This document shows, piece after piece, positions 1 to 44,017 of a stretch of 44,017 bases of DNA. Where the stretch lies: the IMG/VR virus record IMGVR_UViG_3300045918_000422, positions 1-44,017 of that record, one strand, 5' to 3'. The position numbers were made by a program, and so were the translations under genes. The stretch's first letter is position 1; every line of letters begins with the position of its first letter. This stretch comes from a virus. The notes below the pieces were generated by a model. That model worked only from the letters and a program-made list of their open reading frames with translations, searched no databases and was not told where the DNA came from.

Positions 1-127
1 AATCGTTTGTAATCGACTCTTTAAACGTACCAGCAAAAGACCATGACGGAAGCTTTAGTTTTTCTGTTTTATATTCATTTGTGCCGTATTTTGGTAAAGC
101 GTCTATCAGTTTTTTATACCTGCCTGT
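1..127. repeat. Terminal direct repeat, left copy
   Basis: These 127 bases are identical to 43891-44017. The length equals a common maximum assembly k-mer, and the repeat lies inside an open reading frame that continues across the join, so it is best read as the overlap of a circular or circularly permuted genome rather than a biological terminal repeat. Confidence 0.95.
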
Positions 128-211
128 TTTAATATCGGTTAAAATCTTCTCAACGTCAATAATTGAAAAATTGCGTACCTGCTCTTTTCTTGGAACAAAC
201 ACGGCTTTCAT
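1..211 (-). CDS. Primase/helicase, N-terminal part (continues at the right end)
   Basis: This is the 5' end of the replication gene whose remainder is 42017-43890. Joining the ends through the 127-base overlap keeps one frame with no stop and gives a 694-residue protein starting at ATG 211. The start is 2 nt after the stop of the RHH gene, so the two are probably one operon. The N-terminal part contains LKLPSWSFAGTF and, across the join, GLFHIDIDGLDD followed by LSPSKHGLKGLVRV. This pattern is typical of the VirE/BT4734-like N-terminal domain found before primase-helicases. The domain assignment is recall, not a search. The other part of the entry is at 42017-44017. Confidence 0.85.
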   Translation of the reverse strand, partial: MKAVFVPRKEQVRNFSIIDVEKILTDIKTGRYKKLIDALPKYGTNEYKTEKLKLPSWSFAGTFKESITND

Positions 212-213
212 GA

Positions 214-387
214 TTAGTTCTCGATTAAGTCAGATATTTTTAGCCCTGTGTCTCTTGATAGCTTCTCCAATAAAGCTACCCGTACATAATCACTAAGGTT
301 CATAATGCCTTGACTCCGTGCTTCTATTGCCAATTTATCAGCCACTTTTGTTGGTATTCTAGCGCGTACAGTTGCATCTTTTTTCAT
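214..387 (-). CDS. Small ribbon-helix-helix protein
   Basis: A 57-residue protein beginning MKKDATVRARIPTKVADKL. A short basic beta strand (ATVRARIP) followed by two helices (VADKLAIEARSQG and NLSDYVRVALLEKLS) fits the Arc/MetJ-type RHH fold, which binds DNA as a dimer. It is the first gene of the leftward operon and is followed after 2 nt by the primase/helicase, so it may autoregulate that operon or act in replication control. The function is inferred from the fold pattern only. Confidence 0.75.
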   Translation of the reverse strand: MKKDATVRARIPTKVADKLAIEARSQGIMNLSDYVRVALLEKLSRDTGLKISDLIEN

Positions 388-449
388 TGTTTTCTCTTTG
401 TTTGTGTTACAATAGCTTACATATTAACACAGATAGTAAAACATAAACA
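388..449. promoter_or_regulatory. Divergent promoter region between RHH/replication and recombination genes
   Basis: This gap separates the leftward RHH gene from the rightward block. On the minus strand TTGTTT, 17 bases, then TTAATA, and on the plus strand TTGTTT, 16 bases, then CATATT are plausible but weak -35/-10 pairs. No strong dyad was seen. The assignment rests mainly on the divergent geometry. Confidence 0.4.
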
Positions 450-549
450 ATGAAATGTAATATTTGTGAATCGACAGAATTTAAATCCGCCGCCCGTGTT
501 TACTGAGCTGGATATTGATAAACCAAACCCCAAAAAGGCTAAACAATGA
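450..549 (+). pseudogene. Short CxxC protein gene broken by a one-base frame change
   Basis: ATG at 450 opens MKCNICESTEFKSAA and stops after 18 codons. Skipping one base in the CGCCGCCCG run near 494-499 continues as VFTELDIDKPNPKKAKQ and stops at 547-549, in ATGA overlap with the next start at 546. The same tight overlap is used by most small genes here, which supports the downstream frame as real. A CxxC pair near the N-terminus suggests a small zinc knuckle. It could be a decayed gene, a sequencing or assembly error in the C-rich run, or a +1 frameshift. Confidence 0.4.
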
Positions 550-713
550 TAACTAATTACAACGGCATAGGGGTAAGCGAGTCGATAACGGATATTTATC
601 GAACATTTGTTGAGGAATATTCCCATATAAACGACAAAAGAAAAAATAAAAAGGCTCTCTGGAAGAAAGCAAAAAAACACTTTAAACAATTGAAAAAAGA
701 GCGTAACCAATGA
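546..713 (+). CDS. Small basic hypothetical protein (55 aa)
   Basis: The protein starts MITNYNGIGVSESITDIY and ends in a lysine-rich helix (KNKKALWKKAKKHFKQLKKE). Its stop overlaps the VRR-NUC gene start (ATGA at 710-713), so the two are translationally coupled. I recognise no family. The basic tail suggests nucleic-acid or partner binding in the recombination block. Confidence 0.65.
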   Translation: MITNYNGIGVSESITDIYRTFVEEYSHINDKRKNKKALWKKAKKHFKQLKKERNQ

Positions 714-1192
714 ACCGCCGCAAGCTAAAACCATCCTTAAAACAAACCATCGAACAAAACCGCGCACAAATGACAGGCATGGCTAAACTGTTCGGCAATC
801 CCGCGCCAGTGTTTTCTGAAATGTCCACCGACAAGCCCAAACGCAAATACACAAAAAACCCTAACGCTGTGCTGACAATCTCAGAGCATGACATACAAAA
901 AACTATCATAGCGTACCTAAAAGCTCACCCTGGCGTTGGTCTGGCGATTAGAATAAACAGCGGTGTAATGGAACAAGATGGGCGTTATGTAGCGTTCAAT
1001 AGTCAAAAAGGCATGAGTGATATTTTTGGAGTAATGAAAACAGGAAGAGCGTTTTTTCTGGAAGTTAAAAGTAGCACGGGTAAAGTCACACAGTCACAGC
1101 ATGAATTTTTAGCAATCGCTCTTGGCACTGGCGCGTATGCTGGTATCGCCCGAAGCATTGAAGATGTGGACAAAATACTGGGGTTTGCATAA
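710..1192 (+). CDS. VRR-NUC domain nuclease
   Basis: A 160-residue protein with a basic N-terminal tail of about 60 residues and a VRR-NUC fold at about 62-155. Visible motifs are EHDIQKTIIAYL, the R-x-N-S-G stretch RINSGVM, GMSDIFGV (metal-binding Asp), FFLEVKSSTGK (catalytic E-x-K) and TQSQHEFL, which is the usual PD-(D/E)xK order of the family. VRR-NUC proteins of phages act as structure-specific or Holliday-junction-type nucleases. Its place just before the annealing protein, exonuclease and SSB supports a recombination/replication role. The stop overlaps the next start in TAATG. Confidence 0.88.
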   Translation: MNRRKLKPSLKQTIEQNRAQMTGMAKLFGNPAPVFSEMSTDKPKRKYTKNPNAVLTISEHDIQKTIIAYLKAHPGVGLAIRINSGVMEQDGRYVAFNSQKGMSDIFGVMKTGRAFFLEVKSSTGKVTQSQHEFLAIALGTGAYAGIARSIEDVDKILGFA

Positions 1193-1374
1193 TGCGCTAC
1201 ACACGAATAATGACAGGCTTTAGAGAATCAACCAAAGAATGGCTTGCCGAGTTCACATTTGAAAACCGTATTCATTGGCTGTGCTCTCGCTCGACTGCTA
1301 AAACAAAGATAAAGGCTTTTGTAAAAGCAAAAAAAAGATTAATAATCGCTAGACAAACCCACAAAACACGCTAA
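1192..1374 (+). CDS. Small basic hypothetical protein (60 aa)
   Basis: The product begins MRYTRIMTGFRESTKEW and is rich in Lys and Arg towards the C-terminus. Its start overlaps the VRR-NUC stop (TAATG). No family is recognised. The last codons carry the -35/-10 promoter that appears to drive the leader RNA and annealing-protein gene downstream. Confidence 0.6.
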   Translation: MRYTRIMTGFRESTKEWLAEFTFENRIHWLCSRSTAKTKIKAFVKAKKRLIIARQTHKTR

Positions 1375-1377
1375 AAT
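1350..1377 (+). promoter_or_regulatory. Promoter for the annealing-protein leader
   Basis: TAGACA (1350-1355), a 16-base spacer and TAAAAT (1372-1377). The spacer AACCCACAAAACACGC differs by one base from the spacer of the minus-strand promoter at 25520-25547 (TTGACA, TACACT). Both lie in the 3' end of a small gene and both feed a kissing-loop leader. The shared spacer strongly suggests a common origin. Confidence 0.65.
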
Positions 1378-1378
1378 T

Positions 1379-1486
1379 AATCAACCTTTGCAAAATGGTG
1401 GCTAGACCAATCTGCAAAGGTACTGAAAAGAACCCTAAACCTCGCATTGATACACTAGCCTGTATTGATAGCGGGGTTTTTTTATG
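1379..1486 (+). ncRNA. Kissing-loop attenuator leader, copy 1 (annealing-protein gene)
   Basis: Stem P1 CCTTTGCA/TGCAAAGG (1385-1392, 1413-1420) encloses P2 TGGT/ACCA with the six-base loop GGCTAG (1400-1405). After a 17-base linker comes a terminator: AACCTCGC then ATTGATAC (1438-1453) pairs with GTATTGAT and GCGGGGTT (1462-1478), followed by a T run. Its apical loop ACTAGCCT contains CTAGCC (1455-1460), the exact complement of the P2 loop. A Shine-Dalgarno and the ATG at 1502 follow at once. Copies at 25413-25513 and 41380-41500 keep the arrangement with different paired bases. Loop pairing could stabilise or block the terminator; what it senses is unknown. Confidence 0.75.
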
Positions 1487-1501
1487 CACAAAGGAAATAC
1501 A

Positions 1502-2302
1502 ATGACCACAACCGCACTAACCACCACACAAAACCCACAACTGCCCACGCTGGCAGAACTGTACAGCGATAACTTAGAACAAGCTGCCAAGCTAGAACAA
1601 TTCACGCTGCTATTGAATCAACCCCCTAAAGCGGACTGGATTAAAAAACACCCGTTCATTAAAGACTACTGTTACCTTCCCGCCGACAAAATTGAATACC
1701 TGTTAAAAGCCCTGTTCAAAGAATACAAGATTGAAATTACAGGTCAGGGTACGGCGTTTAATGGGGTCTGGGTAACTGTGCGCATAAACTACCGCCACCC
1801 AATAACACAAGAATGGATGTTCCATGACGGTATCGGCGCTGCTCAACTACAAACCGCAAAAGGCACAAGCCCTGCTGACCTTGCCAATATCAACAATGGC
1901 GCGTTAAGTATGGCATTCCCTATTGCCAAAACAGTCGCAATAAAAGACGCTGCTGACCATTTCGGAACTCTGTTTGGTGCTAACGTGAACCGTAAAGACA
2001 CTGTCAATTATGGTGCTGACCAATCGCTATTGCCTCCTGAACCGCTTAACCCTGATTACATTGCAGAATGTGCCGATTATTTCAAAACAAACCCAACTGA
2101 CTACGCGGGATTGGCTGGAATAATTGACACATTATCACCTGAATATTTAATCGAGACAGTGACCGCGTGTGTGCGTAACATCACGGCGATAGAAACCCTG
2201 TCAGGCATTGCCGCCGAATTAAACAAAAAACCAGAAACAAAAGCTAAGTTTATGCAGGTTCGCAACTTGTTTACTGAACGCAAAATTGCGCTTGGTGGCT
2301 AA
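1502..2302 (+). CDS. Rad52-like single-strand annealing protein
   Basis: A 266-residue protein. ATG 1502 is chosen over the in-frame ATG 1484 because AAAGGA lies just upstream and 1484 falls at the terminator T run. Residues about 45-165 read WIKKHPFIKDYCYLPADKIE, then ALFKEYKIEI, VTVRINYRHPITQEWMFHDG and IAKTVAIKDAADHFGTLFG. This is the pattern I associate with phage Rad52/22-type annealing proteins, which coat single strands made by a partner exonuclease and pair them. The exonuclease and SSB genes follow directly, a standard recombination trio. The family name is recall; the context makes the role fairly secure. Expression is probably controlled by the upstream attenuator. Confidence 0.75.
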   Translation: MTTTALTTTQNPQLPTLAELYSDNLEQAAKLEQFTLLLNQPPKADWIKKHPFIKDYCYLPADKIEYLLKALFKEYKIEITGQGTAFNGVWVTVRINYRHPITQEWMFHDGIGAAQLQTAKGTSPADLANINNGALSMAFPIAKTVAIKDAADHFGTLFGANVNRKDTVNYGADQSLLPPEPLNPDYIAECADYFKTNPTDYAGLAGIIDTLSPEYLIETVTACVRNITAIETLSGIAAELNKKPETKAKFMQVRNLFTERKIALGG

Positions 2303-2303
2303 C

Positions 2304-2516
2304 ATGAGTAAATATCCGAAGATAAACAGCCGCGTAAAATGCCGTGCTAAAAAGTTTAAGTCGCAAGATGGTAAAAAATGCTTTATTTGTGGTGTTCGCA
2401 CAGACGGTAAAACGGAAATAGAAGTTGATTGTTTTCGAGGCAATGATGAAATTGTAGCAGTGTGCAACTTGCATACTAATCAAGAAATCATTGAAAAATA
2501 TCGGGTGCAATCATGA
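2304..2516 (+). CDS. Small Cys-rich (zinc-binding) protein
   Basis: The product begins MSKYPKINSRVKCRAKKF. The start at ATG 2304, directly after the previous stop, is preferred to an upstream TTG because GGTGG lies in front of it. CFICG at residues 26-30 and later VCNLHTN give a likely CxxC...CxxH zinc site, with a very basic N-terminus. The position between annealing protein and exonuclease (ATGA overlap at 2513) suggests a recombination accessory, possibly a small HNH-like or zinc-finger DNA binder. Confidence 0.65.
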   Translation: MSKYPKINSRVKCRAKKFKSQDGKKCFICGVRTDGKTEIEVDCFRGNDEIVAVCNLHTNQEIIEKYRVQS

Positions 2517-3289
2517 CACCAGAAACTGCACAAGCACGGCGAGGACTATTCACCGCGTCACAAGTTTATCGACTAATGGGGCATGGTGGAAAAACTCATG
2601 ACACCTGCGAGTGGTCTACTGAATACACCTGCTACGAAAAAGTAAAGGTCGATGACAGTTACGAATATGTGCCACTTCAAGAACCACCGAAGAAAAAGGC
2701 GGTATGGCGTAAAATCACCAACTATCTGCCCGACGGCGCGAAAACCTACGTTATCGAAAAAGTCACAGAATTACTCGATAGCGAGATACCAGACACATAC
2801 ACCAGCTTTGCAATGCAGTATGGGATTGATACTGAACCGTACGCGATTGAAGCTATACAAGCCGCGTATGGCATTACCCTTGCTCACACTAACGAAGAAC
2901 AGGTTTTTTTCAATAATGGGCTGTATGGTGCGACTCCTGACGGGGTAGAGTACGATGATGATCTTTACACCATAACCACCACGCATGACGTAAAATGTCC
3001 AATTGGCACGACACACACATTTAACCGCCTGAACGTAAACACTGCCGATGAACTGGAAAAACATTATCCAGTCTACCTATGGCAATTAGTAATGCAAATG
3101 CTATGTACTGGGGCAAAAGTAGCATATTGGCACAGCTACAGACCAACGCACGAAAAACATCCGCTTCACACCGTCAGAATTGACCGTGACGAAGCGAAAA
3201 TCAACGCTCTACAGCACAGGCTTAACCTTGCTGTTGCGCTTAAAAATCAATATTTAAACATCTTAAATAAAGTGGAGAGTAAACAGTGA
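2513..3289 (+). CDS. YqaJ-type (lambda Exo-like) recombination exonuclease
   Basis: A 258-residue protein of the RecB/YqaJ nuclease type. Motifs in order: RRGLFTASQVYRLMG near the N-terminus, MQYGIDTEPYAIEA (the Y-G-x-x-x-E-P helix), YGATPDGVEYD (catalytic Asp) and THDVKCP (D-x-K), then a C-terminal helix YPVYLWQLVMQMLCTGA (Q-rich helix of the fold). Such enzymes degrade one strand from duplex ends and pass the product to the annealing protein encoded two genes upstream. Start and stop overlap both neighbours (ATGA at 2513, GTGA at 3286). Confidence 0.88.
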   Translation: MTPETAQARRGLFTASQVYRLMGHGGKTHDTCEWSTEYTCYEKVKVDDSYEYVPLQEPPKKKAVWRKITNYLPDGAKTYVIEKVTELLDSEIPDTYTSFAMQYGIDTEPYAIEAIQAAYGITLAHTNEEQVFFNNGLYGATPDGVEYDDDLYTITTTHDVKCPIGTTHTFNRLNVNTADELEKHYPVYLWQLVMQMLCTGAKVAYWHSYRPTHEKHPLHTVRIDRDEAKINALQHRLNLAVALKNQYLNILNKVESKQ

Positions 3290-3702
3290 ATATTTTTAAT
3301 GGGACTGGAAACTGTGGCAAGGATGCTGAGGTAAGAATATTACCGTCTGGGGCAACAGTGCTTAACGTGTCTGTCGGTGTAAAATCTGGATATGGTGATC
3401 GCGAACAAACCATCTGGCTTAATGTGTCGCTGTTCGGTAAAAAAGCTGAGGGTCGGCTTGTTGAATTTTTGAAGAAAGGACAGGCTGTGGCATTCAGTGG
3501 CGAACTATCAATGCGCGAATATAAAGCTAACGATGGCACGATGAAAAACAGTTTGGAATTAAACGCCAATGTTTTGGAGTTAATCGGCAAAAAATCAGAC
3601 AACGCGCCACAAGCCGCCGCGCCGCAATCGCAACATAACGCTGCAAAAGCTAATGCTTATAATCCAAATGATGTTCCATACAATGATGATATAGGATTTT
3701 AA
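3286..3702 (+). CDS. ssb: Single-stranded DNA-binding protein
   Basis: A 138-residue OB-fold SSB with a GTG start in GTGA overlap with the exonuclease. The N-terminal two thirds (FNGTGNCGKDAEVRIL, TIWLNVSLFGKKAE, VAFSGELSMREYKANDG) match the family. A Gln/Ala/Asn-rich linker leads to the acidic tip NDDIGF, a variant of the canonical DDIPF end that recruits partner proteins. It completes the recombination block and likely also serves replication. Confidence 0.92.
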   Translation: MNIFNGTGNCGKDAEVRILPSGATVLNVSVGVKSGYGDREQTIWLNVSLFGKKAEGRLVEFLKKGQAVAFSGELSMREYKANDGTMKNSLELNANVLELIGKKSDNAPQAAAPQSQHNAAKANAYNPNDVPYNDDIGF

Positions 3703-3703
3703 C

Positions 3704-3740
3704 CAAAAAAAACCCGCGTAGCTGGAAAAACTACGCGGGT
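3704..3740 (-). terminator. Intrinsic terminator of the Cro-like operon
   Basis: ACCCGCGTAG (3712-3721) pairs perfectly with CTACGCGGGT (3731-3740). Read on the minus strand, the stem is followed by eight T residues, so it ends the operon 4863-3814. On the plus strand the same stem lies after ssb but lacks a T run, so it may only partly stop ssb transcripts. Confidence 0.85.
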
Positions 3741-3813
3741 CAAGTTGGAGATCATCAAAATGAGCTTGATGTGTTAATTATCCGCTTCTTTCCGTCTGCC
3801 GTCAATTGATGAT

Positions 3814-4023
3814 TCACCCATTTCTATTGATTATCAAATTATTTATTTCATCAGTTATTTTTAATAATGCTCCGCAATCTATACATTTAACACGCTTATT
3901 CTCTGTTAAATGTGATCCTTCAACGTGATAAACGACTCCATTCCAATTAACAAAATCACTATTTCTGGTTAATTTTGTAACTAGGAATCCTGTTATCCCT
4001 CCGCATTTTGGGCAATTTGTCAT
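3814..4023 (-). CDS. Zinc-ribbon hypothetical protein (69 aa)
   Basis: MTNCPKCGG at the N-terminus and CIDCGA at about 50-55 form a CxxC...CxxC zinc ribbon. It is the last gene of the Cro-headed minus operon and overlaps its upstream neighbour (ATGA). No specific function is recognised; phage zinc ribbons of this size often bind host proteins or nucleic acid. Confidence 0.65.
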   Translation of the reverse strand: MTNCPKCGGITGFLVTKLTRNSDFVNWNGVVYHVEGSHLTENKRVKCIDCGALLKITDEINNLIINRNG

Positions 4024-4286
4024 AAATTACCACCGTGATAATTTTCAGATTCAGCAAATAAAACAGGCAGTGGAATTTTTGCTTTTAAATAGCAAAAACT
4101 CCATTCATTACCTGATTGCATTTTCTCTGCTTTGAATTTTTCGGCTTTTAGTTTTGACTGCACGTTATAATTACAGTATTCGATGCAATCTATTTTGCCA
4201 GTCACGCTAACTGCGACTAATATTGTCACGTCAACTAAAGACCGTTCGACAACATGACAGTTAATTGTATCTATTTCATCTGTCAT
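4020..4286 (-). CDS. Hypothetical protein (88 aa)
   Basis: The protein begins MTDEIDTINCHVVERSLVD, with a beta-rich N-terminal half and a Lys/Glu-rich middle (SKLKAEKFKAEKMQ). It is translationally coupled to both neighbours by ATGA overlaps. No family is recognised. Confidence 0.6.
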   Translation of the reverse strand: MTDEIDTINCHVVERSLVDVTILVAVSVTGKIDCIEYCNYNVQSKLKAEKFKAEKMQSGNEWSFCYLKAKIPLPVLFAESENYHGGNL

Positions 4287-4672
4287 GATTGCACCAGCAT
4301 TGATTTAGCTGATTTAAGCCTGCGTCGATACGCTTTACATAGCTTCCCTTGTTTTCTGATTATCCAATATTCTTTAATCATTGAATCACCAAACTGTTTA
4401 AATTCGGCGTATTCACAGCGTAATTCTCTGTGCAATTCACGCCCCAACATAGCGCAAATATCCCGCGCCTCTTTGCCGCCTTTTCTGGGTTTGCGAATTG
4501 TTAAAGCCCTTTCATCATCAACATCAAATTTAATCAATGTCGGAGGGTTTGAGAATGATAAATCTATTGTCATCGCTTCAATGCAATATGTGCTAACAAA
4601 TTTTATTTTTAACCACGTCATTCCGCAATCGTGATTAAATTGTACTAATCCGCCAATTTCAAAAGGTCTCAT
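4283..4672 (-). CDS. Hypothetical protein (129 aa)
   Basis: The product begins MRPFEIGGLVQFNHDCGMTW and ends in a basic helix (KQGKLCKAYRRRLKSAKSM). The central part (LTIRKPRKGGKEARDICAML) is basic and could bind nucleic acid. It directly follows the Cro-like gene, sharing the boundary base, so the two are co-translated. No family is recognised. Confidence 0.6.
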   Translation of the reverse strand: MRPFEIGGLVQFNHDCGMTWLKIKFVSTYCIEAMTIDLSFSNPPTLIKFDVDDERALTIRKPRKGGKEARDICAMLGRELHRELRCEYAEFKQFGDSMIKEYWIIRKQGKLCKAYRRRLKSAKSMLVQS

Positions 4673-4863
4673 TATTTAGTCCTCAACTGTTTAGGCGTTA
4701 ATTTAAAGCCGCGATATTTCGCTTCGGCTATGAGTTTGTCATGATGCAAAAAAGGCACGCCGTATTTAATCCATTTACTATGTGCCTGTGGTGATAAACC
4801 AAGCACAGTCATAGCGTTCGTAAGGCTGCCAAAAATTTTAATCAGCTCAATTTTCCACTTCAT
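4672..4863 (-). CDS. Cro/YdaS-like helix-turn-helix regulator
   Basis: A 63-residue protein. Residues about 8-45 (IKIFGSLTNAMTVLGLS, then PQAHSKWIKYGVPFL) match the small Cro/YdaS-type HTH, with a turn at LGLSPQ and a recognition helix containing SKWIKYG. The C-terminal KLTPKQLR is also typical. Three 11-base tandem repeats lie just upstream over its own promoter, so autoregulation and control of the divergent rightward promoter are likely. No partner CI-type repressor is present in the genome. Confidence 0.75.
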   Translation of the reverse strand: MKWKIELIKIFGSLTNAMTVLGLSPQAHSKWIKYGVPFLHHDKLIAEAKYRGFKLTPKQLRTK

Positions 4864-4892
4864 TATATTTACCTGTTTGTTTTTTTGCGTAG

Positions 4893-4933
4893 TATAGCAC
4901 GTTTAAAATAAGTTTAATATAAGTTTAAAATAT
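4893..4933. promoter_or_regulatory. Tandem 11-base operators over the Cro-like gene promoter
   Basis: Three head-to-tail copies are present: GTTTAAAATAA (4901-4911), GTTTAATATAA (4912-4922) and GTTTAAAATAT (4923-4933). A related GGTTAAAC follows at 4954-4961 in the rightward -10. On the minus strand TATACT (4893-4898) is a good -10 whose -35 falls in the first repeats. One-turn spacing places every copy on the same DNA face, as expected for cooperative repressor binding. Confidence 0.65.
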
Positions 4934-4934
4934 A

Positions 4935-4962
4935 TTGACAATAGACTAAAAAAGGTTAAACT
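4935..4962 (+). promoter_or_regulatory. Rightward promoter for the 5.0-7.1 kb cluster
   Basis: TTGACA (4935-4940), a 16-base spacer and TAAACT (4957-4962). The consensus -35 abuts the third operator repeat, so binding there should affect both divergent promoters. The transcript would start near 4970 and meet the hairpin and terminator at 4980-5028. Confidence 0.65.
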
Positions 4963-4979
4963 AACCACGAATTAAAAAA

Positions 4980-5028
4980 TTGAACTCCTAAAGGTTCAAC
5001 CACTAGCCCACCGTAGTGGGCATTTTTT
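4980..5028 (+). terminator. Leader hairpin and intrinsic terminator before 5047
   Basis: TTGAAC/GTTCAA (4980-4985, 4994-4999) is followed by GCCCAC-CGTA-GTGGGC (5006-5021) and six Ts. The alternative stem CCACTA/TAGTGG (5000-5005, 5014-5019) overlaps the terminator and excludes it. Placed between promoter and first gene, this looks like an attenuator. Its loops do not complement each other, so it is not a member of the kissing-loop family. Confidence 0.7.
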
Positions 5029-5046
5029 AACAGGAGTATTTTATTT

Positions 5047-5307
5047 ATGATTTATCAAATATTTAATGAAACCGATGATGAGTGTGTTTTTTTGCTTGGT
5101 ACTTTTTTAGAAAAAGATTTAGCTTTAAAAACAGCAAAAGAGCTTGATCCAGAAAACATTGAAAGGATTTATGATGACTTTGCAAAATTGCGAGTCGAAG
5201 AAGTAAAAATAGGCATGACAGGTGCTGGTTTTACCATTTTAAAGATTGAATGGAATAAAAAATACGATGATGAAAATGATGATTGCCCAGAGTGGGTGAT
5301 GGCATGA
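5047..5307 (+). CDS. Acidic hypothetical protein (86 aa)
   Basis: The first gene after the attenuator, with a strong Shine-Dalgarno (CAGGAG). It begins MIYQIFNETDDECVFLLGTF and is strongly acidic. No domain is recognised. Early position and acidity are seen in several phage proteins that mimic DNA or block host enzymes, but nothing here proves such a role. Confidence 0.7.
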   Translation: MIYQIFNETDDECVFLLGTFLEKDLALKTAKELDPENIERIYDDFAKLRVEEVKIGMTGAGFTILKIEWNKKYDDENDDCPEWVMA

Positions 5308-5486
5308 GCATACACCCGCTAATACTCGGCGTAATGTGCCTAATCCTGCCCTGGATTGGGTACGCGTTGGGCAAAAAAAATCAGGCAATTCACCTGTTTG
5401 AAATGGGGAAAGGTCTGCAAATTCTGATAGCCGAATTGTCGGCTGAAACCGTGAACGATGACAGGAAAGATTATGACAATCCGTGA
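5304..5486 (+). CDS. Small single-span membrane protein (60 aa)
   Basis: ATG 5304 (MSIHPLILGVMCLILPWIGY) overlaps the preceding stop in ATGA and is preferred to an upstream start. Residues about 5-22 form one hydrophobic span, followed by a soluble C-terminal tail of about 35 residues. It probably sits in the inner membrane. Function is unknown. Confidence 0.65.
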   Translation: MSIHPLILGVMCLILPWIGYALGKKNQAIHLFEMGKGLQILIAELSAETVNDDRKDYDNP

Positions 5487-6075
5487 GATAAGCATCGAAG
5501 ACTTTACTAGCAAAGATGACAGTAGAGAATGGGTAAGAACTCCGTTTAATCGAGATGGTAAATCATGTGCGTGTGATGGATTTGCCGCTGTTTTTTTTCC
5601 TCTGGACGAAAAATATCAAGAGCCAGAAAGCGATAAAAAATTTGATGTGGCAAAACTGGTTAATGAGATTGAATCATCTGAATTTATACCGATGCCCATC
5701 ATTGAAATGCCAGAGATTTCAAACTGCGAAAAGTGTAATAGCACAGGAAAAGCAACAACAAAGGAATGCGTTGAATGCAATGGAGAAGGTGAAGTGTCAT
5801 TTGAAAATGACTATCATGACTATGAATGTGAATGCAAAAGCTGCGATGGTTCGGGAGAAAAAACAGTCGTTGGCGTTGGTTTTTGTAACAACTGTAAAGG
5901 GACTGGAAAAATATACGAAAGAAATGACGTTGTAAAAATAGGCTCTATTTTTATATCAGCAAACTATTTACGCCTGATTATAGACGTGCCAGATTTACAG
6001 ATTTGTACAAAAAAAGACAAATTACTTTTTAAGTCTGGAAATATCTCTGGCTTAATAATGAAAACTCACCCATAG
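5473..6075 (+). CDS. DnaJ-type zinc-finger protein without a J domain
   Basis: A 200-residue protein. ATG 5473 is chosen because AGGA lies at the right distance. Residues about 79-150 hold four CxxCxGxG-type repeats: CEKCNSTG, CVECNGEG, CKSCDGSG and CNNCKGTG, the exact layout of the DnaJ cysteine-rich domain with two zinc sites. No HPD-containing J domain is present, so it cannot stimulate DnaK in the usual way. The flanking regions are unrecognised. It may bind host DnaK clients or chaperones, or act as a redox or zinc scaffold. Confidence 0.8.
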   Translation: MTIREISIEDFTSKDDSREWVRTPFNRDGKSCACDGFAAVFFPLDEKYQEPESDKKFDVAKLVNEIESSEFIPMPIIEMPEISNCEKCNSTGKATTKECVECNGEGEVSFENDYHDYECECKSCDGSGEKTVVGVGFCNNCKGTGKIYERNDVVKIGSIFISANYLRLIIDVPDLQICTKKDKLLFKSGNISGLIMKTHP

Positions 6076-6085
6076 GAGTAATACA

Positions 6086-6247
6086 ATGAATAAAAAAAAA
6101 GTTGGTCAAGATTTTAACCACATTGGCACTAAATACCAGTGTGCTGTAGATAACGGTGCAATCCCTCGCTGGATGCCGTATGCGTTCTGGGCTGGCGTGG
6201 CTGGTGGATTTGTGGTTGGTGCTGTGGTGCTGTGGTGGGTGTTTTGA
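6086..6247 (+). CDS. Small membrane protein (53 aa)
   Basis: It begins MNKKKVGQDFNHIGTKY and ends in a Gly/Val/Trp-rich span (FWAGVAGGFVVGAVVLWWVF). TAGGAG gives a good ribosome-binding site. One C-terminal membrane span with the N-terminus outside the lipid is likely. Function is unknown. Confidence 0.65.
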   Translation: MNKKKVGQDFNHIGTKYQCAVDNGAIPRWMPYAFWAGVAGGFVVGAVVLWWVF

Positions 6248-6384
6248 AAACCGCCCAACAACAATCCGCTGACAGACGCGCTAAACGTCTGTCACTTCCA
6301 ACTAACCGCAAACCGACGATAAATAAATCGCGGTTTGTTATCCCGCCGTCACGCGGGACAATTTACTGGAGCGATAAAGAATGA
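6244..6384 (+). CDS. Small basic protein with a TTG start (46 aa)
   Basis: TTG at 6244 overlaps the previous stop (TTGA) and the stop TGA at 6382-6384 overlaps the next ATG. The product would be MKTAQQQSADRRAKRLSLPT and on to YWSDKE. Both boundaries use the tight overlaps seen throughout this cluster, which is the main evidence. The rare start codon lowers confidence. Confidence 0.5.
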   Translation: MKTAQQQSADRRAKRLSLPTNRKPTINKSRFVIPPSRGTIYWSDKE

Positions 6385-6587
6385 ATAAATTTCAAACGGA
6401 AATACTGGATTTAATTGAGGCAGCGGTAATTACTGGTGATGATACTGCTGAATTTCAGTTAGAAATATTTACTCGGCTAAATAGTTGTCGTGCGTTCGAA
6501 ACCGCCGCCGATTGCAAAGCGGTAGCCGATGCGTTAAACAACCCACACCGAAATTTATCAAACGCTAAAATTGAGGTGGACTTGTGA
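6381..6587 (+). CDS. Hypothetical protein (68 aa)
   Basis: It begins MNKFQTEILDLIEAAVITGD and is mostly alpha-helical by composition. Overlaps link it to both neighbours. No family is recognised. Confidence 0.6.
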   Translation: MNKFQTEILDLIEAAVITGDDTAEFQLEIFTRLNSCRAFETAADCKAVADALNNPHRNLSNAKIEVDL

Positions 6588-6739
6588 TAAGCAGAAAAAA
6601 ACTTTGGACGCGGCGTGAAAACTGGCAACGTTGCTTATCATTAAATCCATGCGTTGATAGTGAGATATATTGGCGGCTATGGAGTCCAATAGCCTACGAC
6701 AGACACAAAAGAACCTGGAGGATTTACGATTGTGATTGA
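6584..6739 (+). CDS. Small Trp/Arg-rich protein (51 aa)
   Basis: GTG at 6584 overlaps the preceding stop in GTGA. The product MISRKKLWTRRENWQRCLSL continues to WRIYDCD and is rich in Trp, Arg and aromatic residues. No family is recognised. The coupling on both sides supports it as a real gene. Confidence 0.5.
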   Translation: MISRKKLWTRRENWQRCLSLNPCVDSEIYWRLWSPIAYDRHKRTWRIYDCD

Positions 6740-6794
6740 TTTAAAAAAACAATGGCCACAAGCTGTTAACGCTATTTTACGGGGTGCGGAATGA
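6732..6794 (+). CDS. Very short ORF with KKQWPQAV motif (20 aa)
   Basis: GTG 6732 overlaps the upstream stop and its TGA overlaps the next ATG (6791). The peptide MIDLKKQWPQAVNAILRGAE resembles the peptide at 7121-7168 (IKEQWQQAV). It may be the remnant N-terminus of a larger gene, or simply a translational coupler. Confidence 0.35.
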   Translation: MIDLKKQWPQAVNAILRGAE

Positions 6795-7111
6795 ATGAGA
6801 AAACGATAGATGACATGACAATCGAAGAGCTAAACCGCGCTGTTGCGATTGTGCAAGGGTGGATAATTGAAAAAAGGCTGTATGAGGTTTACGTTAATAA
6901 AAACGGTAACACAGTTTTAGTAGACAATTACCGACCATGCACTAATGCCATGCAAGCTTATGAAATAATCGAACGCGAGAAAATCAGCGTTATGTATTCT
7001 CACGTTGCTAAAACATGGTATGCAGATATTGATGACCACAAGACTGAAGATGGTGAAACCGCGTTAATTGCTGCTATGCGCTGCTTTGTTAAAAGTAAGT
7101 TTTGGTTCTGA
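6791..7111 (+). CDS. Hypothetical protein (106 aa)
   Basis: The product begins MNEKTIDDMTIEELNRAVAI and ends ALIAAMRCFVKSKFWF. The first 30 residues are helical and acidic, while the middle (VYVNKNGNTVLVDNYRP) looks beta-rich. The C-terminal part (YADIDDHKTEDGETALIAAMRCFV) resembles small phage DUF2591-like proteins, but the match is weak. Confidence 0.6.
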   Translation: MNEKTIDDMTIEELNRAVAIVQGWIIEKRLYEVYVNKNGNTVLVDNYRPCTNAMQAYEIIEREKISVMYSHVAKTWYADIDDHKTEDGETALIAAMRCFVKSKFWF

Positions 7112-7120
7112 GGTGGAATT

Positions 7121-7168
7121 ATGAATAACATAAAAGAACAATGGCAACAAGCTGTTGGTTACATTTGA
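7121..7168 (+). pseudogene. Truncated KEQWQQAV peptide ORF
   Basis: MNNIKEQWQQAVGYI then stop. It is preceded by AGGTGGA and shares the K-x-QW-x-QAV core with 6732-6794, so it looks like a second, cut-off copy of the same short gene at the end of the cluster. Confidence 0.3.
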
Positions 7169-7228
7169 CTTGATAACTTTGTTTGTATCAGACTTGCGAA
7201 TGAAATACCCACCCAAAATCTAAACACA

Positions 7229-7257
7229 AGCCCAGAACTTACGAACTGGGCTTTTTG
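7229..7257. terminator. Terminator between convergent early and late genes
   Basis: AGCCCAG and CTGGGCT (7229-7235, 7246-7252) form a stem with a ten-base loop and a plus-strand T run. It ends the rightward cluster. The same stem lies just past the last late gene and probably stops leftward transcripts less efficiently. Confidence 0.85.
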
Positions 7258-7258
7258 T

Positions 7259-7702
7259 TTACGACAAAATCTCAAAAACTGGCAATGCTGCAATAGCATC
7301 ATCAATGCTATCAAAATCCAGGACGCTGCTTTTTATTGCGTCCTGGATAATCCAGACAGTCATTACCCAATTCTGTATAGCCAGTGCTTCGATTTTAAAT
7401 TCTTCAGATTTTGCCGCAGCCAAATTAACTTCTGTTAGATGATCATAGCCGCGACTTGTAATGCACTGCGTAACATAATCATCAATCGCCTGATACTGAC
7501 TAACAGCTTTTTGATCTTGGGTTTGCTGTATTTCTACAGCAATTGGGTAGCAGCTTTTATCACTGGTAATCTCGAAGCCTTTAGAGCTTTGTTCTAGCAA
7601 CTCCGCGTGTAAATCTTCTGAGATTTCTACCGCGTCTTTGGGTACAAATGAATTGTGCTCACAGTAAAACCCGTTTGTTGCTGCTGAATATTTAATAATC
7701 AT
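7259..7702 (-). CDS. Tail fiber assembly chaperone
   Basis: A 147-residue protein. The N-terminus MIIKYSAATNGFYCEHNSFV matches the opening of Caudovirales tail-fiber assembly proteins (gpG/Tfa type: Y-S...tNGFY). The helical C-terminal half contains Q-A-I-D-D-Y and W-V-M-T-V-W elements. It lies immediately downstream of the tail-fiber gene as the last late gene, the standard arrangement. Such proteins help trimerise the fiber tip and may stay bound to it. Confidence 0.75.
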   Translation of the reverse strand: MIIKYSAATNGFYCEHNSFVPKDAVEISEDLHAELLEQSSKGFEITSDKSCYPIAVEIQQTQDQKAVSQYQAIDDYVTQCITSRGYDHLTEVNLAAAKSEEFKIEALAIQNWVMTVWIIQDAIKSSVLDFDSIDDAIAALPVFEILS

Positions 7703-7703
7703 G

Positions 7704-8933
7704 TTATACCCCTATGTAACCCAATGCCTGCCATCCCACTGCCACGCCTGCAGGTGCTGCGGCTAATGTATTAGCGACTGCGATAACGTGCGTAAATGCG
7801 CTGTTTGATGATGATATAACGGAACCCACTGTGTAATTGCCGCCCACAGGATTAACATAACCCCTCACAAAAACATCAAAAGTCAACGGGAACGTAATAA
7901 TCGCATAACCGCTAGCGTTAGTTGTTACTAAGCCAAACTGCAAAACCATATTATTCGGCAAAAACATCACATCGCCACTGCCGCCACTTTTAACCGCACG
8001 GTTAAACGGCTCGCGTGATGACTCTACGCGCCAGTTTGTACCATCGCTGTACACATCACAATAACCGCCCGTTTCAAAAGTCGTTGATGTTGTACCGCCT
8101 CCAGAAATACTAAAAGTATCACTACCCGCCCGACTTACGATAACGTGTCCAGTCGTGCCGCTAATAAATCGAAACGGTACGCCAACGGGCATAGTTGATA
8201 ACGCGGGTAATGTGACAGTCACGCCACCGTTTACCGCAATTATTTTACCCGCCGATGCTGCCGTGATAGCTGAAGTTGTCGTTACTGCAAGATAACCTGG
8301 GCTTAATCCGTACACTGGATTCAACAATACCCATTGTGTAGTAGCTAAGTTGTACTGCAATTGCGCAAACTTGGGAATATCACCCACGCGCAAAGCTGTA
8401 CCGCCGTTTAACGTGATGGTGTACGCGGTTAAACCGTTGAGGCTAATTGTCGGTGTGGTGGTTGTGTTTGTACCCACTGCCGCAGTATCGACACTGATTG
8501 TCATGCCTTCAGTTAGTGCCGCAATGGCAGGTGCGAGACTGGCAGTGTAAGCCGTTGTCGTTCCTGCCGCGTCTGTGTAGGTAAACTGACCGCTTTGCAC
8601 TTGCGTTGGTTGCACCCATGCGTCATAAGCCCCCGCTGTCACTGCTAAAAAGCAGGCATCACCCGCGTTCCAAGCTTGCCCCGTAGTCGTTTGCTGACCG
8701 CGTACGATTGTAAGCACATCACCGACTACCGCCGTAACTGCGACAATCTCAACCCGTAGCCCCGTGGCTTGATCTTGAATCGTAAAGTCGAAGTATTCTC
8801 CGATTGCATTATTCGGATTTGGCAGTGTTGCACCTACTCCGCTTTGTACTGTCATAGTCGTAGCAACTGCGCTTATTGCACCTGCCAGGCTAGACCGTAT
8901 GTTATTTTTAGATAATCGCTTAGTTAAAGCCAT
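7704..8933 (-). CDS. Tail fiber protein
   Basis: A 409-residue protein rich in Thr, Ala, Gly and Val. The N-terminal part (NNIRSSLAGAISAVATTMTV, IVRGQQTTTGQAWNAGDACF) is the baseplate-attachment type repeat found in many phage fibers. The middle carries fiber-like repeats (TTPTISLNGLTAYTITLNGG), and residues about 300-409 (VMFLPNNMVLQFGLVTTNAS, ITFPLTFDVFV) resemble the receptor-binding tip of T4 gp37/Mu-type fibers. It is followed by its chaperone. This gene is the likely host-range determinant. Confidence 0.82.
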   Translation of the reverse strand: MALTKRLSKNNIRSSLAGAISAVATTMTVQSGVGATLPNPNNAIGEYFDFTIQDQATGLRVEIVAVTAVVGDVLTIVRGQQTTTGQAWNAGDACFLAVTAGAYDAWVQPTQVQSGQFTYTDAAGTTTAYTASLAPAIAALTEGMTISVDTAAVGTNTTTTPTISLNGLTAYTITLNGGTALRVGDIPKFAQLQYNLATTQWVLLNPVYGLSPGYLAVTTTSAITAASAGKIIAVNGGVTVTLPALSTMPVGVPFRFISGTTGHVIVSRAGSDTFSISGGGTTSTTFETGGYCDVYSDGTNWRVESSREPFNRAVKSGGSGDVMFLPNNMVLQFGLVTTNASGYAIITFPLTFDVFVRGYVNPVGGNYTVGSVISSSNSAFTHVIAVANTLAAAPAGVAVGWQALGYIGV

Positions 8934-8943
8934 TTTATTAATC

Positions 8944-9633
8944 CTAAATTATGTTAATGACTGGTGTTTGAAATTGAAAAGGAAACTCTAACGCACCCGT
9001 CAATATCGCCGTTTTAAAAGTTTCTGCAAGGTCAAATTTAGTTAATGCCAAGTGTTGACCGCTTAGCCCGTTAATCTCAAAACTGTTTAGTTCACCATCG
9101 TTTAAAATCCCTGAAGGGTGGGCAGGAATAAAACTATTTTGATAGATTGTTATGTTTACCTGTCTGTTTAAACCAAAGCTTATCGACACCTGGTAAGTTT
9201 GGTCTACGCGGGTATTAGTCAAAAATCGCATAATACGCCGCTTCAGTGTGCGCACACTAAACACGTCACCATCACCTTTCCAGTGATGCCAAGTAATCAC
9301 CCGTTTATAAACATCATCATCGGCTAAAACATAATTCTGCGGGAATTTATGGATTAGTTCATTAATCGCCTGTTCGTTTAATGCTGTTGTGTTTAATTCG
9401 CCTTGTGTCGTTTCGTGACCAACTGGGAAAACTGGTCGTGGTATGCCGTAAATGTTCTTGCCTATCCAGTCCAAAAACGTGCCATATTTTGAATTATAAA
9501 TAGGCAAATTAAGGGCATTAAAGCTATCAATGTAATCTTGAGCATAATCATTAAAGCCTTTGAAAAACGTATAAATCTGATCATCATCTTTGTATTGGCT
9601 GTAAGGGTACGCGGGTATAACTTCAGTTCTCAT
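8944..9633 (-). CDS. Baseplate/tail protein (gpI-like or DUF2612-like)
   Basis: A 229-residue protein between the baseplate J gene and the tail fiber. It begins MRTEVIPAYPYSQYKDDDQI and has FLDWIGKNIYGIPRP at about 50-65, typical of the family that connects the baseplate wedge to fibers. Its position matches P2 gpI/Mu gp48. The assignment is mainly by context. Confidence 0.65.
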   Translation of the reverse strand: MRTEVIPAYPYSQYKDDDQIYTFFKGFNDYAQDYIDSFNALNLPIYNSKYGTFLDWIGKNIYGIPRPVFPVGHETTQGELNTTALNEQAINELIHKFPQNYVLADDDVYKRVITWHHWKGDGDVFSVRTLKRRIMRFLTNTRVDQTYQVSISFGLNRQVNITIYQNSFIPAHPSGILNDGELNSFEINGLSGQHLALTKFDLAETFKTAILTGALEFPFQFQTPVINII

Positions 9634-9636
9634 ACG

Positions 9637-10836
9637 TTACCCCTGGTTAATGACAATCGAACCAACTGAAGCACTAAAATAGCTCTCAGATTCGCTTAAA
9701 TAGGTATGCGTACCTGCTGCCACTGTTACCCCTGCCCCGTTTATCGACACCGAAAAAATAAGGCGCGTTAGCAGTTCAGGTGCGAGAATTGAGGCGATAG
9801 ACTCCTTAAAAACTTCTGCTAGTGTTAAGTCGTTTATCGGACTGCCCACTGGTATAGAGTTAATGTAAGCAATCAACGGATTAATTGCTAGTGCATTAAC
9901 CGCTGCATTACTCACTAAATAAGTGCTGGTCGTGTTCCATGTAACCGTAATCGCTACCGTTTGCACAGGTGGATTGATAAAAACAATCTGATAGGTATCT
10001 GGGTAATCGTAAAGATTGACCGTGACATTACGCGCTGTTGTTGCGCTACCTGCCAAACTGGCAATGTCAAACAATGCGGTAAAAATTTCGTTGCCCACTT
10101 CGTATGGATCACCACCACCGCAAATAATAGACCACAAACCGCTTACCTGCTGCTTAACCGATACAAGCCGTTGCTGTACGCCTGACACTTGGTAAAGCAA
10201 CTCTTTAAGATAGGTCGTCATACCCTTGCTTGTGTACGTCCACGAACGCAAAACCCGCGCCCTGAACTGTGCGACTGTTTCACTTTCACCACCTGCTAGA
10301 CCGTCCGTAGGGTTATTAACTGTTAGCGTGTAGCCCGTCGGAACGCTTGTGCCTAACTGCGTGACCTGTGCGGCTGGTACTGACCACGAACCATCTTGAG
10401 TGGCTAAACAATAAAGCGGCTCACTGTGACCACCTGAACCAATAACACCGCCGTCCTGCACTTCGTATTGATAGATAGAGTCACCGACTAAAAAGCCACG
10501 CGGGATTATGTACCCGGATACTCCTGAAAACACAACATAAACACTTGTTCTGCTTGGCTGACCTAGTCCTAAAATACCCGCCGCTACTGCTTGCTGGTTT
10601 AAAATAACAAGGTTTGAGTTGGTCGGGCTAATGCTGTTTATTAGCTCAATGTAGGCTTGCTCACATTGTGCCAAGGCATAAACAGGTGTGCTAGTCATAT
10701 TCTCGACAAGCGATAAGGGTAGGTTAGCTGTGTAATCTGGAAGTATGCCTTCCATTTTTGCTATTAGATTATCTCGTATGGTTTCGGGCGGAGTTGTTAT
10801 CGCACCGTCTAACCCGATGTTTAAAGCTACCTGCAT
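9637..10836 (-). CDS. Baseplate J-like protein
   Basis: A 399-residue protein of the baseplate J family (P2 gpJ, Mu gp47, T4 gp6-like wedge). Seen features are the N-terminal IRDNLIAKMEGILPDYTANL, the VAAGILGLGQPSRTS stretch, and the hallmark GGESETVAQFRARVLRSW with TYTSKGMTTYL near residues 190-215. It multimerises around the baseplate hub. It is located between gp25-like and gpI-like genes as expected. Confidence 0.88.
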   Translation of the reverse strand: MQVALNIGLDGAITTPPETIRDNLIAKMEGILPDYTANLPLSLVENMTSTPVYALAQCEQAYIELINSISPTNSNLVILNQQAVAAGILGLGQPSRTSVYVVFSGVSGYIIPRGFLVGDSIYQYEVQDGGVIGSGGHSEPLYCLATQDGSWSVPAAQVTQLGTSVPTGYTLTVNNPTDGLAGGESETVAQFRARVLRSWTYTSKGMTTYLKELLYQVSGVQQRLVSVKQQVSGLWSIICGGGDPYEVGNEIFTALFDIASLAGSATTARNVTVNLYDYPDTYQIVFINPPVQTVAITVTWNTTSTYLVSNAAVNALAINPLIAYINSIPVGSPINDLTLAEVFKESIASILAPELLTRLIFSVSINGAGVTVAAGTHTYLSESESYFSASVGSIVINQG

Positions 10837-10844
10837 AATTCCGC

Positions 10845-11186
10845 CTAAATCATAATAGTTTCGGAAGCCGCGCTACCATTGAGCTTGAGAGCGTCAATAT
10901 AATAAGTCGGTTCATTGTTGGTTAAATCCACTGTTTTAACAATTGACAAGCTAGTAAACATATTAGCAAACTGTTCACGCACTCGATTGATGAAATAATC
11001 GGGGTGCGTGCGAGATGTTACTGATTGCCGCGCTGGTAGCCCGTACTGTGCAAAAAATGGCGATTCACCGAGTTGTGATTGCAAAACCTGTGCAACAGTC
11101 GTTAAGTAACAATCATCATCAAAACCGTTTGCATCGGTGTCTACTTCACGCCAAAGCCCGCTTGCATCACGTCCAAAAGTTATCAT
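10845..11186 (-). CDS. gpW/gp25-like baseplate wedge protein
   Basis: A 113-residue protein beginning MITFGRDASGLWREVDTDAN. The segment TTVAQVLQSQLGESPFFAQY with a short gap to INRVREQF is the usual gp25/Mu gp46-like pattern. The order spike - small membrane protein - gp25-like - J agrees with other contractile tails. Its start overlaps the 38-residue membrane ORF in ATGA. Confidence 0.78.
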   Translation of the reverse strand: MITFGRDASGLWREVDTDANGFDDDCYLTTVAQVLQSQLGESPFFAQYGLPARQSVTSRTHPDYFINRVREQFANMFTSLSIVKTVDLTNNEPTYYIDALKLNGSAASETIMI

Positions 11187-11299
11187 AAATGCCCATTTTG
11201 TTTATAGTCATAATTCTTTTCAAGGCGGCTTAATATTAACCAGATAATACCTGTTAATATCACTAAGCCAATGCTAAAAAATATAAAAACCCATTTCAT
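11183..11299 (-). CDS. Small membrane protein inside the baseplate operon (38 aa)
   Basis: The product MKWVFIFFSIGLVILTGIIW (first 20 residues) forms one strong N-terminal span and ends in a charged tail (LSRLEKNYDYKQNGHL). Its ATG overlaps the spike stop (TAATG) and its TGA overlaps the gp25-like start (ATGA), so it is almost certainly translated. No equivalent gene is standard at this place in baseplate operons. It may be a late accessory or lysis-related peptide. Confidence 0.7.
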   Translation of the reverse strand: MKWVFIFFSIGLVILTGIIWLILSRLEKNYDYKQNGHL

Positions 11300-11895
11300 T
11301 AGTTGTGTGGAAATCCAACAACGCCGCCTTGCGGATCATCGTGTTTATGGGTTAAAAAAGCTATTCCGCCTATAATGCAATCGCTGTCAATCGTGACGTT
11401 GCCGCCGTGAATATGAACGCCACCGCTAGATACGGTAACAATGACCGCACCCGTTGCGCTGTCCTTAATAATCACGCCGTCATGTCCGTACATAACCAAC
11501 TTGTTAACATCATCGGTCGGAGTCCAATTGGCATTGCCCACTGGCATAAAAACAAGGCTTGATAAATTAGCAGGTTTGTATAAATCGGCTGTACCCTTGC
11601 CTAGTCCCGTTGTTTCGTTAGTTCGTGCGTCCATTGGCAAAACCACGCCTTTATCACCTATCTGAACAGGGTATCTAATCCATTCCCCCATAGCGTGAGG
11701 AATTTCAACTTCTGGCAATGTAAAGCCTGTAATCACTTCAAACTTAACCCGCACAATACACGCGCCCACTGTGGCATTGATACCGATAACGCTACACGGT
11801 AAAGCCTGTCCTGTTTGCTGGATAGCGTCCTGTGCTTTCGCCTGTGCATTGCGGTTAATGCTTTGTACGAACGGGGTTTTCTGTCCTGTGTTCAT
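11299..11895 (-). CDS. Baseplate spike protein (gpV/Gp138-like)
   Basis: A 198-residue protein with an N-terminal OB-like part (LPCSVIGINATVGACIVRVK, PVQIGDKGVVLPMDA) and a C-terminal beta-helix tip (SGGVHIHGGNVTIDSDCIIG). THKH near the end gives the HxH pair that holds an iron ion at the tip of P2/phi92-type spikes. It pierces the outer membrane during contraction, which implies a Gram-negative host. Confidence 0.85.
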   Translation of the reverse strand: MNTGQKTPFVQSINRNAQAKAQDAIQQTGQALPCSVIGINATVGACIVRVKFEVITGFTLPEVEIPHAMGEWIRYPVQIGDKGVVLPMDARTNETTGLGKGTADLYKPANLSSLVFMPVGNANWTPTDDVNKLVMYGHDGVIIKDSATGAVIVTVSSGGVHIHGGNVTIDSDCIIGGIAFLTHKHDDPQGGVVGFPHN

Positions 11896-12902
11896 TCGGG
11901 CTGCTCGATTGCTTCAAAAACAGTAACCCAACTATCAGCCTGTGCCTGGCGATTGTTGCCAACATGACGGACCGATTTTATCTGAAAAACGCCTTTAAAA
12001 TTCACATTATCTTTTTTAAAATTCTGCATACTTTTTGGAGTATTCTTTAACGCGGTTTTAGGTATTTTTACAAAATCATTAACGTGCAAGTCTGCTCTCA
12101 TGACTGTTTTAAACTGTATCACGCCTATAGTTTGCCACATTGGCTGACCGATTAAGTCAACAAACCTAATGTCTTTAGGTGCGGTTTTACTTGTACCGTC
12201 CTGTATTAAAATCGTATCGCGCCTTATTGATATGCCCACGCCCTGATAAGTCTGGTCGGTAATAATCGAATGGCTAACAATACGGCAATACTCCGCAAAC
12301 TGTGTAAGCGTGTAATAAAAACCTGTTTCATCACGCGATAAAACCAGCGGTTTAGTAAGTTTCGATACTACTCTAAAAGATGGATGTGTACGCGCTAAAA
12401 CCTGTTTTATCATGTCCTCAATTTTTTGCCCTGCTTTCCAGACCACATTATAATTATTGCTTGCTGTAGCTCCTGGCATAACGACTATATCAATGGTTTG
12501 CTGTTCGCCCTGCCAGTTGCCAAAAGCCTGTAATACCTGTCCATCTAAAATAACGCCGTTCTGTTCAGGGTCAACAAGTGGGAAACCTTTAGCCATTCCA
12601 GCAAATAACTCAACTTTTGCACCTGACCAGTTCACCGCGTCGCTTCGGTCTTCTGCTGTAATGCCTGACAGTTTTATAATGCTGTTTGCATTTTGTGGCG
12701 TGTCGAATGCTGCAATCGGCAAATCGAACTCGATTTGTAAAGCGTTTAAATTTGTCGAACCATCTTTGTTGAGACTTGACCATTTTTTAACCGTTCCAGT
12801 TTTGCCCGTGGCTTTCGATTCCACTCCTGTACTTAGCCCGTGCTTTTCATCGGCGGGGCTTGGTACGTCTTGCATCGTTAGCGTTAGCTCATAATAACGC
12901 AC
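11892..12902 (-). CDS. Baseplate hub protein
   Basis: A 336-residue protein immediately upstream of the spike, the place of the gp27/gpD/Mu gp44-like hub. It has beta-rich domains such as LQIEFDLPIAAFDTP, VELFAGMAKGFPLVDPEQNG and ISIRRDTILIQDG, and VWKAGQKIEDMIKQVLARTH at about 155-175, typical of hub proteins. Hub trimers join the tube to the spike. The assignment comes from context plus this pattern. Confidence 0.75.
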   Translation of the reverse strand: MRYYELTLTMQDVPSPADEKHGLSTGVESKATGKTGTVKKWSSLNKDGSTNLNALQIEFDLPIAAFDTPQNANSIIKLSGITAEDRSDAVNWSGAKVELFAGMAKGFPLVDPEQNGVILDGQVLQAFGNWQGEQQTIDIVVMPGATASNNYNVVWKAGQKIEDMIKQVLARTHPSFRVVSKLTKPLVLSRDETGFYYTLTQFAEYCRIVSHSIITDQTYQGVGISIRRDTILIQDGTSKTAPKDIRFVDLIGQPMWQTIGVIQFKTVMRADLHVNDFVKIPKTALKNTPKSMQNFKKDNVNFKGVFQIKSVRHVGNNRQAQADSWVTVFEAIEQPE

Positions 12903-13156
12903 TAGCCCACCTCAAACGTGCTTAAATCAGAATTAAAAATCATCACAGTAGTAAAATACCCTGCTAACAGATTAATCGGTTCTGAGCGTGTCGATTCAAT
13001 TACTGGCGCGTTTAAAATCAATTCATCTATGTTTGTAGTGATTTTGATAAACCATCTTTCAGCAGCAAAATTCCACCATGTAATCGCGTTAAATCGTACC
13101 CCATCAAATACTGGAGTAAACCGCATTACATCATCGTTAAATTTATAAGCTGTCAT
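12902..13156 (-). CDS. Baseplate plug-like protein (84 aa)
   Basis: The product contains VRFNAITWWNFAAERWFIKI, the W-N...eRW-x-I pattern I recall from small baseplate plug proteins such as Pam3 gp28. It lies between the hub gene and a Dit-like gene, consistent with a part of the central baseplate. Name and fold are tentative. Confidence 0.6.
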   Translation of the reverse strand: MTAYKFNDDVMRFTPVFDGVRFNAITWWNFAAERWFIKITTNIDELILNAPVIESTRSEPINLLAGYFTTVMIFNSDLSTFEVG

Positions 13157-13797
13157 ACTTTTTCACCTTTTGACAGTTTCGACATAAGCGTATTTTGTGC
13201 GGTATCGGCTTCGTCCATTGTCATAATCATAGGACGTTGAAAGTCCAGTATAACGCCGTTTTGCATTGCGCTATGTTCGCCCTCGCTTGCGTCACGCATA
13301 GCCACTAATACGCAATTGTCATAAATAAACAACGGGGTATAAACAACAAATAACCCGCCCTGTGCCTTGTGGCTGTTGAGTGAGCTTATCAGGTTAGTCA
13401 TTGTTTGAGCGCGGGACTCCGTGCGATTGATTGCACTAGCAGGGCAGTACATAAGCAATGATACGTTTATAGGCTGTTCAACTATCGCATTTCCCGCCGT
13501 TGCACTGTTAGCGAACGGGTATGATGCAACTGTGGACTGCATAAATGTACTGCCCTGAACGACTTTAAAATGTGCAAAATAACCAGCGGGTGTAAGCGGG
13601 TAGCCTTGTTGCTGTGTGAGTTGCACAATTGGCATAAGCTTATCGGGTAGCTTTTCAGCCAAGCCATTTTTTAACAAAATAGGGCATAGAACGTGCTTAA
13701 ATTCAAACTCGTTACGCGCTGCCATATTAAGCATATTCTGTTGATTTACCGCACTAACCACCCCGCCGATGATATTCGCTACACCGTTTATGTTCAT
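13153..13797 (-). CDS. Tail protein downstream of the tape measure (Dit/adaptor-like)
   Basis: A 214-residue protein. The N-terminal 40 residues are small and polar (NIIGGVVSAVNQQNMLNMAA), followed by a beta-rich body with QPINVSLLMYCPASAINRTE and GGLFVVYTPLFIYDNCVLVA. It is coupled to tape measure and plug genes by 4-base overlaps. By position it is probably the distal tail or baseplate adaptor. The family is not recognised with certainty. Confidence 0.6.
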   Translation of the reverse strand: MNINGVANIIGGVVSAVNQQNMLNMAARNEFEFKHVLCPILLKNGLAEKLPDKLMPIVQLTQQQGYPLTPAGYFAHFKVVQGSTFMQSTVASYPFANSATAGNAIVEQPINVSLLMYCPASAINRTESRAQTMTNLISSLNSHKAQGGLFVVYTPLFIYDNCVLVAMRDASEGEHSAMQNGVILDFQRPMIMTMDEADTAQNTLMSKLSKGEKV

Positions 13798-16151
13798 AAT
13801 GTGCTCGCCGATGTTATGGCACTACCGCCAGTGCTGTTGTTTATCTCAAGTTTCATGGTTCGTCCTTGTTGCATATCATAACCGCCTTGTGATTTTTGGA
13901 ACATAACAGACTGACTTTGTGGCTTTTCTGGCTGGCTTTGGTAATCTCGCTTAACAGTAATCAACTTGCCTTCATTGTCTTTTTTAGTGACAAATGGGCT
14001 GCCTTTGTAATCAGATTGACTACCTAGTGCGCTGTTTAACTTTGCGTAGTAGTTAGCCTCGCGGGTATGATGTGACTGATATTTAGGGTCATCATAACGC
14101 CATTTAACGTACCCTTTACCCAATTGTCGGCTTCCCGTTTGATAGTCTACGTTTTTATTTTCCATAAAATTGCCGATACCTTTGTACTGTCCGCTGTTTA
14201 GTTCATCAACACTAAATCTCGCTTGTTCGTCTAACGCCGCCTGACTGCGTTCGATTTTGCCATTTTTCATCAAGCCTTTTTCTTCAAGCCGTTTACGCAA
14301 TGCTGTACCGCGCGAGCCTTGCCACGACAAAAAACCTGTATTGGTCGCTTTGTTGTGCGGGTCTGTGTGGCTACCAAAAAGATACTTATTTGCATAATCG
14401 TTTTCTCGCCCCACTTCCGATGTCATCACCTTGGCTTGTTTATCGCTTAATCCAGCTTTTCGATAAGCCTCATAAACGCTCTTCATGTTTTGCTTTTGGT
14501 CGCCACCCATGCGAATGTCACCGCTAGGTGTATAAGTCTGGTTCGTTTGAATGGCTTCTGCCGTATCGGTTACAACATCCCCCGCTATCTTTTGCGTTTT
14601 TGTCCATACTTCCGTCATTACATCCTTGAATTTATTACCCAAAGCATTAACAAAACTGCCTTGTCTATCAGATTCGGCTTTTTTGTATTCTTCAGCACTA
14701 ATCGGTTTACCCTGTGCTTTTATCGCTTTCTCGCTGTTAGCGGTATAGGTAGCTATTTGCTTTTGCGCCGCTAGTGCATCTTTGTCACCAAATAACGCCG
14801 CGATACCGCCGACTAATTCCTGAGTCCATTCCTGATTCTCTGGCGTGTCGTTTTGATAGGCATTATAACCAACATAACCGCCTGCCGCTGCTGCTCCTGC
14901 CAACGGTAAAGCCACACCACCGACTAACGAACCTGCCGCGCCTGCCGCAAGAACACCACCGCCCACCGCTGCCGCGCCTGCCATTGCTTTTTCTGGCGTG
15001 ACTGAACCTATCCACGCCGCAAATGCACCAATAGCCGCCGCCGCTTCCTTAATGTGCGTAACCAGGTTTTTAAAATCTTCCTCGGCTTCTTTGCTTGTTA
15101 GATACTTACTAAATCGAGTAATGCCATCGGCTAAACCGTCAATTAAAGGCTCTAACTTGCCAGACATCATAAGCTTTTCAAAAGCACTTCCCACCGCTTC
15201 ACTAAATCGGGTTAATGCTGGGGCTAAAGGCTCTAAGCCTTTCATAAATGTGTTTTCTGCTTGCTGCTTAAACCGTTCCCATTGGCTGTCTAGGTCTTGA
15301 TAACTCTTAAGTGTTGAGTCACTGACTGCCAATAATTTAGCGTCATTAGCATAGCGTTTTTGCATTGCCTGAAATTCAGAATCTGACATTTCCATCATGC
15401 GCTGTCTATCTTCTGAGCTTGTAAAACTGTCCATACCGTAGGCTTTAGCCACGTTTTCACGCTGTGCCTGTGGGACTGCTTTTAATGTACTACGGATTTT
15501 TTCCAGCACTTCGGGCAATAGCTCACTGGCTTTTTTGCCCTCCTGCCCTTGAATGCCTAACGCGCTAAATTTCCATGCCTGGCTAACATCGGTTTGACTT
15601 TCGCGAATTGCACTAAGTGATTGATCTGGACTACCCAGAAGTTTTGAGTAATTGATTCTTGCGGATTGCATTGCGCCTGAGCTAATGCCAAGCCCCATGC
15701 TTTGAAAGCGGGTTTGACTTGCATCATTAGCAAGTTTGTTCATTCCAAACGCGCCCGCGCCTGTGGCTAAACCGCCCGCAATACTGGCGAATTTAGCTAA
15801 ACCAACTCCCGCGCTTATGATGGTAGAGCCTATCTCTTTCCATCGTTTGAGCATATCAATATCGGTTTTTTTGCGGTCTGCTGCGTTCTTTCTGCGCTTG
15901 TCATCTTCCTTTTTTTCAAAGGTTGATAGCTTTGCCTGTTCGGCTGTTTGTGCGGTTAAAGCGGTTAAGGTTTCGTTAGCGTTATCGGCAATAGACGCGC
16001 CCGTGTCCACTGCGTTTGACATTTCATCATTGGCAGTTTTCCAGGCGTCGGGAGCTTCAGCTAAGGCTTTTTGATATTCGTCATAAAGGCTTTTAAACGC
16101 TTTGAATGAGTCGTCTTTGACATCAACTTCGATAATTGATTTTACTGCCAT
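13794..16151 (-). CDS. Tape measure protein with a lysozyme-like domain
   Basis: A 785-residue protein. It begins MAVKSIIEVDVKDDSFKAF, then has coiled-coil regions and Gly/Ala-rich hydrophobic spans at about 370-430 (GAAAVGGGVLAAGAAGSLVG). Residues about 565-700 resemble the phage tail lysozyme/muramidase domain: VYEAYRKAGLSDKQAKVMTS, EVGRENDYANKYLFGS and FLSWQGSRGTALRKRL, with a possible catalytic Glu in TSEVGREN. It sets tail length and would open peptidoglycan at infection. It follows the frameshifted chaperone genes directly. This is the only lysozyme-like region seen in the genome. Confidence 0.85.
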   Translation of the reverse strand: MAVKSIIEVDVKDDSFKAFKSLYDEYQKALAEAPDAWKTANDEMSNAVDTGASIADNANETLTALTAQTAEQAKLSTFEKKEDDKRRKNAADRKKTDIDMLKRWKEIGSTIISAGVGLAKFASIAGGLATGAGAFGMNKLANDASQTRFQSMGLGISSGAMQSARINYSKLLGSPDQSLSAIRESQTDVSQAWKFSALGIQGQEGKKASELLPEVLEKIRSTLKAVPQAQRENVAKAYGMDSFTSSEDRQRMMEMSDSEFQAMQKRYANDAKLLAVSDSTLKSYQDLDSQWERFKQQAENTFMKGLEPLAPALTRFSEAVGSAFEKLMMSGKLEPLIDGLADGITRFSKYLTSKEAEEDFKNLVTHIKEAAAAIGAFAAWIGSVTPEKAMAGAAAVGGGVLAAGAAGSLVGGVALPLAGAAAAGGYVGYNAYQNDTPENQEWTQELVGGIAALFGDKDALAAQKQIATYTANSEKAIKAQGKPISAEEYKKAESDRQGSFVNALGNKFKDVMTEVWTKTQKIAGDVVTDTAEAIQTNQTYTPSGDIRMGGDQKQNMKSVYEAYRKAGLSDKQAKVMTSEVGRENDYANKYLFGSHTDPHNKATNTGFLSWQGSRGTALRKRLEEKGLMKNGKIERSQAALDEQARFSVDELNSGQYKGIGNFMENKNVDYQTGSRQLGKGYVKWRYDDPKYQSHHTREANYYAKLNSALGSQSDYKGSPFVTKKDNEGKLITVKRDYQSQPEKPQSQSVMFQKSQGGYDMQQGRTMKLEINNSTGGSAITSASTL

Positions 16152-16861
16152 TTAACCGCCCATCGCCTTTAAAAATTGTATTAAGTGCCTGTTTTTGAAT
16201 TGTGCTACGGTTTCATATTCAAGACCGTATTTCTTTACAATGTCCCCAAACCCGTCTGTACTCGCCCAATCAAACAAGTCATGTACTAGGCTTTCTTTTT
16301 CGCGGTAGGTTCTGCCGCTATCAGTTTCGGCAAGGAATTTATCCAGTCCATACAGTTCAATGAGGTAGTTTGTGAGCTGTAACTTGCTAAAATCTTTTTT
16401 ATCGTTTCCAGAGTCGATACAACTACATATTGATTCACAATAAAAAAAATTACCGCGCTCATAATACTGTCGAATTGTTCATCATCAATGATTTTTGCGT
16501 TCAATGCCTGGATTAATGGCAATGGCTCGTAAGTTCCATTACTTGGCACAATGACATTTGTTAGCCGCTTGACTTCACAGATAAAGGCTAAATCTTTTTC
16601 AAGCTGGTTTTTGTTCACATTGTCCAATGATTCAATCTCAAACGGTTTAAAGCGTGATAAATCAACACCGTGCCCCGCTTCGCTGTTTAGCTGATCAATT
16701 GCTATGCTTGGCATAATCCAAAGCGTACCGTTTCGTATACTGTCCATGCTGACCTTAGCCAACAAGCCATAATTGACTTTTAATACCGAGTAGCTTACCA
16801 GTTGATGATGTACAGTTAAGTCGCCAACTTCCACGACTAAATTCAAGTTTTTATCTAGCAT
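16152..16861 (-). CDS. Tail assembly chaperone, -1 frameshifted long form (GT-like)
   Basis: The codons GCG AAA AAG AAA (16303-16292 on the minus strand) sit just before the stop of the short form. A -1 shift opens KESLVHDLFDWASTDGFGDI and continues through VKKYGLEYETVAQFKNRHLI to QFLKAMGG, ending at 16152, directly against the tape measure ATG at 16151. The extension has no separate start. This is the classic G/GT arrangement. The heptamer G AAA AAG is weaker than A AAA AAG, so the shift efficiency may be low or aided by downstream structure. Confidence 0.75.
16286..16861 (-). CDS. Tail assembly chaperone, short form (G-like)
   Basis: A 191-residue protein between tail tube and tape measure, the conserved place of G/GT chaperones. 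It begins MLDKNLNLVVEVGDLTVHHQ and ends in Lys-Lys-Lys-Ala. It is made when ribosomes do not shift at 16295-16303. It should bind the tape measure and guide tube polymerisation, and is not expected in virions. Confidence 0.75.
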   Translation of the reverse strand: MLDKNLNLVVEVGDLTVHHQLVSYSVLKVNYGLLAKVSMDSIRNGTLWIMPSIAIDQLNSEAGHGVDLSRFKPFEIESLDNVNKNQLEKDLAFICEVKRLTNVIVPSNGTYEPLPLIQALNAKIIDDEQFDSIMSAVIFFIVNQYVVVSTLETIKKILASYSSQTTSLNCMDWINSLPKLIAAEPTAKKKA

Positions 16862-16880
16862 GTGTTATCTCTTAGTTAGG

Positions 16881-16911
16881 TTAAAAGGTCGGGCGTGACC
16901 TAACCACGCCC
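16881..16911 (-). terminator. Hairpin between tail tube and chaperone genes
   Basis: GGGCGTG (16891-16897) pairs with CACGCCC (16905-16911), and on the minus strand the stem is followed by GACCTTTT. A partial terminator here would keep tube mRNA high relative to chaperone and tape measure, a common phage solution. The rest of the 16862-16985 gap holds only the GTTATAAT-containing site near 16969-16983. Confidence 0.65.
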
Positions 16912-16985
16912 TATTCCGTCAAGCTACTTCGGCTTCTTACCGTTTCACTTGTGAGTGGCTTATGCTCATGTTACATTATAACACT

Positions 16986-17423
16986 CTACGCGCCATAAAT
17001 GTCATTATTGATAGGCTGATACGCTTTGATAGTAAAGCCCACAGTCGGCTCTTTACCAGCATAACTTCGGGTTTCGTAAGTATTAAAAAAACCGTTTTGA
17101 TAGTTTTCGCGTTCTAATGCGTTACTGTCTGTCGTTACAACAATATTGCCAACATTTGAATTACTGGCAATCTGGGCAAGCATACGCGCACAGAGCGGGT
17201 GTGTTTTTACAATTTTGAATGATAGCGTAACTTCAACGTAAGGATTGGGACTACCAACAACACCCGTTGCTGTCGGTAGCATGGTAGTGATTTCACCACC
17301 ATACGATATGCTTACCATTTCATCGCCAAGCGCATCAGCATCAATATTCAGTGTTGGATTGCTGGTAAAATTGATACTTACGCGGGCTTTATTTACTGAG
17401 CCTTGTACAATATTTCTAGGCAT
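16986..17423 (-). CDS. Tail tube protein
   Basis: A 145-residue protein directly downstream of the sheath gene, the usual place of the tube. The segments VEVTLSFKIVKTHPLCARML, NVGNIVVTTDSNAL and ENYQNGFFNTYETRS match the beta-sandwich tube family of this type of myovirus. It is probably followed by a partial terminator, fitting its high required dose. Confidence 0.82.
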   Translation of the reverse strand: MPRNIVQGSVNKARVSINFTSNPTLNIDADALGDEMVSISYGGEITTMLPTATGVVGSPNPYVEVTLSFKIVKTHPLCARMLAQIASNSNVGNIVVTTDSNALERENYQNGFFNTYETRSYAGKEPTVGFTIKAYQPINNDIYGA

Positions 17424-17433
17424 AAATTACCCC

Positions 17434-18822
17434 TTAGTATAAAAATTCTGTAGCGTTGAGATTGACTATGATCTGCTCAAAGCCGCCTTGTGGAATAATC
17501 GCAACCTGAAAACCACTGTATAAATGCTGTGAGTAGTCGCTAGGGTTATCCCGTGCATAATCGACTAATGGGATCGCGTTAATAACGCACTTACCCGCAT
17601 AAACATGGTTTGTTACATTGTCGGCAAATGTTTGAGGTGGTAGCTGTACCGCTTCGACTGTTCCATACAACAAACCGTAAACCGTACCACGTCTAAGCAC
17701 TTCTGCTCCACGGTCTTGCAGTCTGTCAACGCCTTTTTGATTGTAGTACAACGGGGCAATGCTGTTGTTATTGCCGTTCAGGATTTCGTTAGACATATCC
17801 AGTTCAAGAGTTAATTTTGCCCAGTCTACTGCATACCAAAAATCGAATGACTCGCCTGATAGAACCCTACCCCATTTTCTAAAGATACCTGAAGCAATAC
17901 CGCCCTCGCTGCCAGTGTCAAACCAGCCGATATTAGCCGTGCGTAATTGTTGTAACAGCGTACTATTGCCGAATGTCGGATAGACCTCAACACCATAAGC
18001 CCGTAACAGTGCCATAGTCATTATGGGTGTTCCGCTGTTCGGTCTGCGTGATAGCGAACGATGCAAGTCTGCCGCTAACTCGAATTGTGTAATCGCCTTG
18101 TTGGGTGATTCCACCGCTGCATATACTGAGTTATGTACACCGCCCCATGTTGAGTAAGTGCTTGTGGTTGTGGTCACGAAAAAATTAACTGGCGTTTCTG
18201 GCGCGTCATAATTTCCAACCATCGTTTTAAAAGTCGATTCACTGTCCCACGTTCTAGGAACAAGGAATGAATAAACCAGCTTTGGATTAGTGGTAATGAA
18301 CGCGGTTAAGGCTGTCACGCCCTCGGCGATTGTACCGTTGCCAAGCTCTAACACATAAACCGCTTGCGTTGCACCCTGGGCAAAAAAGGTTGTATTCATT
18401 GCCGCTAGTTCTGCCACGTCCTCATCGGTAACAGTACCGAACACGGTAGCCACTGCCAAGCTGGTAGGCATTGCGTAGGTAAATGTATCAGCATCAACAA
18501 TCGTTGCCAAAAATGTACCGTTATAACCCGCTGGAGTTGCCCCTGCTACGGTTACATAGATGGTGTCGCCAATAGGGAATCCATGCGCCGCGCTTGTGCC
18601 TGTGACAGTGTTACTGCCTGAACTGTACACTAAATTAGTGACAGTTTTTGCACCCGCCAGGATTGCCGCCATATCACCTACAACGGTTAATAGCGTAAGC
18701 GTACCAGCCGCTTTAGTTGTTCCACCTTGCGAGACAAACGTGCCCGTTTCTTGCAATACGCTTGGTGTCGGTGCTTTGGTAACACTGACATTTACCGTAA
18801 CTATCTGATTAGTTAGACTCAT
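17434..18822 (-). CDS. Tail sheath protein (DUF3383-like) with inserted beta domain
   Basis: A 462-residue contractile sheath protein. Its N-terminus (MSLTNQIVTVNVSVTKAPTP) and later parts (FNTFFAQGATQAV-like, YVLELGNGTIAEGVTAL, MALLRAYGVEVYPTFGNSTL, LELDMSNEILNGNN) fit the DUF3383 sheath group. Residues about 60-130 (SGSNTVTGTSAAHGFPIGDT, TPAGYNGTFLATIVDADTFT) look like an inserted FCCH-like beta module. Such modules appear in phage decoration and tail proteins and would stand out from the sheath surface. Confidence 0.83.
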   Translation of the reverse strand: MSLTNQIVTVNVSVTKAPTPSVLQETGTFVSQGGTTKAAGTLTLLTVVGDMAAILAGAKTVTNLVYSSGSNTVTGTSAAHGFPIGDTIYVTVAGATPAGYNGTFLATIVDADTFTYAMPTSLAVATVFGTVTDEDVAELAAMNTTFFAQGATQAVYVLELGNGTIAEGVTALTAFITTNPKLVYSFLVPRTWDSESTFKTMVGNYDAPETPVNFFVTTTTSTYSTWGGVHNSVYAAVESPNKAITQFELAADLHRSLSRRPNSGTPIMTMALLRAYGVEVYPTFGNSTLLQQLRTANIGWFDTGSEGGIASGIFRKWGRVLSGESFDFWYAVDWAKLTLELDMSNEILNGNNNSIAPLYYNQKGVDRLQDRGAEVLRRGTVYGLLYGTVEAVQLPPQTFADNVTNHVYAGKCVINAIPLVDYARDNPSDYSQHLYSGFQVAIIPQGGFEQIIVNLNATEFLY

Positions 18823-18825
18823 TGT

Positions 18826-19806
18826 TTATATACCTTTGATAATAAAAGGGTTGTTAATTACGCTCACAAAAGCCTGTTCAATCAATACTCGGGCAATGTC
18901 TAGCGTTCTGTCTTGGTAATAATTCACTTCAAAAACAGCCTTTTTAGCATTGGCTGTCACGTTCAATTCTGTTTGTGGAATATCAATTTTTTTAAACACT
19001 GGCACGTTATTAATGCCAAAATCACTGTAATACTCTAGCCCTTTGTTAAGTACTAACCACAGATAATCTAACGCCTTGTTATTGTTCAATCCGTACGCTG
19101 TGACTTCTACCGTGTCTTTACACCACTGCCGCCTGTTGCTGTTTATGTCTTCCTGCGGGTAAGCGTTAAGCGGTATGGTTTCAGTTACGTCCACACTAAT
19201 AAACGGAGGTCGAATATTCTGCAATCCACGAAAAGCAGGGTAGACAGGACATATCGAATTAAGTGCCATAAAAAAAGGAAGACTATCAGTAACAATTTTT
19301 GAATCATCAAAAAACGATAAGTCGTCAATAATCTGGCTACGCATAATCGGATTAATCGCCTCGCCTGTGTAGTGAAACAAACCTGCGCCCCTGTAAAATT
19401 TGCCACGCTGTGAGAATGAAAATTGAATATCATCGAATGTGCCTATAAATAGCTCACTCTCTCCAATATCGTTAAAATCATCCACGTCATTTAATGTGGT
19501 AAAAGTTACATAGTTTTTACCATACACCTGGCTGTTTTCCATCACGTTGTTTGCTGCGTAGTGAAAAGAACCGTCAACACTAAACTGGCTATCTGGCTCA
19601 ATAATTGGCACTTGACCATTTAACGGAACACTGTTCAACATCTGCCCATTTAACGCGCCATTGCTGCCATTGATAAGCGATTTTTTAACCCAGAAAATAA
19701 ACCCGTCTACAGGTAAAACCAGTCGAACATAACGCACAAAAGTAATGCGCTGGTATTCACTGAGTACCTTTAAACCGTTTTCCAGGGCTATCTGTTTATC
19801 CAACAT
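18826..19806 (-). CDS. Neck/tail-completion structural protein, unassigned
   Basis: A 326-residue protein between connector genes and the sheath. It begins MLDKQIALENGLKVLSEYQR; the body is beta-rich and aromatic (FHYAANNVMENSQVYGKNYV, PPFISVDVTETIPLNAYPQE). Its overlap with the gp10-like gene and position before the sheath suggest a tail terminator or neck component. No family is firmly recognised. Confidence 0.6.
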   Translation of the reverse strand: MLDKQIALENGLKVLSEYQRITFVRYVRLVLPVDGFIFWVKKSLINGSNGALNGQMLNSVPLNGQVPIIEPDSQFSVDGSFHYAANNVMENSQVYGKNYVTFTTLNDVDDFNDIGESELFIGTFDDIQFSFSQRGKFYRGAGLFHYTGEAINPIMRSQIIDDLSFFDDSKIVTDSLPFFMALNSICPVYPAFRGLQNIRPPFISVDVTETIPLNAYPQEDINSNRRQWCKDTVEVTAYGLNNNKALDYLWLVLNKGLEYYSDFGINNVPVFKKIDIPQTELNVTANAKKAVFEVNYYQDRTLDIARVLIEQAFVSVINNPFIIKGI

Positions 19807-20263
19807 TTAACCACGCCTCAAAGCTATTAACATAAGTATGTGTATCATAAAATGATGGTCTTATTTCTCTTTTACCAGTCGCTTTATTTTTTGCGTTTTT
19901 GCGTTTCTTTTTACGTTGGTTCACACCGCCTAAACTATCCTGAGTTGCCACACCCTCAATTTTCCCATCAAACTCATAGCCCTCGATTGCTTTTGTAAAC
20001 ATCCCTTTTAAATCTTTGCTTATTTCATCGTTTACATTTTTTTCATTTATGGGTATACCTTTTAAATAATCAGCTAAAGAATCCGCTAGGGTTTCGGCTA
20101 TCTTTTGCGCTATTTCAACATCATGCAAGGTAAAAAACTCCTGCATTACGCCATATTTGTTTTCAATGAAACCCGCCACGTCTCCAGTAGTTACGTTAGC
20201 GTTCCCGTGGCTGCCGTGTGCATGACCATAAGGGAAGTCTTTAACACCTAGGTGGAGTTTCAT
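19796..20263 (-). CDS. Head-tail joining protein (HK97 gp10-like)
   Basis: A 155-residue protein with a basic central stretch (NQRKKKRKNAKNKATGKREI) and the C-terminal RPSFYDTHTYVNSFEAWL, resembling the R-P-S-x-D-T...SF motif of gp10-like neck proteins. An N-terminal His cluster (GHAHGSHGNAN) is unusual and may bind metal. It is located between the connector and neck genes. The assignment is moderate. Confidence 0.6.
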   Translation of the reverse strand: MKLHLGVKDFPYGHAHGSHGNANVTTGDVAGFIENKYGVMQEFFTLHDVEIAQKIAETLADSLADYLKGIPINEKNVNDEISKDLKGMFTKAIEGYEFDGKIEGVATQDSLGGVNQRKKKRKNAKNKATGKREIRPSFYDTHTYVNSFEAWLNVG

Positions 20264-20739
20264 GCGTCGAACACGATTAAATCACGATAGCGCGAAACAA
20301 TAGCCATGTAGTCACGCCCTTGCTGGGTCTGCATAAATTGCATATCACCTGCGCTTAAATTTTGCAGGTAAGCGGGTAATTGATTAGATACGCTTGTACC
20401 CTCATCGCTGGTCGATTGCACAAAACCGCTATGTAATGCCCAGGCATTTAAAGATGTGCGTATCTTCTCAAATATTGCCGCTGTGCTGTACATAATCAGC
20501 CAATGAACACCTAAATCATAAACAGCCATAGCATAATCAATCGCGTTGAATTGCTCGATAACTGGCGCAACAATAGACTGCGCCCACATTAGAGCGGAAT
20601 CAATATCTGGGTCGCCATCGGCTAAATCGTTGACAGTAATACTGACAGGATTAACCGATTGTTGACCGCCGTTTGTTGTTTTTGTGTAAATCCGTTGTCT
20701 ACGGATAAACAGCAAAAAATCAGCGCGATTGGTAGCCAT
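20260..20739 (-). CDS. Head-tail connector protein (DUF4054-like)
   Basis: A 159-residue helical protein (FNAIDYAMAVYDLGVHWLIM, IRTSLNAWALHSGFV) two genes downstream of the capsid gene. Size, composition and position fit the DUF4054/SPP1 gp15-like adaptors that bind beneath the portal. The motif evidence is weak, so context carries the call. Confidence 0.6.
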   Translation of the reverse strand: MATNRADFLLFIRRQRIYTKTTNGGQQSVNPVSITVNDLADGDPDIDSALMWAQSIVAPVIEQFNAIDYAMAVYDLGVHWLIMYSTAAIFEKIRTSLNAWALHSGFVQSTSDEGTSVSNQLPAYLQNLSAGDMQFMQTQQGRDYMAIVSRYRDLIVFDA

Positions 20740-20740
20740 G

Positions 20741-21100
20741 TTAAATGTATGTAACAGTCACAACTTGTGCCGCGCCTACGATGTAAACAATACCCGCTGT
20801 ACAGGGTACGTTAAAATCATAAACGCCCACGGTAGCAGGGATAACAGCAATCAATGTTGCCGCACTTACCCCGCCTGTCGTTGCGCAGTCATGTATCGCA
20901 CCAGCCGCGCCTGCGGTAGTCACGATAACACGACATACACGCCCCGCCGTTTCTTTGATAACCGTTGATGCTGCGACATTTAAAGCGCGTGATTTTGATG
21001 ACAGGGCATAAACTTCTTGCTTGCCGTCATCATTTACAAACGCATTTAGTGCCTGACCTGCTGCATTTTTAAAGCCTAAAACCAATGTTTTAACACTCAT
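20741..21100 (-). CDS. Small virion protein, probable decoration (119 aa)
   Basis: It begins MSVKTLVLGFKNAAGQALNA and is Ala/Val/Thr-rich with little charge in the C-terminal half (VIVTTAGAAGAIHDCATTGG, YDFNVPCTAGIVYIVGAAQV). This type of small beta protein is often found among the capsid/connector genes of phages and may decorate the virion. No specific function is recognised. Confidence 0.6.
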   Translation of the reverse strand: MSVKTLVLGFKNAAGQALNAFVNDDGKQEVYALSSKSRALNVAASTVIKETAGRVCRVIVTTAGAAGAIHDCATTGGVSAATLIAVIPATVGVYDFNVPCTAGIVYIVGAAQVVTVTYI

Positions 21101-21103
21101 AGT

Positions 21104-21520
21104 CTACCCCTGTGTGCCTTGTGCGGTTACGCCTTTACGACTTCCAGCGCGTTGAACAGTTAAATTACTTTCTTCTGTCATTCCGCTGGCGGTGTCGGTT
21201 ACGGTGTCGGTTAGTTCTTTATTAGCGGTTGCGGTTGCTTTGCTTTCACCCGCTAACAGTGAGCCTTGATAATCTTCCAAACTTGGAAGAATGTTTTCCC
21301 ATACAAACTGCACAGGGCATTCATTAAGCCGTGCGTCATCACTGTCTGGCAGGTTCGGATATTGCAAACGAATAGCAGAACATTGATCTACTTCACCGCT
21401 GAATAACTCAACGGTAGACATTGGTTCGACATATTTTGTAACCGTTTTACCGCTTGTTGGGCTGCGATAATTAAAGCCAAAAATGTCAGGCGTTGCGTTT
21501 TTTAATTTCAATGTTGCCAT
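21104..21520 (-). CDS. Structural-region hypothetical protein (138 aa)
   Basis: The N-terminal half (MATLKLKNATPDIFGFNYRS, TVTKYVEPMSTVELFSGEVD) is beta-rich, and the C-terminal 45 residues are low-complexity Thr/Ser/Ala. It lies immediately after the major capsid gene. A minor capsid or connector role is possible but unproven. Confidence 0.55.
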   Translation of the reverse strand: MATLKLKNATPDIFGFNYRSPTSGKTVTKYVEPMSTVELFSGEVDQCSAIRLQYPNLPDSDDARLNECPVQFVWENILPSLEDYQGSLLAGESKATATANKELTDTVTDTASGMTEESNLTVQRAGSRKGVTAQGTQG

Positions 21521-21522
21521 TT

Positions 21523-22569
21523 TTACGCCTCGAATTTAATGTCAGCGATAACTTGCACAGTGTTACTTTGCAATGTCCAGCCGCTTGTAGTTGCACCGAC
21601 TTCGTACAGCGTGCGAATGCCGTTGTTTTCTATCACGGTAGGGATTTCAAAAGGCACAATGTTAGACGTGCGCATAACAACATTTTCACCGATTTTTTGA
21701 CCTAAATTTTCAGCTGCAAAGTTAGTGCTGATATTGCCAAGACCGCTGTTATTTTCTGGCATTGTGGCGATTGAAATAACCATCTTGTCATATTTGGAAC
21801 TGGTCGCACCTTTGCCTTTAAATCTAAAGTCGTCCTTGCCCCATTCAAATGTGCATTGTGGGTACAATTCTTCGATGGTCTTGATAATTGACCACGACAT
21901 ACCAGAGCCACCAGCCACCAAAGGGATAACTTTAGTTTGTAGGGTTTGTAATACGCGCTGTGATGTCAAGATGCCAAAATGAACGCTTGCACCAACCAAG
22001 TTCAAAGCTGACAATTGATAGTTAATGAAACTAACAAGCTGATTTTTAATTTCAATCGGGTCTTGCAATTCAAGCAGGGTTTCGCCAAAGCTATCCACCG
22101 TTAAAAGTGCTGATTGCGTGATTTTACCCGCCGCATTCAAAACACCTTCATACGCACCGCCTGAACCAGTCAAGGCAAGAGTCGCATAAACCTGGTTTAT
22201 CGACTGTCTAGCCACTGCCTGAGCGAGTGACATATAGTCAATACCACGCCCTTGATAAGCCTGGATTGTGTAGCGGTTGTATTCCTGGTTTGTGCGGATT
22301 GAGATTGTAGGCGTTTGAATCATGTTCACAGCAATGTCACCGCTGGGGATACGATTTGAATCACCCCCTGTGCTGATTAACTTTGCGTTAGTTTTCAATT
22401 CCACCACATTCATATAAACCGCTTTAGCATCAACGGGCAAATCTTCGTGAATGTTTTTAGCATTTTGACCAAACAACACGACAAAATCACTGTGTTGTGT
22501 CTGGCTTACTTTGTAGCCCTGTACTTGGTACGATGGCTGGATAATACTTACTGCACCGATGTTTGACAT
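21523..22569 (-). CDS. Major capsid protein
   Basis: A 348-residue protein in the standard slot after protease/scaffold and cement genes. Elements YNRYTIQAYQGRGIDYMSLA, YATLALTGSGGAYEGVL and the C-terminal NLGQKIGENVVMRTSNIVPF with EIPTVIENNGIRTLYEVG match the DUF2184-type HK97-fold major capsid proteins. No N-terminal propeptide is obvious, since scaffold and protease come from the separate upstream gene. Confidence 0.82.
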   Translation of the reverse strand: MSNIGAVSIIQPSYQVQGYKVSQTQHSDFVVLFGQNAKNIHEDLPVDAKAVYMNVVELKTNAKLISTGGDSNRIPSGDIAVNMIQTPTISIRTNQEYNRYTIQAYQGRGIDYMSLAQAVARQSINQVYATLALTGSGGAYEGVLNAAGKITQSALLTVDSFGETLLELQDPIEIKNQLVSFINYQLSALNLVGASVHFGILTSQRVLQTLQTKVIPLVAGGSGMSWSIIKTIEELYPQCTFEWGKDDFRFKGKGATSSKYDKMVISIATMPENNSGLGNISTNFAAENLGQKIGENVVMRTSNIVPFEIPTVIENNGIRTLYEVGATTSGWTLQSNTVQVIADIKFEA

Positions 22570-22573
22570 AATA

Positions 22574-23218
22574 TTAAATCTCGATAACGGCTAATGACTT
22601 GGTAGTGTCCCATGTTGCGAGACCTGTACCCGTTGCGTACGCAATAGCGCGGTTTTGTGCGGTTGTTGCCAATGCTACCTGAATGACTCGAATTGCTGTT
22701 AATTGCAGGTTTGCCGCGTCAGTTCCGCTCGTCCAAACAACAAGTTTGTCATTGGTAAAATCCCACATGACAGGCGTAGTGATAAAATCAGAACCGTCAA
22801 TCGTACCTGCAAGCGTGTTGTCGATTTGTACAACGATACGCGCCTTACTGCCAAGCGGGTAAAAGTTAATTGAACTACCCTGTGGGAACAATGGAACGGG
22901 TGAAGATGGGGTTTGGAAACCCATGACACCAGCATTTTGTGACACGGTAAAGCCCATAATACCAGCCGCGACATTACCAACAACTGATTTTCTAACCACA
23001 TTGCCGCGTTTAGCGTCCAGCGTGTCAACACCAAGCGATACAGGCAAACCAGCATAAAGCGGGTAGGTTTCTGTACTGGCAATGATACCAGCTTCAAGAC
23101 CTGCGTTAGTGTACGGATTAACAAGGACTTGCCCCTGGAATAATCCGTCACTTTGACTGCGTGCTAAATCACCAGCGGCTGTGGTAGCCATCGGGTCAAG
23201 CGTTAATGAAAAAGCCAT
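22574..23218 (-). CDS. Capsid cement/decoration protein
   Basis: A 214-residue protein between the protease/scaffold and capsid genes. The beginning MAFSLTLDPMATTAAGDLAR and later VNPYTNAGLEAGIIASTETY and AGIMGFTVSQNAGVMGFQTP resemble phage structural cement (gp24-type) proteins, which stabilise expanded heads. The family call is recall, supported by location. Confidence 0.68.
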   Translation of the reverse strand: MAFSLTLDPMATTAAGDLARSQSDGLFQGQVLVNPYTNAGLEAGIIASTETYPLYAGLPVSLGVDTLDAKRGNVVRKSVVGNVAAGIMGFTVSQNAGVMGFQTPSSPVPLFPQGSSINFYPLGSKARIVVQIDNTLAGTIDGSDFITTPVMWDFTNDKLVVWTSGTDAANLQLTAIRVIQVALATTAQNRAIAYATGTGLATWDTTKSLAVIEI

Positions 23219-23230
23219 AATTGCTAATCC

Positions 23231-24484
23231 TTAATATTGGTTAAAGTACGCGCCTTTAGCTTCTTGAGCTAGGGCGAAATGATTTTCGTTCGATAACCCG
23301 CCGTGTCCTTTTTTGACAAAAGACCGTAAAGGGTTATCTTTCGATGCTGTCGGTTGTATGTCTTTCATCGCGCTAACAGTTTGACTGTACGCGATTGATA
23401 ATGCGCTATCATCCAACACATCAACATTAACAGCTTGCCAAGCGTGACTGATACCCATGCCGTTTAAATTAGCAATATGGCTTTTCAGTGTACGGCGTTT
23501 TAAGTTGCTGGATTTTTCACCCGCAAAAGGCTTGATAACTTTAGTTCCAAGCATACCCGCCAATACCATAGAGTCATCCATGATTTCAGCTTCTTTTTCT
23601 GCTTCGCTGTCATCTTTTACGCCTGCGGATTCTAACGCGCTTAAACGGTTAGCGTGTTCTGCCAGGGTAGCTTCAGCATCGTCTTTGACCACTGGCGCGG
23701 GTTCTTCTTTTGCCACTACTGCCGCGGGTTCTGAGTCTTCTACTGGTTTTGCTGGTGCAGCTTCGGATTCTGGGGCTGGTGCTTCAACTTCTGCGCTTTC
23801 TACTCCCTCAATCTTGTCAAGCCGTGCGTTAATTTGTTCGTTTTGCGTAACAAGTTGGTCAAACATTGATAAAACTTTTTGTTGAAAGTCATCACCGCCG
23901 CCGTTGTCTTCTGGGTTTGGGTCGTTTATTACTGCCATTGAATCATCCTCATTAGAGTCTGTATTAATTGAAATTGCTTCTGGGTCGCATTTATCCCACA
24001 CGCCCATGGTGTTTTGTAAAATTGCTACATGGTTAGCTGACTGCGGGGGTAAATCTTTTTTAATCTCTGAACCGTCAACAGTTATGGTCTCGCTTCCTGC
24101 TCTGAAACTGCATGACGTTGAGAACTCGTTATCTATAATAGCCTGTATAGCTTGTTCATCCCATATTTTAGTGACCGCCCATATCTCAGTTCCTTTAATA
24201 TATGGATAAAACACACTGCCTATGTTATGACTGTCTTCTGTTATGCCCTCGATAGGGTTTTCAGGATGTTCGACAATAACGGGTAAGCCGTTGCACATTG
24301 CCAGAACGTCATCGGTTAAATAGTCATCGGCAGGGCGTAAAATATAGCTATCTGACTTTTCACGATAGGCAAAACCAGTGCCACTGATACGCATATCCAA
24401 CAGCCAATATTTAGCTAATGGTACGGGTTGCGGACCGACTAACTCACCGCTTGCGATTTGTCTTGCTATGTCAAGTTCATTCAT
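23231..24484 (-). CDS. Prohead protease/scaffold fusion (DUF2213)
   Basis: ATG 24484 gives 417 residues (MNELDIARQIASGELVGPQP). Residues about 25-140 match DUF2213 prohead proteases: GTGFAYREKSDSYILRPADD, MCNGLPVIVEHPEN (likely catalytic His) and ATKIW-like CSFRAG (Ser region). A Pro/Ala/Glu-rich linker and a coiled-coil C-terminal half follow, typical of a scaffold fused to the protease. A perfect TATAAT lies 7-12 bases upstream, so the mRNA may be nearly leaderless. An upstream GTG at 24499 overlaps that -10 and is less likely. Confidence 0.8.
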   Translation of the reverse strand: MNELDIARQIASGELVGPQPVPLAKYWLLDMRISGTGFAYREKSDSYILRPADDYLTDDVLAMCNGLPVIVEHPENPIEGITEDSHNIGSVFYPYIKGTEIWAVTKIWDEQAIQAIIDNEFSTSCSFRAGSETITVDGSEIKKDLPPQSANHVAILQNTMGVWDKCDPEAISINTDSNEDDSMAVINDPNPEDNGGGDDFQQKVLSMFDQLVTQNEQINARLDKIEGVESAEVEAPAPESEAAPAKPVEDSEPAAVVAKEEPAPVVKDDAEATLAEHANRLSALESAGVKDDSEAEKEAEIMDDSMVLAGMLGTKVIKPFAGEKSSNLKRRTLKSHIANLNGMGISHAWQAVNVDVLDDSALSIAYSQTVSAMKDIQPTASKDNPLRSFVKKGHGGLSNENHFALAQEAKGAYFNQY

Positions 24485-24490
24485 AACTAA

Positions 24491-24552
24491 ATTATACACT
24501 TGTTACGTTATAACATAACATTTATTTTTATGTGTAATGTTATAACATTACA
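24491..24552 (-). promoter_or_regulatory. Late structural promoter with two palindromic sites
   Basis: On the minus strand TATAAT (24496-24491) has no good -35. Its place is filled by a near-palindrome GTTACGTTATAACATAAC (24502-24519). A second, perfect 20-base palindrome, TGTAATGTTATAACATTACA, lies at 24533-24552. The centres are 32 bases apart (three turns) and share GTTATAAC. This is the layout of an activator-dependent late promoter for the head and tail genes. Confidence 0.65.
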
Positions 24553-24567
24553 TCCTGAATTTTGGGC

Positions 24568-24593
24568 ATAAAAAAGCCCTGATTAACAGGGCT
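24568..24593 (-). terminator. Terminator of the 24.6-25.4 kb insert
   Basis: AGCCCTG and CAGGGCT (24575-24581, 24587-24593) pair perfectly around a five-base loop. On the minus strand the stem is followed by TTTTTTAT. It isolates the three-gene insert from the structural operon. Confidence 0.85.
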
Positions 24594-24610
24594 GTATTTA
24601 CGGGTAATGC

Positions 24611-24907
24611 TTAATAACCAATTGCTTTCTTAGCCCACGGGGTATCACAAAAATATGAGGCGTGATTGAATGAAGAGTAAGCCATGTCAAGATTCATTGA
24701 TACCAATAAATCAATATCCCGTGGCGTTGGTAGTGGGCATTTAGCCGCTTTAATCTGTGCGTTTACCTGTCCAACTCTGCCGCCTTTCCGATCACACACT
24801 GCCTCGGTTGCCATTGCTTCAGCTTTGGCATTGTAAAGCTGTCTGCATTGTTCAGATTGTCCGACTAACATATCGGCTTGTGCTAGGGCTATTAATAACT
24901 TTTTCAT
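24611..24907 (-). CDS. Hypothetical protein with possible signal peptide (98 aa)
   Basis: It begins MKKLLIALAQADMLVGQSEQ. The first 11 residues could be a very short signal sequence with cleavage after Ala. Four Cys residues (QCRQLY, AVCDRKGG, AAKCPLP, YFCDTP) could form disulfides in the periplasm. It is the last gene of the self-contained insert with its own promoter and terminator. Role unknown; a moron gene acting on the host envelope is conceivable. Confidence 0.6.
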   Translation of the reverse strand: MKKLLIALAQADMLVGQSEQCRQLYNAKAEAMATEAVCDRKGGRVGQVNAQIKAAKCPLPTPRDIDLLVSMNLDMAYSSFNHASYFCDTPWAKKAIGY

Positions 24908-25125
24908 TTTTCAATCGCCTTTATTGTTTTTAGTGATTCTTCTACATTACAAATAACTGTCCATGTCCTGCCGTTTTCGAGTTGAAAATAAAAATAAATT
25001 TCTTTTTCTCTTCTCGTTAAAGCGTCATTAAGTAATGGCTTTACTTTGTTTATGCTTTCGATAAACAAATAACCTGTGCTTATATCTCTAAGCCTTACAA
25101 CGTCATCATCGTGTACAACATTCAT
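24904..25125 (-). CDS. Hypothetical protein of the insert (73 aa)
   Basis: MNVVHDDDVVRLRDISTGYL opens a small, mostly beta-strand protein (KEIYFYFQLENGRTWTVICN). It overlaps the downstream gene in ATGA. No family is recognised. Confidence 0.6.
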   Translation of the reverse strand: MNVVHDDDVVRLRDISTGYLFIESINKVKPLLNDALTRREKEIYFYFQLENGRTWTVICNVEESLKTIKAIEK

Positions 25126-25128
25126 TTT

Positions 25129-25401
25129 TCAATCCTTAATATATTTTATGGAACTGCAACAAGAGTCAATTTCATATCGCCCTGTTCTTGTTTCTCTGTC
25201 TGATGGAATCACATAAACGTCATCCATACTTACATTGCAATATCTATCATCGCGCTTCTTTAAGCGTGATACAAAAGATTTTGCTTTGTGTACAGCGTAA
25301 CATCTTTTTTCAGCGTCTACTGAGTGTATATGACTATATTTTGTCCCGTCACCGCCGCGCATTAGTGATTCGGGCAGTAAAATAAAAACGTCCCATTTCA
25401 T
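25129..25401 (-). CDS. First protein of the insert, directly under attenuator copy 2 (90 aa)
   Basis: The protein begins MKWDVFILLPESLMRGGDGT and contains basic and Cys-bearing stretches (KRCYAVHKAKSFVSRLKKRD, EIDSCCSSIKYIKD). TTGAGGA supplies a strong ribosome-binding site immediately after the terminator T run. No family is recognised. Its dedicated leader and promoter indicate regulation separate from the late operon around it. Confidence 0.65.
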   Translation of the reverse strand: MKWDVFILLPESLMRGGDGTKYSHIHSVDAEKRCYAVHKAKSFVSRLKKRDDRYCNVSMDDVYVIPSDRETRTGRYEIDSCCSSIKYIKD

Positions 25402-25412
25402 AAATAATCCTC

Positions 25413-25513
25413 AACAAAAAACCCGCTCAAACTGCGGTAACAGTAAGGCGGGTTCTTCATAAATCACGGGAAGTAATTTTTAAATTCGTGTTACCGCACA
25501 TATTTAAAAATCT
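25413..25513 (-). ncRNA. Kissing-loop attenuator leader, copy 2 (insert operon)
   Basis: Read on the minus strand, P1 ATTTTTAAAT/ATTTAAAAAT (25511-25502, 25485-25476) encloses P2 GTG/CAC with the six-base loop CGGTAA (25496-25491). After a linker, the terminator stem AACCCGC/GCGGGTT (25454-25448, 25426-25420) holds inner stem ACTG/CAGT with loop TTACCG (25440-25435), the exact complement. A T run, TTGAGGA and ATG 25401 follow. The extended complement TGCGGTAACA/TGTTACCGCA (10 bp) could instead form an antiterminator. Copies 1 and 3 have the same layout with other bases. Confidence 0.78.
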
Positions 25514-25517
25514 GTGG

Positions 25518-25640
25518 TTAGTGTAGCGCGTTTTGTGGGTTTGTCAATAGTTCATCGCGCTGTTGTTCGGTTATCGCGCCCTGGTGGTATGCATTCCACA
25601 CAGCCGCTATGTAGTCGGGGTTTGTTCTGAGGTCTGGCAT
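25518..25640 (-). CDS. Small hypothetical protein (40 aa)
   Basis: The product begins MPDLRTNPDYIAAVWNAYHQ and ends LTNPQNALH. AGGA lies seven bases before ATG 25640, and it starts 9 bases after the upstream virion-protein gene. It is helical and acidic; no family is recognised. The promoter of the insert lies inside its 3' end. Confidence 0.65.
   Translation of the reverse strand: MPDLRTNPDYIAAVWNAYHQGAITEQQRDELLTNPQNALH
25520..25547 (-). promoter_or_regulatory. Promoter of the insert operon
   Basis: On the minus strand TTGACA (25547-25542), a 16-base spacer and TACACT (25525-25520). The spacer AACCCACAAAACGCGC matches that of the promoter at 1350-1377 except for one base. The start would fall near 25513, the beginning of the kissing-loop leader. 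Confidence 0.7.
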
Positions 25641-25649
25641 TGTTTCCTG

Positions 25650-27878
25650 TTATTTGAATTTGCTGTGTCTGGAATATTCGCTATCTGTGAATGAATTATA
25701 TAAAGTCATTACATCATCATCGTATTTTTTGCCAGTATGTATCCCTGCAAAAACTTCTGATACAAATTCTTTTGGGTTTGTTTTTGCATACTTACCAACT
25801 TTTTCAGCAATCACTTCCTGTCTTTGTCTGTTTTGCCATGTTGAAGGTGGATCGTAAACAGTGTGTGCTATTTCATGCAAAACAACCGCCACTGGATTTT
25901 CAGACGATAAATGACCATTATCAAAATTGCTTTTTGCTGCTGCTACTGGGTCTTTCCAGAAAGGGGACGATGGATTTATTAAAATGCCATTTGTCGGGCT
26001 ACCAATAGCGGCAAACCTTCCCTCTGTTTTTATACCACTTGGATTAGTCGTAGAGGCATTTATGCCATGACTATTTAATAAATCAGCCATTAGTTGAGCG
26101 TTTGCTTTCGATGTTTTACCCCATTTTATATTCTCAGTATTAGAAATTATTTTTGATTTTTCTAAAATGTTTTCATAAGCTGTTTTTTGTGCTTTAGGTA
26201 AGTTATCGTTAATCTTTGCTTCATTATTACTATTTGTCTTTTCGTTTGCTGTCTTGGCTTCGGGCGAGGGCTGATTGGCTTGAAATGCCTCCCTGTCTTC
26301 CTGTAAGCTGTTTATAGCTGACTCGTGTTCATTATCAATAAATTGAGCCTTTCTATCGTATTCCTCACTAAGTCCTTTTATCCTTTCATTCATTCCGTGC
26401 TTGACACTTTCGCTATTAAAATCCTGTCCTAAGTCGGTTTCTAATTGCTTAAGGTTTTCGTAAGCCTTATTGCCTTTTTCGGTGTGTAACGCGGTTTGAG
26501 CTTTTATAAAATCTTCTTTCGTGCCTAGCTGTCTTGTACTTTCTTTTGCGTCTGGCTTATCCTGACTCGCTGGCTTTGGTTCTGGCTTACTGGAAAAAAC
26601 ATCTACGCGGTTTCCAATGTAGTTTTTTAGTTTGCTCATAGTGTTTGCGTCTTCGTTCAAAGACTCTAGCTTACTTTGTGCTTCTTTGCTGTGTAAGCCG
26701 TGCTTATTGATTATGCCCACCATTTCACCGCCTAACTTTTCAACTGTAGCGGATTGCTTGTCCTTGTATGGCTTATCTTGTTCGTGTTGTTCTGCTAGTC
26801 TTGTAATAAAGGCTTTGCTCTTTTCGTCTAAATCTGGCTTATCTAGTTCTTTAGCATAAACATTGTCGGGGCTATACTTTTTAGGCTCTGGTTGCTTAGC
26901 AGAATCGCGCTCGGCATTAGCGGTTTTGGCTATATCGCTTTCACCTGAAACAGCATAAATACGCTGGTTTATACTATCGCGCTTGTTTGGTTTCCCTCTT
27001 ACAATTCCTTTATCAGCATGACGGTTTTCTAAATCATTCATTTTTTTAGCGTCTTCATTTGAAAGGTGCATTATTCCCTTACTGTCTGCATTTTTTACGT
27101 TATCATCAATAAACTTTTTTTCTTCCTTGCTAAAAACATTTGAACGAGAAAGTATTTTTACATTATCAACATGGTATTTATTGGGCTTATCACGCTCGGC
27201 ATTAGTCTCAACTTTTTTAATCGGCTCGCTACCTGCAAGGCTTGAATCTATATAGCCGCTTTTTACAGACACCTTAAAAGAATCTTCGTTATCAATATCG
27301 TTTAAATTATGGTCAACAACATAAACATGGTCGCCTTTTGTATATCTGATTTCATCACCTGCTCCGTAAGATTCTTTATACCCTGCATTAATAAGCTTAC
27401 TGTGTATATCGTTTGTGTAGTTTTCTGCGTGTTCTGCGTCTTCAAACTCATGTGAAGTGTGAGCCGCGCCTTTTGTGCTGAATAGGTCTGCTGGGTCTGA
27501 TTTGTGTGTTGTCTTTACTGGATTTTCAAAATCAGATTTAGATGTCTCCCAGTTTGGATGCTCACGTTTCTGAGTGTCATATTCCTTTTTGGCTTTATCG
27601 TGTATTTTTTGCGCTCCTGATATTGCGCTTGAATGACTAACTTGCCCATCTTTTTTCTTAACATCGGACATATTCAATCCGCTAAACTTACCACCCATAC
27701 CGCCCTTGATATTGCCCTCGCCGTCTAACAGTACATGGCTCCCTGTCTCTGTGCTTATCCAGTGGTCGCCTTTGTCGGTTTCTGCCGAGTCATCAATAGC
27801 GGTTACATTATCGCGATTGGCTACCATGCAATGAATTTTTAGCAGGTCTATTTTTAATCTAAGTAGTGATGATTTCAT
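25650..27878 (-). CDS. Large virion-associated protein with C-terminal HExxH domain
   Basis: A 742-residue protein whose start overlaps the MuF-like gene stop (ATGA). Residues about 38-65 (DHWISTETGSHVLLDGEGNI, then KGGMGGKFSG) are a linker motif often seen after MuF head proteins. A long Lys/Glu-rich helical middle follows. The last 110 residues carry VVLHEIAHTVYDP (HExxH at 668-672) and, 35-40 residues on, NPKEFVSEVFAGI, where the Glu could be the third zinc ligand. This is a zincin-type peptidase layout. It is probably packaged in the head and may be injected, or act on head proteins. The substrate is unknown. Confidence 0.72.
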   Translation of the reverse strand: MKSSLLRLKIDLLKIHCMVANRDNVTAIDDSAETDKGDHWISTETGSHVLLDGEGNIKGGMGGKFSGLNMSDVKKKDGQVSHSSAISGAQKIHDKAKKEYDTQKREHPNWETSKSDFENPVKTTHKSDPADLFSTKGAAHTSHEFEDAEHAENYTNDIHSKLINAGYKESYGAGDEIRYTKGDHVYVVDHNLNDIDNEDSFKVSVKSGYIDSSLAGSEPIKKVETNAERDKPNKYHVDNVKILSRSNVFSKEEKKFIDDNVKNADSKGIMHLSNEDAKKMNDLENRHADKGIVRGKPNKRDSINQRIYAVSGESDIAKTANAERDSAKQPEPKKYSPDNVYAKELDKPDLDEKSKAFITRLAEQHEQDKPYKDKQSATVEKLGGEMVGIINKHGLHSKEAQSKLESLNEDANTMSKLKNYIGNRVDVFSSKPEPKPASQDKPDAKESTRQLGTKEDFIKAQTALHTEKGNKAYENLKQLETDLGQDFNSESVKHGMNERIKGLSEEYDRKAQFIDNEHESAINSLQEDREAFQANQPSPEAKTANEKTNSNNEAKINDNLPKAQKTAYENILEKSKIISNTENIKWGKTSKANAQLMADLLNSHGINASTTNPSGIKTEGRFAAIGSPTNGILINPSSPFWKDPVAAAKSNFDNGHLSSENPVAVVLHEIAHTVYDPPSTWQNRQRQEVIAEKVGKYAKTNPKEFVSEVFAGIHTGKKYDDDVMTLYNSFTDSEYSRHSKFK

Positions 27879-28693
27879 TGTGATTTGCCTATTAATTCAA
27901 GACCTTTTTTTGTTAGTCGGTCGGGTGCTATGCGATACAAACCATTGAGTGAATATACAGATTTAACGTAGCATGTGCAATTTATAAGCAAAGCTGGCGG
28001 ATCTGGCAAGTCCTCAAAATACGGATTATTTCCTTTCTTCACTAGCCCCTTTTCCATAGCTGGACTGTTTTTGTACATGAATATTTCACCCTCCCGCTCT
28101 GTGTGTTCGGGTCTCGCGTCGTAGTACGCGGTTTTTTTATGACTATGCCACACTGCCGCTATTGCCCCGCCCTGTTCGGCTATGGTTGCATCAATAGCGC
28201 GTATCAGTTTATGTCCCTGGTCGATAGCGCGGCGTGAATGTTCGTAGCTCTTCTGCTTTCGCATTGGGCTCGTGATATTCTGAAAAGCGGGTAATTCTTT
28301 GGCAGGCGGTAGCTTTTCCTGCACCCCATTGAATGACATTAACCAGCCACTAAGCCGCGCTGTACTTATGTCTATGGAGTTAGCACGCTCTAACTTTATA
28401 AGCTGGATATTTGCCTTTATGCGGTCTTCAAGCATAACCCTGAACTGTGGCTTTATGCGTTCCAGTGTGAATCGGTCTATGTCTGGGTTACGCTTTAACA
28501 GGTTGCCGCTGTCTATCTCTCGCTTGAATATGCTGGTTAGAAATGGCTCGATAGCTTGCTGTGGAGATTTATTAAATGCGTTATTACCTATCAATTGCCT
28601 GTACTCGCTTGCTATTATGGCTATGCTTTCAGGCGACCATCCAAATTCCATGACACGCTCTAACGCGGTTCTGATAAACTCGTTAATGGTCAT
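27875..28693 (-). CDS. Phage minor head protein (MuF/SPP1 gp7-like)
   Basis: A 272-residue protein directly after the portal gene. It has a helical N-terminal half (RIKPQFRVMLEDRIKANIQL) and a C-terminal domain with AAVWHSHKKTAYYDARPEHT, EREGEIFMYKN and a Cys-containing LLINCTCYVKSV, which is the MuF head-morphogenesis signature. Such proteins associate with the portal and may enter the host with DNA. Confidence 0.78.
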   Translation of the reverse strand: MTINEFIRTALERVMEFGWSPESIAIIASEYRQLIGNNAFNKSPQQAIEPFLTSIFKREIDSGNLLKRNPDIDRFTLERIKPQFRVMLEDRIKANIQLIKLERANSIDISTARLSGWLMSFNGVQEKLPPAKELPAFQNITSPMRKQKSYEHSRRAIDQGHKLIRAIDATIAEQGGAIAAVWHSHKKTAYYDARPEHTEREGEIFMYKNSPAMEKGLVKKGNNPYFEDLPDPPALLINCTCYVKSVYSLNGLYRIAPDRLTKKGLELIGKSQ

Positions 28694-30105
28694 TGTGGCA
28701 TTTGTTCAAGCTGTGGCTGTGCGGGTGCTGGTGGTGCATCATTACCCATTAGCCGCTGTTCGATTTTATCAAGCCTTATCATATTAATATCAATATCAAA
28801 ACGGTTCGGTAAGATTTCCAAATCGTTAAGATTATTAAGGTGCGTCTCGAACAGGTCTAACAATACATCCTCATCCAATTGTAAGCCTTGCGCTAACTGT
28901 ATTAGCTGTTGCGATTGCATCATTTTCTTTTCGTTAATGTCTGCCAGTTCCGCGTCCGTTGGTTCGGTTATTGGATTCCATTCCCATTGGAAACTATTAA
29001 CCCATTGTGTAACAGCCGCCCTGTGACTTACGCCCATATACTCTGGATAACGCGCTTGTACTGCCGCGTAAAAGTCTGGGTCATTCCAGGCAATACGCAT
29101 CATAAGCGGATCAAGGAACGCATAAATCGGCTCTAACGCCTTTTGATGCTTCAGTATGCACTCATCTTCTTTTTCTTTATCGTTCGTTCCGTCACTTAAG
29201 CCTGTGGACAATAACGCACCCTTCAGCATAGATGCTGGAATACCATCACTACTAGCTAGTGATATTCTGTCAATAATCGCGTTATATGTTGCGTTCAGTG
29301 CCTCGCTAAAGTGCATTAAATCAACAGTAGTTATATCGTCATCCTTGCCAATTATCGCCACGTCACCGTTAAACAATGTTGACAGTTTTTGCCTGATAAA
29401 TCCCTTAATTGACTGGTTCGCCGCATCCAGCGCGGTTTGGTTACTGAATGATTTTTTGTGAATGAAGCTACCGACTTTCCTATTACCTGCGCTCAGTGCC
29501 AAGTCGTTTTCCAGAAACATTTTTAAGTATGGCAATGTGCGTTCGTAGCATGAAGCGGGTGCATAGCTAAATGCGGCTGTGTTAAAATTTAGGAATAGGC
29601 TAGGCTCGAACGGATTGCGCAATGTGAAGCATCGGCTCGAATGGTAGCCTATGCCCTGCACTTTTATGATTGAAGGAGTTGTTAAAAAGTCTTTATAGTT
29701 CGGTCTTTGGTTTGCCGTGTTACTACCAGCGGTATTAAGTGGATCAACGACATTAAAAAAGGCATTGTTGTTTAGTGTGCTTATATCGAGTGGGCTATCG
29801 GTATCAACTCCATACTGACCGATAAAAATACTCGTGACACCAAAAGCTTTAGAACCTGCTAACAGGTCCTGCGAAAGGTTATCAGTACCATATCGCATAG
29901 ATACTGACTCGAACGCTTCTATTGCCATTTGCGGCGCGGCGTGTATCTGGATTTTTCGCCCGTTAGCCTGTGCCTTAATTATTGGCATAGTTACAAGTGC
30001 CTGACCTACTGGGTGGAAACGTCTGATAAGCTGACAAGTAGCGTAATCTAACGAGGTTGTTTCCATTATTTGTTCACGGGCTGCCTGGCTGTCTGTGGTT
30101 ATCAT
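28690..30105 (-). CDS. Portal protein (DUF1073-like)
   Basis: A 471-residue protein between large terminase and MuF genes. It has YATCQLIRRFHPVGQALVTM and LLAGSKAFGVTSIFIGQYGV in the N-terminal half, and the hallmark ISLASSDGIPASMLKGALLS followed by STGLSDGTNDKEKEDECIL (the I-P-x-x-x-L-x-G...G motif). The C-terminus is Gln/Pro-rich. Twelve copies should form the DNA channel. Confidence 0.83.
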   Translation of the reverse strand: MITTDSQAAREQIMETTSLDYATCQLIRRFHPVGQALVTMPIIKAQANGRKIQIHAAPQMAIEAFESVSMRYGTDNLSQDLLAGSKAFGVTSIFIGQYGVDTDSPLDISTLNNNAFFNVVDPLNTAGSNTANQRPNYKDFLTTPSIIKVQGIGYHSSRCFTLRNPFEPSLFLNFNTAAFSYAPASCYERTLPYLKMFLENDLALSAGNRKVGSFIHKKSFSNQTALDAANQSIKGFIRQKLSTLFNGDVAIIGKDDDITTVDLMHFSEALNATYNAIIDRISLASSDGIPASMLKGALLSTGLSDGTNDKEKEDECILKHQKALEPIYAFLDPLMMRIAWNDPDFYAAVQARYPEYMGVSHRAAVTQWVNSFQWEWNPITEPTDAELADINEKKMMQSQQLIQLAQGLQLDEDVLLDLFETHLNNLNDLEILPNRFDIDINMIRLDKIEQRLMGNDAPPAPAQPQLEQMPQ

Positions 30106-31511
30106 TATAGTTTTCCGAATGCTAATAATTGAGCGTATGTAAAAGTGTCCAGCGCATCATCACTTGCCGCACCTGCATCAATGCCAAGCCTAAACCCTAC
30201 AATTTGCGCTATCAAGTGATTTTTTGTAATGCCGTCTAAATTAATGACTTTATTATACGCATATTCGCTTATTTTTACCTTTTCCTGATAATAATGCCCT
30301 GATACTGCAATAGCCCTTTCTGTCTTGCCTAAGCTAACATATTCTTCTGGGATATTGTGTGCAGTTAATTCTTTGCACAGCTTAATAAAATCCGTTTCTG
30401 AAATTTCAGGATTAATCATTTTATATAACCCTGATAGCTCACTATCTGACATTAGCCCAATATCACGGATTTGTTGCAATAGAATCGAACCGCTTGCTTT
30501 ATCCTCAATATATAATATTTTTCCGTTTCTGGCTTTACACTGTTTAGCTAACACTTCGGCTCTCATGTAAATAGATGGAATGAGTTTAATTAAGCTAGAG
30601 CCTTGTATTTTAAGCAGTTCATAATCAAGTATTATCAGTCTAGGTTCGGGTATCTGAACATACGCACAATAGATAACCCCTGTTGCATCATTGGCTTTTT
30701 TGTCTTTTACCGCACTATCGATAATTACCAGTATGTTTGTGCAAAATGCAGGGTATTCGACTGGCTTGCCATCAATCAGCATTTTATCAATTACAAAAAA
30801 TGCCGCGCCAGTCCAGTCTACGAACTCGGCTAAAATTTCCTGCTGATAAACTAACGGAGGGAGTTGTTCTTTAAATTCTGTAAGTGCTATTTTGCTAATG
30901 TTAGGATTAGCCATCGTTGGCGCGTGAAACTCGTCCCACAATTGACCTTGTGCTGGGTCTTTGTTTGTTGCTGCAAAGTAAAAGAAATTTTCAGGATTAA
31001 CGCCTTTTGGAGTTCCCGCCATCCATGCGTTACCGTTGTAATCCAGTAATGTTGGGGCTATTGATTGCTCCCAAATATCACGCATCCCTTTTTCGACAAG
31101 TGAAACCTCATCAATAAAAATCTCATGATAAAAGTCGCCGCGCCCCGCGTCTTCGTCTTGCAAAGTCCAGAATCGGATTAAGCCACCTATGTCTTCGTCA
31201 AGTTCTATAATGCCGTCTGTAATGCTTGATCGCGTAATAATCGGTTTAAGTGCTGACCTGATACGCCTAAAGCTACCCTGCATATATTTATACTTTGGGC
31301 TAAACCAACCTACATTTAACCCATGGTCAATGCCGTGGCTTTGTCCGTCCATTGAAAACGTACATGCTAAATCTTCAAACATAGTAGTTTTACCAAACCG
31401 CCTGCCGCACCTCATTAGTGTTCGTTTTGACCTGTTTAATGCAATGTGTTGTTGTGCCTCATGGAATTTATGAAGCTTGATAATTACGCTTTTCCAGTCT
31501 TTAATCGACAC
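30105..31511 (-). CDS. terL: Terminase large subunit
   Basis: A 468-residue packaging motor. The ATPase half has Walker A in LMRCGRRFGKTTMFEDLA (G-R-R-F-G-K-T), Walker B in YHEIFIDEVSLVEKGM and a coupling region WMAGTPKGVNPENFFYF. The nuclease half shows acidic residues in NILVIIDSAVKDKKANDATG, LIILDYELLKIQG, ILYIEDKASGS and ASDDALDTFTYAQ, as expected for the RNase H-like fold. The start overlaps the small terminase gene by 11 bases. Headful packaging would fit the circular permutation. Confidence 0.92.
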   Translation of the reverse strand: MSIKDWKSVIIKLHKFHEAQQHIALNRSKRTLMRCGRRFGKTTMFEDLACTFSMDGQSHGIDHGLNVGWFSPKYKYMQGSFRRIRSALKPIITRSSITDGIIELDEDIGGLIRFWTLQDEDAGRGDFYHEIFIDEVSLVEKGMRDIWEQSIAPTLLDYNGNAWMAGTPKGVNPENFFYFAATNKDPAQGQLWDEFHAPTMANPNISKIALTEFKEQLPPLVYQQEILAEFVDWTGAAFFVIDKMLIDGKPVEYPAFCTNILVIIDSAVKDKKANDATGVIYCAYVQIPEPRLIILDYELLKIQGSSLIKLIPSIYMRAEVLAKQCKARNGKILYIEDKASGSILLQQIRDIGLMSDSELSGLYKMINPEISETDFIKLCKELTAHNIPEEYVSLGKTERAIAVSGHYYQEKVKISEYAYNKVINLDGITKNHLIAQIVGFRLGIDAGAASDDALDTFTYAQLLAFGKL

Positions 31512-32028
31512 GCTTAACTTCTGGTGCGTGAATGATGGTTACTGTTTTGTTTTGTTCGCCCGTGTGTTCAATCGCTAACTTTTGTGGCGGATAATAATCT
31601 ACAACACCCAGTGTGACCATTGCCGTTTTAGCTCCTTCGATTCCAGCTTTAACCTCGCTAATTTTTGGCTCTACTGGCAATAATTGAGACAACCGTTTAA
31701 GCCCCATCAGCGTGACATTTTCAATGTAGCCCTTGGCTTTTAAAATGCGCTCGGCTTCGTTTTGAACCGCGCCCCGTTCTGCCCCACTTTTTTGCCCCAA
31801 AACCTCCGAAACCCGCACCACGTCTTGAACCACTTGCCCCAACTCTCCCTTAATCCAACCGTCTCTTATTATCGTTCTTTCAACGGAGGTTTTAGGTATT
31901 TTTAGCTCATGTTCAATTTGTCTGGGCGTTTTCCCCATGCCATAAAGAGCCTTGGCTTGCTCCCAGTCATAGGTTTTTTTAGCCACTGAAAAACTCGCCT
32001 GTTGATTCGAGTGTTGCTTTCTTTCCAC
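31501..32028 (-). CDS. Terminase small subunit-like DNA-binding protein
   Basis: A 175-residue protein just upstream of terL. Residues about 20-55 (TYDWEQAKALYGMGKTPRQI, ELKIPKTSVERTIIRDGWIK) form a clear HTH, followed by helical oligomerisation segments. Overlap of 50 bases with the methyltransferase suggests the true start may be a GTG near 31985 preceded by AGGCGAG, which would shorten the N-terminus by about 14 residues. It likely recognises the pac site. Confidence 0.72.
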   Translation of the reverse strand: MERKQHSNQQASFSVAKKTYDWEQAKALYGMGKTPRQIEHELKIPKTSVERTIIRDGWIKGELGQVVQDVVRVSEVLGQKSGAERGAVQNEAERILKAKGYIENVTLMGLKRLSQLLPVEPKISEVKAGIEGAKTAMVTLGVVDYYPPQKLAIEHTGEQNKTVTIIHAPEVKRVD

Positions 32029-33151
32029 TATAGGCTTCGTATCTTTCTACGATAACGTCACAGTATTTTTCGTCTAGTTCCATACTGTAGTTTATGCGGT
32101 TTGTTTTTTCGCAAGCGATTAGTGTGCTGCCGCTGCCGCCGAACAGGTCTAATATTTTATTATTTTTTACCGTTGTTTTATCTAATGCTTCCTCAGCCAG
32201 TGCCACGGGTTTTTGAGTTGGGTGTAAATAATCCCCAGCTCCATCTTTGCTAAGTTTCCATACACTACCGATTCTTTTGCCGCATAATTCAGCCCCACGA
32301 TGCCACACTAAAGCTGTTTCATAATCAGTGGAAAACGTCTTTTTTAAATCACCTATTCCACCGCCACCTTTGAACCATATCACCATATTACTGGGAAAAC
32401 CGAGTGATTTTGTGTTATCCAACCACTTATCGAGAACTTTCCATGTAGTCCAAATAAACACCCATCCATTCGAGAAAATATCTATTATCGGAACAATATC
32501 AAGAATAACATCGTCATTTTTAATAACATCAAATTTACTGGACTGTGTACGCATATTTGACTGATAACTTACACCGTAAGGCGGGTCAGTAAAAACCATA
32601 TCAGCCTTAACGCCATTCATCAACCTTTCAACAGCATCAATACTGGTGCTATCGCCACACATAACACGGTGATTGCCACACAACCAAACATCCCCCAACT
32701 TAGTACGTGGCTCTACGGGTAATTCTGGCACAGCATCTTCGTCAGTCAACGCCTCTGGAATCTCATCAATCGTTAAATCAAAATCCCCAAACCCGATTAA
32801 ATCAATATCAAAATCCAGCGATTCAAGCTCCGACAATTCCAGCTTTAGCAGTTCATCATTCCACCCGCTTAATTCTGCCAGTCTGTTATCTGCCAAAATG
32901 TACGCCTTGCGCTGTGTGTCGCTTAGGTGTGATAGCTCAATAGTCGGTACTATCTCAAGTCCTAGCTTTAACGCTGCCATAACGCGCCCGTGTCCTGCTA
33001 TTATTCCGTTTTGACCATCGGTAAGAACTGGATTCACAAAACCGAATTCTTTTATGCTTGCTGCTATTTGATTGATCTGTTCGGGCGAGTGTGTTCTGGC
33101 GTTGTTGATGTATGGGATTAAATCCGCTGTTGGTTTATTGATTATGTCCAT
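31979..33151 (-). CDS. ParB-like domain fused to DNA methyltransferase
   Basis: A 390-residue protein. Residues 1-115 are ParB/Srx-like: LIPYINNARTHSPEQINQIA, FGFVNPVLTDGQNGIIAGHG with R55 after GHG, and YILADNRLAELSGWND. Residues about 155-380 are an N6-adenine or N4-cytosine methyltransferase: MVFTDPPYGVSY (motif IV), HPTQKPVALAEE and ILDLFGGSGSTLIACE (motif I), in the beta-class order IV before I. Phages use such fusions for self-protection or strand-end related modification. Located immediately before the terminase genes; the start overlaps the upstream stop in TAATG. Confidence 0.88.
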   Translation of the reverse strand: MDIINKPTADLIPYINNARTHSPEQINQIAASIKEFGFVNPVLTDGQNGIIAGHGRVMAALKLGLEIVPTIELSHLSDTQRKAYILADNRLAELSGWNDELLKLELSELESLDFDIDLIGFGDFDLTIDEIPEALTDEDAVPELPVEPRTKLGDVWLCGNHRVMCGDSTSIDAVERLMNGVKADMVFTDPPYGVSYQSNMRTQSSKFDVIKNDDVILDIVPIIDIFSNGWVFIWTTWKVLDKWLDNTKSLGFPSNMVIWFKGGGGIGDLKKTFSTDYETALVWHRGAELCGKRIGSVWKLSKDGAGDYLHPTQKPVALAEEALDKTTVKNNKILDLFGGSGSTLIACEKTNRINYSMELDEKYCDVIVERYEAYSGKKATLESTGEFFSG

Positions 33152-33303
33152 TATTTCCGCCTCCGCTCCGCACGATTACCCTTCGATGCCCAATAATGCG
33201 AATAACCAGGTGTGCATGCTGTGGGTGATTGCGTAGCTGTTGATTTAGACATCTCGACTAATTTGTGCGTCGGTTTTGTTTTGCGTCCGACGATTGATTT
33301 CAT
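33151..33303 (-). CDS. Small basic protein (50 aa)
   Basis: MKSIVGRKTKPTHKLVEMSK opens a basic, Ser/Thr-rich protein ending KGNRAERRRK. ATG 33303 overlaps the preceding membrane/lipoprotein stop in ATGA, and its stop overlaps the methyltransferase start. A longer reading from 33432 in the same frame exists, but its N-terminal 43 residues lie opposite a better supported gene in another frame. Confidence 0.6.
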   Translation of the reverse strand: MKSIVGRKTKPTHKLVEMSKSTATQSPTACTPGYSHYWASKGNRAERRRK

Positions 33304-33428
33304 TTCCGATGCCTCCCTAAGTTTTGGTCCCTCGAATCGCTCAACCACTGGACAAAGCAAGCAGTAAGTCCAGCTGCGACAATCAGAATAACAACTACGC
33401 ATAATATAAACGTGTCGGCAAGTTTCAC
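33300..33428 (-). CDS. Small lipoprotein-like membrane protein (42 aa)
   Basis: GTG 33428 overlaps the preceding stop (GTGA) and TGA overlaps the next ATG. The product MKLADTFILCVVVILIVAAG continues LTACFVQWLSDSRDQ and has one N-terminal hydrophobic segment with a possible lipobox L-T-A-C. Size, location within membrane-protein genes and lipobox suggest an o-spanin (Rz1-like) candidate or a membrane peptide. It lacks the proline richness of many Rz1 proteins. Confidence 0.6.
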   Translation of the reverse strand: MKLADTFILCVVVILIVAAGLTACFVQWLSDSRDQNLGRHRK

Positions 33429-33637
33429 CCAATGCCCCCGTGTTCTATTAATTCGCTGTCGATGTCTGGCTCGCATAACTCCAAAAACAGCTCTACCAGC
33501 ATACTAAACTGCTTGTCATCACCCAAAATATGATAATGCACTCCACCGTATTGAACGTAATCAATCTGATACGGCTCTGCAGCGTTGTGAAAAACGGGGT
33601 CTTTGCGTCGCCAAAGAGATTTAGGTTCTATTTTCAT
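33425..33637 (-). CDS. Hypothetical protein (70 aa)
   Basis: ATG 33637 (MKIEPKSLWRRKDPVFHNAA) overlaps the preceding stop in ATGA and is preferred to the start three codons upstream. The middle (YQIDYVQYGGVHYHILGDDK) is beta-rich and the C-terminus acidic. No family is recognised. Tight overlaps place it in the lysis/packaging leader operon. Confidence 0.6.
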   Translation of the reverse strand: MKIEPKSLWRRKDPVFHNAAEPYQIDYVQYGGVHYHILGDDKQFSMLVELFLELCEPDIDSELIEHGGIG

Positions 33638-33867
33638 GCTGCCCACAAAATATAAACCAACTCGCCCAACACTAACGTCATTAATCCAAAAATAACGATT
33701 TTAGCGTCGTGGTAATTTTCCTCTTGCAACTCTATTTTGTTGCGCAATATTCTGATTTCACGAAGCAAATTATCACGATTTTCGATGACACTTTTTAGTC
33801 TACCGTCGGGCATTTCATCTACTCCCTCGGTAGTTAGTTCAAAATAGTCGCAGAAGTTATGCGTCAT
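33634..33867 (-). CDS. Coiled-coil protein with C-terminal membrane span (77 aa)
   Basis: A charged helical region (VIENRDNLLREIRILRNKIE) is followed by one hydrophobic C-terminal segment (IVIFGLMTLVLGELVYILWA). It is coupled to the holin-like gene by ATGA. The topology (cytoplasmic coiled coil, tail anchor) is unlike a classical spanin. It may regulate the holin. Confidence 0.65.
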   Translation of the reverse strand: MTHNFCDYFELTTEGVDEMPDGRLKSVIENRDNLLREIRILRNKIELQEENYHDAKIVIFGLMTLVLGELVYILWAA

Positions 33868-34031
33868 TTGTCTGCACTCACTACGCCAATTCCACCAGCT
33901 AAAGCGATTCCAAGCGTGATAATAGCGTTTTGCCAGTCAGGGCTTATTGTTGCTCCTGCTGCGGTCGCTACTAAGACTAATCCTCTCCAGGTCGATGGCT
34001 CTTTCAGTCGTTCGATTAGATAATTTTTCAT
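33864..34031 (-). CDS. Holin-like protein (55 aa)
   Basis: The product MKNYLIERLKEPSTWRGLVL continues into a Gly/Ala-rich span and a second one (AIITLGIALAGGIGVVSADK). The E-P-S-T-W-R-G opening with two short spans is a pattern I recall from small phage holins. Both ends overlap neighbours in ATGA. It would form the membrane lesion at the end of infection. Confidence 0.7.
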   Translation of the reverse strand: MKNYLIERLKEPSTWRGLVLVATAAGATISPDWQNAIITLGIALAGGIGVVSADK

Positions 34032-34294
34032 TGTGTTCTATCCGCTTTGTGTGCAAGTTCAAAATTTGCCTTGTCTACTTTCTCTTCAATCTTATCAAGC
34101 TTTTTAAAAAGTGGCTGTAAAACCTCTTTTAAGTCGCCGTCTTTGACATAATCGTTTGCAACAAGCAACTCGAAGCTGTTTTGTTTAGTCTCTATCTTAT
34201 CAACTCGCTTGCTAAATCCCTGGAAAACAAAGCCAACCAGACCGATAAATAACGAACCAAAAAAACCTATAACTTGTTCAACTGTAAATGTCAT
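34028..34294 (-). CDS. Membrane-anchored coiled-coil protein (88 aa)
   Basis: ATG 34294 gives MTFTVEQVIGFFGSLFIGLV, an N-terminal span, followed by a long coiled coil (SKRVDKIETKQNSFELLV, FKKLDKIEEKVDKANFE). The longer reading from 34363 is rejected because its first codons contain a perfect TTGACA/TATAAT promoter. N-terminal span plus coiled coil suggests an i-spanin-like or XhlA-like role at the head of the late/lysis operon. Confidence 0.68.
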   Translation of the reverse strand: MTFTVEQVIGFFGSLFIGLVGFVFQGFSKRVDKIETKQNSFELLVANDYVKDGDLKEVLQPLFKKLDKIEEKVDKANFELAHKADRTQ

Positions 34295-34318
34295 GCTTGC
34301 ACCATTGTTTTTTTGCGC

Positions 34319-34345
34319 ATTATACCCCCATTTGCATAATGTCAA
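34319..34345 (-). promoter_or_regulatory. Leftward late/lysis promoter
   Basis: On the minus strand TTGACA (34345-34340), 15 bases, and TATAAT (34324-34319). Both hexamers are perfect, but the spacer is two bases shorter than ideal, suggesting a need for regulator-induced DNA distortion. The adjacent TGACA/TGTCA array lies immediately upstream. Confidence 0.75.
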
Positions 34346-34359
34346 TATTTTATATTGTG

Positions 34360-34442
34360 ACATTTAATTAAATGTGACAATATTTGTCATACAAAAATGT
34401 CATATCGTGACAATATTTGTCATAAGAAATTGACGCGTCAAT
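34360..34442. promoter_or_regulatory. Operator array of TGACA/TGTCA dyads
   Basis: ACATTTAATTAAATGT (34360-34375) is a perfect palindrome. GTGACAATATTTGTCATA occurs twice (34374-34391 and 34407-34424), 33 bases apart, each containing TGACA-N5-TGTCA. ATTGACGCGTCAAT (34429-34442) is another perfect palindrome. The array lies between the leftward late promoter and the rightward boxA leader, so one regulator could control both. No cognate protein can be named. Confidence 0.7.
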
Positions 34443-34636
34443 CGATATACTTTTCCCCCTCTTTGTAAGTCATTGATTTTAATTATGTTAATTTATTATT
34501 ATTTTATATAAAATATTGGCACGGTTCTAGCTACATATTAAGTGAGGGCAGGACGCTCTCCCCCGCTGGTCGGGGTAGGTCGTAGGCGGTAAGTGTAATC
34601 AACTCGCAACCCTGGCTCTTTAACAACCTGGTCTCG
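34443..34636 (+). promoter_or_regulatory. AT-rich promoter region and 5' leader of the right early cluster
   Basis: A very AT-rich stretch (34470-34515) likely holds the rightward promoter; no single -35/-10 pair stands out (TTGGCA at about 34516 with a short spacer is one option). The leader contains CCCCG-CTGGT-CGGGG (34561-34575) and the boxA at 34615-34626. No ORF is supported here. Confidence 0.45.
34615..34626 (+). promoter_or_regulatory. rrn-type boxA antitermination site
   Basis: GCTCTTTAACAA is identical to the core of the E. coli ribosomal RNA boxA, the RNA site that loads NusB/S10 on elongating polymerase. It lies just upstream of two terminator-containing leader RNAs, where an antitermination complex would be useful. 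Confidence 0.65.
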
Positions 34637-34770
34637 GAGTAGCGCGTAGTACACGCGGATAGTGCAGAAGCACAAAAACTCAGGAGGGTAGCGAATGGTC
34701 ACTAAGAGGCAGTGAACGAACCTGAGTTTTTAAAACTAAATAGCCTGAATGGTCGGGTTATTTATTTTTA
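34637..34770 (+). ncRNA. Paired structured leader RNA, copy 1
   Basis: Elements in order: CGCGT-AGTAC-ACGCG (34643-34657); GTGC-AGAA-GCAC (34662-34673); a long stem AAAACTCAGG/CCTGAGTTTT (34675-34684, 34721-34730) enclosing GAATGG and TCACT-AAGAGGC-AGTGA (34699-34715); and a terminator-like AATAGCC/GGTTATT (34739-34762) before the ribosome-binding site of 34789. Copy 2 keeps the first 24 bases, the AAGAGGC loop and GAATGG, but changes both sides of the stems. Confidence 0.75.
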
Positions 34771-34788
34771 AATCTGGAGATAGCAATC

Positions 34789-35034
34789 ATGAAAAAATCA
34801 TCTATAAAAAAAGCCATAAACTTTTTAATCAACAACCCATCACACCGCGACAGTGTGTGCTGGTATCTAGCTGGTTATACAACAGATTACCCGCACAAAG
34901 CGGCAATGACAAAACGCGAACAATTTCGTGAAGTTATTCAAGCGTATGTGTTTAGCTATGAAATTTCTGTCAATGAACGCGAACACTATGAAAGCCTTCC
35001 ATCTCATGATTCAGAAAGTATTTGGGCATTCTAA
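34789..35034 (+). CDS. Hypothetical protein (81 aa)
   Basis: The first protein of the right early cluster begins MKKSSIKKAINFLINNPSHR, with a basic N-terminus and an acidic C-terminus (ISVNEREHYESLPSHDSESI). CTGGAG gives a clear ribosome-binding site right after the leader terminator. No family is recognised. Confidence 0.65.
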   Translation: MKKSSIKKAINFLINNPSHRDSVCWYLAGYTTDYPHKAAMTKREQFREVIQAYVFSYEISVNEREHYESLPSHDSESIWAF

Positions 35035-35037
35035 CAA

Positions 35038-35061
35038 CCCACCGTCAAGGACAGCTTAACC
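35038..35061 (+). repeat. Intergenic GGACGGCTTAACC repeat, copy 1 (diverged)
   Basis: CACCGTCAAGGACAGCTTAA follows the stop of 34789-35034. It shares the core GGACxGCTTAACC with copies at 35865, 36136 and 36364, each placed between a stop codon and the next ribosome-binding site. Confidence 0.6.
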
Positions 35062-35093
35062 AACAATTTTAAAATCCATTGGAGAATATCAAT

Positions 35094-35228
35094 GAGTAGC
35101 GCGTAGTACACGCGGATGGGCATGAAGCCTTGCAAAACCCCGCTTGATAGCGCGAATGGCAACTAAGAGGCAGTTGACAGGCGGGGTAGAGATTAAAACT
35201 AGATAATCCGCTTCGGGTTATCCATTTT
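35094..35228 (+). ncRNA. Paired structured leader RNA, copy 2
   Basis: The same order as copy 1: CGCGT-AGTAC-ACGCG (35100-35114); GGGC-ATGAA-GCCT (35118-35130); ACCCCGC/GCGGGGT (35137-35143, 35181-35187) enclosing GAATGG and CAACT-AAGAGGC-AGTTG (35160-35176); terminator GATAATCC/GGGTTATC (35202-35222) with a T run. Inner stem TCACT/AGTGA has become CAACT/AGTTG and the outer stem CTCAGG/CCTGAG has become CCCCGC/GCGGGG, all with pairing kept. It precedes the gene at 35252. A four-codon ORF with a good Shine-Dalgarno (ATG 35092) runs into its first hairpin. Confidence 0.78.
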
Positions 35229-35251
35229 TAAATCAAATCTGGAGAAACGTC

Positions 35252-35842
35252 ATGAACAATCAAAACACGGTTATTGCAGAACATAAAGCTGCTATTGAGT
35301 ACAAAATAAGCAACGAAAGTGATAACAACAACTTGGTCTTAGATGACGATGGAAACATCGTGCGCAATCCACAAGCCATTTTTTGGGCAGAGATAGAAAT
35401 CAGCGTAAACGACAACAAAATAAATATTGCTGCACAATACGACTGCGGTAATAGCTGGTGTTATTACAATCTCGGAGGAGATGGTGAGTCTATTGAAACG
35501 ACTTACGATCACTTCTTTGAATCGCTTGTAAGCGAGTCAGAAAGAGAAGAATTTGAAACCTTGCTTGAACAGATTTTAGAAGAAGCTGAGCCTGATTTAT
35601 CGATAACTGAGTATGAAATCGCTGAATTTATCAATGAAAATTTTGATGAAGATGAACACGAGTTTTTCTCAGTTGTTGACACGATTCATGAGATTGTTCC
35701 CGAAAAATCAAGAAATTGGGCAACAATTATTGCGTTCAAGTGCGTCGGTAAAATCACAAGCTACGGCGATTTTGAATGCAATATGCAAATTGCCTATGGC
35801 TTAACAAAAGCTCAAACAGTAGAGCTTTGTCATATTTTGTAA
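35252..35842 (+). CDS. Acidic hypothetical protein (196 aa)
   Basis: It begins MNNQNTVIAEHKAAIEYKIS and is strongly acidic through residues about 85-150 (FFESLVSESEREEFETLLEQ, EFINENFDEDEHEFFSVV). A beta-rich N-terminal part contains YDCGNSWCYYNLGGDG. No family is recognised. The dedicated leader RNA and the strong acidity make it a candidate host-directed early protein, but this is inference. Confidence 0.65.
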   Translation: MNNQNTVIAEHKAAIEYKISNESDNNNLVLDDDGNIVRNPQAIFWAEIEISVNDNKINIAAQYDCGNSWCYYNLGGDGESIETTYDHFFESLVSESEREEFETLLEQILEEAEPDLSITEYEIAEFINENFDEDEHEFFSVVDTIHEIVPEKSRNWATIIAFKCVGKITSYGDFECNMQIAYGLTKAQTVELCHIL

Positions 35843-35864
35843 GACAAAAAAAACAGTTAACCCC

Positions 35865-35888
35865 CACCGCCACGGACGGCTTAACCCA
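35865..35888 (+). repeat. Intergenic GGACGGCTTAACC repeat, copy 2
   Basis: Contains GCCACGGACGGCTTAACCCA, followed by CTGGAG and ATG 35905. It is identical over at least 22 bases to copy 4 (36364-36387). Confidence 0.75.
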
Positions 35889-35904
35889 CACTGGAGACAC
35901 GACA

Positions 35905-36135
35905 ATGTACACAGAATCACAAAAAAAAGTCTACGCAAATATGCGTAGCATCTGCCCTGCTAATAAAGTCCGTCATCTACCTGACGGAACGGCAATAGCA
36001 ACAAAAAAAGTCACAGGAAGTGAACTAAAAAAACTTATTGAGCTTGTAAACGCATCATATCAAAAAGAAATGATGTTTAACTTGCACGTTGTAAGCTCTG
36101 TTTACACCAAAAAAACGATGATTATTTTGTCGTAA
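35905..36135 (+). CDS. Hypothetical protein (76 aa)
   Basis: ATG 35905 (MYTESQKKVYANMRSICPAN) follows CTGGAG and is chosen over an in-frame start 43 codons upstream that would overlap the preceding gene. The product is basic, with GTAIATKKVTGSELKKLIEL. No family is recognised. Confidence 0.62.
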   Translation: MYTESQKKVYANMRSICPANKVRHLPDGTAIATKKVTGSELKKLIELVNASYQKEMMFNLHVVSSVYTKKTMIILS

Positions 36136-36161
36136 ACCAACGCCAGGGACGGCTTAACCCA
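36136..36161 (+). repeat. Intergenic GGACGGCTTAACC repeat, copy 3
   Basis: ACGCCAGGGACGGCTTAACC lies between the stop of 35905-36135 and AAGGTG before ATG 36175. The core is GGACGGCTTAACCCA as in copies 2 and 4. Confidence 0.72.
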
Positions 36162-36174
36162 AAAGGTGAATATT

Positions 36175-36360
36175 ATGAAATTATCAAAACCACAAATAGA
36201 GGCTTTATTTTATTTTGAAAATAAAGGTCGTCAACATCGTATTAATAGACCTTATTATAGAACAATAAAGGCTTTATACAATCTTGGTTTAATTGATAGC
36301 GATAGCTCGTCTGATTATGGAAAAATCAAACTAACAGAAAAAGGTGAATCTGTTTTATAA
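36175..36360 (+). CDS. Small winged-helix-like protein (61 aa)
   Basis: MKLSKPQIEALFYFENKGRQ begins a short wHTH: helix at residues 5-17, recognition region NRPYYRTIKALYNLGLID, and wing KIKLTEKGESVL. This is the usual small MarR/phage wHTH pattern. The upstream GTG at 36166 is rejected because AAGGTG serves ATG 36175. Probably a transcription regulator or DNA-binding accessory. Confidence 0.65.
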   Translation: MKLSKPQIEALFYFENKGRQHRINRPYYRTIKALYNLGLIDSDSSSDYGKIKLTEKGESVL

Positions 36361-36363
36361 CCA

Positions 36364-36387
36364 CCTCCGCCACGGACGGCTTAACCC
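36364..36387 (+). repeat. Intergenic GGACGGCTTAACC repeat, copy 4
   Basis: Contains GCCACGGACGGCTTAACCCA between the wHTH gene stop and the ATG at 36403. It matches copy 2 exactly over the core. Confidence 0.75.
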
Positions 36388-36402
36388 AACTGAGACAATG
36401 CC

Positions 36403-36675
36403 ATGAACACATATCAAGAAAGAAAATCGCAAAGAACCGCTGAACCATTAAAAATATTTGCCCGTGTCTGTATCAGCGGATTGTTAAAAACAGGCGAGTA
36501 CGTCCACGCGGTTGACTCGTGGACGTTTTACGATGCTGAGTCTACAAGTGATTTTTTAACTAATTTCAGCGATAAAATTTTACCATCTGAACTACCACAA
36601 AACATCATCCCTTTCTCTATTTTTAAAATAAAGGATGATTTTGAATATTTTACATTAGTAAAGGTGTTTATGTGA
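36403..36675 (+). CDS. Hypothetical protein (90 aa)
   Basis: The product begins MNTYQERKSQRTAEPLKIFA, with beta-rich VCISGLLKTGEYVHAVDSWT. No family is recognised. It overlaps the next gene start in GTGA. Confidence 0.6.
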   Translation: MNTYQERKSQRTAEPLKIFARVCISGLLKTGEYVHAVDSWTFYDAESTSDFLTNFSDKILPSELPQNIIPFSIFKIKDDFEYFTLVKVFM

Positions 36676-36866
36676 CTAGACCAACAACCCGCGCCGGTCG
36701 CAAAACTGGTTTACCAGTTGGTAAACCAAAAGGCGAAAACGATACCGCCGTTTTGTTTCGTACAACTTCCGCCGTTAAAGAGTTCATCGATGCTCACGGA
36801 GGAGCAACAAAACTCATTAACGCGCTACTTGAAAGCGCAATAACAACCGCAAGGGGAACAAAATGA
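36672..36866 (+). CDS. Small basic protein, RHH-like C-terminus (64 aa)
   Basis: A GTG start in GTGA overlap with the previous gene. The N-terminus is basic and Gly/Pro-rich (TRPTTRAGRKTGLPVGKPKG), followed by NDTAVLFRTTSAVKEFIDAH and GGATKLINALLESA, a strand-helix-helix pattern seen in small phage DNA-binding proteins. Overlaps the next start (ATGA at 36863). Confidence 0.6.
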   Translation: MTRPTTRAGRKTGLPVGKPKGENDTAVLFRTTSAVKEFIDAHGGATKLINALLESAITTARGTK

Positions 36867-37036
36867 AAACGTACACATTTTTCCTGCTGTCAAACTGCTT
36901 GACAGTCTCGGTAACCGCCGCGCACAAGCATGATGCTCGTGAAGTCGTCGAACATCAATTCAAAATTAAAGACCATGCGCTAATAAAGTGCATGGGAATT
37001 AACTTACCAACAACATCTGACAAATTTGTCAGATAA
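36863..37036 (+). CDS. Hypothetical protein with signal-like N-terminus (57 aa)
   Basis: The product begins MKTYTFFLLSNCLTVSVTAA, which could be a weak signal peptide, then a short charged domain (HDAREVVEHQFKIKDHALIK). It is coupled to the upstream gene by ATGA. Two TGTCA/TGACA dyads lie within its coding region (36887-36905 and 37015-37034). Confidence 0.55.
   Translation: MKTYTFFLLSNCLTVSVTAAHKHDAREVVEHQFKIKDHALIKCMGINLPTTSDKFVR
37015..37034. promoter_or_regulatory. Perfect 20-base palindrome with TGACA/TGTCA arms
   Basis: ATCTGACAAATTTGTCAGAT overlaps the 3' end of the 57-residue gene. The arms TGACA...TGTCA match those of the operator array at 34374-34424 with one base less between them, so the same regulator may bind. 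The following leader carries GCGGGTAG/CTATCCGC (about 37048-37070) before the ribosome-binding site of 37096. Confidence 0.55.
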
Positions 37037-37095
37037 CAAAAATCAAGCGGGTAGCGTTAAACTATCCGCATATTAAAAAACTACTGGAGTAAGAA

Positions 37096-37416
37096 ATGGG
37101 TTATTTGCACGAAACAACTGTTAAAGAAAAACCAGAGCAGTATCCAGTAAGATACTGGGTGAAAATACTAAAAGATGGACGTGAAATAGACCGTTTTAAT
37201 GTTAGGGCTGACACTCACTCAGCAATAGGCGGCTGGATTGTCGCTGACATAAAAGGAGATGTGTCTGAGGAAATGCAAAAAAGAAGCTATGCGTTTGAAA
37301 CTGTATGTATCGTAACTGATAGCAAGTACGGTAGTGATTTTAAAATGGCATTTGAGGCTGTACTACCAGTCTTTGAATATAAACCGCGTCACCAATCAAA
37401 AAGGAAAGTGAAATGA
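37096..37416 (+). CDS. Hypothetical protein (106 aa)
   Basis: It begins MGYLHETTVKEKPEQYPVRY; the mid-part is beta-rich (YWVKILKDGREIDRFNVRAD) and the C-terminus basic (KPRHQSKRKVK). CTGGAG precedes the start. No family is recognised. Overlaps the next gene in ATGA. Confidence 0.62.
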   Translation: MGYLHETTVKEKPEQYPVRYWVKILKDGREIDRFNVRADTHSAIGGWIVADIKGDVSEEMQKRSYAFETVCIVTDSKYGSDFKMAFEAVLPVFEYKPRHQSKRKVK

Positions 37417-37871
37417 AAATTATTAATCTGACACAACATCCTTCAACCACAGAGCAAGACGTTGAAGACGTTATCATTACTGGCGAATGTGTCGCCAGTT
37501 CATTTAACTTACGCCCTGACCAGTTCGGGTACCACCCAAAATTATCTGACGTGCTGACGTTTGACAATATTCCTACCTACGGGAGTATGTGGCTCAGAGC
37601 ATGCTTGCTTACATCAATAGCCGTGAAGCTAGGAGCAACCCACGCAATGATCGGCGGCGCAGGGTTCTTCCTGCCAGTGCTTGAAAAATCACTCAAGCAA
37701 CGTGGGATCATCCCCGTTCATGCTTTCTCAAAACGAGAAAGCGTTGAAACGCGTAATGCTGATGGAACGGTGTCTAAGACTAATATCTTTAAACACCTGG
37801 GCTTTGTTGAATCCGGCGTTGACTACTCTGGGGACAGAGACTGCGGAAATATCTACGATGATGAGTCTTAG
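37413..37871 (+). CDS. Conserved Rossmann-like protein of unknown function (152 aa)
   Basis: MKIINLTQHPSTTEQDVEDV opens a protein whose pattern I recall from phages and plasmids: LTQHP-x-T near the N-terminus, ATHAMIGGAGFFLPVLEKSL in the middle, and VHAFSKRESVETRNADGTVS with NIFKHLGFVE at the end. The alternating strands and helices suggest a Rossmann-like fold with a conserved G-G and S-x-R-x-S-x-E. The molecular role is not established to my knowledge. It is the last gene of the rightward cluster. Confidence 0.65.
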   Translation: MKIINLTQHPSTTEQDVEDVIITGECVASSFNLRPDQFGYHPKLSDVLTFDNIPTYGSMWLRACLLTSIAVKLGATHAMIGGAGFFLPVLEKSLKQRGIIPVHAFSKRESVETRNADGTVSKTNIFKHLGFVESGVDYSGDRDCGNIYDDES

Positions 37872-37892
37872 TATTTCCTATTAATTCTGTGG

Positions 37893-37962
37893 TATAATAA
37901 CAACGGCATTGATACGCCAAACACACAAAGAACCCTACTGTCGTGAGATAGCAGGGTTTTTT
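37893..37962 (+). ncRNA. Possible short RNA ending in an intrinsic terminator
   Basis: An extended -10 (TGGTATAAT, 37890-37898) would start a transcript of about 55 bases containing GGC-ATTGATAC-GCC and ending in AACCCTACTGTC-GTGA-GATAGCAGGGTT (37931-37958) with a T run. At a minimum this is the terminator of the rightward cluster. GCATTGATAC and AAAGAACCCTA are also present in kissing-loop leader copy 1 (1444-1453, 1427-1437). Confidence 0.5.
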
Positions 37963-37967
37963 ATTGC

Positions 37968-38243
37968 CTATTTTTTACCCGCCTTTTTATCTGCTGCTAA
38001 CTCAAACGGCTTGCCACGCTTAACAATGCCCTGTGCATCTTCTGCGCTTGTTGCCGCGTATTCTTTACCGTCTGCTGTACGCGCTATCCACTGGCCATTG
38101 ATTTTAAACGCGCCTGACTTCGGTTTTACTGGCAATTCAATTACGTTTTTTGTATTTTCTCTGTGCAGTTTTTCTGCACGAAGCCGTTTGATTTCGGCGC
38201 GTTCGGCTTTGGTTCGTGGTGGTCTGATTACAATCTTATCCAT
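37968..38243 (-). CDS. Basic hypothetical protein (91 aa)
   Basis: MDKIVIRPPRTKAERAEIKR is very basic and helical at the N-terminus, followed by a compact beta part (FKINGQWIARTADGKEYAAT) and a Lys-rich tail. ATG 38243 overlaps the previous stop by 8 bases; an in-frame ATG at 38267 is an alternative start. Last gene of the leftward cluster; no family is recognised. Confidence 0.58.
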   Translation of the reverse strand: MDKIVIRPPRTKAERAEIKRLRAEKLHRENTKNVIELPVKPKSGAFKINGQWIARTADGKEYAATSAEDAQGIVKRGKPFELAADKKAGKK

Positions 38244-38424
38244 TGTGCATTTTTTCAAGTTGGTCAATCAGAGCGTCAAGTTCTGGTTGTGTCGTAACGC
38301 GGTACACCGTCCCGTCAGTCATCGTGACTTTTTCACAAACTTCACGATTAATTCTTGCTCCAATTTTACGCGCTCTGGCTGTGAGTTTGCCGCGTTCGCT
38401 TATGTATTGCTGTTGATGACTCAT
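38236..38424 (-). CDS. Hypothetical protein (62 aa)
   Basis: The product begins MSHQQQYISERGKLTARARK, with a basic N-terminal helix followed by TMTDGTVYRVTTQPELDALI. Overlaps on both sides support it. No family is recognised. Confidence 0.6.
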   Translation of the reverse strand: MSHQQQYISERGKLTARARKIGARINREVCEKVTMTDGTVYRVTTQPELDALIDQLEKMHNG

Positions 38425-38564
38425 GACAAACTACTCACTGTCGGCACATCACTTGCCAGTTCGCGCTGTTCTAGCAGTTGTTTAGCTAGTTCGTGCGCTA
38501 AATTGCAATAATGATTGTAGTCTGTCGTTTCGATGAAACTTTTTAGCTGTTCGATTGTGTACAT
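38421..38564 (-). CDS. Small acidic protein (47 aa)
   Basis: MYTIEQLKSFIETTDYNHYC opens an acidic helical peptide whose stop overlaps the downstream ATG (ATGA at 38421-38424). The start codon lies two bases before the stop of the 33-residue ORF upstream, so the genes are coupled. Confidence 0.55.
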   Translation of the reverse strand: MYTIEQLKSFIETTDYNHYCNLAHELAKQLLEQRELASDVPTVSSLS

Positions 38565-38565
38565 T

Positions 38566-38667
38566 TTAATGCTCCCAGTATTGATACATTTGTATGTTAT
38601 GCGGCTGTATATCGCATGTTAGACGTTCGTGGTATTTAAAACGGTAGTGTTGCCCTGGGTCTGTCAT
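38566..38667 (-). CDS. Very small protein (33 aa)
   Basis: MTDPGQHYRFKYHERLTCDI continues to QPHNIQMYQYWEH. ATG 38667 overlaps the methyltransferase stop in ATGA. The coupling on both sides is the main support; no family is recognised. Confidence 0.5.
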   Translation of the reverse strand: MTDPGQHYRFKYHERLTCDIQPHNIQMYQYWEH

Positions 38668-39464
38668 TGCTCATTCCTAAAAAAATCCACCTGATTAAGT
38701 TTTTTAACCTGTTCCAGTAAGCTGCTTTGCTGTGTTTCGATTTCAATCCACTTTTTAGCTAGTGCAAAAAAATCTTTTTTAATCTCAAAACCATATCCAC
38801 GCCTGCCCATATTTTGAGAAGCAACAAGCGTTGAACCACTTCCACAACACGGGTCTATAACTACATCGCCTTCATCGGTAAATGTGTTTATCAGCATTTC
38901 CAATAGTTTTACTGGCTTTTGTGTCGGGTGTATTTTTGGGCTTTTTGTGTCTTTGTCCCAATCGATACAGTTAAAAATCATCTTGCCGTGATTGTTAAAC
39001 TTTGGCAATTTATCACGATAAAGCAACAAGCCATATTCACAGTTACCCACTACCCGCATATTTGCCTTTAGTACCTGTGCACTAAAATTTTTACGAAAAA
39101 CAAGGTTGATGTAATTGTTCAGTCCGTATTTTTTAGCCACTTCGATTAATTGAAATTGCTGTTCAAACGAACAAAAAACAATCATGCAGGCTGCTTTGTT
39201 TTTCTCTTTTGGCTCTGGCTTTAGCAGTGTAGAGCAAAAGTGCATGAACTCTGGCACTCTAAAATCTTTATCGGTGTCGAAAAATTCTTTTCCTGCCAGT
39301 GCTGATTCTCCGTTTTTATTATCACCTCCTACATACCATGATGGATTACTGCCATACGCATTTATGCCAATGTTGTACGGTATATCAGCAATTACAAGCT
39401 GTGCGCGTGGCACGTTATAACGCTTAAAGTTTTGGAAGTGGTCATTTATTAGAATTGCGGTCAT
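38664..39464 (-). CDS. DNA methyltransferase (N6-adenine/N4-cytosine type)
   Basis: A 266-residue beta-class enzyme. The catalytic motif IV is DIPYNIG near residue 27 (Ile replaces the usual first Pro of DPPY), followed by the target domain, HPTQKPVKLLEMLIN, and motif I in VVIDPCCGSGSTLVASQNMG. The order IV then I resembles Dam-like phage enzymes. No cognate restriction gene is present, so it is likely a solitary enzyme that protects phage DNA. It belongs to the leftward cluster under attenuator copy 3. Confidence 0.87.
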   Translation of the reverse strand: MTAILINDHFQNFKRYNVPRAQLVIADIPYNIGINAYGSNPSWYVGGDNKNGESALAGKEFFDTDKDFRVPEFMHFCSTLLKPEPKEKNKAACMIVFCSFEQQFQLIEVAKKYGLNNYINLVFRKNFSAQVLKANMRVVGNCEYGLLLYRDKLPKFNNHGKMIFNCIDWDKDTKSPKIHPTQKPVKLLEMLINTFTDEGDVVIDPCCGSGSTLVASQNMGRRGYGFEIKKDFFALAKKWIEIETQQSSLLEQVKKLNQVDFFRNEQ

Positions 39465-39673
39465 TGTCTTTTTCCATACGCCATAATAACGTCATACAAT
39501 TCAGGCTGTGTTAGTCCTGAACGTGTCGCTATCCAATTAAAGACCATTTGCCGCGAGACAAATTTAAACCTCTGGATACCTATTTTTTCGTGGTCGGCAT
39601 AATCGTAGAGCATGTCCAGGGTCGGTGCTGGTTTTAATTCTGGCTTTAAAACCGTTATCATTTTCTCACTCAT
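39461..39673 (-). CDS. Hypothetical protein (70 aa)
   Basis: It begins MSEKMITVLKPELKPAPTLD and contains a helical C-terminal half (QMVFNWIATRSGLTQPELYD). It overlaps both neighbours in ATGA and is likely co-expressed with the methyltransferase. No family is recognised. Confidence 0.6.
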   Translation of the reverse strand: MSEKMITVLKPELKPAPTLDMLYDYADHEKIGIQRFKFVSRQMVFNWIATRSGLTQPELYDVIMAYGKRQ

Positions 39674-39885
39674 ACGTCACCTATTCTAAAAACTAAATCA
39701 GGGATTGATAATACAGAAACAGCGTTTGGATGTGCTTCGCGCATTATTTTTTTAGCCTCATCGAGATTGTCAAAACATGACATCGCTCCAAATCTCCCAT
39801 CTGGCAATGGCAGCTTGATTACTCCAAGATTACCTGTAATGTTACAACCGTGTTCTGTGTAGCTTGTTGCATATTCAATTTTCAT
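39670..39885 (-). CDS. Hypothetical protein (71 aa)
   Basis: ATG 39885 gives MKIEYATSYTEHGCNITGNL, a beta-rich start, then FDNLDEAKKIMREAHPNAVS. A longer reading starting at 39984 is rejected because it would overlap the preceding gene by 110 bases. Resembles small phage proteins with a D-E-A-K helix such as the next gene; the two may be related. Confidence 0.58.
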   Translation of the reverse strand: MKIEYATSYTEHGCNITGNLGVIKLPLPDGRFGAMSCFDNLDEAKKIMREAHPNAVSVLSIPDLVFRIGDV

Positions 39886-40075
39886 AACCCATCCAATCGT
39901 TATAAACAGCGTTCGCTTCTTCAAGCGTTTCAAAAGTTCCCAGCCGTTCAGGAACCAGTTTTTCAGTGGTCCGCAAAACGTCACTCCTGCGGGTCGTTGA
40001 ATTAGCCACGCCCTGAACTAAAAAAGTGTCGTTTGCCCAGCTGGTTACGCCGTAGCCTTTTGTTTGTTTACTCAT
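39875..40075 (-). CDS. Hypothetical protein (66 aa)
   Basis: It begins MSKQTKGYGVTSWANDTFLV and ends FETLEEANAVYNDWMGYEN. The beta-strands plus final acidic helix with E-E-A-N resemble the downstream neighbour (D-E-A-K), suggesting an old duplication. No function is recognised. Confidence 0.58.
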   Translation of the reverse strand: MSKQTKGYGVTSWANDTFLVQGVANSTTRRSDVLRTTEKLVPERLGTFETLEEANAVYNDWMGYEN

Positions 40076-40380
40076 ACGTCACCCCGTACAGCATTAACAA
40101 CCGCGTCAATTGTTTCACCAATCACCCCGATGAACCAATCACCATGATACAGATAATCAACGATTTTTTCATTGTCACATCCTTGATCTCTCCAGCATTG
40201 GATTTGTGCTTTGCATTCGTCCATATTTGCTAAAAGCCAACATTCGCCGCTGCAATAAATGTCTATTTCATCACTTGCTGGTTTAAAGTGTTCGTTGCAC
40301 CGTGCGCATTGTGGGCGTGTGTCTTCTGGTGGGTCTGGATATGTGCCGTCTCCGTACCCTGCTGTTGTGTATCTGCTCAT
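40072..40380 (-). CDS. Cys-rich (zinc-binding) hypothetical protein (102 aa)
   Basis: MSRYTTAGYGDGTYPDPPED precedes PQCARCNEHF and IYCSGECWLL, a CxxC...CxxxC zinc-like site, followed by an acidic helical part (DECKAQIQCWRDQGCDNEKI). Overlaps its downstream neighbour in ATGA. No family is recognised. Confidence 0.6.
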   Translation of the reverse strand: MSRYTTAGYGDGTYPDPPEDTRPQCARCNEHFKPASDEIDIYCSGECWLLANMDECKAQIQCWRDQGCDNEKIVDYLYHGDWFIGVIGETIDAVVNAVRGDV

Positions 40381-40388
40381 GATTGCAC

Positions 40389-41363
40389 CTAAAAATTAAT
40401 AACAAGGTTTGCCAATTTTCCAGCAATCGCCGCTTTTACTACGTCAACCGCTTTCTGTTCAGTCAGTCCGCATTCAGACATTAACGCATTTTTAACAGCC
40501 GTTTTTACCGCTGTACGGTGTGCCGTGTCTGCTTTGCGCTTGTATTCAATCGCTTGCAATCTGTCTTGCTCCGCTTTTGCCCGTGCTTTTTCGCGTTCAA
40601 CAGCTGCCGCTTTTTCGCGTTCAGCGCGTTCTTTGGCTTGTTGCTCCCGAAGTTCAGCACGTTCTTTTTCTAGCCGTGCATTTTCAATTGCCAGTTTTGC
40701 CGCTTGTTCAGCTTGTTGTTTTTCACGTTCAGCGCGTTCGATTGCCGCTTTTTGTTTTGCCCGTTCATCGGCTATGGCTTGCTGTTTTATGCGCGCTTCG
40801 CGTTCAGCTTGTTCTTTTGCCGCTTGTTCAGCGCGTTCTTTGGCTTCGCGTTCGGCTTGTTCTTTTGCTTTTGCCGCTGCGATTTCTGCCTGTTGTTTTT
40901 CAACGTCAAATTTGAGATTAAGCAATAAAGCAAATTCATGATCCGATTGATATTGCCGTTCAGCTTCTTCACGTTCGGCTTTTAATCGTTCAGCTTCCTT
41001 CCTGTCTTCTTCTTTTTTTGTTTCTGCTGCTTCCCACTCGTCAAGCTTTAATCTTACTGTTTTTTGCAGTGCGTCCAAAAAGTCCTTAGCTTTTTTACGG
41101 CTTGCATCAATCATTTTGGGAATTTCTTTTTGCTTGTCCGCTAAAGCTTTCCCCTCTTTTTCGATTCGGCTTTTAGCTTGGGCTACTTTGTACGCATTAC
41201 TTGCGATAACCTCACGCCCTTTTTTTGTCTCTACGTCAGCAACAAGCGATAAAGCCTCGGATTCGATTTGCTTTAGCAAAATATCCAGCGCGTCTGTCTC
41301 TCCTGTGAATACTGCTAATGCGTTTTGTTGGATTGTTTCCAATGTTATTAAATCTTTGCTCAT
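40389..41363 (-). CDS. Long coiled-coil protein (324 aa)
   Basis: An N-terminal domain of about 110 residues (SKDLITLETIQQNALAVFTG, GREVIASNAYKVAQAKSRIE) precedes about 170 residues of Lys/Glu/Ala-rich coiled coil, and a C-terminal helical domain (ALMSECGLTEQKAVDVVKAA). I recall similar proteins in many phage early regions without a settled function; DNA recombination or host-nuclease inhibition has been suggested for some. It is the first gene after attenuator copy 3, with TTGGAG in front. Confidence 0.7.
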   Translation of the reverse strand: MSKDLITLETIQQNALAVFTGETDALDILLKQIESEALSLVADVETKKGREVIASNAYKVAQAKSRIEKEGKALADKQKEIPKMIDASRKKAKDFLDALQKTVRLKLDEWEAAETKKEEDRKEAERLKAEREEAERQYQSDHEFALLLNLKFDVEKQQAEIAAAKAKEQAEREAKERAEQAAKEQAEREARIKQQAIADERAKQKAAIERAEREKQQAEQAAKLAIENARLEKERAELREQQAKERAEREKAAAVEREKARAKAEQDRLQAIEYKRKADTAHRTAVKTAVKNALMSECGLTEQKAVDVVKAAIAGKLANLVINF

Positions 41364-41379
41364 TTTTTTCTAAACTCCA

Positions 41380-41500
41380 AAAAAAAACCCGCTTCGACTG
41401 GTGGGAATCAGTCAAAACAGGTTTCTTAAATAAAACACTGGAGTGCTTTAAAAATTACAGTTCCCACACTGCTTTTTAAAACACTCTGAATTGTGGCTTT
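41380..41500 (-). ncRNA. Kissing-loop attenuator leader, copy 3 (coiled-coil gene)
   Basis: On the minus strand P1 GAGTG plus TTTTAAAAA pairs with TTTTTAAAG plus CACTC (41486-41473, 41454-41441). It encloses P2 CAGT/ACTG with the six-base loop GTGGGA (41467-41462). The terminator AAACCTG/CGGGTTT (41424-41418, 41391-41385) holds GACTG/CAGTC around loop ATTCCCAC, whose TCCCAC (41406-41401) is the exact complement of the P2 loop. A nine-T run, TTGGAG and ATG 41363 follow. Four of the six loop pairs differ from copy 2, all compensated. Confidence 0.78.
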
Positions 41501-41545
41501 GCTAGTGTGTGCCGCATAAGCTAAGCTACTAGAAATCAAAACCAC
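41501..41545 (-). ncRNA. 5' hairpin of the copy 3 leader
   Basis: CTAGT and ACTAG (about 41532-41528 and 41505-41501 on the minus strand) form an extra stem at the transcript start, ahead of the kissing-loop element. It has no counterpart in the other two copies. Confidence 0.45.
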
Positions 41546-41551
41546 GATGCT

Positions 41552-41579
41552 ATTTTAATCTATTTTGTCAGACTGTCAA
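41552..41579 (-). promoter_or_regulatory. Promoter of the leftward 41.4-38.0 kb cluster
   Basis: On the minus strand TTGACA (41579-41574), a 16-base spacer and TAAAAT (41557-41552). Two TGACA half-sites (TTGACAGTCTGACA) overlap the -35, similar to the arms of the operator array at 34.4 kb. Transcription would begin near 41545. Confidence 0.75.
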
Positions 41580-41589
41580 ACGATTATTT

Positions 41590-41629
41590 TCTAATTCCGT
41601 GTAATTCGATGGAATTAGAAATTCTAATT
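41590..41629. promoter_or_regulatory. Palindromes upstream of the leftward promoter
   Basis: TCTAATTCC and GGAATTAGA (41590-41598, 41611-41619) are inverted, and AATTAGAAATTCTAATT (41613-41629) is a further palindrome sharing one arm. They sit just upstream of the -35, where an activator would bind. The remaining bases to 41661 are AT-rich and show no gene. Confidence 0.5.
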
Positions 41630-41661
41630 AGGTCGAATTCGATATGTTTAAAAAATGCGAT

Positions 41662-41889
41662 TTAACCCGCATAAAACTCACAACCCTTATCACCATCGCA
41701 CCCAGTGACTAAATAACGCCCTGTATCGGTTTTTAACGCGCCGTTGAGCTGGTTTATGATTATCCCCTCTGTTTTCTCGATAGTCCCGCCGCGTTCTCGG
41801 TAAGCTATTATTTTTCGACACTGCCCGAAGTTGTGCGGGTGTTCGTTAGTCGTGTATGAGTACTGCTTGAAGTGTTGGCAGGTGTTCAT
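41662..41889 (-). CDS. Small Cys-rich protein (75 aa)
   Basis: The product begins MNTCQHFKQYSYTTNEHPHN and has C-x2-H, FGQCRK and CDGDKGCEFY, giving four Cys and several His that may bind zinc. AGGAC precedes ATG 41889. It stands alone between the hairpin repeats near the replication gene and the leftward promoter. No family is recognised. Confidence 0.62.
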   Translation of the reverse strand: MNTCQHFKQYSYTTNEHPHNFGQCRKIIAYRERGGTIEKTEGIIINQLNGALKTDTGRYLVTGCDGDKGCEFYAG

Positions 41890-41933
41890 TTTTTGTCCTG
41901 GTTTTTATGAATCAAAGTAGTGAATCAAGGTAA

Positions 41934-42015
41934 GTGAAGCAACGTAGCAATCCCTAAAGGGATTTGCTACGCTACGCTTCACCTGTTTACCCCGTAGCAA
42001 AAATCCATTTGCTAC
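41934..42015. repeat. Tandem hairpins next to the replication gene
   Basis: GTAGCAA/TTGCTAC occurs twice as a stem (41944-41950 with 41964-41970; 41994-42000 with 42009-42015), each copy followed by GCTACGCTTCAC. The first is further enclosed by GTGAAGC/GCTTCAC (41934-41940, 41976-41982). More GCTTCAC copies lie at 42021 and 42031. There is no T run, so a terminator is unlikely. Repeats beside the primase/helicase gene suggest an origin or a binding site for the replication protein. Confidence 0.55.
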
Positions 42016-42016
42016 G

Positions 42017-44017
42017 CTACGCTTCACTATGCTTCACTTGACAAACCCATAAATAATCATTATAAAACATACACTTACCATGCTGCTCAAGTTTTTTTAT
42101 TACCCTTGAAAGCTTGCTTCGTTTGCTCTGTTGTTCAACATCAAAGAACGGGTATGCAAAAGACCTAAAATGATCGATGTGCACCACCTTAAAAGGCATA
42201 TTTTCAGGCGAATTATTGAAGTATGCTTTTACTTCATTTGGGCATGATACCCCGTGAATTTTTAAGCATTCAAAAAGTGATGAAAATACATTTTGTGATG
42301 TTTGGTCAAGTGGCTTTTTATTGCTATAGCTTACTTCGTCTGTTGATTCCAAAACCACGCCCAAAACATCCTCTCCGTCATCATCTACCATTCCAATATC
42401 AACTGATCTGAACTTAAAAGACATTGCCGATGGCGGTTCGTAGTCTTTCATTTTTGTGTTTTTAAACTCTGTGATAAGCGTATCCTCATCTTTGTGCATA
42501 CGATATTCAAAATCCATACTTGCACGGATAGCACTAGAGCCGCGTGATCGCTCTTTAGCATCATGTCCGCTGTGGTGGATTATTAAGATAGTCGCTCCGA
42601 ACGGCTTTAAAAACATATCAATGTTACTTAAAAACTGTGCGAAGTCTTTCGCGCTGTTCTCGTCACCTGCCCCCATATTTCTATGAAAAGTGTCGATAAC
42701 AATCAAATCGCACCCGCCCCATTCTGCTATGGCATTACAAACCGCGTCAGCACTGGCAATGTCCATAAATGCTGCTGGTTGCTCACTGATTATTAAATTA
42801 TCAGCATTACCGCCGTAATAGTGCTGTAAGGATTTAAATCTTTTCATAAGACCGTAGAAACCTTCTCCACAAATATAAGCAACCTTACACGCTCCAGCGG
42901 TTTTATTGCCTTTAAATTCAAAACCGTTTGCAAGACACCATGACAAGTCCTGCACTAACAAAGACTTGCCACTCGCACTATTGCCGAACAACAAACCCAT
43001 TGTTTCACGTTCAAACAGTCCCTTTACTAACCAGTTAGGTTTGTATTCACGACTTAATAAGTCATTACCAGACACAAAACGAAAAGGGCTTTTCTCGCTT
43101 TCTGGAGCGTTGCTACGGCTTGCTTCACTATTTGCTTCACTCGCATTAGTCCAATAATCAGGCGGTGGAATGTCGGGCATTGCCGAATAATCGAAACTCC
43201 CACTATTTCCGCGTGGTCGGTCTGGCTCGCATGGTTGAGACTGTCCCACTCTAATACCGTCCATGATCGCCTTACGTTCCCGCGCTGTCGTTAGTTCATC
43301 GTCTCCAGCATTACTGCTTATGTAATCACTGGCTTTTTCTAACGCGCTAACAATATCAGACTCAACGACTAACCCCGCCGCGATAAAACCACCTGCCAAT
43401 TTACCCGCTGCTAGTCGTGCCGCGTGATACCCGCCGTTTGTCGCGCTCATGAGAATACTTACCGCCCTGGCTATATATTTTTGTGAAGTGCTTGTAGATG
43501 TGTTTGAAGATGTTTGAGGTTTTGGGGAATGTGTTGAAACTGCGTTAAATTTGACCATGTCAAAACGGTACGGATTAGCCGATAAATTGATATAAATATC
43601 AGTATCAGAACAAACAAAACAAAGTCTACGAACATCTTTGCAAAGCGGATCGATGGTAAAACCATACTGCAAAAAATACGGTGCTATTTGCTCAAAAGCC
43701 TTTTTATAGTCGCTGTCGCTTTTAATTAAATCTAGTGGAACTCTAACCAGTCCCTTTAATCCGTGCTTACTTGGTGATAGCCATAACGCCACTAACTCAG
43801 GTATTGACTGTATAAGTAAACGTCTTGATTTTTCAGTATCATCCAAGCCGTCAATGTCGATATGGAAAAGCCCATTGCTCTCTAAAAAAGAATCGTTTGT
43901 AATCGACTCTTTAAACGTACCAGCAAAAGACCATGACGGAAGCTTTAGTTTTTCTGTTTTATATTCATTTGTGCCGTATTTTGGTAAAGCGTCTATCAGT
44001 TTTTTATACCTGCCTGT
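42017..44017 (-). CDS. Primase/helicase (RepA-like), main part; 5' end wraps to 1-211
   Basis: Joined with 211-1 this gives 694 residues; numbering below is for the joined protein. Residues about 55-190 form the VirE/BT4734-like N-terminal domain (FHIDIDGL, SPSKHGLKGLVRV), related to archaeo-eukaryotic-type primases. A Ser/Thr-rich linker follows. The RepA/DnaB-like helicase core has Walker A GNSASGKS at 373-380, Walker B in GGCDLIVIDTFHRN, TILIIHHSGHDAKERSRGSS (sensor region) and a C-terminal winged-helix-like part. It should unwind and prime phage DNA. Bases 43891-44017 duplicate 1-127. The leucine codon near 43846 only appears to be a start because of the break. Confidence 0.85.
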   Translation of the reverse strand, partial: TGRYKKLIDALPKYGTNEYKTEKLKLPSWSFAGTFKESITNDSFLESNGLFHIDIDGLDDTEKSRRLLIQSIPELVALWLSPSKHGLKGLVRVPLDLIKSDSDYKKAFEQIAPYFLQYGFTIDPLCKDVRRLCFVCSDTDIYINLSANPYRFDMVKFNAVSTHSPKPQTSSNTSTSTSQKYIARAVSILMSATNGGYHAARLAAGKLAGGFIAAGLVVESDIVSALEKASDYISSNAGDDELTTARERKAIMDGIRVGQSQPCEPDRPRGNSGSFDYSAMPDIPPPDYWTNASEANSEASRSNAPESEKSPFRFVSGNDLLSREYKPNWLVKGLFERETMGLLFGNSASGKSLLVQDLSWCLANGFEFKGNKTAGACKVAYICGEGFYGLMKRFKSLQHYYGGNADNLIISEQPAAFMDIASADAVCNAIAEWGGCDLIVIDTFHRNMGAGDENSAKDFAQFLSNIDMFLKPFGATILIIHHSGHDAKERSRGSSAIRASMDFEYRMHKDEDTLITEFKNTKMKDYEPPSAMSFKFRSVDIGMVDDDGEDVLGVVLESTDEVSYSNKKPLDQTSQNVFSSLFECLKIHGVSCPNEVKAYFNNSPENMPFKVVHIDHFRSFAYPFFDVEQQSKRSKLSRVIKKLEQHGKCMFYNDYLWVCQVKHSEA
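43891..44017. repeat. Terminal direct repeat, right copy
   Basis: Identical to 1-127. It lies inside the primase/helicase frame; removing one copy restores one continuous gene and a 43,890-bp circle. Confidence 0.95.

Follow-up and report, generated by a model that had tools for sequence, protein, structure and literature searches.

We identified a group of phage leaders in which the loop of a 5′ hairpin is complementary to the apical loop of a downstream intrinsic terminator, and we conclude that they form a new, sequence-free family of kissing-loop attenuators, whose direction of effect and signal we infer below. Terminator-based attenuators are already known; the novelty lies in a kiss that is free of any particular sequence. 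The founding examples lie in a 44,017-nucleotide viral sequence (IMG/VR record IMGVR_UViG_3300045918_000422; this whole stretch is hereafter called the window), and leaders of the same layout precede replication and homing endonuclease genes in other phages.

In three window leaders a hairpin loop is complementary to a terminator loop

A sequence-only reading of the window had described three leaders, each with a hairpin and then an intrinsic terminator carrying the exact complement of the hairpin loop (GGCTAG/CTAGCC, CGGTAA/TTACCG and GTGGGA/TCCCAC). All three proved real: unguided scans of the window recover every copy, and a scan under lax rules returned the three copies plus a few weak matches of a kind also seen in shuffled sequence. 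Beneath the inner stem, P2, we found a second, longer stem, P1, that the reading had lacked. The constant loop length of six that it reported held for loop 1 in all three copies but not for the terminator loops, which measure 6, 6 and 8 nt.

Copy 1 lies on the plus strand behind a σ70-like promoter (TAGACA-16-TAAAAT, 1350..1377). Its 5′ hairpin (1385..1420) consists of P1 (CCTTTGCA at 1385-1392 with TGCAAAGG at 1413-1420), P2 (TGGT at 1396-1399 with ACCA at 1406-1409) and the 6-nt loop 1, GGCTAG (1400-1405). The intrinsic terminator follows at 1439-1477, with a T run at 1477-1483 (1439..1483 in all), and its 6-nt loop, CTAGCC (1455-1460), is the complement of the whole of loop 1. The downstream gene (1484..2302, plus strand), whose true start is probably 1502, preceded by AAAGGA, encodes a putative single-stranded DNA annealing protein with homologues 61-68% identical. 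Its reading frame matches only phrog_15333, a family of unknown function, and the name "annealing protein" is our inference from the YqaJ exonuclease and SSB genes that follow it.

Copy 2, on the minus strand (25511-25416), is weaker than the other two, with a P2 of three pairs plus a wobble. Its promoter (TTGACA-16-TACACT, 25520..25547) is followed by the 5′ hairpin (25476..25511; P1 25511-25502/25485-25476, P2 25500-25497/25490-25487) with the 6-nt loop CGGTAA (25496-25491), and by the terminator (25416..25454) with the 6-nt loop TTACCG (25440-25435) and a T run at 25421-25416. The gene behind it (25129..25401, minus strand) encodes 90 amino acids and belongs to no family. No relatives of this gene, or of the terminase, were found in IMG/VR.

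Copy 3, also on the minus strand (41484-41379), has a 5′ hairpin at 41443..41484 (P1 41484-41473/41454-41443, P2 41472-41468/41461-41457) with the 6-nt loop GTGGGA (41467-41462). Its terminator (41379..41423, a 15-bp stem with a T run at 41387-41379) carries the 8-nt loop ATTCCCAC (41408-41401), which contains TCCCAC (41406-41401). A possible promoter (TTGACA-16-TAAAAT, 41552..41579, minus strand) was read by eye, outside the promoter scans; P1 is about 70 nt downstream of this best match, so the hairpin would not stand at the 5′ end of the RNA. The downstream gene (40389..41363, minus strand) belongs to the TolA-like phage family phrog_1376. In phage Sf6 (NC_005344; L324, 845-873) the orthologue is gene 33, and 12 nt upstream of it the annotated lambda-type terminator tL2A takes the position of copy 3's terminator; unlike the latter, tL2A has no kissing hairpin, and the hairpin is absent from all six gamma-phage orthologues of the gene.

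Copies 1 and 2 use their loops in full, each base of the two 6-nt loops having its partner. The promoters of these two copies have in common a 22-base block, GACAAACCCACAAAACRCGCTA, across the −35/−10 spacer (1350-1373 and, on the minus strand, 25525-25547), perhaps a common operator; the exact block has no match in IMG/VR. Otherwise the window leaders have little in common: AAGAA(A)CC before the terminator, plus GCGGGTTTTTT. A conserved short upstream reading frame was considered and dropped, as it was seen by eye in copies 1 and 2 only and the other leaders inspected have no such ATG. Elsewhere in the window, at 4935-5026, a hairpin and a terminator-like stem with non-complementary loops come after one more promoter-like site, and CGGTAA occurs 36 times across the whole window against 19.4 expected, a count reached by none of 100 shuffles.

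Loop complementarity exceeds chance and covaries

Complementary loops were counted under several rules. A detector that also required a terminator stem gave 43 real matches scoring at least 22, with many differing loop pairs, whereas shuffled sequence yielded none; on this scale copy 1 reaches 28 and copy 3 reaches 42. A second detector made no demand for a T tract and found 104 matches in 2.6 Mb against none in shuffled sequence, and at least five T in eight followed 102 of its 103 strong matches (70 of them distinct), which use more than 20 loop pairs without a common sequence beyond subtypes. Both detectors asked for complementarity, and the alignment columns depend on common descent, so only two lines of evidence are free of selection for the kiss: leaders chosen by fold and a covariance model from which the kiss was left out. 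Among 124 leaders chosen for a promoter box, a two-hairpin minimum-energy fold, a T run and a start codon (some of them near-duplicates), 46 had at least six contiguous complementary loop bases, where dealing loop 2 out anew among the 124 gives 2.6.

The kiss-free covariance model, built from 25 endonuclease-type leaders, found two unseen leaders, one in a cultured phage (L320:14363) with an 8-bp kiss, GTGAGACG/CGTCTCAC, and one in a Flavobacteriales MAG (L341) with a 7-bp kiss, GTCGTGC/GCACGAC. It also recovered L131 and L134, which are absent from its alignment, and the loops are complementary in all four. The weaker matches of the model that we inspected showed no kiss. In alignment A2 (25 leaders) 98.3% of the kiss helix is paired, and its changes are two-sided in 23 cases and one-sided in none. 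Its covariation score of 0.377 falls to 0.073 on shuffling and to 0.01-0.09 on sliding; P1 covaries likewise, as does the upper stem of the terminator. The A2 sequences were picked by a detector needing complementarity, so the fold-only test and the kiss-free model are the cleaner evidence. A single pair of relatives illustrates the same behavior: L022 and L023 are 96% and 92% identical in their flanks and 57% in their leaders, and both loops have changed together (GGTCAG/CTGACC and CGCCAA/TTGGCG).

The proposal that the loop bases change together was thus carried to homologues and survives there. Single 6-mer loop matches do arise in shuffled sequence under lax rules, but an origin of the pairs as chance matches among ordinary terminators, already doubted on the strength of the three window copies, is refuted by the counts (43 against 0, 104 against 0, 46 against 2.6) and by the two-sided covariation, and we give it a negligible probability.

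Leaders recur before replication and homing genes of other phages

Relatives of the copy 1 gene (61-68% identity) lie in IMG/VR contigs with Bacteroidota-type promoters (TANNTTTG), and it is from promoter type that we propose hosts for the metagenomic phages. The leader is present before many of these relatives and absent from some; many of the contigs have the same layout before the annealing gene with another loop pair, GGTCAG/CTGACC, and a second leader, GTGGAG/CTCCAC, before a primase/helicase gene. The window leaders and the Bacteroidota-phage leaders thus hold the same position before a homologous annealing gene and have no common sequence. A scan for relatives of that primase brought in further loci; the improved detector is the one that yielded the 43 matches given above. 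Across 19 whole contigs (661 kb) there are typically one to three leaders per contig, with one match in the shuffled control, and nearly all gene-linked matches have the TANNTTTG box just upstream although it was not required. Carriers and the window have several families in common, namely terminase, YqaJ exonuclease, a methyltransferase/ParB-like protein and the annealing protein.

Searching with a pattern for a single loop pair (TCGTCG) picked out 68 viral contigs, in which the leaders mostly precede homing endonucleases of differing kinds (NUMOD4-HNH, GIY-YIG and others), typed from annotation in the cultured phage and otherwise from motifs read by eye. Among phages from Flavobacterium sp. 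LMO6 and LMO9, 34 records also match the pattern. In one of these phages, vB_FspS_hattifnatt9-1 (L320; NC_048832), the replication operon contains the leader, upstream of the NUMOD4 endonuclease gp41. Leaders of this genome lie at 13310-13394 and 14363-14443, and gp41, with its own promoter and terminator leader, stands amid same-strand replication genes. Promoters, terminators and endonucleases go unmentioned in the paper on these Flavobacterium phages (PMC7077304).

No leader was found in Shewanella phage QDWS, the first 50 kb of Cellulophaga phi38:1, Acinetobacter phage B1251 or the annealing-gene region of a TM7 phage, nor on contig G320, from a relative whose annealing gene shows 81% identity. 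In Flavobacteriales host genomes, 101 kb of NUMOD4 loci contained no convincing leader, and five weak model matches in host genomes (L342-L346) had no convincing kissing leader.

Overall, leaders precede the homologous putative annealing gene, primase/helicase operons and free-standing homing endonucleases. Such contexts bear on whether the element acts in DNA, as paired operators or a recombination site of endonuclease genes that merely resembles RNA hairpins. Its layout is palindromic on both strands and often lies upstream of mobile endonuclease genes, but the order of promoter, hairpin, terminator, T tract and gene is fixed on one strand, the stems covary with G-U pairs included, the T tract is present though not required, and the element also precedes core replication genes, so that a DNA-level element seems to us very improbable.

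Leaders share an anatomy rather than a sequence

P1 usually starts 3-7 nt past the −7 box, at about the first transcribed base, window copy 3 being an exception. An A/U-rich linker (median 18 nt) leads to the terminator, which is ordered as upper stem, internal loop, lower stem and U tract, and the start codon usually lies 10-30 nt downstream of the leader. The leaders thus have the makeup of an intrinsic-terminator attenuator, with a stem and then a U tract between promoter and gene. Loops are mostly of 6 nt, all paired, or of 8 nt, with one 5′ purine and seven paired bases, and in loop 1 G outnumbers C in 18 of the 21 loop types where the two counts differ. Except in L023 and in window copy 2, where it spans 10 bases, complementarity generally does not run past the loops, which favors a loop-loop kiss over a long antiterminator duplex; the alternative long pairing that the sequence-only reading had allowed is therefore disfavored, and an extended duplex was rejected as a candidate. 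A k-turn in the terminator was rejected too, as it fails to hold across leaders.

In 37 of 38 distinct leaders the gene next upstream runs on the leader's own strand, and its stop codon is 2-31 nt ahead of loop 1 in about half of the distinct set. Eighteen contigs carry two or three leaders, and a loop is never repeated within a contig; this is only suggestive of orthogonality, because loop type goes with gene type.

Some subtypes have features of their own. L022, L063, L112 and other GGTCAG leaders have a second CTGAC in the terminator 5′ arm or internal loop, giving loop 1 two possible partners, and this second CTGAC is lost in some relatives (L139). The terminator internal loop reads AGUA/GAAA, resembling a sarcin-ricin (S-turn) motif, in L090, L116, L034, L099, L124 and contig G311, and endonuclease-type leaders have a conserved UGAU/UUGAU internal loop in its place.

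Comparison with known RNAs

Several known RNAs have parts of this layout. The guanidine-II riboswitch has two kissing-loop hairpins with conserved short loops, the ligand being bound in the kiss, and no terminator partner. Kissing hairpins are common to it and the phage leaders, whereas a terminator as one partner occurs in the phage leaders only. TAR-TAR* and ColE1 RNAI-RNAII pair 6-7 nt loops along their whole length between molecules; full loop pairing is alike in the phage leaders, where the pairing is intramolecular and coupled to a terminator. Antitermination leaders of the LoaP/UpxY and lambda types also combine a 5′ leader hairpin, read by a protein, with a downstream terminator, and, unlike the phage leaders, are not known to have loop-loop complementarity.

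The P4 CI and P1 c4 RNAs are leader RNAs with internal complementary segments and premature termination that are processed and act in trans; we know of no kiss between hairpin and terminator loops in them. They provide the precedent for another reading of our leaders, in which the terminated RNA is itself the product, a stable trans-acting small RNA serving, for example, phage immunity as P4 CI RNA does. The stem starting near the predicted transcription start would suit such a product, as would the divergence of the whole leader between the otherwise near-identical phages L022 and L023. The loop, however, is already satisfied in cis, the element lies directly before a gene, and the Rfam model of C4 antisense RNA (P4 CI) matched none of the leaders scanned; we hold a trans-acting product to be improbable.

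The closest relative in layout is the guanidine-IV (GGAM-1/mepA) riboswitch, for which a kiss between the 5′ hairpin and the terminator hairpin has been proposed with ligand, and in which ligand raises read-through (PMC7736828, PMC11611296). It shares with the phage leaders a 5′ hairpin, linker and intrinsic terminator, a length of about 100 nt and a kiss within the termination decision. It differs in its near-invariant guanidine-binding loop bases (about 97%) and its place before sugE-type genes, whereas the phage leaders have no conserved loop bases and serve phage replication and homing genes. Complementarity and covariation point to kissing of hairpin and terminator loops in the phage leaders as well; the conserved loop nucleotides that define guanidine-IV are missing from more than 20 loop pairs without a common sequence, which places the phage leaders outside that class. 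The structure of guanidine-II is cited in the same work (PMC7736828).

Rfam 15 gave no match in the window at the gathering threshold, and none at 11 other loci with E up to 1-5; among the models unmatched at leader-bearing loci is guanidine-IV (E up to 1-5). No published description was found in the full-text literature outside subscription papers, preprints and supplements. The number of loop pairs, the T tracts that no rule demanded and the lack of Rfam matches lend strong support to the suggestion that the window leaders belong to a new phage RNA family whose loop pairs covary.

A kiss that may decide between termination and read-through

From sequence we have two predicted hairpins, fully complementary loops, covariation, a T tract, a nearby promoter and a position before phage genes. 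We think it fairly probable that the leaders are cis-acting transcription attenuators of one structural family, in which the presence of the kiss decides between termination and read-through. Placed after a promoter and ahead of a start codon, a terminator would be pointless unless conditional, and the kissing hairpin, the only other conserved part, is its likely controller; this is why we take the kiss to act on termination. Hairpin 1 would fold upon leaving RNA polymerase, and its loop of 6-8 nt would capture the apical loop of the terminator before the terminator 3′ arm is made, yielding an intramolecular loop-loop (kissing) complex. Whether the kiss is present or absent at the U tract would then decide between a terminated leader RNA of about 90 nt and read-through into the gene 10-30 nt downstream. 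Differing loops would let each leader pair with itself alone.

By analogy with guanidine-IV, whose kissing loop is proposed to open the terminator, the kiss would favor read-through, the likelier of the two signs. The sign may be reversed: the kiss would then nucleate and stabilize a terminator that is weak and internally looped, and the gene would be switched on when a ribosome or some factor masks hairpin 1. Many leaders have an upper terminator stem of only 3-5 bp, set off by the internal loop, so that a kiss of 6-7 bp would help it close; linker length suffices in most leaders, and in about half of the distinct leaders a ribosome at the upstream stop codon could mask hairpin 1. The terminator stems of copies 1 and 3 (15-16 bp) need no such help, and the only tested RNA of this architecture, guanidine-IV, works the other way (PMC7736828, PMC11611296), which leaves a terminating kiss rather unlikely in our estimate. 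The same strong stems speak against a kiss that promotes read-through, as one of 6 bp could hardly open them. A straight stack needs the linker at a median of about 0.8 of its full extension, linker lengths being distorted by spurious pairs, and at this borderline geometry, which favors neither sign, the kiss and the full terminator may just coexist.

As for the signal, a structure-specific protein, a ribosome on the upstream gene, or polymerase speed or Mg2+ are likelier than a small ligand, because the loops have no conserved bases. No ligand pocket was found in the leaders and no small regulator gene common to the carriers and the window, and upstream sequence had no systematic masking effect on P1 folding (p = 0.28).

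Implications for phage gene control

We tentatively put forward a broader possibility, a class of RNA switch that is free of sequence, in which the match between two loops is the only conserved information. Each promoter would have a distinct self-matching pair, several identical devices could operate together free of cross-talk, and mobile endonuclease genes would take the device along in their cassettes. Because they are built on conserved bases and nested pairing, standard RNA-family searches miss devices defined by a loop-loop match alone; the kissing-loop leader is common in phages and absent from Rfam. Its carriers include cultured Flavobacterium phages, so the leader is open to experiment now. 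Such a device would give phage biology a widespread attenuator, would account for the way in which homing endonuclease genes arrive with control of their own, and would offer synthetic biology a set of naturally diversified loop pairs.
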